Origin: a virus
Virus record (IMG/VR): IMGVR_UViG_3300028800_002451
Location: 1-42,170 of that record
Direction: 5' to 3' (one strand)
DNA: 42,170 nt
Made by a program: the position numbers and the translations under genes. The stretch's first letter is position 1. Each line of letters opens with the position of its first letter. Shown in pieces: positions 1 to 42,170 of this stretch. The notes under the pieces are model-generated. The model was not told the DNA's origin. It worked only from the letters and a program-made list of their open reading frames with translations, and did not search any database.

Positions 1-168
1 ATGAAACAGAAGCAAATTAAAATTAAAAATCTGACTAATATTAGCCAGTATGGAGTTCGTCTTGGAGAGGTTTTTAACGCAAGAATAATACGCGGACTAG
101 CCGTATTTTTCTTAAAAACAGATCATAGTTTCATAATGCTAACGGTACAAGAAGAACAATATGACTAA
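1..168 (+). CDS. Small hypothetical protein (55 aa)
   Basis: A 55-codon frame that opens with ATG at the first base of the window and ends in TAA. The product is basic at the N-terminus and has a short hydrophobic stretch around residues 32-38, too short for a sure membrane span. Its stop lies inside the next gene, whose ATG is at 161, so the two are probably translationally coupled. I do not recognise the family. The start is taken as real because it fits the overlap chain that follows, but any upstream extension would be outside the window. Confidence 0.5.
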   Translation: MKQKQIKIKNLTNISQYGVRLGEVFNARIIRGLAVFFLKTDHSFIMLTVQEEQYD

Positions 169-286
169 GAAATCAAGATCTAAAAACAGCAGACAATTAG
201 CACTATCCGTCTGCCTTGTTATTGTGTTGTTATTTCTATCTTATTTAATCTATCAAGTAATAATCCTACACCATGGCATTAACTAA
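161..286 (+). CDS. Tiny single-span membrane protein (41 aa)
   Basis: The frame overlaps the end of the gene before it by 8 nt and the start of the next gene (ATG 273) by 14 nt. The N-terminus is strongly basic (KKSRSKNSR) and is followed by about 23 hydrophobic residues (roughly 14-36), which predicts one membrane span with the basic end in the cytoplasm. No family is recognised. Its place in a tight chain of very small early genes supports it being translated. Membrane microproteins in this position are often host-takeover or exclusion factors, but that role is only a guess here. Confidence 0.5.
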   Translation: MTKKSRSKNSRQLALSVCLVIVLLFLSYLIYQVIILHHGIN

Positions 287-527
287 AAGACAAATTCAAA
301 CAGGTACACCATTCTCTATCATAGGAGTAATAGGAGTTTTTAAATATGATGGCATAGGAAGTATTCTGAAACTCAATCACCATAGCAAATGGTTTAAATA
401 TCAACCGGCACAGGGATTTTCAGATACCTATTTCTTTATGCATTTAGATCTATTTGGCACTGTTCAACTATTAAAAATAGCATACTCTTTTCTATCTGAA
501 GAAAATGACAACCTAACAGCTGAATAA
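273..527 (+). CDS. Hypothetical protein (84 aa)
   Basis: An 84-residue protein with no recognised domain. The N-terminal part (about 12-24) is rich in Ile/Val/Gly. The middle has several aromatic residues (KWFKYQ, DTYFFMHLDLF), which suggests a small folded alpha/beta protein, and the C-terminus is acidic. The start ATG overlaps the previous gene and the following gene begins 2 nt after its stop, so it belongs to the same early operon. Confidence 0.6.
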   Translation: MALTKRQIQTGTPFSIIGVIGVFKYDGIGSILKLNHHSKWFKYQPAQGFSDTYFFMHLDLFGTVQLLKIAYSFLSEENDNLTAE

Positions 528-529
528 TT

Positions 530-655
530 ATGAATACACCTGAAAATATAGAATTTATTCTATCAATATCCATTAAATTGGCTTTAACCGTGGCTCTTAT
601 ATTTGCTTTTGCTTCATTACTAACTAAAAACGATAGACATCATGACTACAAATGA
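530..655 (+). CDS. Tiny single-span membrane protein (41 aa)
   Basis: Starts 2 nt after the preceding stop and overlaps the next ATG (642) by 14 nt. A hydrophobic segment of about 20 residues (near 10-31) predicts one membrane helix, followed by a short polar tail ending in HHDYK. The family is not recognised. Support comes from the hydrophobic profile and the compact overlap chain, not from similarity. Confidence 0.45.
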   Translation: MNTPENIEFILSISIKLALTVALIFAFASLLTKNDRHHDYK

Positions 656-761
656 AATTATTATCTGTTCCATTGTATATATCGTATGCATAGTAATTGG
701 GATACTTATTGGGATAAACAAAGCATACCGAGTTTCGGATGACTTTGATAATGGGAAATAA
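642..761 (+). CDS. Tiny single-span membrane protein (39 aa)
   Basis: The ATG lies inside the end of the previous small frame. Residues about 5-25 are hydrophobic with two glycines (IGILIGI), predicting one membrane span, followed by a short mixed-charge tail. No family is recognised. This is the last of the small leader genes before the ATPase, whose ATG is 28 nt after this stop. Confidence 0.45.
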   Translation: MTTNEIIICSIVYIVCIVIGILIGINKAYRVSDDFDNGK

Positions 762-788
762 TACTAGAAATATATATAAATCTATAAC

Positions 789-1481
789 ATGAAAAAAGGA
801 ACAATAATTATAGGACCTAAAAATAGCGGAAAAACAGATTTAGCTTTTTTCCTCGCCAACCTAAAAGGATATACCGAAGCTGAAATAACCCTTATGAATG
901 GAAGAACATTTAGCGATCACCCTTTTAATTTTTCAGCTTGTACTCCGGACACCAATCTAATCATTATTGACGATGTAGCCTCTGTATTTGAGTTTGAAAG
1001 GTTATATAATTGTATTGGTGAAGAAGCAATACTTGTACAGAAACCAAGAGTCCGCTCTTTCGTAATAACTCCGGATATAATAATAACTTGTCAATCTGAT
1101 ATTACTTCCGATATGCTTAGAACTGATGCGTGTTTTACTAATCGTTTTGATATTGTTGATATAACTCCTACCGTTGAAGCTACTCCTGTTTTACTCCTAT
1201 TCCAAATAAACTCCTGTGATGAATGCTTTTATCTTATTGCATCCAGCGTAGATCATTCCAAACAATTATTTGCTGATCAGGAACCTAATTATGTTGAAAC
1301 TGCTGAAGATGTTTTCAATTTCGAAATAATAGAACTCACAGAAGAACAAGCCGCTGAAAAGAAAATATACGAAGCTGATTTTGATAGAAATATGGAATCG
1401 GAATATACTACTCTGCTTGATTATTACCATACCTATACCGGTACTGGAGAACTTGTCGGATCATCTCTTTATATCGATTAA
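789..1481 (+). CDS. P-loop ATPase, SF3-helicase-like core
   Basis: A 230-residue protein built around one nucleotide-binding domain. Visible motifs are Walker A GPKNSGKT (9-16), Walker B LIIIDD (57-62), a sensor-like strand IIITCQSD (97-104), and TNRFDIVDI near 117-125 with a possible arginine finger (R119). The spacing resembles superfamily 3 helicase/D5-type ATPases reduced to the core. The C-terminal third is acidic and has no domain I know. Similar stand-alone ATPases occur in Bacteroides prophages (from memory), and their role is unknown. It lies 41 nt before the first DGR variable protein on the same strand, so co-transcription with the DGR is likely. Confidence 0.75.
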   Translation: MKKGTIIIGPKNSGKTDLAFFLANLKGYTEAEITLMNGRTFSDHPFNFSACTPDTNLIIIDDVASVFEFERLYNCIGEEAILVQKPRVRSFVITPDIIITCQSDITSDMLRTDACFTNRFDIVDITPTVEATPVLLLFQINSCDECFYLIASSVDHSKQLFADQEPNYVETAEDVFNFEIIELTEEQAAEKKIYEADFDRNMESEYTTLLDYYHTYTGTGELVGSSLYID

Positions 1482-1522
1482 AAAAAGCCTTATTAATCAT
1501 ATACCTAAAAATAAATTTTATT

Positions 1523-1975
1523 ATGCAAATTGATAAAGACACAGCTAAAAAGCTTTATCCAGCAGCTGAAGACTGGTTTAAAAAACAATTGGAAGAGGAA
1601 TTTGGTAAAGAAACATTTATTCCTAAAGAGTATGAAAAAATTGATTCTTATGAAACGGCAGTTAGTATTCTGGAGGTATTACCTGAAGACGAAATTTTTG
1701 AGAATGATCCCGATTATGTTGTAGCACTTAAGCAGCTAAGACATATTACAAGAGTGGCTAATCCCGGATTTATTTGTAATTGGAATAACTCGAATCAAAA
1801 GAAATGGATACAAATATTTGACATGTCTTCCGGTGCCGGGTTCGACGGTTCGGGTTGCGTTTATTCGGGCACGATTGCCGGTCTCGGCTCTCGCCTTTAT
1901 AATGAGACAAAAGAGGTGTCTGACTTTATCGGTATAAATTTTAATCATTTATTTAAAATCATTTTAACAAAATAA
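1523..1975 (+). CDS. DGR variable protein 1
   Basis: A 150-residue target of the diversity-generating retroelement. The variable repeat covers residues about 101-125, from SSGAGFDGSG to GSRLY, and is followed by a 25-residue constant tail. The constant part before it is acidic and helical, with KKWIQIFDM just before the repeat. DGR targets usually end in a C-type-lectin-like fold that displays the variable residues. The placement near the C-terminus agrees, though the fold cannot be proven here. No signal peptide or membrane segment is visible, so the protein looks cytoplasmic or virion-associated. A second frame (1530-1724) on the same strand is a shadow. Confidence 0.88.
   Translation: MQIDKDTAKKLYPAAEDWFKKQLEEEFGKETFIPKEYEKIDSYETAVSILEVLPEDEIFENDPDYVVALKQLRHITRVANPGFICNWNNSNQKKWIQIFDMSSGAGFDGSGCVYSGTIAGLGSRLYNETKEVSDFIGINFNHLFKIILTK
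1824..1898 (+). repeat. DGR variable repeat VR1
   Basis: Aligns without gaps to the template repeat at 2421-2495. All 53 non-adenine template positions are identical. Of 22 template adenines, 18 differ: 14 became G and 4 became T. This is the adenine-specific signature of DGR mutagenic retrohoming. The repeat lies inside the first variable protein and keeps its reading frame. Confidence 0.95.
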
Positions 1976-1979
1976 AACT

Positions 1980-2393
1980 ATGGCTACGAAAAAAACAGAA
2001 AACAAAACAGCTTTTGACTTTAAATCGATTACAGGATTTGAAGAGGCATGTGCAAAGGAAAATATAGATCCTGAAAAATTACCTGAGGTATCTATGATAC
2101 CTGAAAAGTATAGAACCCCATTGCTTGCTGCATATAAGCTAATGGTTGGATTTGATGCCGTTAATGATGTAGATGTACCGGATTATTCAGATCTTTCTAC
2201 ATTAAAATATGAGCCTCGTTTCTGGGTTTTGTCTTCCGGTGCCGGGTTCGACACTTCGCTTTGCACTAATTCGAGCACGAATGCCGGTCTCGGCTCTCGC
2301 TTTGCTACTCTTAAGAGGGAAAAGTTATCTCATATGCAAGAACAATTTGAACAAGAATTTAAGGATTTAATCTTGCTTCCAAAACAAGAATAA
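1980..2393 (+). CDS. DGR variable protein 2
   Basis: A 137-residue protein starting 4 nt after the first variable gene. Its variable repeat encodes residues about 81-107, with SSGAGFDTSL and AGLGSRF at the two ends. As in its neighbour, a 27-residue constant tail follows and contains a similar amphipathic pattern (EFKDLILL against HLFKIILTK). The N-terminal halves are only loosely alike, so this is probably an old paralogue of the first target. There is no signal peptide. Both proteins would be rewritten by the same template and reverse transcriptase. Confidence 0.88.
   Translation: MATKKTENKTAFDFKSITGFEEACAKENIDPEKLPEVSMIPEKYRTPLLAAYKLMVGFDAVNDVDVPDYSDLSTLKYEPRFWVLSSGAGFDTSLCTNSSTNAGLGSRFATLKREKLSHMQEQFEQEFKDLILLPKQE
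2222..2300 (+). repeat. DGR variable repeat VR2
   Basis: Aligns without gaps to template 2413-2491. No difference occurs at a non-adenine template position. Of 22 template adenines, 13 differ: 9 to G, 3 to C and 1 to T. The copy extends 8 bases further 5' than VR1. Confidence 0.95.
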
Positions 2394-2395
2394 AA

Positions 2396-2514
2396 GGTTG
2401 TACGCTGTGTAGCTGAGTTTTGTCTTCCAGTGCCAGGTTCGACAATTCGAATTACAATAATTCGAACACGAATACCAGTCTCAGCTCTCACCTATGCTAT
2501 TGTCAGCGTAGACC
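2396..2514 (+). ncRNA. Predicted structured DGR template RNA
   Basis: Two nested inverted repeats close the template. The outer stem is TACGCTG (2401-2407) with CAGCGTA (2504-2510), extended by GGT/ACC across a small internal loop. The inner stem is AGCTGAG (2411-2417) with CTCAGCT (2480-2486). Downstream, GCCA-aca-TGGC and a CCGAAAGG tetraloop-type hairpin occur before the RT start. The ends of the RNA are not known, so the range given is that of the outer stem. Confidence 0.6.
2413..2495 (+). repeat. DGR template repeat (TR)
   Basis: Noncoding template between the second variable gene and the reverse transcriptase. It is rich in AAY-type codons in the frame of the targets (AAT, AAC and TAC repeats), the usual way templates place adenines at first and second codon positions. 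Every difference from the two VRs is at a template adenine. It sits in a 201-nt gene-free stretch (2394-2594) that presumably makes the template RNA. Confidence 0.95.
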
Positions 2515-2594
2515 CTGCCAACATGGCAAAAAATAAATCACTTTAATGGGCATTGGTAACCGAAAGGCGAACATGACTAATTAAAAAGCAAAGG

Positions 2595-3548
2595 ATGAAA
2601 CGATTAAATAACCTATACCAGGCAATATACAGCATCGAAAATTTAAAAATGGCCGATGCTGTAGCCCGGAAAGGTAAAAAGAAACAACCAGGCGTTATTG
2701 ATCATTCAAAAAATGAAGAAGAAAATATATTGAACCTTCATAAAATGTTAAAGGATAAAACCTATAAAACATCAGCATATACAACCTTTACCATATTTGA
2801 ACCTAAAGAGCGTTTGATTTTTCGTTTGCCATATTATCCAGATAGAATTACCCATCATGCAATTATGCGTGTTTTAGAGCCAGTATTTGTATCAACTTTT
2901 ACAGCGGACACTTATAGCTGCATTAAGAAAAGAGGAATACACGCCGCGGCTAATGCAGTAAAACGAGCCTTAAATGATGAACAAAACACACAGTATTGTT
3001 TAAAGCTTGATATAAAGAAGTTTTATCCGAATATCGATCATGAAGTACTTAAAGAATTACTCCGGAGAAAGTTTAAAGATAAAGACTTGCTATGGCTCTT
3101 AGATGAAATAATTGATAGTACTGAAGGCCTGCCTATTGGAAACTATTTAAGTCAATACTTCGCCAATTTTTACTTGAGTTATTTCGATCATTGGATTAAA
3201 GAAGAAAAGAGGGTAAAGTATTACTTCAGATATGCGGATGACATTGTAATTCTAGCTAATAATAAGCCTGAACTGCATCAACTCTTAGCTGATATCAGAA
3301 ACTATTTTTACGATAACCTTAAATTAGAAATTAAACACAATTATCAACTGTTTCCAGTTGCAGCGCGAGGGATTGATTTTGTAGGATATGTATTCTATCA
3401 TACGCATACAAGGCTTCGAAAAGGCATCAAACAAAGGTTTGCCAAAATGCTTGTCCGCAATAAAAATGAAAAATCCATTGCGAGTTATAACGGATGGGCA
3501 ATGCACTGCAACAGTCGAAACTTATTAAAAATACTTTTACATGAATAG
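2595..3548 (+). CDS. DGR reverse transcriptase
   Basis: A 317-residue group-II-intron-like reverse transcriptase. Catalytic motif A contains D139 in LKLDIKKFYPNIDH, and the YADD box is at 213-216. The motif GNYLSQ at 182-187 has the SQ ending typical of DGR enzymes, where other retroelements usually have QG. GIDFVGYVF near the C-terminus fits the motif E/thumb region. It lacks the maturase and endonuclease domains of intron RTs. It would copy the template RNA with errors at adenines and feed cDNA into the two variable genes upstream. No four-helix Avd accessory gene is seen nearby. Confidence 0.95.
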   Translation: MKRLNNLYQAIYSIENLKMADAVARKGKKKQPGVIDHSKNEEENILNLHKMLKDKTYKTSAYTTFTIFEPKERLIFRLPYYPDRITHHAIMRVLEPVFVSTFTADTYSCIKKRGIHAAANAVKRALNDEQNTQYCLKLDIKKFYPNIDHEVLKELLRRKFKDKDLLWLLDEIIDSTEGLPIGNYLSQYFANFYLSYFDHWIKEEKRVKYYFRYADDIVILANNKPELHQLLADIRNYFYDNLKLEIKHNYQLFPVAARGIDFVGYVFYHTHTRLRKGIKQRFAKMLVRNKNEKSIASYNGWAMHCNSRNLLKILLHE

Positions 3549-3606
3549 TTTTAGTCAATTCAATATAAAAACAAGCACAAAGGGATTTGAAGGTGATAAA
3601 ATAAAG

Positions 3607-3846
3607 ATGAATAAGATAATCAATAAAAATATTGAAGTATATGATTTTAAGATCGAAGATTCAAAGGTTTATAAAGATAGAGGAACATGTAAGTGTTTAT
3701 GCCTTCAAATATCAGTAAGTGGAGAAAAGCATATCGTATTTACATCATCCGGAGGCTTAATTGAGCAAATACAACAAGTACCATCCGAAGGATTTCCTTT
3801 TAAAACAATAATTATTCAGGAAAACGATAGATATAAATTTACTTAA
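3607..3846 (+). CDS. Small hypothetical protein after the RT (79 aa)
   Basis: The frame is open from an ATG at 3541 that overlaps the RT stop, but the internal ATG at 3607 follows an A-rich leader (AAATAAAG) and gives a more compact protein, so 3607 is preferred. The product looks beta-rich: alternating hydrophobic strands (IEVYDFKI, CLCLQISV, HIVFTSSGG), ending FPFKTIIIQENDRYKF. I remember similar short proteins in Bacteroides prophages, with no known function. It could be a DGR accessory or a separate nucleic-acid-binding protein; the sequence does not decide. Confidence 0.65.
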   Translation: MNKIINKNIEVYDFKIEDSKVYKDRGTCKCLCLQISVSGEKHIVFTSSGGLIEQIQQVPSEGFPFKTIIIQENDRYKFT

Positions 3847-3859
3847 TAATCAAATAACT

Positions 3860-4073
3860 ATGAATTTACCCCCCCCATAAAATAACCGATTCAGAGCGTT
3901 ATTACCTACATCATAAGCTTAGATTAAGCGGATACAAGGTACAAGCTCACGGTAAAACAGTGTTGATTCCTTGCTCTGAATTTGAGACGGGAATATATAA
4001 AAAGAAAGTAGTTGCTAAGTGGATCCAAAAATTATTGAAAGCCGGTTACGGTATCCAATCTATAATAGAATAA
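3860..4073 (+). pseudogene. Small gene interrupted at a C8 tract
   Basis: ATG at 3860 reads MNLPPP and stops at 3878 directly after eight cytosines (3869-3876). If one C is skipped, the frame runs on to TAA 4071-4073 and gives about 70 residues ending WIQKLLKAGYGIQSIIE, a compact basic protein that resembles small proteins I remember from Bacteroides phages. The downstream frame has no ATG of its own; an in-frame TGA at 3861 closes it upstream. So the gene is broken, phase-variable, read by slippage, or the tract length is a sequencing error. Its stop is 3 nt before the primase-helicase start. Confidence 0.6.
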
Positions 4074-4076
4074 AAA

Positions 4077-7000
4077 ATGACATATATCTCCGAGGCAGAT
4101 AAAGACAAAGTGCTTGCAGCCAGTCAGCACAAGCTTATAGAAATAATTGAAAACTTTACAACACTGCATAAATCAGGAGTAAGTTATCTTGGTAAGTGTC
4201 CAATGTGTGGACAGGAACGAGGACTTACTGTTACACCTGGTAAGGGTATATTTAAGTGTTTCCGTTGTAATGGAATCAATGGTAAATATCCGATCGATTA
4301 TTTGATGAAGGGGCAAAACTATTCCTTCCCAGACGCACTCCAATATTTAGCCACCCATTGTGGAATTATCTTAGAAGAACCGGAACAAAAGCCAAAAGTT
4401 GAAGTAAAAAAGGCTAAGAAGAATAGCAAAGAAGCTGTTAATTCCGATACTTATTGCGCTCGTATGTTAGCCGAATCGGGCTTGTCATTCGAAGATGTTA
4501 TTACCAAGATATATAAATCGGATGATAAGAAGTCTATTTTTGAATGTAAGACATTTAAGCCCGGAACAGTTGATGAAAAAGGGAATATCGTTCCCGGAGA
4601 TGATGTAATAATAGAATACTATGATTTAGAGGGCTTTCCAATTAAATATGAGGTAAAGAAAAAAAATGTTGGTACGGGAATATACCGCGAATATTTCCGT
4701 ATTCGTTGGCAATATCCAGACGAACATAAAGACCAATACGGACGCCCTCAGAAATATAAATCACCTTATGGCTCTCATACTTATATTTATATCCCTGCAG
4801 CTGTTCGTGAGTTATTCAAAAATAAAACAAAGATTCCTCGTTTATATATTCAGGAGGGCGAAAAGAAAGCAGAAAAAGCATGTAAACATGGGCTTCCTTC
4901 TGTAGCTATATCAGGAATTCAGAATTTAGGAACAAACGGACGATTACCGGAAGATCTAATTAAGATTATTGCAGCTTGCGAAGTTGAAGAAGTCGCTTTT
5001 TTAATCGATGCCGATTGGGATGATCTATCACCTAATTTAAAGGTAAACGATCAGGTAGAGCAACGCCCTCGTTTTTTCTTTTCTGCAGTAAAAAATTATA
5101 AAGAATACATGCGTGCCCTTAAAAATAGGGATATTTACATTGAAATATATTTTGGGCATGTAAAACCAAATGAGGCACACGACAAAGGCGTAGACGATTT
5201 ACTCTCTAATACACTGAAAGGAAAGGAAACGCTATTAGCCGAAGACATAGATTACCTGATTAACGAGAAGGATCTAAACGGAAAATATATCCAGCTGCAT
5301 AAGATTACTACCTGGACAGATCATAAATTAGAAGAACTTTGGTGCCTGAATAATCCTAAAATGTTTGCCGAAAGACATCGGGCAAGCTTAAAGGATTTTC
5401 CTGAATTCAAAATTGGCCGTCACCGGTGGAAATTTGAGAACGGTGAACTGGTAAGCGCACAGCCCATCGAGAGCGATGAACAGTTTTGGGAAGAGAAAGA
5501 AAAAAGCGATCGCTCCGGGAATATCTCCAAGGTAACAGAGTTCAAGTATGTGCGTTCTCACCGTTTTTTACAGAATAGAGGCTTTGGCCGCTATCGTCGT
5601 TTGGATGGAACATTTGAATTTGTGCACCTCACTCCGCCTACTATTCGTACCGTACAACACTGGGAAATACGCGATTTTCTTTTTGAATTTGCACAAACAA
5701 ATTGCAATGAAGAAGTAAATGAAATGCTTATTCGTGGAGGTATCCAATATTTGGGACCTGATAAATTAGGATCCATCAGTTTTATTGAACCGGCATTTGT
5801 ACAGGCACAACGCGATCGTCATTTTTTTTACTTCAGTAATACTTGCTGGGAAGTAACGAAGGATAAAATTGTTCGTGTAGATTACGCTAGTATAAGCCAT
5901 CATATTTGGGGGGATAAACGGAAAAATTTTCCTGCAGAAATGCTTAAGCCTCTGATTACATTTGTAACCGATGATAAAGGAAAGCACTCATATACGCTAT
6001 CTGAAGAAGGTGAGAAATGTCACTTTCTTAAATTTCTGATCAATACATCAAACTTTACCTGGCGCAAAGAAAAACAAATGGCCAATAAATCCGAAGATGT
6101 AATTATTACCTCGGAAGAATTACAGGAGAATGTAGAACACCTACTTGCTAAACTATGTGCGATAGGTTACATGCTGATGGATTATAAAGATGCGAATACG
6201 GCTAAAGCAGTGGTCGGCATGGATGGAAAACAAAGCGAGGTTGGAGCTAGTAATGGGCGTAGTGGTAAATCAATCATTGGTGTAGCTCTTACACGCGTAT
6301 CTCCCACTGTTTATATTAACGGAAAAAAATCGGACATAAGTACAGACCAGTTCGTATGGGATGAGATAACCGAAAAAACAAAAACCGTTTTTATTGATGA
6401 TGTGCGCCCGGGCTTTGACTTCGAAAGTCAGTTTGCTAATATAACCGGAGATTGGTCGGTAAACTACAAAGGAGGCCGTAGGTGTACTTATCCCTTCGCT
6501 AGTAGTCCAAAACTATACATAACTACAAATCACGCCTTAAATGGCGAAGGAAGTTCTTTCAAGGATCGTCAATATTTGATCGCATTTTCTGACTTCTACA
6601 ATGACGAACATAAACCGGTGCATGATTTTGGCCAACTCTTTTTTGATGAATGGGATTTTGAACAATGGAATCCGTTTTGGAATCTATTAGCCATTTGCGT
6701 GCAGCTTTATTTGACTTACGGTGTAGTAGAGAGTCCGGGAGAAAGATTAGAGCAGCGTATCCTTCGTCAAACTATGGGTGAGAACTTTATTATGTGGGCA
6801 GAAGAATACTTCAGCAATGAACAGAAACGAAATATACGTCTGAATAGACGGGATTTATACGATTCTTTCACTGATAGCTTCCCGAACGATCGAAAGTGGA
6901 CAACACCTACATTATTTAAGAAAAAAATAAAGAAATACTGCGAATGGCGTAATTACATATTCAATCCTCAAAAATATGATGTTAATACCGGCTTACCTAT

Positions 7001-7166
7001 GTGCTATGATGCAGACGGAAAACCCGATTTTGATGATAAGAGCGGAGGAGTGGAATATTTCACTATCGGTGATGATAAATTCGGTACCGGTATTCAGCAA
7101 AAGATGAATTTAGATCCATTAGGAGAGAATGTAACTTTAGATGAATTAAACACACCAATAAATTAA
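4077..7166 (+). CDS. Primase-helicase fusion
   Basis: A 1029-residue replication protein. The N-terminus has a CHC2-like zinc ribbon with C41, C44, C61 and C64. A TOPRIM-like region follows, with LYIQEGEKKAEKA near 257-269 and VAFLIDAD near 306-313. The C-terminal part is a superfamily 3/D5-type helicase: Walker A GRSGKS near 727-732, Walker B TVFIDD near 770-775, and a sensor strand LYITTN near 813-818. This arrangement makes primers and unwinds DNA at the phage fork. It is the largest early gene and probably defines the replication module. A short intergenic gap (5 nt) links it to the next gene. Frames inside it on both strands are shadows. Confidence 0.9.
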   Translation: MTYISEADKDKVLAASQHKLIEIIENFTTLHKSGVSYLGKCPMCGQERGLTVTPGKGIFKCFRCNGINGKYPIDYLMKGQNYSFPDALQYLATHCGIILEEPEQKPKVEVKKAKKNSKEAVNSDTYCARMLAESGLSFEDVITKIYKSDDKKSIFECKTFKPGTVDEKGNIVPGDDVIIEYYDLEGFPIKYEVKKKNVGTGIYREYFRIRWQYPDEHKDQYGRPQKYKSPYGSHTYIYIPAAVRELFKNKTKIPRLYIQEGEKKAEKACKHGLPSVAISGIQNLGTNGRLPEDLIKIIAACEVEEVAFLIDADWDDLSPNLKVNDQVEQRPRFFFSAVKNYKEYMRALKNRDIYIEIYFGHVKPNEAHDKGVDDLLSNTLKGKETLLAEDIDYLINEKDLNGKYIQLHKITTWTDHKLEELWCLNNPKMFAERHRASLKDFPEFKIGRHRWKFENGELVSAQPIESDEQFWEEKEKSDRSGNISKVTEFKYVRSHRFLQNRGFGRYRRLDGTFEFVHLTPPTIRTVQHWEIRDFLFEFAQTNCNEEVNEMLIRGGIQYLGPDKLGSISFIEPAFVQAQRDRHFFYFSNTCWEVTKDKIVRVDYASISHHIWGDKRKNFPAEMLKPLITFVTDDKGKHSYTLSEEGEKCHFLKFLINTSNFTWRKEKQMANKSEDVIITSEELQENVEHLLAKLCAIGYMLMDYKDANTAKAVVGMDGKQSEVGASNGRSGKSIIGVALTRVSPTVYINGKKSDISTDQFVWDEITEKTKTVFIDDVRPGFDFESQFANITGDWSVNYKGGRRCTYPFASSPKLYITTNHALNGEGSSFKDRQYLIAFSDFYNDEHKPVHDFGQLFFDEWDFEQWNPFWNLLAICVQLYLTYGVVESPGERLEQRILRQTMGENFIMWAEEYFSNEQKRNIRLNRRDLYDSFTDSFPNDRKWTTPTLFKKKIKKYCEWRNYIFNPQKYDVNTGLPMCYDADGKPDFDDKSGGVEYFTIGDDKFGTGIQQKMNLDPLGENVTLDELNTPIN

Positions 7167-7174
7167 AAATTATG
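7140..7174 (+). repeat. Direct repeat, copy 1 (primase end and next gene start)
   Basis: About 35 nt covering the last codons of the primase-helicase, its stop, the spacer and the ATG of the next gene. A near copy lies at 7402-7435 before the gene at 7433, with a few substitutions and one fewer A. The pair flanks the Sm-like gene. Confidence 0.8.
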
Positions 7175-7390
7175 GGAAAAACAAAAAAGGCATTAATTAA
7201 AGATGCCAAAGAGATTAATAATATTGAAGAAGGAAAAGAGGTTGTTTTATTTTTTAATTCAGGACAGGAATATACTGGAATATTTAAAGGACTGGATGAT
7301 GATCAGATTCTTTTAAAATCATTAAACTCCGAACATACCATCGGACTTCCTAAAGATAGACTCACTGGCTTTTTAGAACGAATAGCATAG
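7172..7390 (+). CDS. Small protein with Sm/Hfq-like pattern (72 aa)
   Basis: Residues about 20-66 alternate hydrophobic and polar like an Sm or SH3-type beta barrel: VVLFFNSGQEYTGIFKGLDDDQILLKSL. It has the glycine after the second strand (SGQEYTG) and an acidic turn before the third, as in the Sm1 motif, and the N-terminus is basic. Sm-like proteins bind RNA as rings, so an RNA-handling role is possible. This is inferred from pattern only and the similarity is weak. It lies 5 nt after the primase-helicase and between two copies of a direct repeat. Confidence 0.65.
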   Translation: MGKTKKALIKDAKEINNIEEGKEVVLFFNSGQEYTGIFKGLDDDQILLKSLNSEHTIGLPKDRLTGFLERIA

Positions 7391-7401
7391 TAATAAATTA
7401 A

Positions 7402-7435
7402 GATGAATTAAATATACTAATAAATTAAAATTATG
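7402..7435 (+). repeat. Direct repeat, copy 2
   Basis: A near copy of 7140-7174: GATGAATTAAA, then a diverged centre, then AATAAATTAAAATTATG. It ends in the ATG of the gene at 7433. The copy encodes a vestige of the primase-helicase C-terminus but is not attached to a gene. Confidence 0.8.
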
Positions 7436-7621
7436 ATTAACTTAAATAAAATTGAAAAGGAATTAATATCTATTATCGATGATTTAGGTAAAAAAAATTC
7501 TCCTTTTTGTGAAGGTTCAGCAACTGTTCAGCAACTAACATTAAAGAATGGTATAGAAGCACAAATACGTGTTGAAGTGATAACGGATGAAGATATGTTT
7601 GAAGAAGTCGTTAAAGATTAA
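7433..7621 (+). CDS. Small hypothetical protein (62 aa)
   Basis: An acidic 62-residue protein with an N-terminal helix (LNKIEKELISIIDDL) and two beta-like segments (VQQLTLKNG, AQIRVEVITD). No family is recognised. It uses the second copy of the duplicated leader as its translation start region. The next gene begins 13 nt after its stop. Confidence 0.6.
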   Translation: MINLNKIEKELISIIDDLGKKNSPFCEGSATVQQLTLKNGIEAQIRVEVITDEDMFEEVVKD

Positions 7622-7634
7622 AGACACCAATACG

Positions 7635-7979
7635 ATGAAAAGTAAACAACAAATCCCCTTATTACCTGTTGAGTTAACCTCTCGTTGGTTTCAAATATTA
7701 GGTAATAATCGCAAAGAAATTATAGATGATATACGAAGGGAACGCTGGGAACAATGGAAAAAATTAGCTCTTGAAGATGGCGGAAACGAGACTGTTGATT
7801 TTTGGACTGACACCACCGCCTGTAATGGATGTACTAATTTGGATGGAGATTGGTGCAATTTACAAGGACTTCCATGTACGGTTAATCCACTTTTGACATT
7901 TTCAAGGAATATGATAGGAATGGCGTGCGGAGGATCCGGTAGGGATGTAGCAAAAAACGCTCAGTTATCATTATGGTAA
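7635..7979 (+). CDS. Cys-rich hypothetical protein (114 aa)
   Basis: The ATG at 7635 is preferred over the upstream frame start at 7587, which would overlap the previous gene. The N-terminal half is charged and helical (IIDDIRRERWEQWKKLALED). The C-terminal half has cysteines in CNGCTNLDGDWCNLQGLPC, a spacing that could bind zinc or a metal cluster, followed by a glycine-rich end. I remember similar proteins in Bacteroides phages without a known role. Its stop overlaps the next ATG (TAATG), which indicates coupling. Confidence 0.65.
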   Translation: MKSKQQIPLLPVELTSRWFQILGNNRKEIIDDIRRERWEQWKKLALEDGGNETVDFWTDTTACNGCTNLDGDWCNLQGLPCTVNPLLTFSRNMIGMACGGSGRDVAKNAQLSLW

Positions 7980-8290
7980 TGCAAGACTTAACCCCATACA
8001 TCCTAACCAATATCCAAGAAATACATGACTTGGAGGCTAAGCATGGCCAACGCTTTAAAGATTACTTAAATAAGGTATATCTTAAGCTGATGCAAATGCC
8101 ATATGGGGGAAGTTTTGATATAGCTAAAAGCATCAAAGAACCGAATTTGGAGCTGTTTATAAAATGCGCCTGCCTCTTTGTCCTGGAATCAAAAGGAACT
8201 TATGAATTTACGGACGAGTACCGAGTGATCAGACGCTTGCATAATCCACAAATGATAAAAGAAAAGAGTAATTGGTATAATACAAAGTAA
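7979..8290 (+). CDS. Hypothetical protein (103 aa)
   Basis: The start at 7979 shares one base with the preceding stop; an in-frame ATG at 7973 is the alternative. The protein is mostly helical with no known motif. Two cysteines (ECACLF-type, in KCACLFVLE) sit in the middle and the C-terminus is basic. The next gene starts 1 nt after its stop, so it belongs to the early operon. Confidence 0.6.
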   Translation: MQDLTPYILTNIQEIHDLEAKHGQRFKDYLNKVYLKLMQMPYGGSFDIAKSIKEPNLELFIKCACLFVLESKGTYEFTDEYRVIRRLHNPQMIKEKSNWYNTK

Positions 8291-8291
8291 T

Positions 8292-9338
8292 ATGGAATGT
8301 AAAATAAGCGATTGGGAATGTGCATATCATGCATGTGAGGGAAATAATTGTCAATTTAATATGCTGACTAACAAAGGCACGACAATTAGCTATGGCATTC
8401 CGGATTGTGGCCTCGGCCAAAAAGCGCAGCGCATAGCTGCCGTATGGGATAATTTTGATAGAATTTTTATTCGTAAGAATTTTCCTGTTATGTCGTGGCC
8501 ACAGCTGCTTATTGCCGTAAATGAAATCAGACATGTAAATACAAAGGTTACTCTTAGCCAGTTAAGACATGAAGTGCGCCGGTTAGGTCTATATAAAGGG
8601 CGGCAAATTAGATGGAGTAGTATAGCTATAAAATATCTGAAGGATAATTATCAAACTCAAGGTAATATTGAACTAGCAGCTTATCTATCCATACACCATT
8701 CTTCCTACAGGAAAATAGAAGGTGAAAAAATATTTAGAGTTTTCAATAAAAAAAATATTGAAAAGAAAATGGTTTTACTCGGGCTTAAAAGAACGCCTGA
8801 ACAACTAATTACAATAAAAGAAAAGCATGTAAAAAATGGAGCCTTCAAGGGTGCTTGGGTTGGTAAAAGAAAACCTGCCGAAGAAGAAAATATTCGTATT
8901 AGAACTATGAACGGAGTGAAAAAACGAGTAATCAAGATAAACGGACGCTACATTCATTATCGCCGATGGCTTTATAAAAATTTCATTGCACCCATTCCTG
9001 ATGGTTATATGGTATATGGTAAGGATGGTGATACGCTCAATGATGATCCGGATAATCTCGGAATATGCAAAAGAAAAGGCTTGCATTCTACGGAACAACT
9101 TGAAGAAGCTATTATTCTGTTAAATGGAAGGAAAAGAAAACTAACTGCAGATATAGCAAATCTCCACCGAGGAACAAACGATAAAGGTAAATTAAGAATA
9201 ACGTATGAAGATCTGAAAGAAAAAGAGAAGAAAATAAATGCAGAATTAAATAGAGTAGACAGGATTAGTAAAGAGTTTGAGCAAAAGCTCGAAAAGAGAT
9301 GTAAAAATATAATAAAGAGAGAGAAAATATACGTATGA
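8292..9338 (+). CDS. HNH-endonuclease-like protein, possibly degenerate
   Basis: A 348-residue protein. The first part has a Cys-containing N-terminus and two helix-turn-helix-like stretches (near 75-95 and 110-125). Residues about 210-262 match an HNH homing-endonuclease core: INGRYIHYRRW, then PIPDGYMVYGKDGDTLN, then DNLGIC. In most family members the segment before KDGD carries a histidine (HKDGD or similar); here it is YGKDGD, so one metal-site residue looks lost. The C-terminal 80 residues are a charged coiled coil. It may be a DNA-binding remnant of a nuclease or an active variant. Confidence 0.75.
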   Translation: MECKISDWECAYHACEGNNCQFNMLTNKGTTISYGIPDCGLGQKAQRIAAVWDNFDRIFIRKNFPVMSWPQLLIAVNEIRHVNTKVTLSQLRHEVRRLGLYKGRQIRWSSIAIKYLKDNYQTQGNIELAAYLSIHHSSYRKIEGEKIFRVFNKKNIEKKMVLLGLKRTPEQLITIKEKHVKNGAFKGAWVGKRKPAEEENIRIRTMNGVKKRVIKINGRYIHYRRWLYKNFIAPIPDGYMVYGKDGDTLNDDPDNLGICKRKGLHSTEQLEEAIILLNGRKRKLTADIANLHRGTNDKGKLRITYEDLKEKEKKINAELNRVDRISKEFEQKLEKRCKNIIKREKIYV

Positions 9339-9844
9339 AAAAGGAACAACAATTATTTGCTACTCAATCCGGAGCGAATTTTTCCGAATGTAGGAAATAC
9401 CGGTATGCCTTATGGCGTATATGGGATGACACTAAACCCTTTATTATGTTTATTGGACTCAATCCATCTACGGCCAACGAAGACAAAGACGATCCAACCA
9501 TAAGGAGGATTAAATCGATGGCGAAGAATCTCGGTTATGGTGGTGTATATATGCTCAATTGTTTTCCATATATCAGCACAAATCCGGATGATCTAAGAGA
9601 TTTCGGAAATACCGCGATTAACGATATTCATTTACTCGAAACCTCTTTTCTATGTAATGAGGTTGTTTTCGCCTGGGGATCGTTTAATATTGTCAAAGAA
9701 CTTGGCCGAGATAAAGAACTATCGGCCATTTTCCCTAAAGCAAAAGCTCTAATAATAAATAAAGACGGCTCTCCACGCCATCCGCTGTATGTTCCAAATA
9801 AAACCCAATTAGTGAATTTTAAATTACTAAAAAATGATGCATAA
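9335..9844 (+). CDS. DUF1643 family protein
   Basis: A 169-residue protein that fits DUF1643: RYALWRIWDD near 23-32, GLNPSTA at 41-47, DDPTIRR at 52-58, then GYGGVYMLNCFPY and TNPDDL. Length and motif order match the family, which is common in phages and near mobile genes; its biochemical role is not established. The ATG overlaps the previous stop (ATGA), showing coupling with the HNH-like gene. Confidence 0.85.
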   Translation: MKKEQQLFATQSGANFSECRKYRYALWRIWDDTKPFIMFIGLNPSTANEDKDDPTIRRIKSMAKNLGYGGVYMLNCFPYISTNPDDLRDFGNTAINDIHLLETSFLCNEVVFAWGSFNIVKELGRDKELSAIFPKAKALIINKDGSPRHPLYVPNKTQLVNFKLLKNDA

Positions 9845-10151
9845 CGCAATGGACTATAAAATAAAAGAATTCGGTTGTATCTGTTTTATTGGACTAAAAC
9901 CTCCTGGATATTTACACCATCTACATTTTATGGAATTACATTCAATGATTTCAGGAAAAGAGGTTTTGATAATTGCGGCAGATGATATAAGAATCAATAT
10001 TAATAAGCCTGATAGAATACCTGAAATCTTTGAAATGAAAGCGATCCCCATGATTCCTATTGAAGAGCCACCAACCTGGAGAGAAATCAACGAAGAAAAG
10101 AAAACAAAGTTCTATGATAGATTTTACAAACCTAAATATAAAAGGAAGTAA
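9834..10151 (+). CDS. Hypothetical protein (105 aa)
   Basis: Three in-frame ATGs (9834, 9837, 9849) are possible; the first two overlap the preceding stop. The middle has an alternating beta pattern (EVLIIAADDIRININK) followed by a proline-rich turn (IPMIPIEEPPTW), and the C-terminus is basic and charged. No family is recognised. A minus-strand frame across it is a shadow. Confidence 0.6.
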   Translation: MMHNAMDYKIKEFGCICFIGLKPPGYLHHLHFMELHSMISGKEVLIIAADDIRININKPDRIPEIFEMKAIPMIPIEEPPTWREINEEKKTKFYDRFYKPKYKRK

Positions 10152-10154
10152 ATC

Positions 10155-10487
10155 ATGAAAAAAGACAATAAAATAATAGTATGCATTGCTCAAGACGATG
10201 AGGAACGCTTGAGTATGGTTGCACAACTATCTGTAAAACTTGGTTTTGCAAAGACCCCTGGAGATGCAAGGAAAATAATCCGACAATCCCCTCATGATTT
10301 CGATCTAGTGAGCAGTTATTTTATCCTGGCTAAGGAGTACAATCTTAAATCCTCACCGCTCACTACACATCGGTTATACGAATTAGCATCCAGAGGTATA
10401 GCTGTAATTATAGGCAGCCGCAAATTACCTCCTGAGTATGAATTCTGCTGCACTCCCTTTTATGTCACTGATTTTAATAAATTATAA
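10155..10487 (+). CDS. Hypothetical protein (110 aa)
   Basis: Starts 3 nt after the previous stop. The N-terminal half contains LSMVAQLSVKLGFAKTPGDARKIIRQ, a helical stretch that could be a DNA- or nucleotide-binding element. The C-terminus has short beta strands and two cysteines (FCCTPFYV). It is not recognised. Tight spacing on both sides supports membership of the same early operon. Confidence 0.6.
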   Translation: MKKDNKIIVCIAQDDEERLSMVAQLSVKLGFAKTPGDARKIIRQSPHDFDLVSSYFILAKEYNLKSSPLTTHRLYELASRGIAVIIGSRKLPPEYEFCCTPFYVTDFNKL

Positions 10488-10492
10488 CAGCT

Positions 10493-10759
10493 ATGTCTAA
10501 GACACTTAAAAAAATATGCGAACTCCTGAAGGTAGATTATATCGAACTGATGGGTACAAAGAAACCTTACAAAGAAGCACATAAAGCTTTGCTTGTATTC
10601 TGCTACTTACACCAGGACGCACGCCTGATAGATTTAGTAAACACTACCAGCCAAAAAGAGTGGAATGTACGCTCTTACATCCGAGAAGCCAATGAGCTTA
10701 TTAAAACAGATACCGAATTTCAACAACTGGTGGAAGCGTTTGAATGCGTGGAAGCTTAA
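10493..10759 (+). CDS. Small HTH-like protein, DnaA domain IV-like pattern (88 aa)
   Basis: An all-helical 88-residue protein. The run from ALLVFCYLHQDARLIDLV to VRSYIREANELI and TDTEFQQLV resembles the helix order of DnaA domain IV or a Trp-repressor-type HTH, including the final 'level d..f..l' helix. I remember Bacteroides phage proteins of this size with clearer DnaA-C similarity. If right, it would bind DNA at the origin or control transcription. It is the last gene before the 875-nt noncoding region, where such a site could lie. The assignment is weak. Confidence 0.5.
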   Translation: MSKTLKKICELLKVDYIELMGTKKPYKEAHKALLVFCYLHQDARLIDLVNTTSQKEWNVRSYIREANELIKTDTEFQQLVEAFECVEA

Positions 10760-10773
10760 TTAAATGCAGTTTT

Positions 10774-10792
10774 GCTGCGATTAGCAGCTTTT
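10774..10792 (+). terminator. Likely terminator of the early operon
   Basis: GCTGC-gatta-GCAGC followed by TTTT, 15 nt after the last early gene. The stem is short but G+C-rich. A second hairpin (10799-10816) follows at once and may act with it. Confidence 0.5.
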
Positions 10793-10832
10793 AAACAAGA
10801 CATACGCTAGTATGTCTTTCCTTTCAGTCTTT

Positions 10833-10870
10833 GGCCTTGCACGGCGTTTTATTTAAGCCCGTGCAAGGCC
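10833..10870. repeat. 12-bp perfect inverted repeat
   Basis: GGCCTTGCACGG (10833-10844) and CCGTGCAAGGCC (10859-10870) with a 14-nt T-rich loop. The G+C-rich stem stands out in an AT-rich region. It is followed only after several bases by a pyrimidine run, so it may be a second terminator, an origin hairpin or a protein site. Confidence 0.75.
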
Positions 10871-11072
10871 TCGCTGTTTTCCCCCACTTCCCCCCAATTT
10901 TATTAACTTCAATTTTAGAACATAATTATAGTAAAATCGGATTTAGGCTTACAAAAAGATTCCGGTACCGCGCGGATCCATTTAGAATAGTTTGTACAGC
11001 AGCTGTTAATTTGATGCAAAGTGTCAAAATTCAATTTTCCTATAAATGATACCGGTAGAAGGTGGCGGTACC

Positions 11073-11165
11073 GGAAATAAAAAAAAAGGATATCTCCCGG
11101 TGTTAGATCTAGATAAAAATAAGCGATATCGGAAATAAAAAAAAGGATATTTCCCGGTGTTAGAT
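11073..11165 (+). repeat. Direct repeat pair of 36 and 35 nt
   Basis: Units at 11073-11108 and 11131-11165 share GGAAATAAAAA, GGATAT and TCCCGGTGTTAGAT with one A fewer and one C/T change in the second. Their starts are 58 nt apart. They could be iterons or operators. A minus-strand frame (10915-11229) is only open because it reads through these repeats. Confidence 0.8.
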
Positions 11166-11634
11166 AAATGATCAAAGTTATAAGACGCCCTATATAATAT
11201 ATCTTTTTATATATTTTACTCTTTTTCAAAAGTAAGATATCAAAAAATAAGAAAAAAAATTGTACAATTGAACAAAGGTACTAAAAAAGCATATTAAATA
11301 ATTGAATATCAAAATATTAACTAGCGCACACTTTTTGCACTTTTTTGCACTTTTCGTTCAAAAGTACTCTTGTACTTTTTTTTAGGCCTTGTTCTGTTTT
11401 TTAAACCTATTATTTTCAAAATTGTGCGCTTCTAACTTACTGATATTTAATATATTATATAATATATAGAGAGATTATGTACAAAAGCACTCTTTTATTT
11501 CAAGTTTTGAACTGGATACTTATAAGAATATGAATAATGTTTAAAAATAATATGTTAAATATTTGTTTATCAACATTTTAATATATATATTTAAGGTTAA
11601 AAACATGCAATTTTAACTCTAAACAACCACACTT

Positions 11635-12105
11635 ATGACTACCAAAATCACGGTTAAAGAACATCTGCAGGAATATATGATTGGAAAATTCTATGATTCG
11701 GAGAAAATAGCCATTCGTTTGCCTGATAATTTAGACTTGTATCATACAATTTATGACTTATTAGAATCAAGACCAATAAATGTAGTTAGAGATTGTGGTA
11801 ATTTGGAAATTTTCCTCCCAGAAAGAAGTAACGGTAAGAAAACCAATAAATACAACTATCTAGGTTTACGATCAGTCCGGATAATTGAAAATAAAATAGA
11901 AAATATGTTTTGGGCAGAATTACACGATCTGCTTGATGAACAAAAACACCGGGAAGGAATAGAATATATCAATACCGTGTATTTATTTCTAAGGAAGTAT
12001 TCAATTACTTCTATCACAGATGATGCATTGCTTAAAAACTACTACAGATGGCGCGATACAGTTCGCAAAAAAAACAGAAGAAGAGATTATAAAAAAACTG
12101 CATAA
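11635..12105 (+). CDS. Hypothetical protein, candidate late regulator (156 aa)
   Basis: A 156-residue protein that begins TVKEHLQEYMIGKF and ends in a very basic tail (RWRDTVRKKNRRRDYKK). The pattern NLEIFLPERSNGKK and YNYLGLRSVRIIENKIE matches proteins I remember from Bacteroides prophages near the head genes; no function is known. It stands alone between the noncoding region and the first late genes. Position and basic tail make it a reasonable candidate for the activator of the shared late promoters, but this is inference. A minus-strand frame at 12032-12247 is a shadow. Confidence 0.65.
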   Translation: MTTKITVKEHLQEYMIGKFYDSEKIAIRLPDNLDLYHTIYDLLESRPINVVRDCGNLEIFLPERSNGKKTNKYNYLGLRSVRIIENKIENMFWAELHDLLDEQKHREGIEYINTVYLFLRKYSITSITDDALLKNYYRWRDTVRKKNRRRDYKKTA

Positions 12106-12211
12106 TTATTTTAGTAAGCAAGTGTATTATTTTGTCCTTTTTTGGCAGTAAAAATGGAGTAAAAGCGTCTGAAAATGGATAAGTGTTTAATTTACAATAA
12201 ATTATATAGGT

Positions 12212-12574
12212 ATGAAAATAATTTGTAATCAAATAGAATTCGCTCACATCAATGATTTTGAAAATTCGGAATCAGATGAGCTAACATTTAAGAATGGAAA
12301 AGGATGGAACAAACTCCATCCGGCCGTTAAGATAACTTATAACTCCGACGAGGAAATAACTGATTCCGGTACCCTGGTACATGAATCCGTTACTGCTTTG
12401 GTCTATTCTAATATAGCAGTAGTGATAGTCAATAATTTAAAGTCGTATATATTACGCCTTTATGGTAATAATGAAACATTTATTGTTGGATCAATTGCTT
12501 ATCCTACCCAAAAAACAATAAACGACGACAAAGTGCGTGCAACAATTAAGTTTGAGCGTACTTCCTGCCGATAG
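12212..12574 (+). CDS. Hypothetical protein (120 aa)
   Basis: A beta-rich 120-residue protein (AVKITYNSDEEI, TALVYSNIAVVIV, YILRLYGNNETFIVG) with no recognised family. The 106-nt gap before it contains a TTGTCCTTTTTT box at 12132 but no matching -7 element at the usual distance. It lies directly before the promoter of the head module and could be expressed separately from it. Confidence 0.6.
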   Translation: MKIICNQIEFAHINDFENSESDELTFKNGKGWNKLHPAVKITYNSDEEITDSGTLVHESVTALVYSNIAVVIVNNLKSYILRLYGNNETFIVGSIAYPTQKTINDDKVRATIKFERTSCR

Positions 12575-12611
12575 CTGTCGTTTGCCTCATTAGTATATAG
12601 CTGTATCATTG
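12575..12611 (+). promoter_or_regulatory. Late promoter, copy 1 (head module)
   Basis: CTGTCGTTT at 12575 and TATCATTG at 12604-12611; the box starts exactly 34 nt before the TTG, as in four other sites. The predicted transcript begins inside the 30-bp palindrome before the protease gene. The box has G where the others have C at the sixth base. Confidence 0.6.
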
Positions 12612-12635
12612 TGCATTAATATTAATGCACAATGA
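12606..12635. promoter_or_regulatory. 30-bp perfect palindrome over the protease start codon
   Basis: The half-site TCATTGTGCATTAAT (12606-12620) is followed without a gap by its exact reverse complement. It covers the end of the late -7 element, the predicted transcription start and the ATG at 12632. It could be a repressor operator, or in RNA a hairpin that hides the start codon. Confidence 0.8.
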
Positions 12636-13534
12636 ATAATTCAAAACTACTCACCGAGCTGATCACTTCCATTATGTTTATGCGTAAAACGGATATGCAG
12701 GAAGTAAAATCTCTTTACGCGATGCTTCGCGATAATAAAATACCATCCCAAAAAGATAAAACACTTAAAATGCTGAAAGCTCAGCATAAGTGCGTATTTC
12801 TACCACAGGCTGAAGGTGATTATTCCTCCGATTTATTTGCTGACTACGAAGAAAATAGTGTGGTAATCATTCCAATCATAGGAATGATGACAAAATATGG
12901 CAGTTGGTATAGTTACGGAATTGATGAGATTGCTAATGTTATTCGTGCTGTGGATATGTCTCCAAATATTTGTGGATCTATTTTACTATGTAATACTCCC
13001 GGAGGATCTAACCAATCATTACTTCAAATTGAGGACGCGATGCGTAATCGTACTAAACCTTGTGTGGGTGTGATTGATGGAAATTGTTTTTCTGCAGGTA
13101 TTTATGCGCTTTCATTTTGTAATAAAATAGTAGCCACTAATTTAATGTGTGAAGTTGGCTCAATCGGAGCTATGAGTTTTCTCGTTGATGATTCCGAATA
13201 TTGGGAAAACTTAGGTATTAAAGAATTGGAATTTTATCCTCCTGAAAGCGAGTTTAAGAATTTAGATATACGCGAAGCCTTAAAAGGCAATGCAGAAATG
13301 CTTATCAAGGAGCAATTATCTCCAATTGCAATCCACTTCCAAAATATAATTAAAGAGAATCGTCCTAAAATTGACTTGAAAGTACCTGGTATTATTGGTG
13401 GCAAAACTTTCTATGCCAAAGACGCTGTAAATTCTAAGCTAATTGATGATATAATGAACATCGATTCAGCCGTACAGTTAGTACAAACCCTATCACAAAA
13501 TCAAAAAAATATTTATTCACAATTAAAAATTTAG
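12632..13534 (+). CDS. Prohead protease, S49/ClpP-like
   Basis: A 300-residue serine protease of the S49/SppA type. ILLCNTPGGSNQS near 118-129 fits the oxyanion-hole PGG motif (P123-G125). FSAGIYAL holds the likely nucleophile S154, followed by the conserved VGSIGAM near 175-181. In tailed phages this class trims scaffold and capsid subunits during prohead maturation. It lies 4 nt before the capsid gene, the usual order. Expression is predicted from the late promoter and palindrome at its start. Confidence 0.9.
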   Translation: MNNSKLLTELITSIMFMRKTDMQEVKSLYAMLRDNKIPSQKDKTLKMLKAQHKCVFLPQAEGDYSSDLFADYEENSVVIIPIIGMMTKYGSWYSYGIDEIANVIRAVDMSPNICGSILLCNTPGGSNQSLLQIEDAMRNRTKPCVGVIDGNCFSAGIYALSFCNKIVATNLMCEVGSIGAMSFLVDDSEYWENLGIKELEFYPPESEFKNLDIREALKGNAEMLIKEQLSPIAIHFQNIIKENRPKIDLKVPGIIGGKTFYAKDAVNSKLIDDIMNIDSAVQLVQTLSQNQKNIYSQLKI

Positions 13535-13538
13535 TTTT

Positions 13539-15545
13539 ATGAAAAAATGGCAAAAAAGACTTATGGCTGTTGTTACCTTACTTGGGTTCGGTGAAAAAAT
13601 GGCAAAAGGTTTATTAACAGCAGACGATCAAAAAAAGATGTATGCTGAGTATGAAAAAACACACGGAATCTCGTTTGAAGCCGATAAGGCAAAGAATGAG
13701 GATGACGAACCTGAAGGCGGAGAAGGCTCCGAAGGTGGAGAAGGTACACAAATGCATGCTAAAGGTGGCGAAGTTGTTCTTTCTGCAGAGAAACAACAAG
13801 AGTTAGCTATCTTATTAGGTGTAAAACCCGAAGAAGCTCCAAAAACCGAAAAAGAAGCTACGGTCGCTTTAACTAATGAGATTAAAGAAATTAAACTTCA
13901 AGTAGAGGTTCTTTCTAAAGAATCAGATAAACCTAAAACTCCGGAAGTAAGCATGGCACAAAACAATCAACGCGTGATGGGTGTAGTTTTAGGACACGCT
14001 GCTCACTCTGCAACTCACTTATTTGGTATTGAAAACGAGTTCTTCTTGAAAGACAAATGGTATAATAAGTTGATGACAGGTCGCAGTGTGATCGAAGCTG
14101 GTGAAGCTGACGAAAAACTGTTATTGAAAGACTTGGCTGCATTTGGAAAACAAATGAAAGCTCGTTTTAAAGAATTAGAACAATCAAATCAATTAGCTTC
14201 TTTGGATTACAATAAAATGTTATCTGGAGGTGGTAGTGTTGATTATTCAACTCTTACAGATGTTGCCGGTGAGTATATAATTCGTCGTACGGACTTAATT
14301 TTTGCATTTTTCCGTTCTTTACCTTCTGTTACAGCTATTTTCCCGGTTGTATCGAATGTACAAAATAAGGAAATTGCTTCTTCTGCAAGTTTTGGAGAAT
14401 TATCTCAAGCTTATCGTAAAGGTCGTATCTTTAAAGGAAGCGTGAAATTTGCTGCTGAAATTTATTCTGTGATCGATGTGATGTTCAAATTCCAATTTGA
14501 AGACATGATCGATTTGGAAAAGAAATATATCGGCTACATCAATAAAGAAGCTTCGGGTATTATCAAATGGACATTCATCGAATGGTTAATTGTAAACTTC
14601 GGGAAGCAATTGATCAATGAACAAAATGTTCGCCGCGTGGAAGGTGTTCGTGTAACTCCTCAATCTGTAACTTCAAATCCTGCTTTATTCTCAGCTGATG
14701 GTGTAATTCGTGCAATCCAACGCGTAGAAGAAGAATTGAAAGTATTGCCTTTCGAGGATCTTGTTTTATATAGCAATACAACTATGTTAGCTTATGTAGA
14801 AAGTTTCTGGGCTAAAGTTGTTGGTTTACTTCCAAGTGTTGAAGGGTATAAAGTTCATGGTAACTTGAAACATAAATTGTGGTACCAAGCATTGTATGCT
14901 GAAAAATACGGTGAGTTTTCAGGTGTTATTGTAAGCGGACAACAACTTACCGATCTTCATCCTGAGTCTATCGTTTGGGTTCCAAATATGAGTAATAACA
15001 ATTATAAAATGTGGATCACCATTCCAGGTATAGTTGAAACTTACGAAGATAAACCGGGAGAAATGCTTGCATTTGAGTTTACTACCGAATTTGAAGGCGT
15101 TTTGGCTAAATCAAGATGGAAAGAAGGAGCTGGTTTATCTATGGCTGGTGTAAAATTCGCCACAAAAGCTGAGCTTATTGCTTCTGAAAGAAAATATCAA
15201 TATATTTTCACGAATGATCCTGCTTCTGCTTTAACTCTTGCAGGAACTGTATCATTTGCAGCAAACAGCTTATTTGCTATCACCGGAGTTACTCAGGTAG
15301 ATACCGTTACAGGATATGCTCAAGATAAAGTTTACAAATTAGTTGCTACTGCAGCAGCTGATGAAGTAAAAAAACTTGGTGCATTTGCTAAGATTGCTTC
15401 TAAATTTACTGCCGGTGCTGCTGGAGATTATATCAAGGTATATGCCGAGTTGGAAGATGTTGAAGAAACAATCGATGGTGAAACAGTTACAGTTACTCAA
15501 CCTACAGGTTTATTTCTTGAATTAGAAAGAAAAGTTACTGCCTAA
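13539..15545 (+). CDS. Major capsid protein, with N-terminal scaffold-like and C-terminal extra domains
   Basis: A 668-residue structural protein right after the prohead protease. The first 140 residues are acidic with a Gly/Glu-rich linker (EGGEGSEGGEG) and a helical segment (EIKEIKLQVEVLSKE), as in scaffold-like delta domains removed by the protease. The main part, about 145-545, is a long alpha/beta region compatible with an HK97-type capsid. The last 115 residues are Ala/Thr/Val-rich, likely an extra surface domain. A strong terminator follows. The call rests on position, size and composition, not on a diagnostic motif. Confidence 0.8.
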   Translation: MKKWQKRLMAVVTLLGFGEKMAKGLLTADDQKKMYAEYEKTHGISFEADKAKNEDDEPEGGEGSEGGEGTQMHAKGGEVVLSAEKQQELAILLGVKPEEAPKTEKEATVALTNEIKEIKLQVEVLSKESDKPKTPEVSMAQNNQRVMGVVLGHAAHSATHLFGIENEFFLKDKWYNKLMTGRSVIEAGEADEKLLLKDLAAFGKQMKARFKELEQSNQLASLDYNKMLSGGGSVDYSTLTDVAGEYIIRRTDLIFAFFRSLPSVTAIFPVVSNVQNKEIASSASFGELSQAYRKGRIFKGSVKFAAEIYSVIDVMFKFQFEDMIDLEKKYIGYINKEASGIIKWTFIEWLIVNFGKQLINEQNVRRVEGVRVTPQSVTSNPALFSADGVIRAIQRVEEELKVLPFEDLVLYSNTTMLAYVESFWAKVVGLLPSVEGYKVHGNLKHKLWYQALYAEKYGEFSGVIVSGQQLTDLHPESIVWVPNMSNNNYKMWITIPGIVETYEDKPGEMLAFEFTTEFEGVLAKSRWKEGAGLSMAGVKFATKAELIASERKYQYIFTNDPASALTLAGTVSFAANSLFAITGVTQVDTVTGYAQDKVYKLVATAAADEVKKLGAFAKIASKFTAGAAGDYIKVYAELEDVEETIDGETVTVTQPTGLFLELERKVTA

Positions 15546-15550
15546 ACAAT

Positions 15551-15587
15551 AAAGCAAGTGTAAGATAAATTCTTACACTTGCTTTTC
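15551..15587 (+). terminator. Terminator after the capsid gene
   Basis: A 14-bp perfect stem (AAAGCAAGTGTAAG with its complement, 15551-15564 and 15572-15585) with a 7-nt loop, followed by a T-rich tail. It begins 5 nt after the capsid stop. It probably lowers read-through so that the capsid is made in excess. Confidence 0.85.
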
Positions 15588-15634
15588 TTTCCTTCTCTCT
15601 TATTTTCAATTGTTTAATTAAAAAATATATAATT

Positions 15635-16450
15635 ATGTCACAACTATTTGATCTTCCTAAAGGAGCAAAAAACAAAGACAAATCTCAGAAGCTGAAATTT
15701 CGTTTATTCCTTGCTCCTATTGCAGATGCAGATGTTGATAACTGGCCAGAATCAATAAAGGCTAAAATCAGCACGAATGTTCTTCTTGCCGGTAAGGTTT
15801 TTAAGTTTATCGATTGCAAAACTGATAGTTTAAAACCAAATGCCGAACCGGGCGATGCTCCGTTTGGAGGTAAATTGAAAATTCCTATAATTCTTGAGGG
15901 AATTACTCCGGATATCCTTGATTGGGTATATAAAAATACCGGTGATGAGTTTGTAGCTATTTGGGAACGCTGTACCGATGGACAAATGTTTATTGGTGGT
16001 TCTCCTTGCTCAGGATTAATGCTTAAACTTGTTTCATTAGGTGATTTAGACGGTGGAATTACTGGTGCTTCTCTTTCTTTGGAAGGTGGAGAATGTCCAG
16101 AACCTATCTTATTCTACGATGGTGACATTCCTCGCGAAGCTCCAGCGCTAATTGCTTTAGGCGAAGGAACCACTTTTGCTATCACTACGGCTTCTCAATT
16201 TAAAATGCCTGATAATGAAGCTCCGGTTACATTAACAGACATTACGGGTGTTGTGGATGGTGATGTGGGTCGTATCATTGAGATTATTGGAGCCGGTATA
16301 AATAATCCAACTGCAATTGTAAGCTCTTCGAAGTTTATTATGCAGAATGGCTTATCATTCTCTTGTGCTGAAGGTTCTGCTATTTCTTTTAAAATCACTA
16401 AAACAGGTTCTGCTGCATACGCCTTCTACGAGGTACTGCGTAAATCATAA
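15635..16450 (+). CDS. Structural protein, possible tail-tube or decoration protein (271 aa)
   Basis: Residues 1-165 form one unit with short strands (FRLFLAPIADADVDNWP, GKVFKFIDCK). Residues about 170-268 form a beta-rich domain with repeated hydrophobic strands (FAITTASQFKMPD, IVSSSKFIMQNGLSFSC). Location just after the capsid gene and beta content suggest a major virion protein, either a tail-tube or a head-decoration protein. I do not recognise a family. The gene follows a strong terminator and may have its own start in the AT-rich gap or rely on read-through. Confidence 0.6.
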   Translation: MSQLFDLPKGAKNKDKSQKLKFRLFLAPIADADVDNWPESIKAKISTNVLLAGKVFKFIDCKTDSLKPNAEPGDAPFGGKLKIPIILEGITPDILDWVYKNTGDEFVAIWERCTDGQMFIGGSPCSGLMLKLVSLGDLDGGITGASLSLEGGECPEPILFYDGDIPREAPALIALGEGTTFAITTASQFKMPDNEAPVTLTDITGVVDGDVGRIIEIIGAGINNPTAIVSSSKFIMQNGLSFSCAEGSAISFKITKTGSAAYAFYEVLRKS

Positions 16451-16459
16451 ATAATTACT

Positions 16460-16493
16460 AGTGGGTGCGTTAATAGCGCATCCACTTAATTTT
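16460..16493 (+). terminator. Hairpin terminator or attenuator
   Basis: Stem AGTGGGTGCG (16460-16469) with CGCATCCACT (16477-16486), one G-T wobble, 7-nt loop, then TAATTTT. It lies between the structural gene and the Glu/Ala-rich protein. Confidence 0.65.
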
Positions 16494-16499
16494 AAAACT

Positions 16500-17192
16500 A
16501 TGAATAAAAAACTTACAATATCCGAAAAAACGGAACTTATAGAAAAACTTCGTAATGAGAAGGATGCTTTTTATAAAGATCTTGATTTGTTCCGCAAACA
16601 TTTTCCATTCCATAAGCTTAACAATGATTTAGCCCGGGCAAATGAACACAACATGAGTGCGTTGCATGGTAAGATAATTTATGAACTTTTGGACAAAGTT
16701 TCGGAAGATGAGATTTTGGAAAATAGAAAATCTGCTGAAGAACTAGCCGCTACTGAGGAAGCTAGAGTTGCAGAGGAAGCTCGTATTGCTGAAGAATTGG
16801 CCGCCGCTGAAGCTGCTGCTGAGGAAGCTAGAGTTGCAGAAGAAGCTAGAGTTGCAGAGGAAGCTCGTATTGCTAAAGAATTGGCAGATAATGAAGCTGC
16901 GGATAAGGTCGAAACGAATAAAGTAGAAGGTGATAACATCAACGGTGATCAGACTGAAACCGATAAGGTAGAAACTCCAAAGGTGGAAACTGACAAGGTA
17001 GAAACTGAAAATACCGAAACCAATAAGATTGAAGGTGATAATATCAACTGCGATCAGACAGAAACCGGTAAGGTAGAAACCGATCCGGTAAAAGTTACCA
17101 AGGTACCAGCTACAAACACACCTACTGCAAAAAAAAAGACTGCAGTAAAACTAACCCAAAAAGGTCTAAAAAAGAAGAATTTCCGCAAATAA
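16500..17192 (+). CDS. Glu/Ala/Thr repeat protein, upstream frame of a -1 frameshift pair
   Basis: The ATG at 16500 is preferred to a GTG at 16461 that lies in the preceding hairpin. The first 75 residues are a normal helical domain (TISEKTELIEKLRNEKD). Residues about 80-135 repeat EEARVAEEARIAEEL, and about 140-195 repeat KVEGDNINGDQTE and KVET units. The end is Lys-rich (LTQKGLKKKNFRK). The heptamer A-AAA-AAG at 17168-17174 is in the right phase for a -1 slip into the next frame. The low-complexity part resembles a flexible linker; the role is unknown, probably virion or assembly. Confidence 0.75.
   Translation: MNKKLTISEKTELIEKLRNEKDAFYKDLDLFRKHFPFHKLNNDLARANEHNMSALHGKIIYELLDKVSEDEILENRKSAEELAATEEARVAEEARIAEELAAAEAAAEEARVAEEARVAEEARIAKELADNEAADKVETNKVEGDNINGDQTETDKVETPKVETDKVETENTETNKIEGDNINCDQTETGKVETDPVKVTKVPATNTPTAKKKTAVKLTQKGLKKKNFRK
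17168..17174 (+). promoter_or_regulatory. Predicted -1 ribosomal frameshift site (A AAA AAG)
   Basis: The heptamer is split as CTA-AAA-AAG in the upstream frame, the canonical phase. After a slip, reading continues GAA-GAA-TTT into the frame that ends at 17644, giving about 381 residues. A weak hairpin is possible downstream (AAGAAT 17175-17180 with ATTCTT 17207-17212, and TTCCGC with GTGGGA inside). Confidence 0.65.
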
Positions 17193-17251
17193 AGTGGGAT
17201 AACTTAGATTCTTTTGATATTCAAACAGCCATTCTCCTGTATAATGATCGT

Positions 17252-17644
17252 GTGGAAACATATCATCGTATGCAGGAGATTGATGTTTTAATAGACCTAC
17301 AAACCGATTTAGCCCGTGAATTAGTCGATTTAGACATCCGAAATCAACAAGCCCATAAAGAACTAGCCAATTACAACGATATGGGCTTATTTCTCTTTAT
17401 TCATCCCACTGCAATACAAAGAAAGGTACAACAGCAGTCCGTTTCAGATTTAACGGCTCTAATGGCCTCAAATCCATCTAAATTTTTATCTGAGATAACA
17501 AATGTAGAACAAAACATTCGCCGTATAGAGAGCAATATCCGCACAAAGAAGTACAAATCAGAGGAAGAACTCCGTAACTGGGAAGAAAATCTCACTCGGT
17601 CTAAAATACGCAAACAAGTTATCGTAACGCTTATATCTAAATAA
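17252..17644 (+). CDS. Downstream frame of the frameshift pair, coiled-coil protein
   Basis: The frame has no ATG near its start; a GTG at 17252 is the first usual start. It is in the -1 phase of the preceding gene and is open across the whole overlap, so residues EEFPQIKWDNLDSFDIQTA are probably coding and reached by frameshift. The product is helical (DVLIDLQTDLARELVDLDIRN, EQNIRRIESNIRTKKYKS) and has the look of a chaperone or scaffold partner. No family is recognised. A perfect terminator overlaps its stop. Confidence 0.7.
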   Translation: METYHRMQEIDVLIDLQTDLARELVDLDIRNQQAHKELANYNDMGLFLFIHPTAIQRKVQQQSVSDLTALMASNPSKFLSEITNVEQNIRRIESNIRTKKYKSEEELRNWEENLTRSKIRKQVIVTLISK

Positions 17645-17657
17645 GCGTTATTTTTTT
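17625..17657 (+). terminator. Strong terminator ending the head operon
   Basis: Perfect 10-bp stem TAACGCTTAT/ATAAGCGTTA (17625-17634, 17641-17650) with a 6-nt loop and seven Ts. The stop codon of the previous gene lies within the hairpin. Confidence 0.9.
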
Positions 17658-17997
17658 ACCTAAAACATATCTCTTTTACTCAAAAACCACCCGTTTTTCC
17701 TCTTTTGACATTTATTTTCAATTTATATCGTTGATATTCAGCCATTATTATTTTTCAAAATGAAATTTTAAAAATTTTTGTGACGATTAAGAGCGTGCCA
17801 CTAGTTCCTTAGGATGTAATGCATAGATGTATGAAATAGGGGATATATGATAAGGTATTAATAATTAGACATATATACATTTAAAAAACAGAAATGAAAA
17901 ATATATCATATAACTAACGGATTCACTTCATTAGTTAATGCTTGTGTCCTTTATTGCCTATCCGTTTGTATCTAGTTTTGCTATATATATAATAAGC
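17645..17997. other. Intergenic region before the methyltransferase (353 nt)
   Basis: Very AT-rich with no supported gene. It holds the terminator tail at its left end and, at its right end, an inverted repeat TAACTAA/TTAGTTA around 17911-17938 just upstream of the late promoter at 17944-17980. The middle shows nothing I can assign. Confidence 0.6.
17944..17980 (+). promoter_or_regulatory. Late promoter, copy 2 (methyltransferase-terminase module)
   Basis: GTGTCCTTT at 17944 and TAGTTTTG at 17973-17980, the best -7 match of the set; the box-to-TTG distance is 34 nt. It overlaps an upstream in-frame ATG (17938), which therefore cannot be the start of a transcript from here. Confidence 0.7.
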
Positions 17998-19311
17998 ATG
18001 ATACAACTTACCTGGCACACAGAAAAAAGAATCATAAGAGATATCATTCCTTATGCATTCAATCCTCGCAAAAGAAATGAGGAGAAACAATCCGAGTTAC
18101 TTAAATCTATTCAAGACTTTAACCTCGTAGATACTCCAGTCCTTAACTTCGATGGTGTATTAATATCCGGACAGCGCAGGCTTGAAGCGTTCTTTGAGTT
18201 AGGTCGTCAGTTAGAGGAGATAGATGTACGCGTTCCTAATCGATTACTAACTGATGATGAGGTCAAGCGTTACTGCCTACTTGCCAATACTCATGCAGGT
18301 GAATGGGATCTACCTAAACTCGAAGCACACTTCTCAGATATTTATCATAATATCATAGACCTGCCATCCATTGACATAGACTTACACTCAATCAATAAAC
18401 TTGATAAGCAAAAGGAACTAGACATAGAGATCGTTGAGGATGGCTTTGAAGAAGAACCATCAGACAAAGAACCCATCACTCAGCCTGGTGATCTATATGA
18501 GATGAACAATCACCGCATAATGTGCATCGATTGCACGGACTACCTACAACTTAAACAGTTAATGGATGGGGACTTAGCAAACATGGTCTTTACTGATCCT
18601 CCATACAATGTCCGCGTCAAGGGTATATGCGGCAATGGCAAGACTAAACATAAGGAGTTTAAGATGGCATCGGGAGAGATGAATAAGCAACGCTTCTCAC
18701 GCTTCTTGGAGGATGTGTTCTTTAACCTTATTAAGACAACCACCGACGGTTCTATCCATTATATCTGTATGGATTGGAAGCACATCAATGAATTAACTGA
18801 AGCCGGCCAGATCTATACCGAACTCAAGAACCTGATTGTGTGGGTAAAAGATAACGGAGGGATGGGTACCTTCTATCGCTCTAAACATGAACTCATCTTT
18901 GTGTATAAGAACGGTAAAGGCAAACACACAAATAACTTTGAGTTAGGCCAAACAGGCAGATATCGGACAAACGTATGGGAATATGCCGGGATGAATTCAT
19001 TTAAGAATCAGGAACGCGAACTCCTGGAAGATCACCCAACAGTTAAGCCGGTTAAATTAGTTGCGGATGCTATTCTCGACTGCAGTCTTTTTAACGATAT
19101 AGTTTCGGATCTATTCTTAGGATCCGGAACTACGCTTATTTCTTGCGAACAAACAAACCGCATCTGTTACGGCTCTGAGTTGGAGCCTAAGTTCGTTGAT
19201 CTATCCATCAAGAGATATATCTTATTCTGCCGTACCTATAAGAAGCCGATCGTAATTAAGCGTAATGGCATAGAGTTAACTGATCGGGAATTAAGCCTAT
19301 TCTTAGTATGA
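17998..19311 (+). CDS. ParB-like domain fused to DNA adenine methyltransferase
   Basis: ATG 17998 is chosen because the late promoter overlaps the longer frame. Residues about 1-110 resemble a ParB/Srx-type nuclease domain (IPYAFNPRKRNEEK, then ISGQRRLEA near 57-65). The rest is an N6-adenine/N4-cytosine methyltransferase of the beta order: TDPPYN near 199-204, then DHPTVKP and FLGSGTT near 373-379, the SAM-binding site. Fusions of this type are common in phages and mobile elements next to terminase genes, perhaps marking DNA for packaging or protecting it from restriction. It overlaps the next gene by 4 nt. Confidence 0.9.
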   Translation: MIQLTWHTEKRIIRDIIPYAFNPRKRNEEKQSELLKSIQDFNLVDTPVLNFDGVLISGQRRLEAFFELGRQLEEIDVRVPNRLLTDDEVKRYCLLANTHAGEWDLPKLEAHFSDIYHNIIDLPSIDIDLHSINKLDKQKELDIEIVEDGFEEEPSDKEPITQPGDLYEMNNHRIMCIDCTDYLQLKQLMDGDLANMVFTDPPYNVRVKGICGNGKTKHKEFKMASGEMNKQRFSRFLEDVFFNLIKTTTDGSIHYICMDWKHINELTEAGQIYTELKNLIVWVKDNGGMGTFYRSKHELIFVYKNGKGKHTNNFELGQTGRYRTNVWEYAGMNSFKNQERELLEDHPTVKPVKLVADAILDCSLFNDIVSDLFLGSGTTLISCEQTNRICYGSELEPKFVDLSIKRYILFCRTYKKPIVIKRNGIELTDRELSLFLV

Positions 19312-19613
19312 GTTATCCGAATTCTTTTTTGGAGAAAATTAGATCCTTCGGGATTCTTGGTTATTCCGTCGATAAAATAATAGATCTAGTTGAGCCGGAA
19401 GATGCTGATCAGTTCCGAACTGACTTTATAACTGAAAATAGCGATGTGTATAAATATTATCGTAAAGGAAAGACTTCAGGTGAATATAACTTGGATAAAG
19501 AGCTATTTGATTTATCAACGAAATCGCACGATGTAAAAGCAAATGAAACTCTTAAAGATAGGCTTCAGCGCAATAAAATTGACGATCTTATTTACTCAAA
19601 TTTCGGATTATGA
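19308..19613 (+). CDS. Hypothetical protein before the terminase (101 aa)
   Basis: A helical 101-residue protein (SFGILGYSVDKIIDLV, DQFRTDFITENSDVYKYYRKGK). ATGA overlaps link it to the methyltransferase and to the next gene. The N-terminal part (LGYSVDKIIDLVEPED) could be an HTH, so it may be a DNA-binding packaging partner. The family is not recognised. Confidence 0.65.
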   Translation: MSYPNSFLEKIRSFGILGYSVDKIIDLVEPEDADQFRTDFITENSDVYKYYRKGKTSGEYNLDKELFDLSTKSHDVKANETLKDRLQRNKIDDLIYSNFGL

Positions 19614-20224
19614 TTGAACATTTACAAAAATTACAGCCTGAAATAGTCGAGCGATTCCTTGAGATTCGCAATGCTGAAAAATGCGGAATTCCTGCGCCTT
19701 TAGCTGACTATATTCTTCAGGTTAATGAAGCCACGAACCTATTTCGTAAATATCAATCTATAACAGAATGTTCAAAACGCTTACAAAAGATATATCCAAA
19801 CCTTTCTATATCTACCTGTAAATCTCGTATTTACGATTCTATAAATTACTTTAATTCCGATTGTTCTGTTACATCCGGTGCGTGGAATCTCTATTTTGCA
19901 GACCAGATGATGAAGTTATTTGAGGTTAATTTAGTTGCACATGACTTAAGAGAAGCTCGTATTTGTTTTCAACAAGCTCGTGCTTATAGAATTGAAGCAT
20001 CTGCTAATATTATTGATCCTAATAGGCTTAAATATAAACAGCAAATAGTCTCTTCTACTTTCGAACTAGATCGTATGGGGGTTAAAAAAAATGGTCTCTT
20101 AAAAGCCTACGAAAAAGGCTTGTCTATAATAAAATCGAGAGATATATCAACTGAAGATAAAGATAGACTAATTGGAGAGCTTCAGAGAGAATTGAATATA
20201 ACAGATGCTGAATATGAAAGTTAA
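19610..20224 (+). CDS. Putative small terminase subunit
   Basis: A 204-residue helical protein directly before the large terminase, overlapping it. The middle, SITECSKRLQKIYPNLSISTCKSRIYDSINYF, looks like an HTH, and the C-terminal third (GLLKAYEKGLSIIKSRDISTEDKDRLIGELQREL) is a helical, charged tail as in many TerS proteins. The assignment rests on position and helix pattern; no diagnostic motif exists for this class. Confidence 0.65.
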   Translation: MIEHLQKLQPEIVERFLEIRNAEKCGIPAPLADYILQVNEATNLFRKYQSITECSKRLQKIYPNLSISTCKSRIYDSINYFNSDCSVTSGAWNLYFADQMMKLFEVNLVAHDLREARICFQQARAYRIEASANIIDPNRLKYKQQIVSSTFELDRMGVKKNGLLKAYEKGLSIIKSRDISTEDKDRLIGELQRELNITDAEYES

Positions 20225-21923
20225 AAAATACGATAATGATATTTTTGATGAAAATTATTTATCTGTTGCTCAGATATTAATAAAATTAGCTGATCCAACA
20301 TTTCTTTATGCTGAATTAGGACGTGCATCAGGTAAAACTTCTCATATATTGGCTCCTCGGATTGACAGAGTTCAAAACGATATGCCTGGAGCGGTATTAT
20401 TGCTTGGAGCTCCAACTTATAAATTAATTGCTGATACAATTGTTCCTGGAATACTTCAGTATTTTAAAGAAAATTATGAGCGAGGTATTTATTTTGAGGT
20501 TGGAAAAAAGCCAAGAGACCATTTTAAAGAATGTTGTGAATATATTGATGATTGGAAACATACAATATCATTTCATAACGGAGCTGTTATTCAATTTGTA
20601 TCTGCCGATCGTCCCGAATCTGCTTTAGGTAAAAATGGCGCTCATCTGTTTGTTGATGAAATGCTTCGAATATCTGAAGAAAAATTTACAAATAGAGTAA
20701 TGCAGGCCTTACGTGCTGATAGATCTAAGTTTGGACATTCGCATTATTTTATGGGAGTTACCGGGACTTCTTCTTCTCCTGATATGGAAACGGATGAGAC
20801 TTGGTTTTTGCCGTATGAAAAGAATATGAATAAAGAGCTAATTGAAAGTATTCAGGAGATAGCTTATCATATTGATTTACGATATGCCGATTTATTCAAG
20901 GCTCAAAATGAATTAAATATTGAAGAAGTAAATAAATGTCAGGCTTTTATTGCGAGATGGGAAGAAAGGATCCGGGAGTTTCGCCGTGGGGAAACTTATT
21001 ATATAAGAGCCTCTTCATTTTCTAATATAAAAATATTAGGAATTGAATACATTGAAAATCAAATTAAAAGCCTTAAAAATGTTGATGAACTAAACTCTTC
21101 AATTTTTGCTGTTCGAAAAAATAAGGTAAAAGATCGCTTCTTTGGTAAGTTTGGGAAACAACACCTCTTTGATGATGGCTATGAATATAAATTTATTGAT
21201 AAACAGGCTATTGATGCAATTGATAGACATACCAGCAAAAACCTCAAATATTGCGATCCAAATGAGCCGCTTTATGTTGGTTATGATCCTGGTCCTTTCT
21301 CCTCCTTAATCGTAGCTCAACGTAATAAAAAAGAGAAAAAATTCCGTATTATCAAAACATTCTATGCTATCCATCCTGATCAACAGCAAGAAATCGCGGA
21401 TCAATTTGCTGCATTTTTTATAAATCATAAACGGAAAGTCATATTTCTACACTACGATAGAGCGGCCAATCAACGTGATCCAAAATATAGAGATTATTAC
21501 AAACTAATGGGTGACATTAGCGATACGGACGCCATTTTACTGAAAGAGTACCTCGATGGAAATCGCTGGAACGTACAACTCATGTCGCTTGGAGCTCCTG
21601 TTATTTTCTATTCTCAACACTATAGGCTACTGAGTAAATTATTTGGAAAAAATGACGGTACTCGTGATGATATCCTTGTCGATGAGTTTGAATGTGAAGA
21701 TCTAGTCTCAAGTATCAATATGTCTCCATTAAAAAGAAATGAAGGAAAAATAATCCTTGATAAATCAAGTGAAAAACTACTGGAGTATAAGGATCAGCGT
21801 TTTTATTCAACTCAGATGTCATCAGCATTTATGTATTTGCTTTGGGGTGAATTCAATCACTTGTTACCCGAATCCGATAGGCACGCATCTACTCCCGGAG
21901 TAGGTGGTACTTGGGGTGGTTAA
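20205..21923 (+). CDS. terL: Large terminase subunit (ATPase-nuclease)
   Basis: A 572-residue packaging motor. The ATPase domain has a Walker A-type GRASGKT (39-45) and Walker B LFVDE (148-152), with a likely coupling motif in MGVTGTSSSP. The RNase H-like nuclease domain begins near YVGYDPG (about 358-364), whose Asp would bind metal, and further acidic residues follow (HYDRAANQRD). It cuts and pumps DNA into proheads with the portal encoded downstream. An in-frame ATG at 20214 is an alternative start. A terminase located after the head genes is an uncommon order. Confidence 0.92.
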   Translation: MLNMKVKKYDNDIFDENYLSVAQILIKLADPTFLYAELGRASGKTSHILAPRIDRVQNDMPGAVLLLGAPTYKLIADTIVPGILQYFKENYERGIYFEVGKKPRDHFKECCEYIDDWKHTISFHNGAVIQFVSADRPESALGKNGAHLFVDEMLRISEEKFTNRVMQALRADRSKFGHSHYFMGVTGTSSSPDMETDETWFLPYEKNMNKELIESIQEIAYHIDLRYADLFKAQNELNIEEVNKCQAFIARWEERIREFRRGETYYIRASSFSNIKILGIEYIENQIKSLKNVDELNSSIFAVRKNKVKDRFFGKFGKQHLFDDGYEYKFIDKQAIDAIDRHTSKNLKYCDPNEPLYVGYDPGPFSSLIVAQRNKKEKKFRIIKTFYAIHPDQQQEIADQFAAFFINHKRKVIFLHYDRAANQRDPKYRDYYKLMGDISDTDAILLKEYLDGNRWNVQLMSLGAPVIFYSQHYRLLSKLFGKNDGTRDDILVDEFECEDLVSSINMSPLKRNEGKIILDKSSEKLLEYKDQRFYSTQMSSAFMYLLWGEFNHLLPESDRHASTPGVGGTWGG

Positions 21924-21924
21924 T

Positions 21925-21961
21925 TTGTCCTTTATCGTCACTTAAATAAATAATTTCTTTG
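21925..21961 (+). promoter_or_regulatory. Late promoter, copy 3 (portal module)
   Basis: TTGTCCTTT at 21925 and TTTCTTTG at 21954-21961, with the 34-nt spacing. The ATG at 21964 would lie at or before the predicted transcription start, so from this promoter translation would be leaderless or begin at the in-frame ATG 22000. Confidence 0.6.
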
Positions 21962-21963
21962 CT

Positions 21964-22269
21964 ATGGATATAATCACCGGTACGGATGCGATAAATAAAA
22001 TGCGCGAATTAAGAGCAGTTCCTGGTCAAGCATTTGGAATCGTATTTATCACCTGCAATCTATCCACACATCAAAATTGTGGTCAATTCCGCAAAATAGA
22101 ACGCTGCCGATTACGCACCGCAATGATAGATGAAGGCTTAAATGTATCTGCCGATCACTATCTCTATTTTACTGATGTTGATACGGATGAACCAAAGCAG
22201 TGTTTTAAGAAGCTCATCCGAAAAGTCTGTTTTAATAATAATTGGTTTATAGTCAAATGGTTTGAGTAA
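21964..22269 (+). CDS. Small hypothetical protein before the portal (101 aa)
   Basis: Contains KMRELRAVPGQAFGIVFITCN, then RLRTAMIDEGLNVSADHYLYFTDVDTDEPKQCFKKLIRKV. I remember this pattern from Bacteroides phages in the same place before the portal; the function is not known. Start 21964 fits the family length, but the late promoter overlaps it and an internal ATG at 22000 is the alternative. Its last base is shared with the portal start. Confidence 0.7.
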   Translation: MDIITGTDAINKMRELRAVPGQAFGIVFITCNLSTHQNCGQFRKIERCRLRTAMIDEGLNVSADHYLYFTDVDTDEPKQCFKKLIRKVCFNNNWFIVKWFE

Positions 22270-23795
22270 TGGATAAAATAAAAGATAAAGAATTTATTGC
22301 TGAACATTCAGGTAATCGTGGCTTTTTAGCTGCTAAAGATTACGGAGTGCTCACTTACAGTATAGATGGCGTTGACGATAGAGACGATATTCGCACTAAT
22401 GAATACCGCTCAATATATAGCCGTTATTTACGGGAAAATGCCTGTATGCAAGTAGATGGTTTTTGGGTGCCAATGTGGGGAGAAGGGCACAACCTGTATC
22501 CACAGGAAGTTTATTCATTGGTTTCCGAACACAAGATGCTTCCTTCCATTATTCGCAAACAAGTAAAATTCATTTTTGGCAAAGGTCCTCGTCTATATAA
22601 GGAAACTATTCAAGGAGAAAAAGAGAATGAACATCGGGTGCGTGTTCCAGTTCAAGATGATATTATTCAATCCTGGTTAGATTCCTGGGAAGAAAAAGGT
22701 TATCCTCACTATTGGGAGTACCTCAAGTGTCTTACCGACGATTTATATCATGTCGAAACTGTTTGCTCTCAATACCATTTAAATAAAGGGGCTCGTCTCG
22801 CTAAACCTGGAAGCATAGAAGCATTATCTTATGTAGGTAGCGACGAAGCTCGTTTGGCTGCCAATGGAGATTTTTACAATAAACGCGTTAAATCGGAGGA
22901 CTGTAACTTCGTATTAGTTGGCGACTGGCTGAATCTAGGCATGGGCTTTAAGGTCTATAATAGATTTGATCCTAGAACTCCTTTCAAATATCCGGAGGCG
23001 ATTGCCTTCAATATCGATAAAACTTTCACTAAATGGGTATACTCCTATACAGAGTGGTTCAAAGGTCTAAAAGAATGGATTAAGGCAGGTAACTTAACCC
23101 CTAAATATCTTAATTCATACCTCAAGAACGCTTTAAATGCGCATGTCCATGTAACGATACCTGGTACCTGGTATGCAGCACAAAAGCAAGTACTCACTGA
23201 TATTTGTAATAACAACATCATTGGTGATGAAAACACACCTATTCAAAAGGAATATAGAGGTGTATGTTTAGTCGATTCGACTGGTAAACCCTATCGTTTC
23301 TTTGAGTCCATGATGAACGATCTAGTCGCTGAAGAACTTAAGAAAATAACCAAATTAATGAGTGGTGAAGGTGAAAACCAAGGCAAAATGTACGCCACGC
23401 TTAAGTACGGTGAAGAGGGTTGGAAGTTTGAAGAATTTCCTAGCAAGTTTAAAGAATATTTCGATGCGGTTCTTAACCTGGATAAACGAGCCGATCAAAT
23501 GATCCTTGCCGGCAAAGGAATTTCCTCTTCGATTACCAATGTGGAAAATGATGGAGTTATATCCAAGTCCGGAGCCGATGTATATTACAATTACCTCATC
23601 TATGTGGCTTCGCTGACTATGGATGAGTATTTCATTACCAAGGAAATAAACCGTGCTATACAGCTCAATTTTCCTCATGCTAAAGCTGAAGGAATTAAGC
23701 TTGGTTTCTGGATTGATATCCCGGCTAAGTTACAGGAAACGTCCCCACAAAATAGACCGGATAATACATCGACAGCTGACCCCATAAAAAAATAA
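22269..23795 (+). CDS. Putative portal protein
   Basis: A 508-residue protein after the terminase. NLYPQEVYSLVSEHKMLPSIIRKQVKFIFGKGPRLY near 77-112 matches the portal pattern of crown-domain start and 'fi.GkG'. The central part is alpha/beta, with DSTGKPYRFFESMMNDLVAEELKKITK near the stem/wing region, and the C-terminus is polar and low in complexity (QENRPDNTST-type tail). It would form the dodecameric channel through which TerL loads DNA. The family assignment is by pattern and order. Confidence 0.75.
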   Translation: MDKIKDKEFIAEHSGNRGFLAAKDYGVLTYSIDGVDDRDDIRTNEYRSIYSRYLRENACMQVDGFWVPMWGEGHNLYPQEVYSLVSEHKMLPSIIRKQVKFIFGKGPRLYKETIQGEKENEHRVRVPVQDDIIQSWLDSWEEKGYPHYWEYLKCLTDDLYHVETVCSQYHLNKGARLAKPGSIEALSYVGSDEARLAANGDFYNKRVKSEDCNFVLVGDWLNLGMGFKVYNRFDPRTPFKYPEAIAFNIDKTFTKWVYSYTEWFKGLKEWIKAGNLTPKYLNSYLKNALNAHVHVTIPGTWYAAQKQVLTDICNNNIIGDENTPIQKEYRGVCLVDSTGKPYRFFESMMNDLVAEELKKITKLMSGEGENQGKMYATLKYGEEGWKFEEFPSKFKEYFDAVLNLDKRADQMILAGKGISSSITNVENDGVISKSGADVYYNYLIYVASLTMDEYFITKEINRAIQLNFPHAKAEGIKLGFWIDIPAKLQETSPQNRPDNTSTADPIKK

Positions 23796-23800
23796 TAGCC

Positions 23801-24775
23801 ATGGCTCTAAAAATACCATTCAAAAGCGACAGTTTCTCTGACGAAATGAAACCAAAGTTCTCCGGAGGAAATCTTACGCTTGAATTTGAAAATCTAGAAA
23901 GTACACTCATCAAAGTTGGTGTAGAAGTTTCTACATTAATAGGTCAGGCTCTATATGACAAAATATGTGATGGTACAGCTGTCACTTCACACGAAGCTGT
24001 AGCGGGTCCTCCTATCGTGATTGCTATTACCACCGAACAAGCCGATGGATTAAACGCATCCGCAAAGGATTATTTACAGCGTGCAATGCTCCATTTTACG
24101 CTCTATCAGAATATTATATACCTGATTGCGAAAATTGGTAACGACGGGATCACTGTAAAGAAAAACAACGACGAAACTACCATCTTCAAATATCAAGAGG
24201 TAAAGCTTAGTAACAAGCTTATTTGTGATGCTTGGTTTTGGATGAATAATCTTATTAAGTTTCTCAATGATAATGCTGATAGTTTCACAGATTGGAAAGA
24301 TTCAGATCAACGCAAGCAGTATAATTCTATCCCGGTTAAAGTAGCCGATTTTGCCAAGTTCGTTGGTGTTTCAGATGAGTACTTCTTTATGTCTGCCATG
24401 TGGCTTATTCGCGAAGTTTGGACAGAATGTGTCCAAAGCAGAGTCAAAGAACCTGATAAAACTGACAAGCTATCCAGAGCTGTCTGTTATGAAGTAATGG
24501 CTCGTGCTTGTTTGCGCTTGCCTTACTATTCCTTACCCGAATCTGTGCGTTTGGATATCAATACCGAAATGAGTAAGGATCATGCAGCACAATCAGATCT
24601 GAACATAAAAGAGAAGATATCGGCACAATTCCAAACCCGTGCAGATGGTTATTGGTCATCTTTCGATAATGAGTTAGTAGCTGCTCAAGCTAAAACTCCG
24701 GTACTAAATGTTTCTTCCGAAGTATATAAGTCGAAAGCAGCTTCTAAGGACGATAAATTTGGACTAGTATCATGA
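23801..24775 (+). CDS. Structural protein, possible head-tail connector (324 aa)
   Basis: Begins MALKIPFKSDSFSDEMKPKFSGG and continues VSTLIGQALYDKI, a pattern I remember from an uncharacterised Bacteroidetes phage structural family (possibly DUF6712). The middle is helical with Trp-rich segments (DAWFWMNNLIKFL, SAMWLIREVWTEC). Position after the portal suggests a connector or neck role. The next gene overlaps it by 4 nt. Confidence 0.65.
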   Translation: MALKIPFKSDSFSDEMKPKFSGGNLTLEFENLESTLIKVGVEVSTLIGQALYDKICDGTAVTSHEAVAGPPIVIAITTEQADGLNASAKDYLQRAMLHFTLYQNIIYLIAKIGNDGITVKKNNDETTIFKYQEVKLSNKLICDAWFWMNNLIKFLNDNADSFTDWKDSDQRKQYNSIPVKVADFAKFVGVSDEYFFMSAMWLIREVWTECVQSRVKEPDKTDKLSRAVCYEVMARACLRLPYYSLPESVRLDINTEMSKDHAAQSDLNIKEKISAQFQTRADGYWSSFDNELVAAQAKTPVLNVSSEVYKSKAASKDDKFGLVS

Positions 24776-25677
24776 AGACATTCCAATTAAATAAAGGCAC
24801 ACTAGAGCTTCCAACATCTATGGATGAGCTTACCTTAAAGCAACGAGAATATGCATTCTCCTTGCTATTCCAATTATTTGCAGGCTCTATTACACCCTTG
24901 CAATTCAAAGCTATTCTGCTTATTTATCTCACCGGTTATAAGCCGGCTAAAACAAGACAAATACACGAGCTGTTTTTATTCTTATTTAGAAGACAGAAAT
25001 ATGAGGAATATATGGAGTTAAAAGCCGTTCGTGAAGATAACATCCAATTTAACCTGGTAAAACTGTCAGAACAAATCGACCTGCTTTTTACCGTCGAGGA
25101 TAATAAAATTATTCCGGATCAAGCCTTCCCGGATAATCCGTTTCGCTCTTCTTTCGAATACTCGTCTTTTTTTACACGTAATATAACTGTCGAAACGGAC
25201 ATCACGGCCAAAGAATTTTCCGACTGCCTTGATCTAATGATGGAAGCCGATAAACATGAAGCTGGTGAAGTTCGCGATCATTGTACCAGCAAAATAGCTT
25301 CTATCCTACTTCGTATTGAGATGAAAGAAGCTTGTATGCTTAGTTTTGGAGTTCGTTTTGGTGTCATGTGCTGGTTTCAAAGTATAGCATACTTTTTTCG
25401 TAATCATCCTGATTATAGCATCTTATATAATCGTACTAAAAAAGCTTCAGACGAGGACGATGATGATAAGATCTCGCTCGGAATGAGTGAAACGATGCTC
25501 TATCTGAAGAAAGAAGGCTACGCACAATCCGATGATATGAATGTGATCGAGTTCTTCAATGCTCAAGTTAAATCACTTAAGGATAACTTATTAGCTGCCA
25601 TCTCTTCCGGGATGGAAATAGACAAACTATCTGACAAAACAGGCCTATCAATTACCGACATTAATCGACTTATCTAA
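24772..25677 (+). CDS. Hypothetical virion or assembly protein (301 aa)
   Basis: A mainly helical protein with no recognised domain. The N-terminus LPTSMDELTLKQREYAFSLLFQLF resembles proteins I know from the same place in other Bacteroides phages. An acidic stretch (ASDEDDDD) sits near residue 225, and the end (KLSDKTGLSITDINRLI) looks like a short HTH. A tail-assembly chaperone role is possible from size and place but is not supported by a motif. Confidence 0.6.
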   Translation: MKTFQLNKGTLELPTSMDELTLKQREYAFSLLFQLFAGSITPLQFKAILLIYLTGYKPAKTRQIHELFLFLFRRQKYEEYMELKAVREDNIQFNLVKLSEQIDLLFTVEDNKIIPDQAFPDNPFRSSFEYSSFFTRNITVETDITAKEFSDCLDLMMEADKHEAGEVRDHCTSKIASILLRIEMKEACMLSFGVRFGVMCWFQSIAYFFRNHPDYSILYNRTKKASDEDDDDKISLGMSETMLYLKKEGYAQSDDMNVIEFFNAQVKSLKDNLLAAISSGMEIDKLSDKTGLSITDINRLI

Positions 25678-25678
25678 T

Positions 25679-26233
25679 ATGAACAATCCGGACTATATTC
25701 TAGAGCTGTATAAGTACTTCTCTAAGTTTGTACCTAAAAAAACATTAACGCCTAGCTTTAAAAAACCTGCTAAGCCTAAGCCTGGCTATGATGAATTTAA
25801 AACGGAGGTATTAGCGCAGCCGGATACTTTTGTTCTCCCGGATATTGGAACCTTTGTCGTATCTGCAGATATCGATCGCGTATCCGATCGAATCAAGAAT
25901 TCTACCGGAGTAGTCCTATTCGTTGAATATGGCAAAACAAGTTTGGATCCAAATAATTCCTCCGAAGGCGTAGAAGAAAACTTATCCGTTACCATCGTAG
26001 AATCTTGCGAGTTTACCAACAACGATAATCTCAATGAGGCATTAATTATCAATAATTGCCTCAATCTGCTTATTCAGATCTTAGATCAGATGCAAGCTGA
26101 TCAGACTGAACTTGATTCATGTGGAGAAAGCAGCTTGGTTCAATTTCCGGTAGATATCATCCCGGTAGATCGTAAAACTTTCTTTGATCGTGCTGGTTGG
26201 TCCGCTCAGTTTAATAATAAAAAATCAAGATAA
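25679..26233 (+). CDS. Hypothetical structural protein (184 aa)
   Basis: Starts 1 nt after the previous stop. A Lys/Pro-rich N-terminus (KKTLTPSFKKPAKPKPG) precedes a beta-rich core (TFVLPDIGTFVVSADIDRV, GVVLFVEYGKT). Size and place agree with a tail-terminator or completion protein. The stop overlaps the next ATG by one base. The family is not recognised. Confidence 0.6.
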   Translation: MNNPDYILELYKYFSKFVPKKTLTPSFKKPAKPKPGYDEFKTEVLAQPDTFVLPDIGTFVVSADIDRVSDRIKNSTGVVLFVEYGKTSLDPNNSSEGVEENLSVTIVESCEFTNNDNLNEALIINNCLNLLIQILDQMQADQTELDSCGESSLVQFPVDIIPVDRKTFFDRAGWSAQFNNKKSR

Positions 26234-26631
26234 TGAGCCTATTGCAAGAACGACAACAAGCATTCATTGCTAACTTGGCCGATCTTACCGAGTGGAATGA
26301 TAAGTTCACCTATTTAATTGACTTAGCTCAAGCCATGCCTGAATATCCTGCTCATCTTCGCGTTCCGGAACTCCTCCTCGAAGGTTGTCAAAGTAAAACT
26401 TATTTCGCTTGCTCCTGCGACGATGAAGGCATTCAGATCTATGCCGCAAGCAACGCTTTGATACCACTAGGCTTAGCAGCTGCTTGTCTTGATATTTTCA
26501 CCGGTGTTCCGCGTGAAGAATTAATCCCTGCAGATATAAACTTTCATATAGTTTCCGGTCTTCTCTCTCATCTTTCTCCTTCCAGAGCTGGTGGCTTGGA
26601 ACAAATGATTCACCGTATTCTTTCCTGTTAG
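26233..26631 (+). CDS. SufE-like sulfur-acceptor protein
   Basis: A 132-residue protein with the SufE/CsdE pattern: DLTEWNDKFTYLIDLAQAMP (17-36), EGCQSKT with the likely acceptor cysteine C52, SNALIPLGLAAACLDIFTG (73-91), and LSHLSPSRAGGL (111-122). Length, order and the GCQS site fit SufE, which takes sulfur from SufS for Fe-S cluster building. Several extra cysteines (C60, C62, C85) are also present. It is the last gene of the portal-connector operon, overlapping the preceding stop. A phage version may help mature an Fe-S virion protein or serve the host. The SufS and SufBCD partners are not in the window. Confidence 0.85.
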   Translation: MSLLQERQQAFIANLADLTEWNDKFTYLIDLAQAMPEYPAHLRVPELLLEGCQSKTYFACSCDDEGIQIYAASNALIPLGLAAACLDIFTGVPREELIPADINFHIVSGLLSHLSPSRAGGLEQMIHRILSC

Positions 26632-26663
26632 CTTCTTTTCGTTGTTATATATATGAATGCCTT

Positions 26664-26697
26664 AAACCGTTTCTGCTAGAATGCAGAAACGGTTTTT
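26664..26697 (+). terminator. Terminator ending the portal-connector operon
   Basis: Perfect 13-bp stem AAACCGTTTCTGC/GCAGAAACGGTTT (26664-26676, 26683-26695), 6-nt loop, then TT. It separates phage structural genes from the cargo block. Confidence 0.9.
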
Positions 26698-26731
26698 GTA
26701 TTTGTCTATATTTCGTTTACAAACTTTTATA

Positions 26732-26739
26732 TATATTTG
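26732..26739 (+). promoter_or_regulatory. Host-type -7 element before the secreted cargo genes
   Basis: TATATTTG is a perfect TAnnTTTG match, 33 nt before the ATG at 26772. No clear TTTG lies at the usual -33 spacing (a TTTG at 26701-26704 is too far), so the promoter is probable rather than sure. It lacks the late box, so it is likely read by the host sigma factor in the prophage. Confidence 0.6.
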
Positions 26740-26771
26740 TACATCATATCTATTAACCAATATCCATCATT

Positions 26772-27314
26772 ATGAAAAAACTACTCACCATCACCCTACT
26801 ACTTTGCGCTACGCTTGCGATGGCACAAGAGCCTCTCACTTATTCAAAGGTAATTCAAGTAGATAGTGTCAAAAAGGAAGTAATCTATTCTACATTAATG
26901 ATGTGGATTGGAACTAATTATCATGGAATAAATAATAATATACAACTATCTGATAAAGAAGCTGGATATATTATAATACCGGTATCAACTCCTTATATTA
27001 AAACTGGATATTATCAATGTTATGGTGGTTCTGTTGATTATAAGATGAAATTTCAAATTAAGGATAGTAGATTTAAAGTTGAATTGTTTGGTTTTACTCA
27101 TGAAATTAACCGAACAGATTGCGCCTTTAATTCTCGTATGGGAATAGTTACTTCGGCAGAAGAAAATCCATTGGGTGGAGGACTATATAAATCATATAAT
27201 AATAAAATATGGAAAGAAATACAGCAGCTTTGTAAAGATGAATCTGATAAAATATTTTTACAGTTAGGATCCTTAAAATATGCTTCGTCTAAAGCAGCTA
27301 ATGATAATTGGTAA
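26772..27314 (+). CDS. Secreted protein, DUF4468-like (180 aa)
   Basis: A signal peptide is clear (MKKLLTITLLLCATLAMAQ, cleavage after AMA). The mature part starts LTYSKVIQVDSVKKEVIYSTLMMWIG and continues with GYIIIPVSTPY and VDYKMKFQIKDSRFKVELFGF, which matches the DUF4468 (TBP-like fold) proteins common in Bacteroidetes. Function is unknown. It sits in a block of non-structural genes bounded by terminators, so it is likely a cargo gene expressed from the prophage and exported to the envelope. Confidence 0.75.
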   Translation: MKKLLTITLLLCATLAMAQEPLTYSKVIQVDSVKKEVIYSTLMMWIGTNYHGINNNIQLSDKEAGYIIIPVSTPYIKTGYYQCYGGSVDYKMKFQIKDSRFKVELFGFTHEINRTDCAFNSRMGIVTSAEENPLGGGLYKSYNNKIWKEIQQLCKDESDKIFLQLGSLKYASSKAANDNW

Positions 27315-27315
27315 T

Positions 27316-27807
27316 ATGAAAAAAAGACTAACCTTCATCCTATTATCAATATTGATTACAGGATGTGCGCTTACTCCTCAGCAAAAAGCAGAAAAGCTAG
27401 CTAAAGAATATGTTAAATCACAAATGAAAAATCCAGATTCTTATGAATCCGTTTCGTTTACAAAATTAGATTCTATATATCAGGATTTTGAATTTTCAAA
27501 AGAAGGTGAAACAATTCAAGATAGTATTTCTTCTCTGAGCCAGAGGTCAGATGATTTTAGACTTAGTTTTGACAATCACTATACTAAAAAGCAAATTAAA
27601 GATAGTATTGATTTTTACCAAAAGAAAATCGATAACTTATCGGAAAAGTATAAAAAGGAAGGAAAAATATATAAGAAAAAGTTCGTTGGTTTTGGTATCA
27701 ATAATACATATAGAGGTACAAATGGCTTTGGCGGAGTAGTAACCGAAAATATTTGGATTTTTCTCGATAAAGACTTTAATATAAATCAACACTTATATGG
27801 ACAATAA
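27316..27807 (+). CDS. Putative lipoprotein (163 aa)
   Basis: The start ATG 27316 is 1 nt after the previous stop. The longer frame from 27280 would hide the signal. The N-terminus has a lipoprotein signal with lipobox ITGC (RLTFILLSILITGC). The mature part is charged and has a probable coiled coil (KKQIKDSIDFYQKKIDNLSEKYKKE) and a C-terminal strand region (NIWIFLDKDFNI). It probably sits in the membrane and may act with the secreted protein upstream. The family is not recognised. Confidence 0.75.
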   Translation: MKKRLTFILLSILITGCALTPQQKAEKLAKEYVKSQMKNPDSYESVSFTKLDSIYQDFEFSKEGETIQDSISSLSQRSDDFRLSFDNHYTKKQIKDSIDFYQKKIDNLSEKYKKEGKIYKKKFVGFGINNTYRGTNGFGGVVTENIWIFLDKDFNINQHLYGQ

Positions 27808-27848
27808 TAAAAAATATATGTTTTTATTTTTATTACAAAAATAATTAC

Positions 27849-27856
27849 TATTTTTG
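27849..27856 (+). promoter_or_regulatory. Host-type -7 element before the structured leader
   Basis: TATTTTTG, a perfect TAnnTTTG match. The predicted transcript would begin near 27861-27864, exactly at the first arm of the leader structure. A good -33 TTTG is not visible. Confidence 0.5.
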
Positions 27857-27860
27857 TATA

Positions 27861-28060
27861 GCGAAATCATTATAGAAGCGGATAATCCTCCCAATTCTCA
27901 GGGCTTTTTTTTATTTTTAGCCCCTACATAAAATATTTTTACATAAAAGAAAAGGCGACCCCTTTTCCCGGTTCATTTGAGCTTCGGCTTCTATGATGGT
28001 TTCGCGACTAAGGGGAAAGTGTGGTCGCCCCATTTTGACTACACAAAGCGAAACCATCAT
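27861..28060 (+). promoter_or_regulatory. Leader with two mutually exclusive RNA structures
   Basis: Arm A (27861-27879, GCGAAATCATTATAGAAGC) pairs with arm B (27987-28005, GCTTCTATGATGGTTTCGC) over 19 bp including two G-U pairs. Arm B also pairs over 13 bp with arm C (28048-28060, GCGAAACCATCAT). GGCGACC/GGTCGCC (27954-27960, 28023-28029) frames arm B, and GGGCT/AGCCC (27901-27905, 27919-27923) forms a hairpin with a T-rich loop. Arm C ends 4 nt before the start codon at 28065. A regulatory switch is likely, but the ligand, if any, is unknown. Confidence 0.6.
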
Positions 28061-28064
28061 AATC

Positions 28065-28274
28065 ATGAAAAATTCACCAACAATTCATCGCGGCCAAGTA
28101 AACAGAGCCGCCGTTTCCAAAACACTCAAAACAGTGTTTTCAGTTATTAATAAATGTATTGGCGATAAAAACTTCGCTACCGTATCCGACTCCTCCAAAG
28201 GAATAAATCTTCAACTTACGACCGAATCCGGTCAAATAATTAGTATATCTTTGCAGGAAGGAGGAAATTCATGA
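28065..28274 (+). CDS. Small hypothetical protein after the leader (69 aa)
   Basis: The ATG at 28065 is chosen because the longer frame from 27993 would start inside leader arm B. The product is basic at the N-terminus, then helical (VSKTLKTVFSVINKCIG), then a short beta hairpin (INLQLTTESGQIISISLQE). The family is not recognised. A strong purine-rich ribosome site (AGGAGG) for the following gene lies in its last codons. Confidence 0.55.
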   Translation: MKNSPTIHRGQVNRAAVSKTLKTVFSVINKCIGDKNFATVSDSSKGINLQLTTESGQIISISLQEGGNS

Positions 28275-28615
28275 GTAAAAAAGAAACAATAGAAAAAACA
28301 CCGCTCGAGTTATTATACGATTGCGGTTATGCCCAGCTATCTATAAAAAAAACTATGTTAATGCTCAGTCAGCTAGTCAGCGATGGTGATTTACCTCATT
28401 ACCGTGGAGCATTAGAAGATGAAGGTTCTAAGGAATTCAGAGCCTACGCTGAAGGTTGGGCATCCGGAGAAGCCGGTTTGCAATCCGCACTTATGGATAA
28501 CGCCATAGATGGCAAACGTGATGGCTACAAAAACCTCCAATCCGAACGCCGCACTCAAGCCATCAATGCCGCCATTAAGAAAAATTTCGGTATAGGTGAA
28601 TCCTCTGACGAGTAA
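28271..28615 (+). CDS. Hypothetical protein (114 aa)
   Basis: Overlaps the previous stop by 4 nt and has an unusually good Shine-Dalgarno-like AGGAGGAAA 5 nt upstream, rare in this phylum. It is mostly helical: LLYDCGYAQLSIKKTMLMLSQLV looks like an HTH, followed by acidic and Ala/Gly-rich helices (YAEGWASGEAGLQSALMDNAIDGK) and a polar tail. A DNA-binding role is possible. It is not recognised. Confidence 0.6.
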   Translation: MSKKETIEKTPLELLYDCGYAQLSIKKTMLMLSQLVSDGDLPHYRGALEDEGSKEFRAYAEGWASGEAGLQSALMDNAIDGKRDGYKNLQSERRTQAINAAIKKNFGIGESSDE

Positions 28616-28620
28616 TTCAG

Positions 28621-28656
28621 TATATTTGTAATAAAGAGTTTAGTAATTACTTAACT
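28621..28656 (+). promoter_or_regulatory. Host-type -7 element and near-palindrome
   Basis: TATATTTG (28621-28628) is a perfect TAnnTTTG match. It is followed by a 20-bp near palindrome centred at 28646 (AGTTTAGTAA with TTACTTAACT, one mismatched pair), 4 nt before the ATG at 28660. This looks like an operator-controlled promoter of the next gene. Confidence 0.5.
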
Positions 28657-28659
28657 TAT

Positions 28660-28911
28660 ATGACCATGATAGTCCTATTCTTCTTCCTAATCGTCCTAGT
28701 ATCCTGCGTATCATTCGTAGCAATACATGGTAAAAGCTTAATTCTTCCGAATTTTGCACGAGTAGATCGGGTTCTTAGAGAAAAGCATTCCTGGTTCACT
28801 CCTTCCGGATCCACATCCTGGAATACTCTATTTGGTAAGATAATGTATTACGGAGCCTTATTACTATTATTGACAATCATCACTCTTATAATTTACCTAT
28901 TCATTTTTTAA
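28660..28911 (+). CDS. Membrane protein with two spans (83 aa)
   Basis: Hydrophobic segments at about 2-24 and 61-83 predict two membrane helices joined by a polar loop with several charged residues (NFARVDRVLREKHSWF). ATG 28666 is an alternative. It belongs to the cargo block. Such small membrane proteins in lysogens are often exclusion factors, but no motif shows that here. Confidence 0.6.
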   Translation: MTMIVLFFFLIVLVSCVSFVAIHGKSLILPNFARVDRVLREKHSWFTPSGSTSWNTLFGKIMYYGALLLLLTIITLIIYLFIF

Positions 28912-28921
28912 TTGATCAATA

Positions 28922-29323
28922 ATGAACAATTTTAAAAAAGAACTTGATGAACTTTATAAATTGGAGCAAGACAGAGAGTGTCCTCCTGAATCAAAAATGG
29001 AGTTTTTAGGAGTAGCTATTTTTGATTTTAATACTTATGATGGAACAATGGATGTGTTATTTTCCGAAAAAATGATTGAAGTTCTTGAATGTATTTTAAA
29101 TAGAACAACGTTTGAATACCAGGAAGATAAAGAAAAATATATTAATTATTTAACTATGGTTAATATGCCTTTTCTAATTGGGAAATTAGAATATGGAAGT
29201 TCAATTAGAGGGGCATGGTTTGATAATTTTAAGACTTATAAGCTTGATTGTGATCAATTAATTATCCAAAAAGGCGAATTATCTGAATTCATTAAACAGT
29301 TAATTGAATGGGTACATTCTTAA
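28922..29323 (+). CDS. Hypothetical protein (133 aa)
   Basis: A soluble 133-residue protein with an acidic, helical N-terminus (KELDELYKLEQDREC) and a mixed core (FLGVAIFDFNTYDGTMDVLFSEKMIEVLE). It ends DQLIIQKGELSEFIKQLIEWVHS. I remember similar stand-alone proteins of unknown role in Bacteroidetes. It is the last cargo gene; a strong terminator follows 38 nt after its stop. Confidence 0.6.
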   Translation: MNNFKKELDELYKLEQDRECPPESKMEFLGVAIFDFNTYDGTMDVLFSEKMIEVLECILNRTTFEYQEDKEKYINYLTMVNMPFLIGKLEYGSSIRGAWFDNFKTYKLDCDQLIIQKGELSEFIKQLIEWVHS

Positions 29324-29360
29324 CTTATGCTTTTAAAATTCCTTCTTTATCAAAATAGAT

Positions 29361-29397
29361 AAACCCCGAGTTACTAAATGTAATTCGGGGTTTTTTT
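29361..29397 (+). terminator. Terminator closing the cargo block
   Basis: A 14-bp stem AAACCCCGAGTTAC/GTAATTCGGGGTTT (one G-T pair; 29361-29374, 29380-29393), 5-nt loop, then a run of Ts. Behind it lies an AACTTTT-type short tandem repeat (about 29440-29464) and then the next late promoter. Confidence 0.92.
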
Positions 29398-29465
29398 ATT
29401 TATTCCTCATTCTTAATTATTCATTCTTCATTATCAACTTTTAACTTTTAACTATTAACTTAAAA

Positions 29466-29502
29466 CTGTCCTTTCTTTCCTCCTCCGCAATCATTTTATT
29501 TG
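29466..29502 (+). promoter_or_regulatory. Late promoter, copy 4 (tape-measure module)
   Basis: CTGTCCTTT at 29466 and TTTATTTG at 29495-29502, with the 34-nt spacing. It shows that the TTG at 29500 is part of a -7 element, not a start codon; translation begins at ATG 29521. Confidence 0.68.
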
Positions 29503-29520
29503 TATCATAAATTAGCAAAG

Positions 29521-29952
29521 ATGATTACTGCCGATATCACCAAGACCGAATTTGTCGTCCAGATCCTTGAGCGAGACCTTAAAAATATCGCCAATGTACA
29601 GCTCACTATTGCTGAGAAAAATCTTTATCTATCCGGCCAGTCTCTTACTGCTAAAAAAGGACGACGAGAAAAAATAGGCCGTCGTTCCGGTGAGCTGCTT
29701 CGCTCGCTCCAATCTCCCGATTACATGATTCAATCAAAGCCCGGAGGATTCATAGTCACTTCCAATATTGTCACCTATCTGCGTTTCTTAGATATGAAAA
29801 AACTAGGCAACCGCCATATCTATAACCGTCAGGTATGGGGTATTCTATATCATAATGCCTTACCGGATATTTCTTACCGATATGGAGAAGCTATCCGCGA
29901 TAATGTTGGAGAAGCATTGCAAACAGCATTTAATCAATTTTCTAAAAAATAA
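29521..29952 (+). CDS. Tail-associated hypothetical protein (143 aa)
   Basis: ATG 29521 is used; a longer frame with TTG at 29500 would overlap the promoter. The protein is helical at the start (FVVQILERDLKNIANVQLTIAEKN), with a basic loop (KKGRREKIGRRSGELLRSLQ) and a beta region in the middle. Position 3 nt before the tape measure agrees with a tail completion or tail-tube-related role; the family is not recognised. Confidence 0.6.
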   Translation: MITADITKTEFVVQILERDLKNIANVQLTIAEKNLYLSGQSLTAKKGRREKIGRRSGELLRSLQSPDYMIQSKPGGFIVTSNIVTYLRFLDMKKLGNRHIYNRQVWGILYHNALPDISYRYGEAIRDNVGEALQTAFNQFSKK

Positions 29953-29955
29953 TCT

Positions 29956-32900
29956 ATGTCAGCCAAATTAACCGACGACCATATAAAGTGGATTCTTGAT
30001 CTGGATGCTGAAGGTATCCAGGGAGAACTAGTCAAGGTATCTTCTCAAATCAAGAGTTTGACTATTGATAATAAGAACTTAGCATCCGAGATGAAGGAAG
30101 CATCCAAGCAGATGAACGATGCTCAAGCAGCTATGACAAAGTTGGAGAAAGTTTTCCAAACTAACTCAGTAGCCTACAAGGAAGCTAAAGCCACTTTCGA
30201 ATCTGCAAAAAATGAAGTAGCCGATTATCAAAAGAAAATTGAGAGCAATACAGTTGCTATTGCTAAGCATAAGCAAACAATAGATACAGTGGTCAAGTCT
30301 ATGAATATTCAAGACATGACTATGACTCAGCTCAAGCAACGCGCTGCTGACTTGGAGAAACAAATGGCGAAGACTTCCATCTCAGCCTCTCCCGATGCCT
30401 ATAAAAACCTAGACAAACAACTCTCGGCTGTTAATTCTCGGATGGGTGAAGTCAAAGACTTCAACAAAGGACTCCTGGCTCAATTTGCCGAGATGCATAA
30501 TCCTGTAGGGTCTGCTGCGCAAACCGTCATCGGTTTTAGTGATGCTTTATCAGCTATATTTAAATCACCTTATGGATTATTGCTTGCCGGTATAGCAGCT
30601 GCTTTTTACCTTATCAAAACAGCCGTGGAAGGTAGCGAAGAAGCAACGGTTAGATATAACGCAGCTCTAAAATCAATGCATTCACTTTCTGATAGTTTTA
30701 CCAGGGGAGTCACATTAGCAATGGCTGGATTATATGACTTAGCTAAAGGAGATACAGAAGGGTATAAAGAAAATATCGCTGCCGCAAAACAATTAAGCGA
30801 TCAATGGGGAGAGAATGCAAGATACGCAGGGGAATCTGCCGAAATGGAAGAAAAATTAAACAAGGCCATTGCTAGACGAGAGGATTTAACAAAAGTGGCG
30901 AATGCTCGAATCGCTGAACTTCGAGAAGTTTCTCAAGATGTTACTAAAACATTAACTGATAGAGAATCAGCTTTTAAAGAAATGTTTGATCTGGGTGATC
31001 GCGTGTATGGTACTAGAGTTAAAACTATTACAGAAAGTTTTGCCACTTTTAGTAAAGAACATAAAAATTTTGTAGATCAACTTCGACGAGATAATCCTCA
31101 AATAATGAATGTGATCGATCAGACTATGGATAAAGTTAGATCTGGACAAGAATTGACATTTAAGGAGCGAATTGCATTAACTAATTCTGTAAATGATGTG
31201 ACGTCTAAGCTTGATAAATGGGGAAATATGGGCGAAGAAGGAAAAAAGCAATTTAGATCTTATTTTTCTGATTTATCTGAAGCCGAACAACAACATTTTG
31301 ATGGAAGAAAAAGAGATGAGCGTATTTATCATGCCATGGAACAAGCAGCTCAGGACGCTGCACTAGCTGCTGCTAAAAAAGCTATACAAGATAAACTCAA
31401 AGCTGAAGATGAAGCCCTTAAAACAGAACTCAATAAGCTAAAGAAACAACAAGCCGATGGATTGATTACGGAAGAACAATATAATACAAAAGCTGAACAA
31501 GCCACGATAGATAGCGTAAATCGTAAACTTAAAATCAGAGGCCTGGAAAAAAACCAAATACTCGATCTTCAAAATCAATTGTCTGCCGATGAAATAAAAC
31601 TGCATCAAGACCAGGATAAAGAGATGCTTAAAGGATACTTAGATGCTCGAGATAAACAGTTGGCTATAATAGAATCAGCTCGCGAAACTCAACTCAAATC
31701 ATTAGAAGATCAAAATCTTGATCCTTCTACCTACGCCGTAAGAGCTGCACAAGTAGAGTCGGATGCTTCTACGGCTCGTTTAGCTGTTGTAACTGCCTAT
31801 GGAGATAATGTAGCAGCACAGGAATTTAAGAATGCAGATATTCGTGTCGATGCTATTAAAAAGAGTGGTGACGCCGTAGTTGATGCAACTAAAGCCAATC
31901 AAAAAGATATAGCAGCTGCACAAGACAAATTTGATAAAGAACAAGCATCTCTTGATAAAAAATATAAGACACAAACGCTTGATGAACAAAAGGCTGATGA
32001 GTTAAAAATACTTACAGAAATGAATAACACCATGAATCCTAATGAAAATGGTGAAAAATTACTCTCTGACGAAGCCTATCAAGTAGCCGTCACCGCTTTA
32101 GATAAAAAATACGAAGATCAAAGATTAAAAGTTCGTCAACAATATGGACTTGCATCCATGGGTAACCTCTATAATAGCGAGTTAGATGCACTTAATGAGC
32201 AGCTTAGAACTAAGGCAATCTCTGAAGAAGATTATGAAAAAGCGAAGCTTAAATTAAAACTTGATTACGCTCAAAAAGCAGTTCAGGAAGCAGAGAAATT
32301 TACATCTGCTGGAACTAATGCCGTTCAAGCTCTTCAACAAGCAGAAACAGCTAGTATAGAAGCTGAATCAACTAAACAAGTTTCTGTGCTTACTGATAAA
32401 TATAATAAAGGATTAATATCTCAAGATGATTATAATAAACAAAAAGAACAACTTGATTATGAAGCAAAAGTAAAAGAACTAGATGTTCAAAAGAAATATG
32501 CCGATGCTGCCTTTGCCATGCAAGTAGCTCAAATTACGGCAGCTTCTGCTTTAGGTATTATGGAGGCTTGGGCTTCATCTGTAAAACTTGGTCCTATAGC
32601 CGGTCCTATCGCTGCCGGAATATTAACTGGATTGCTAACCGTTACTGCTGCCGCTCAAATAGCAGCTGCCAATGCACAGCGAGAACAGGTTAAATCTATG
32701 ACTCTAGAAGCTCCATCTTCATCCTCAGGAACTGCTGGAACTATAGTTAATTCAACTACTAACAAAGGGTATTTTGATGGCGGATATACAGGTGACGGGG
32801 GTAAATATGAAGTAGCCGGCTATTTACCTGATGGACAGCCTTGGCATAAAGGTGAATATTTTGTTGCTCAGGAAGAAATGCGCCGACCAGATGTAGTTGC

Positions 32901-33144
32901 TCACGTGCGTGCTATTGAATCAGTTCGCCGTCAGCGTACAAGTAGCAATCCATTACCTGGATTTGCTGATGCAGGTTTTCATAGTAATTCATCTATTCCT
33001 GTCAACAATGATTCCGTATCTAGATTCGAAAACGCTATTACTCGCCTAGAAAAATTAGAATTGAAATCCTCTGTCAATTATTATGAGTTTGAGGATGTAA
33101 AAAATAGAGTGACTAGCTCTCGCGAATTTGCTAAAAGAAAATAA
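29956..33144 (+). CDS. Tape measure protein
   Basis: At 1062 residues, the longest frame in the tail region. Residues 20-175 and about 470-870 are long charged coiled coils. A hydrophobic segment near 206-225 (GLLLAGIAAAFYLIKT) and another near 855-895 (LGPIAGPIAAGILTGLLTVTAAAQIAAANAQ) are typical membrane-active parts. The C-terminus is a mixed globular region with YFDGGYTGDGGKYEV. It should set tail length and enter the host envelope at infection. At about 1.5 Angstrom per residue this suggests a tail near 150-160 nm. Confidence 0.9.
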   Translation: MSAKLTDDHIKWILDLDAEGIQGELVKVSSQIKSLTIDNKNLASEMKEASKQMNDAQAAMTKLEKVFQTNSVAYKEAKATFESAKNEVADYQKKIESNTVAIAKHKQTIDTVVKSMNIQDMTMTQLKQRAADLEKQMAKTSISASPDAYKNLDKQLSAVNSRMGEVKDFNKGLLAQFAEMHNPVGSAAQTVIGFSDALSAIFKSPYGLLLAGIAAAFYLIKTAVEGSEEATVRYNAALKSMHSLSDSFTRGVTLAMAGLYDLAKGDTEGYKENIAAAKQLSDQWGENARYAGESAEMEEKLNKAIARREDLTKVANARIAELREVSQDVTKTLTDRESAFKEMFDLGDRVYGTRVKTITESFATFSKEHKNFVDQLRRDNPQIMNVIDQTMDKVRSGQELTFKERIALTNSVNDVTSKLDKWGNMGEEGKKQFRSYFSDLSEAEQQHFDGRKRDERIYHAMEQAAQDAALAAAKKAIQDKLKAEDEALKTELNKLKKQQADGLITEEQYNTKAEQATIDSVNRKLKIRGLEKNQILDLQNQLSADEIKLHQDQDKEMLKGYLDARDKQLAIIESARETQLKSLEDQNLDPSTYAVRAAQVESDASTARLAVVTAYGDNVAAQEFKNADIRVDAIKKSGDAVVDATKANQKDIAAAQDKFDKEQASLDKKYKTQTLDEQKADELKILTEMNNTMNPNENGEKLLSDEAYQVAVTALDKKYEDQRLKVRQQYGLASMGNLYNSELDALNEQLRTKAISEEDYEKAKLKLKLDYAQKAVQEAEKFTSAGTNAVQALQQAETASIEAESTKQVSVLTDKYNKGLISQDDYNKQKEQLDYEAKVKELDVQKKYADAAFAMQVAQITAASALGIMEAWASSVKLGPIAGPIAAGILTGLLTVTAAAQIAAANAQREQVKSMTLEAPSSSSGTAGTIVNSTTNKGYFDGGYTGDGGKYEVAGYLPDGQPWHKGEYFVAQEEMRRPDVVAHVRAIESVRRQRTSSNPLPGFADAGFHSNSSIPVNNDSVSRFENAITRLEKLELKSSVNYYEFEDVKNRVTSSREFAKRK

Positions 33145-33146
33145 TT

Positions 33147-35072
33147 ATGTTAAAAGTAATAGACAGAACATCTGGTACCGCTTTTGATTTACGTCCTGGT
33201 ACAAAAATAAGTATAGATCTAACAAATCCTTTTCTAACTGATCAAGGATCCATGTCTCTTGATCTTTCATTACCTAGAACTCCTATTAATTTAAAACTAC
33301 TTAATTTTCCTCATAGAACAGACCGTCAATCTATTCTAGACCTGAAGAAAGATGTCATTATTTTTTGTGGTTCATATCAAAAAACAGCGACTTTACAAAT
33401 CAAGGAAGGTCCGCCTGATTCTATAACTTGTCTATTACTTATAAACGAAAGCGAGTTTTACTCAAAATCTCAAAATATTACTTTACAAACTATTTTTCAA
33501 AATATTATACGCACTGATTTTTCAGGCTCAAATGCATCAAAGCGTGATCAATGGGTTAATTATTTAGAAATGTTAATGATATCTAGTGTTTCAGGTGTAA
33601 CTGATGAAGAGATCACCTGTTTCCCTGTATGTACATATGTTGATAATTCGGTTACTTATAGAAGCAATTTTACTGCTCAAGTTTTAAATGATGTTTCTGT
33701 AGAAGAAGTGTCAATGATTAATTATAAAGCCTATAGACCGCTTTTGTCTCGTAATAGTAGAACTCATGTAGATAAAGATGGTAAAACAATATCTTGGCCG
33801 GTAGGATTTAATGTAACTCCATTTCTAAAACTTCCTTATGTATTAAAAACAATCTTCAATTATTTTGGATATACGCTAGATTGGAGTTCTATTCATTCTA
33901 TATCTAGTTCATTTGATAATTTAGTTGTTTTAAATAATATACAGGATTCTATAATGAATGGTAATGTTGTATATTCTCAACTAGTACCATCCTGTACCGC
34001 ATCTTCTTTTATAACTGCTTTTATGCACTCATTTGGCTGTGTTTTTTCCTTTAATCATGAAAATAAAACGGTAAAGGCTACTTTTTACAAAGAAATTCTT
34101 GATACAATATCCTCTATTCCAGAGAAATGGGATTTTACAAAATATAAAACATCTTCTTTTTATCCGACCTTTGAAAATTATAAAACACTTAAACTTACTT
34201 GTAATCATGATTTAGAGGCAATATCATCATCTTTTGATAGTTATCAAAAATTTAGACTTAGCTATCCTAATATAACTTTCAAAAATTATTTTAATGTTTA
34301 CACCAGGACTTCCGAATTAACAGATGCTTACGGAATTTATTTTGGAAATAATCTTTGTGGTTATTGGAAATTATCAGAAGCTACCGATAATAGGTCTAAA
34401 GTGTTAACTCAAATTTCGGCCGATATTTTTGATTATTATTTGGAAGAGGATAATTATGAAGCTTATGAACTTACTTGTGACCGAAGTGCTTTGCAAATGG
34501 TTCTTGCGTCTCTTGGCAAAAAAATACGCTTAAATGGTGATGGTCCTGATACTATTGAATGCCCTAATTTATTATTACTTCCTTATGTAGGAAGTACACT
34601 TATGCTTAATGATTATATAAAATCAGATGATGATTCAACGACTGTGGCTGACAAAGCAAATAACCCTATTATGTTTTGTTTTTTTAGTGGATCCTTTTGT
34701 AATGATGATCCTAATACGAAAAATATAAATTATATATCCTATACAAACGAATCATGGTCAGTATGGGCGACTACACATGCTTATGATAATTTAGGTAATA
34801 AAATGAACGATTTTAGTTTAGCTTTTCACGGAATAGATGGGCTTTATAATTTCTTCTGGAAAGGATTTGATGACATTTTACATAAATCTTGGCAACCGGT
34901 TAGCATCGGGTTGAATTTATCAGAAAAGGTTCTTAATGAGTTTCAAATGGTAGAACCGCTTCTTATTGATGGACAACCTCTTTTACCTGAAGAACTCAAA
35001 TATGAACTATCAGATGATGGCGTAAAAATAATAGATACTAAGTTCCGGACACTCAAAATTTACGAAGATTAA
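33147..35072 (+). CDS. Distal tail/baseplate-type protein (641 aa)
   Basis: Follows the tape measure by 2 nt. The N-terminal 120 residues are beta-rich (TSGTAFDLRPGTKISIDLTN, TATLQIKEG), as in distal tail hub proteins. The central part has many aromatic residues (YRSNFTAQV, LDWSSIHSISSSFD) and the rest is mixed alpha/beta. I remember proteins of this size in the same place in Bacteroides phages. A hub or baseplate role is inferred from order. Confidence 0.65.
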   Translation: MLKVIDRTSGTAFDLRPGTKISIDLTNPFLTDQGSMSLDLSLPRTPINLKLLNFPHRTDRQSILDLKKDVIIFCGSYQKTATLQIKEGPPDSITCLLLINESEFYSKSQNITLQTIFQNIIRTDFSGSNASKRDQWVNYLEMLMISSVSGVTDEEITCFPVCTYVDNSVTYRSNFTAQVLNDVSVEEVSMINYKAYRPLLSRNSRTHVDKDGKTISWPVGFNVTPFLKLPYVLKTIFNYFGYTLDWSSIHSISSSFDNLVVLNNIQDSIMNGNVVYSQLVPSCTASSFITAFMHSFGCVFSFNHENKTVKATFYKEILDTISSIPEKWDFTKYKTSSFYPTFENYKTLKLTCNHDLEAISSSFDSYQKFRLSYPNITFKNYFNVYTRTSELTDAYGIYFGNNLCGYWKLSEATDNRSKVLTQISADIFDYYLEEDNYEAYELTCDRSALQMVLASLGKKIRLNGDGPDTIECPNLLLLPYVGSTLMLNDYIKSDDDSTTVADKANNPIMFCFFSGSFCNDDPNTKNINYISYTNESWSVWATTHAYDNLGNKMNDFSLAFHGIDGLYNFFWKGFDDILHKSWQPVSIGLNLSEKVLNEFQMVEPLLIDGQPLLPEELKYELSDDGVKIIDTKFRTLKIYED

Positions 35073-35073
35073 C

Positions 35074-35110
35074 TTGTCCTTTTACCTCAATAAAAAACAA
35101 AGTAAAATTG
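35074..35110 (+). promoter_or_regulatory. Late promoter, copy 5 (distal tail module)
   Basis: TTGTCCTTT at 35074 and TAAAATTG at 35103-35110, with 34-nt spacing, then CAGTATAAATAAAG and an ATG at 35128. It overlaps the stop of the preceding gene by none and lies wholly in the 55-nt gap. Confidence 0.7.
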
Positions 35111-35127
35111 CAGTATAAATAAAGCCG

Positions 35128-36780
35128 ATGCTAGTCCTTCAAAACCCATATTTGTATTCATTCGTAAATAATCCTATTGCTTTCAAATTAAATGCAGAAA
35201 GTAATAGTAAGGTTGATTTATTGATTAATGCATATAGCATATCAGTAATTGATGCCTATCATTCTTCTTTAATGACCGGATCTGCAAATAAACTTGTCAA
35301 TATACCATGGCATAATAATAAGGAAGGAATCACTATCTCCATGTGTTTTAGTGTTGCTGATAACATTACTTTTGATATCCACGACCCTAATTTTATTCCG
35401 GAAGATATTGGTTGGCCACCAAATTATAGGATGACCATAACTATGGATTACGGAAATCATATAGATGTTTTATCCTTAACCATGGGTGCTTTTGACCAAG
35501 GGGATAACAATTGGAGAGTACATATTGATCCACAAGACTATGTATCTATAGGCGGAGTACTTACCGGGATACCGTGGATTCCTCAACAAAATTGTCTAAT
35601 AACGGTAAAATTAGAAGAACTCAATGGAAGCACATACCAGTTGTTAGCTGAGTCCGACCCATTCCAATATGTCTATAATGAGGATTTTTATAATGCAAGG
35701 CCTCGCGTATATGATAATAAACCATTTTATCTAAATATTCCAACAAAAGAAGAATCCTATGCTTTATTAGATACCTTTTCTTTATCGGCTTATCCTGTTT
35801 ATACTACTCATCTTACTGAATTTGAGATCTCGGACATATTAAAATCCTACTTCACGTCTACCGGCTTGGCTAATGATATGAAAATTAAGTATGATGCCAT
35901 ATTTAGCATCGGCGGTACTGTTCTACATTCATACTCAGGATACGCTGTTTGTGGTGGTATTTCAAAACAATACCTCATGTGGCTCGTAGATCGGGATACA
36001 AATCCTTTTCTATCTCGTTTTTTAAATCAGCTGGCTAACTTTTTATTCACTACTCGTACAGCGTCACCAGTTATGTCTTTATTTAGAGAAGAACTTGCTC
36101 CTGTTTATTTTTTATATCCTGGAAATAATGCAATTTCTATAGTGGGCGGAGATAATTCCTATGATCTTCCGGCTAGTATACTTGGCGTTCCTTCCATAAT
36201 TGACATACCGTCTATTCTGGCTTCATGGCCGGATGGGGATAGTCTTACTACTATATATATATGCGTATCCTCAATTAAGCTAATAAAAATAAATATTCAA
36301 GACTGCTTTTTCGAAGAAAAATATACCCTTCGTTTTCGCAATTCACTTGGAGTTTTTGAGAACCTATTGGTAACCGGTAAGGCTACAAGTAAACCCACTT
36401 TTGCCGATAACGATTCCTTTAACGAGTTTTCAGATGAATATTTCATGTTTCGCAAATCAAGAAACCGCGTATCGGTTACGGATAAAATAGAAGTAAGCAG
36501 CGGATACAAAGGCTCATTAAATCTGTCTTTCATTAAAGACATACTCATATCTGATGAGATCTATTTCGATGATGGTGAATTTGAGCGTAAATGTATGGTT
36601 ACCTCAAGCGATTTCTCACAAGCCTTAAAATCCACCGCTCCGGAATTTGTCACTCTTTTAGTAGAATTCACGGAAGATGATTCAAATTATACAGCTCTAA
36701 ATGAAATCAATGAACAGACAGAAGTATTAGAGTCGGAAGACGAGTCGTTTATTATTTCAGAAGATAATTTTTTAATTTAA
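35128..36780 (+). CDS. Tail protein, probably distal (550 aa)
   Basis: A beta-rich 550-residue protein with no named domain. The N-terminus LQNPYLYSFVNNPIAFKLNAESNSKVDLL suggests a beta-sandwich entry; many strands follow with turns rich in Asn, Asp and Gly. The last 30 residues are acidic. Place and composition agree with a baseplate or fibre-attachment component. The late promoter gives it a separate start of transcription. Confidence 0.6.
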   Translation: MLVLQNPYLYSFVNNPIAFKLNAESNSKVDLLINAYSISVIDAYHSSLMTGSANKLVNIPWHNNKEGITISMCFSVADNITFDIHDPNFIPEDIGWPPNYRMTITMDYGNHIDVLSLTMGAFDQGDNNWRVHIDPQDYVSIGGVLTGIPWIPQQNCLITVKLEELNGSTYQLLAESDPFQYVYNEDFYNARPRVYDNKPFYLNIPTKEESYALLDTFSLSAYPVYTTHLTEFEISDILKSYFTSTGLANDMKIKYDAIFSIGGTVLHSYSGYAVCGGISKQYLMWLVDRDTNPFLSRFLNQLANFLFTTRTASPVMSLFREELAPVYFLYPGNNAISIVGGDNSYDLPASILGVPSIIDIPSILASWPDGDSLTTIYICVSSIKLIKINIQDCFFEEKYTLRFRNSLGVFENLLVTGKATSKPTFADNDSFNEFSDEYFMFRKSRNRVSVTDKIEVSSGYKGSLNLSFIKDILISDEIYFDDGEFERKCMVTSSDFSQALKSTAPEFVTLLVEFTEDDSNYTALNEINEQTEVLESEDESFIISEDNFLI

Positions 36781-36792
36781 AAAAATAAGAAT

Positions 36793-38598
36793 ATGCCAGA
36801 TCCAATAGCTAAAAAAGTCAGTGAGTTTGATCCTTATATAGGTGATTTAAAAAATCTATTTTTGCATGGGTATCAAATTATAGCAGGAAATAAAAAATCA
36901 ATTAAAGCCTCTATTATAGATGCTGCATTAGAAAGCGGTAAATTAATTTACATTCAGGATGGAAAATTTAAAAGCTCTACTTTACCTGCTGATCTAAATG
37001 TAGCAGAATTACTCGATCTTAATCATATTACTGTCGGTAATATACCTATGCGTTCCGAAGATGGAGTATTAGAAGATACAGGTATAGCAGCAGAAGATGT
37101 TGCTACAAAACAAAATTTAGCAGATATAGTTGTTAATAAAACAAATTATCCGAATGGTAATATAGCAACTCAGGCTCTGGCAACAGGGACATATATACAC
37201 TACCCTAATGGTCATATAGCAGCAGAAGCCATCGCCCAAGGATTTTTTATAAACTTTCCAAGTGCTGCCGATGCAATTTCAATTTATGAAAATGTAGCTG
37301 GAGATAAGAGCATATCGCTTTTAAATAATCAGATCTGTCTTACAGGAACTGGAAATGTTTTTCAAAGTCCTGAAGGATATGAAGTTATTCGTGCGGAAAG
37401 CGGCGCTTCTAAATTTATGTATGAGCCATCAGCAGGCACTCAAATAGCTATTGAAGCTAATGCAAACGGTTTATATATTAATGATCCGGTTGGTAACGGA
37501 ATAATAGAAATTGGTAATGGAGGGAACTATTTTAGAAATAATAATGCAGGAGATTTTATTGGAGCTGAGGACGATTACCTTTGGATTTGTGACGAATTTG
37601 GAAGCACTGTTTTAAGTGTTGGAATTGACTATGCGACTGGTCTGTCTGGATTAAATATTAATAATAATAGCTATACTATAATTAATTCTTCACCTACTCA
37701 ATTCCACTTAGGTGATGGATTTACTGGTACTGATATTATATTCCTTAATGATACTAGCTTTTCTCTACAAGGAGCGTATGGAGATAGTATTTTAACAGCA
37801 TATTCTGACCACTCAGGTCCTAATTCCAACCTCACACTCACAAGAGTTGGACTGGCGGATATTCTGTCAAGTTCAACTGAAAATAATCAGTTCTTTTCGC
37901 CTGCCGGACATGAAGGAATAACTATAACAAATGATGAAGTAACTATCAATAACAACGGATTTAATGATGGATTAAGGATAACTAACTTGAGCATATCTGA
38001 CGAGATTAGCCTTGAAACACAGTATGGTAGTTGCGTTTATTTATTTAATAACAGAGACGACAATAGTCAAAGCTTTAATAAAATTCTAACTCCCGAGGGA
38101 GGCGATTGTTTAAACGTATATAACGACCGATTTGCTCTCGTGCATGATTCGACAGACATCATACTAGGCATTAATGACGGGCTATATATAAATAATATGA
38201 ATGGTGTCGGAGCATTTTCGGCCGAAGAGCATGCTACAAAATTACAGATATACGGTAGTGATGCTTTTGTATGTGGTACTGATGCTTTTGGGTATATGGG
38301 AGTTTCAGTATATAATCCATATCAAATAAGCGGAATGCCTGTCTTGCAAATAGACGGTGCTAGTGGCGTATTTAAGATTAATGATGCTAATAGTCTACAA
38401 AATGTAATGACTGTAGACCCAAATGCTGGCGTAAGCGTATATTACGAATTATTAGCTAATAATGGCTTTGTTTCTTCGAAAGAATTCAATTTAGTACAAT
38501 TGTCTGATACTTATAAAAATAAAAGTTTAACAATAGATAGCCTAGGTAATTCTATTTGGAAAACACCAGCTGAATTTAAGGCTTGGTTAGGTCTTTAA
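36793..38598 (+). CDS. Putative tail fibre or receptor-binding protein (601 aa)
   Basis: The N-terminus (KKVSEFDPYIGDLKNLFLHGYQI) resembles the attachment part of Bacteroides phage fibres. The rest is made of short repeating strands with Asn/Gly turns (PNGNIATQALATGTYIHY, PNGHIAAEAIAQGFFINF), typical of beta-helical or triple-stranded fibres. It ends VQLSDTYKNKSLTIDSLGNSIWKTPAEFKAWLGL, like a trimer tip. Unlike many DGR phages, it holds no copy of the variable repeat, so the DGR does not diversify this gene. Confidence 0.72.
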   Translation: MPDPIAKKVSEFDPYIGDLKNLFLHGYQIIAGNKKSIKASIIDAALESGKLIYIQDGKFKSSTLPADLNVAELLDLNHITVGNIPMRSEDGVLEDTGIAAEDVATKQNLADIVVNKTNYPNGNIATQALATGTYIHYPNGHIAAEAIAQGFFINFPSAADAISIYENVAGDKSISLLNNQICLTGTGNVFQSPEGYEVIRAESGASKFMYEPSAGTQIAIEANANGLYINDPVGNGIIEIGNGGNYFRNNNAGDFIGAEDDYLWICDEFGSTVLSVGIDYATGLSGLNINNNSYTIINSSPTQFHLGDGFTGTDIIFLNDTSFSLQGAYGDSILTAYSDHSGPNSNLTLTRVGLADILSSSTENNQFFSPAGHEGITITNDEVTINNNGFNDGLRITNLSISDEISLETQYGSCVYLFNNRDDNSQSFNKILTPEGGDCLNVYNDRFALVHDSTDIILGINDGLYINNMNGVGAFSAEEHATKLQIYGSDAFVCGTDAFGYMGVSVYNPYQISGMPVLQIDGASGVFKINDANSLQNVMTVDPNAGVSVYYELLANNGFVSSKEFNLVQLSDTYKNKSLTIDSLGNSIWKTPAEFKAWLGL

Positions 38599-38644
38599 TC
38601 AAATAAATATTTTCAATAATTATTAATATTAAAAAACAAACAAA

Positions 38645-39025
38645 ATGAAAAAATTAAATTTAAACATCAACATCACAAATGTAGCTGGAAAACCAGTTAG
38701 CGTTGCACAACTTCAAAGAAGAATTGCTCCAGGAACACAAACAACAGCGTCTCAAGAGTCCACAGTTGCCACAATGGCCACTATTGCTTTTTCTGCTATC
38801 GAAGGACAAAGAGGAAAGCAAATTACAGACGACCAAGTTAAAATAGCGTATTCCACCTTACAAAAAATAAACACGGGTATTACCTCAAATGCACCCATTA
38901 GTTTGGAGGATGAAGAATACGCTCTTGTTGAAGCATCTTTTATTAATCAAGTAGTGAGCATCCGTGCTCCATTCATAGCGATGGTAGAAGCTCTTAATGC
39001 CGACCCGATATCAGACAAAAAATAA
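38645..39025 (+). CDS. Hypothetical protein after the fibre (126 aa)
   Basis: A 126-residue protein with a Thr/Ala/Gln-rich middle (APGTQTTASQESTVATMATIAFS) and helical ends. No signal peptide is visible. It could be a fibre chaperone or a minor virion part. The family is not recognised. A hairpin terminator follows 8 nt after its stop. Confidence 0.6.
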   Translation: MKKLNLNINITNVAGKPVSVAQLQRRIAPGTQTTASQESTVATMATIAFSAIEGQRGKQITDDQVKIAYSTLQKINTGITSNAPISLEDEEYALVEASFINQVVSIRAPFIAMVEALNADPISDKK

Positions 39026-39033
39026 TATTAACC

Positions 39034-39067
39034 GGCTGCCTAATTTATAGGCAGCCTTATCCTTTTT
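39034..39067 (+). terminator. Terminator after the fibre region
   Basis: Perfect 9-bp stem GGCTGCCTA/TAGGCAGCC (39034-39042, 39048-39056), 5-nt loop, then a T-rich tail. It lies right before the lysis genes. Confidence 0.75.
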
Positions 39068-39070
39068 ATT

Positions 39071-39328
39071 ATGAATCTAACACAAGTTTTAGCCGGTGGA
39101 TGTTTTACGCTACTCGTTTTGATTGCTGGATGGGGATTTATTATTATCTCCCAAAATACAAAGGCTATCAATCGATTATTTATCCTTTTTGAGGGCAAAG
39201 AAAAAGAAGATATAGGCAAAAAAGAACTATGTAAAGAGGTGCATAAAGCAATCGATCTTAGGTTAGATAACATTGAAGCTCTTAAAAATAAAAGAACATA
39301 CAAAAAAAGAGTTTCTACTAATAAATAA
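39071..39328 (+). CDS. Single-span membrane protein, lysis region (85 aa)
   Basis: A hydrophobic N-terminus of about 22 residues (near 5-27: LAGGCFTLLVLIAGWGFIIIS) is followed by a charged cytoplasmic-type helix (EGKEKEDIGKKELCKEVHKAIDLRLDNIE) and a basic tail. It starts the lysis cassette and may be a holin-regulating protein; there is no diagnostic motif. A minus-strand frame covering it is a shadow. Confidence 0.6.
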   Translation: MNLTQVLAGGCFTLLVLIAGWGFIIISQNTKAINRLFILFEGKEKEDIGKKELCKEVHKAIDLRLDNIEALKNKRTYKKRVSTNK

Positions 39329-39333
39329 ATATC

Positions 39334-39720
39334 ATGAAAAATTTTCTATTAAGAATTTGGGCTGTCATAACAGTCTTTTTCAAAAAATATCCAGAGTTTT
39401 TAACTATTCCTGCAGGATTAGTCATTTGGATTGCTAGTTGTAATTTATTGCGCTGGATAGATCCTTCTTCCGGAGTTTTTGATTCCGGTGTGTTTCAAGT
39501 TCCTATTTTTGCCATCATCCAACTATTTATTTTTGTAGCAATAGCCTGGCTATTGATGAGAATAGTGTTTGGTACTGTAACTAAGCATTTAAAGACAGAT
39601 TTTAAAACAGAATTTACAAATTTAATACCATGGCAAAAATTAATAATTTCTTACGGTATATTCTTTGCATTGCTTTATGCACTTATTCTACTTTCGCATA
39701 CTCTGATAGCGAGCAGATAA
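39334..39720 (+). CDS. Holin-like membrane protein (128 aa)
   Basis: Three hydrophobic segments (about 20-37, 52-75 and 105-124) predict three membrane spans, with a charged loop in between (KHLKTDFKTEF). Size, topology and the position just before a lysin fit a class I holin. The last 91 nt overlap the next gene in another frame. Identification is by context. Confidence 0.65.
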   Translation: MKNFLLRIWAVITVFFKKYPEFLTIPAGLVIWIASCNLLRWIDPSSGVFDSGVFQVPIFAIIQLFIFVAIAWLLMRIVFGTVTKHLKTDFKTEFTNLIPWQKLIISYGIFFALLYALILLSHTLIASR

Positions 39721-40196
39721 GAAACAAGTTATCATCTATCTATTTGGCAGAAATTGGCGTTCGGGAATTAACCGGTCATAATGATGGCAAGCAAGTTGAA
39801 GCCTATTTGGCTAGTTGCCACCTTAAAAAAGGACAGCCATATTGTGCAGCATTTGTCTGTTGGAGTTTTAAACAGGCAGGAATAACCGCTATAACTAGCG
39901 GTTATTCTCCTAATTGGTTTCCTGCGAATAAATTAATTTATAAAGTAAATAAATTTACTAAGTCGGTGCCGCTTTCTGGAGATGTTGGAGGAATGTATTT
40001 TCCAGCACATGGAAGGATAGCTCATACATTTTTTATTCACTCATGGCCAGCTTATGGCTGCGAAACAGTAATTACAGTTGAAGCAAATACAAGTAGGGCC
40101 GGAGCTGTAGGGAGTGAAAAGTCAAGAGACGGTGACGGAGTTTACAAAAAACGAAGACTTAAACATCAAATATATACTGTTAGTCGATGGATCTAA
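39630..40196 (+). CDS. Exported cell-wall hydrolase (endolysin), Cys-His-Asn type
   Basis: The N-terminus (MAKINNFLRYILCIALCTYSTFA) is a likely signal peptide. The rest fits a CHAP/NlpC-P60 cysteine peptidase: QPYCAAFVCW with C72, GRIAHTFF with H132 and VEANTS with N153 as likely catalytic residues. It should cut peptidoglycan crosslinks or the stem peptide at the end of infection. Because it has its own signal, it may pass through Sec, with the holin triggering lysis. Its start overlaps the holin-like gene by 91 nt. Confidence 0.82.
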   Translation: MAKINNFLRYILCIALCTYSTFAYSDSEQIRNKLSSIYLAEIGVRELTGHNDGKQVEAYLASCHLKKGQPYCAAFVCWSFKQAGITAITSGYSPNWFPANKLIYKVNKFTKSVPLSGDVGGMYFPAHGRIAHTFFIHSWPAYGCETVITVEANTSRAGAVGSEKSRDGDGVYKKRRLKHQIYTVSRWI

Positions 40197-40546
40197 AAGA
40201 ATTATTTCAAAAAACAATCAGCAATATCAAATCAATTTTGATTATTGCATTAGTATTGGCCGTAATCTTCTTTGCTTTTAAATCGAGCATCTTCAACTCG
40301 AAGGTTGATCAATTAACAGTTAAGTTAACTGATGCTATTAATAAACAAGGAATAATTCGTAGACAAGTACAAGATTCTTTGCAGGAATTAGAACTTAAAC
40401 AGCGAGATTCTACGCTTGTATTTCTTATTAAGCAATATACTGACAGTCTCAAAATAATTTATAAACAACAATCAGTTATCTATGAAAACTATAAAAAGAC
40501 TGCTGCTAATTATAGCAGTATTATTCTTAATCGCCCAAAGTATTAG
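40187..40546 (+). CDS. Spanin-like inner membrane protein (119 aa)
   Basis: One N-terminal membrane span (about 16-32: SILIIALVLAVIFFAF) is followed by a long coiled coil in the periplasm (KVDQLTVKLTDAINKQGIIRRQVQDSLQELELKQRD). This is the i-spanin layout. The next gene overlaps its end in another frame, as in Rz/Rz1 pairs. A Bacteroidetes spanin is not well known, so the call is by architecture. Confidence 0.6.
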   Translation: MDLKELFQKTISNIKSILIIALVLAVIFFAFKSSIFNSKVDQLTVKLTDAINKQGIIRRQVQDSLQELELKQRDSTLVFLIKQYTDSLKIIYKQQSVIYENYKKTAANYSSIILNRPKY

Positions 40547-40934
40547 CTCACAATACTCATTAATGGTTAAAGGTCAAGCGTGCCCTTTCGACACAGCTGT
40601 TGCTACTCAAGTAAAGCAATATAGACTTGAAAGCAAAAAATTTACTGAATGTGATTCAATAAAACATTTTGCTGATTCAATTGTGGCTATTTCCAAGGCT
40701 GCTAATAGAGTTTCTAACATAGTTATTTTAGGATCCTCAGAAAGGAAAATTATTGCTGATAGTTTACAGCAAATCTCTAATAGAAGATATACTGATTTAA
40801 ATAATCAATTCGTCGACTATAAAAAAGAAGTTGAGAAGCAGAACACCTGGATAAGAAGAAACGAAAAATATCTGTGGTTCGTGGGCGGAATATTAATCAC
40901 GGCAACACCAATCTATTTATTGAGAAAACAATAG
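40482..40934 (+). CDS. Spanin-partner-like protein (150 aa)
   Basis: A signal-type N-terminus (MKTIKRLLLIIAVLFLIAQSISSQ) and a C-terminal hydrophobic segment (WFVGGILITATPIYLLRKQ, about 131-149) frame a helical middle (QQISNRRYTDLNNQFVDYKKEVEKQ). There is no lipobox, so it is not a classic o-spanin lipoprotein. Overlap of 65 nt with the i-spanin-like gene is the main reason to pair them. It is the last plus-strand gene. Confidence 0.6.
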   Translation: MKTIKRLLLIIAVLFLIAQSISSQYSLMVKGQACPFDTAVATQVKQYRLESKKFTECDSIKHFADSIVAISKAANRVSNIVILGSSERKIIADSLQQISNRRYTDLNNQFVDYKKEVEKQNTWIRRNEKYLWFVGGILITATPIYLLRKQ

Positions 40935-40975
40935 TTTCACCAAACCTGCGTATAAAGTATATGCCACCCAAAACA

Positions 40976-41005
40976 AGCCCTATAATTTATTTTATGGGGC
41001 TTTTT
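40976..41005. terminator. Terminator between convergent operons
   Basis: A 10-bp stem AGCCCTATAA/TTATGGGGCT with one G-T pair (40976-40985, 40992-41001), 6-nt loop and T run. Located between the lysis genes and the integrase stop, it can serve both directions. Confidence 0.8.
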
Positions 41006-41006
41006 G

Positions 41007-42170
41007 TTACATATTGAAACTATCGAAACAACTAATACCTCTCTGCTTAGATTTTTCCAATACATGTGCATACATTAGCGTCTCTCTTATGTCAGAGTGC
41101 CCCATGATGTCTTTTAATGAGTTTAGATCCGTTGTTTTATCTAGGTAAAAAGTAGCAAAGGTATGTCGACCCGTTTTATGTGAGATCTGTTTATTTACAT
41201 TGGCCATCGTTGCAATTTCCTTCAGATACTTATTCATTGTCTGATCAGCCGGCAAACTATCAAAAATAAGTCCTTGCTTTCTATTTCCCACTATATCTTT
41301 AAGGATACCTTTCATTGCATCCGATAAAGGAACTGTCACCAGTTCTGGCTTCTTATTCCTCAATTTTAGCCTATAATATGTAAATGAGGTTTCATTAAAT
41401 TGCTCCAGCTTCATTTTCTTAGCATCTCCAATATGCTGACTCCCAAAACACATGAATAAAAATACCTGAAGCGTTTTATATCTATTTGGATCCAGTAATC
41501 CTTTTTTATATTCTTCAATGATCAACTGCAGTTCTTCTTCTTCCAAATAAATATAATTCGGCTTCGTCCTAATGATAGAGAAGTCATCAAATGGATTCTC
41601 ATCTATATATCCCGCTTTAACTGCAGCACGCACATATTTACGCACCACTGACATATTTTTATAAGCTGTATTCTCGTTGTTTTTAACCTTCTTTCTTAAG
41701 TGCGCATAAAAATCACAAATGAATTCAGTCGTAAGATCATCAAAATGAAGATCCGGAGAAAATACCTTTAGCTTTTCAAGTACCGTCTTATGAATCGCCA
41801 TTGTGACATTCTCTACTCGCTTGCTTACTATCTTTTTATAATCCTCACAAAAGGCAAAGAAATTCTCAAAATCATCCGGACGATTATATGACTTAATAAA
41901 CCCAGCTCTACTTAGTGATCTATTCCGTAATCGATACTTAACAAAAACAGTATTGATCCTGGCAAGCACATTCTCAAGAATAAGATTTTTATCAGAAGCA
42001 TTCAGATCTAATTTTTTTACACGCTGATTTTGCTCACTCCATTGCTTCCGATCACACTCCACCTTAGTACTAAAGTGAACTTTTTCTCTATTCACATAAA
42101 AAACAACCCATACATACCCGGTATGTACGGTGCTATTTAGAGTCCTCAGATATAGTTTTACTGTTACCAT
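41007..42170 (-). CDS. Tyrosine integrase, Bacteroidetes type
   Basis: A 387-residue tyrosine recombinase on the minus strand that starts at the last base of the window. The N-terminal part is a core-binding domain (ENFFAFCEDYKKIV, then EKLKVFSPDLHFDDLTTEFICDFYAHLRKK). The catalytic part ends in HKTGRHTFATFYL (R335), MGHSDIRETLMYAHV with a conserved His and the nucleophile Y367. At the usual first Arg (TGLRxxD) this protein reads SQHIGD, giving H246; box II has K332 three residues before R335. Such variants are common in Bacteroidetes integrases, from memory. It would insert the phage at an att site beyond the right end. Confidence 0.9.
   Translation of the reverse strand: MVTVKLYLRTLNSTVHTGYVWVVFYVNREKVHFSTKVECDRKQWSEQNQRVKKLDLNASDKNLILENVLARINTVFVKYRLRNRSLSRAGFIKSYNRPDDFENFFAFCEDYKKIVSKRVENVTMAIHKTVLEKLKVFSPDLHFDDLTTEFICDFYAHLRKKVKNNENTAYKNMSVVRKYVRAAVKAGYIDENPFDDFSIIRTKPNYIYLEEEELQLIIEEYKKGLLDPNRYKTLQVFLFMCFGSQHIGDAKKMKLEQFNETSFTYYRLKLRNKKPELVTVPLSDAMKGILKDIVGNRKQGLIFDSLPADQTMNKYLKEIATMANVNKQISHKTGRHTFATFYLDKTTDLNSLKDIMGHSDIRETLMYAHVLEKSKQRGISCFDSFNM

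Follow-up and report, generated by a model that had tools for sequence, protein, structure and literature searches.

In a survey of >30,000 diversity-generating retroelements (DGRs), VRs are described as near-universally C-terminal and located in C-Lec folds (PMC8144416). The same survey describes phage DGR targets as serving mainly in host attachment, most of those known being tail proteins. Two features of the BPP-1 DGR are relevant to the present locus. An IMH segment mismatched to the template repeat (TR) sets the direction of transfer (PMC3240598), and the spacer folds and recruits the reverse transcriptase (RT) complex (PMC12875486). The DGR described here has adenine-specific TR/VR differences and a structured TR region, and its two target proteins are encoded in an early gene region.

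The window (IMG/VR record IMGVR_UViG_3300028800_002451) was analysed over its whole length of 42,170 bases. It derives from a temperate tailed phage of Bacteroidota, with a one-direction gene run (encoding a primase-like protein, head protease, terminase, tape-measure protein and endolysin) and a tyrosine integrase at the right end. The gene at 17938-19311 encodes a protein that combines ParB-like nuclease and DNA methyltransferase parts (phrog_498, phrog_620).

The DGR cassette of the window phage

The cassette occupies positions 1523-3548 on the + strand and consists, in order, of two small ORFs, TR and the RT gene (Table 1). Both ORFs and the RT gene are intact and on the same strand, which bears out the arrangement of two targets, one template and an RT proposed in a sequence-only reading of this DNA. 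The VRs lie within the ORFs, and TR sits between ORFs and is non-coding as judged from the sequence alone. Alignment of TR 2421-2495 with VR1 1824-1898 (75 nt, 22 TR adenines) gives 18 mismatches, every one of them at an A (hypergeometric P 8e-14), and alignment of TR 2413-2491 with VR2 2222-2300 (79 nt, 22 A) gives 13, again all at A (P 2e-9). The counts and coordinates reported earlier (18/22 and 13/22 adenines, 0 other bases) are correct on realignment, and the P values rule out chance repeats as the source of TR and VRs. No third VR was found in a scan of the whole window, the tail-like ORFs at 33147-38598 included.

Table 1. Features of the DGR cassette and its neighbours in the window
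Feature	Position	Strand	Remarks
Target A	1523-1975	+	150 aa, phrog_11581 family; VR = residues 101-126, then ~25 residues modelled as helices
VR1	1824-1898	+	18/22 TR adenines changed, 0/53 other bases
Target B	1980-2393	+	137 aa, paralogue of target A; VR = residues 81-107
VR2	2222-2300	+	13/22 TR adenines changed, 0/57 other bases
RNA stem bracketing TR, 5' strand	2396-2408	+	Covarying helix 1, alignment A3
TR	2413-2495	+	Non-coding template repeat
IMH*-like TR 3' end, AGTCTCAGCTCTCACCTAT	2477-2495	+	Fixed A versus VR G at 2483 and 2490; A versus T at 2494 in VR1
RNA stem bracketing TR, 3' strand	2503-2514	+	Covariation
Downstream hairpins	2511-2595	+	Rfam RT-17 RNA (RF03020) hit that stays under the gathering score in window
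DGR reverse transcriptase	2595-3548	+	317 aa; Pfam RVT_1, phrog_1423, PDB 8ub7
Candidate accessory ORF	3541-3846	+	101 aa, phrog_19665; 8-nt overlap with RT end
Primase-like protein	4077-7166	+	CHC2 zinc finger, DUF3854; neighbour placing cassette in replication module

The RT has the motifs IGNYLSQ and YADD, the former being the DGR-type SQ motif that had been noted previously and conforming to the (I/L)GxxxSQ pattern of the DGR clade. It matches the profiles RVT_1 (Pfam) and phrog_1423, and its best PDB match is chain 8ub7_A (E-value: 7e-44), deposited as "Reverse transcriptase", which we take to be BPP-1 bRT. The closest RTs of named phages are those of crAss-like and Bacteroides phages (~57% identity in the crAss-like ones). 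No match to the family of Avd, an accessory protein that not every DGR requires, was found among the tested neighbour genes; the crAssphage LMMB DGR likewise lacks avd (PMC7290462). The ORF overlapping the RT end is at most a candidate accessory gene. PADLOC gives no match for the targets and generic matches for the RT. This element is a genuine DGR and its identification is secure. Its earlier description as complete holds for TR, the VRs, the RT and the TR-RNA structure, but not with respect to an Avd-like gene, as none was recognised.

In an alignment of 70 TR regions, a 12-pair stem encloses TR, and hairpins are located between TR and the RT gene. In these helices taken together, 96.6% of cells are paired, compared to 34-46% when slid. 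The TR-RNA has 311 doubly changed cells versus 86 in shuffles, with double changes at 19 of 23 pairs. The covariance model of RT-17 RNA (RF03020) matches only the part 3' of TR, scoring 32.6 bits in the window (gathering score: 40.4; E-value: 0.001) and 43.5 bits, above the gathering score, in a relative (L020). The structured TR region fits the known role of the BPP-1 spacer. Inverted repeats directly 3' of the VRs are not enriched (best stem mean 4.30 bp, versus 4.28 bp in control windows), and the lack of stem-loop enrichment after the VRs fits with a VR that is internal and a flank that is coding.

Relatives and adenine-specific change

RT relatives were gathered from genomes and viral contigs and searched with a script that scores adenine-tolerant ungapped matches, allowing at most two non-A changes per VR. 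TR/VR pairs were found in 149 of 163 sequences. A short TR (~75-90 nt) with at least two VRs is present in 117-118 loci, the VRs normally lying ~190 and ~600 nt upstream of TR in two tandem genes, and this arrangement occurs in >100 phages and prophages. Prophages of Flavobacterium, Pedobacter and Niastella are among the relatives. In the 118 related short-TR loci, every VR is in the phrog_11581 family (107 pairs, 10 triples and 1 quadruple). A related-locus search with target B gave one locus. In sister elements, whose RTs are mostly from Bacteroidales, TR is ~115 nt long and as a rule feeds a single target of ~430-480 aa. One locus (L047) was rejected as an early-type member; its profile match is false (E-value: 8e-4) and its target is a C-Lec-type protein of 449 aa. 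Four loci (L034, L110, L129 and L033) carry extra copies of the early target family 3-7 kb away, with VRs fed by the same TR.

When 93 distinct TRs are compared with 198 VRs, changes are seen at 2923 of 4255 adenines and at 44 of 11395 other bases, the latter count being limited by the search rule. Loci without insertions or deletions were compared base by base, with some pairs left out. L088 and L002 are identical to L089 over 2,245 nt except at nine sites, all of them TR-adenine sites in a VR, and L011 differs from L138 in the same span at 21 sites, again all TR-adenine sites inside VRs. The sequence-only reading had proposed such a comparison of relatives for new adenine-site variants, and 9/9 and 21/21 differences are of this type. 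It had also taken the differences in the window as direct evidence of active or recent mutagenesis. The window alone cannot show this; it is the near-identical relatives, rather than the window phage, that give direct evidence, at the sequence level, of adenine-specific diversification in the clade. With respect to the bases introduced, A-to-C changes make up 2.2% before C and 16-18% before T or A (93 TRs, core columns 38-76). The context trend of BPP-1 in E. coli is reported to be the opposite (PMC12875486), and selection may contribute to the pattern.

Some of the adenine differences are fixed. Eight TR adenines are replaced by the same G in both window VRs. TR positions 2429, 2435, 2483 and 2490 are A in TR and G in VR across the 93 distinct TRs, with G in at least 97% of VRs. 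In alignment columns 24, 25, 31, 79 and 86, TR A is opposite VR G in 93/94, 51/51, 124/127, 183/185 and 170/173 comparisons, respectively, while in column 90 TR A is opposite VR T in 120/120. The window holds four fixed A/G sites and the A/T site (VR1 only). Because the four A/G sites are fixed in the clade, these differences are not recent mutations, and the counts of 18 and 13 overstate random mutagenesis by ~4 each; 14 VR1 and 9 VR2 differences are left without them. The use of all adenine differences as evidence of mutagenesis must be qualified accordingly, as several are fixed TR/VR marks.

The fixed sites are probably a putative IMH/IMH* mark of the clade, an interpretation based on the direction-setting, TR-mismatched IMH of BPP-1. 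The 3' TR/VR differences are present in the sister DGRs too. Alternatively, the fixed A-to-G sites could result purely from protein-level selection for Gly or Arg after random A-to-N change, with no such mark. The four fixed sites do fall in codons for conserved Gly or Arg residues. The synonymous bases that lie between them covary in TR and the VRs, so transfer must at times, if only rarely, span those sites. Selection alone is nevertheless somewhat unlikely. It does not account for the retention of A at both 3' fixed sites in 82-88 of 93 TRs, and the 3'-most change, at column 90, is CTA to CTT, which is synonymous where the frame reads Leu and so speaks against protein selection alone, yet it is T in every VR comparison. 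The BPP-1 precedent (PMC3240598) also argues for an IMH/IMH* mark, in addition to which selection on Gly and Arg may act. At the VR 3' end (columns 79-88), the fixed G bases convert TR AGCTCTCACC to VR GGCTCTCGCC. The VR form, unlike TR, could pair into a stem of 3 bp closed by a TCTC loop, and this mini-stem could be part of target recognition or a coincidence.

Target proteins and their genomic location

The targets, which the sequence-only reading did not consider further, are the point of interest of this locus, as they are a paralogous, probably non-tail family encoded in the early region. Targets A and B are a tandem pair of small paralogues (family size: 120-160 aa). Both match the profile phrog_11581 in their N-terminal part (E-values: 1e-10 and 7e-7), as do 69 of 71 aligned members. 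The VR is internal in both proteins and is followed by ~25-30 residues. Pfam gives no convincing family match and no C-Lec match for the targets, and a Foldseek search of the PDB with the target models gives no match, C-Lec included. Significant E-values in BFVD, a viral structure library, are limited to uncharacterised phage proteins. The AlphaFold2 models (86- and 71-row alignments; pLDDT 87 and 85) consist largely of helices, and confidence is low for the VR loop. The targets are predicted to be small, soluble-looking proteins with a conserved, mainly helical scaffold and one hypervariable loop of ~27 residues. Given the low model confidence for this loop, and the likeness of its end, VGSRLC, to the C-Lec VRs of sister DGRs, a degenerate or reduced C-Lec element in the loop is possible.

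The window cassette is located shortly before the primase-like gene. Upstream of the cassette, on the same strand, 26-31 loci have MuA-like, AAA/MuB-like and DUF3164 genes (the MuA-like call was made by eye and has no Pfam match), and Mu portal genes are on the opposite strand in 24 loci. Eight whole records of 35-44 kb have only the two early VRs and no tail VR; four of the eight have a confirmed Mu-type portal. The chief reason for reading the targets as non-tail proteins is that the early position recurs on different phage backbones, although an early gene position is not proof of absence from the virion.

Four named phages, cr52_1 (crAss-like), Bacteroides phages Versailles and BT-TP2 and Phocaeicola phage PV4-TP1, have one TR, beside the RT, with two VRs. 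The near VR is in or beside tail genes, while the distant VR (12-17 adenine changes, 0 other) is in a homologue of the window's targets. The genes around this homologue are recombination genes, replication genes or small unannotated ones, and the tail operon is far away. The same dual tail and early targeting is seen in a further locus, L062. In Versailles, the early homologue (L164:7863-8444; 10181-10762) is annotated as a "tail protein" although it is located among recombination and replication genes, and this label probably stems from the likeness of its VR to tail C-Lec VRs. In BT-TP2 (PQ571279.1; L168, L190), the early target gene spans the record ends and is unannotated; its VR has 13 adenine changes and no others.

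These phages bear on the question of whether the DGR is a conventional one, in which both small proteins would have a reduced C-Lec and act as minor tail or receptor-binding proteins, with genes lying apart from the structural ones. A tail-region gene is served by the same TR in all four, so the VR peptide can evidently be accommodated in a C-Lec context. VGSRLC is also similar to the conserved end of C-Lec VRs, and tail proteins make up most of the known phage targets (PMC8144416). A conventional role is nonetheless quite unlikely given the early-region location across different backbones, the small size, internal VR and lack of a C-Lec match by Pfam or Foldseek, and the position of the dual-target homologues, distant from the tail operon.

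A quickly built RT tree places 98 early-only RTs on one side of a branch (SH-aLRT 93); this tree, which has weak deep support and long PV4-TP1 and BT-TP2 branches, was used only for the clustering of these early-type RTs. In the simplest history, whose direction we infer, a tail-target DGR gained the early target and the window's clade kept only the duplicated early target. As the four named phages use one TR for both tail and early genes, the window's type has probably lost the tail target.

Proposed model and comparison with known systems

The proposed model for the DGR of the window phage is as follows. Covariation shows that the TR-region transcript folds into a long stem with TR in its loop, followed downstream by hairpins. 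The RT would copy TR with errors at adenines, to judge from its family and from the pattern of VR changes. The cDNA would replace the VRs of the two tandem paralogous genes, as seen in the sequence pairs of relatives. The fixed adenine differences at the TR ends probably distinguish the donor, TR (IMH*), from the recipients, the VRs (IMH). The targets would bind variable host or rival-phage proteins intracellularly, such as defence or superinfection factors; the early position and the absence of tail features point to such a role. The diversified proteins are accordingly best described as putatively non-virion and probably involved in host interaction. It is very improbable that the window element is a relic, once active and now fixed: only a single genome is available, with no near relative found by Megablast to named phages, and part of the differences are clade-fixed, but the RT is intact with catalytic motifs, the RNA stem is intact and TR lacks the non-adenine drift from either VR that is expected under decay.

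Taken as a whole, a functional-type DGR that diversifies paired early non-tail proteins, which would bind host or rival factors, is a likely explanation. A wider proposal is put forward more tentatively, with somewhat less than even likelihood: that a widespread class of Bacteroidota phage DGRs has shifted mutagenesis from the tail to an intracellular early pair on a new scaffold, and so diversifies counter-defence or superinfection factors instead of receptor binding. If the model is correct, early, helical, paired and internally variable targets would mean that DGRs diversify intracellular phage proteins on another scaffold. Named phages would then be at hand in which one template feeds a tail-region and an early gene (Versailles, BT-TP2 and PV4-TP1), as would a natural two-target system for studying TR/VR discrimination. 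The target family, its tandem early arrangement in Bacteroidota phages, the dual-target intermediates and the TR-enclosing stem go beyond the literature compared; the target family may already be an uncharacterised cluster of the >30,000-DGR survey (PMC8144416).

The window DGR resembles that of BPP-1 in its homologous RT, a TR upstream of the RT with a structured spacer, adenine-only differences and 3' TR/VR mismatches similar to IMH*/IMH. It differs in having no recognised Avd, a TR of ~80 nt, two tandem non-tail targets and an internal VR, and its clade has no hairpin enrichment after the VR. RT-17 RNA (RF03020) matches the TR-RT spacer of the window below its gathering score, but the 95-nt model is wholly 3' of TR, whereas the window stem has a 5' partner before TR. 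The Tentaclin DGRs nd4 and nd12 (PMC10743442) also have one template and two target genes; in contrast, both targets are C-Lec proteins and proposed receptor binders. The sole reported prophage relative of these DGRs is in Flavonifractor (Bacillota) (PMC10743442). The Quimbyvirus DGR (PMC8008677), likened here by description only, also has an additional target that is apparently non-structural and is reported to lie near defence-related genes, although this target is reported to be a C-type lectin and accompanies a structural one. In the DGRs of crAss-like and Bacteroides phages (LMMB, cr52_1, Versailles and PV4-TP1), the target next to the RT is encoded in the tail region and has a ~90-118-nt VR, whereas the window's type has no tail VR. 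These phages nevertheless encode the nearest named-phage RTs, LMMB shares the lack of avd and, in several of them, a homologue of the window's targets receives sequence from TR as well.
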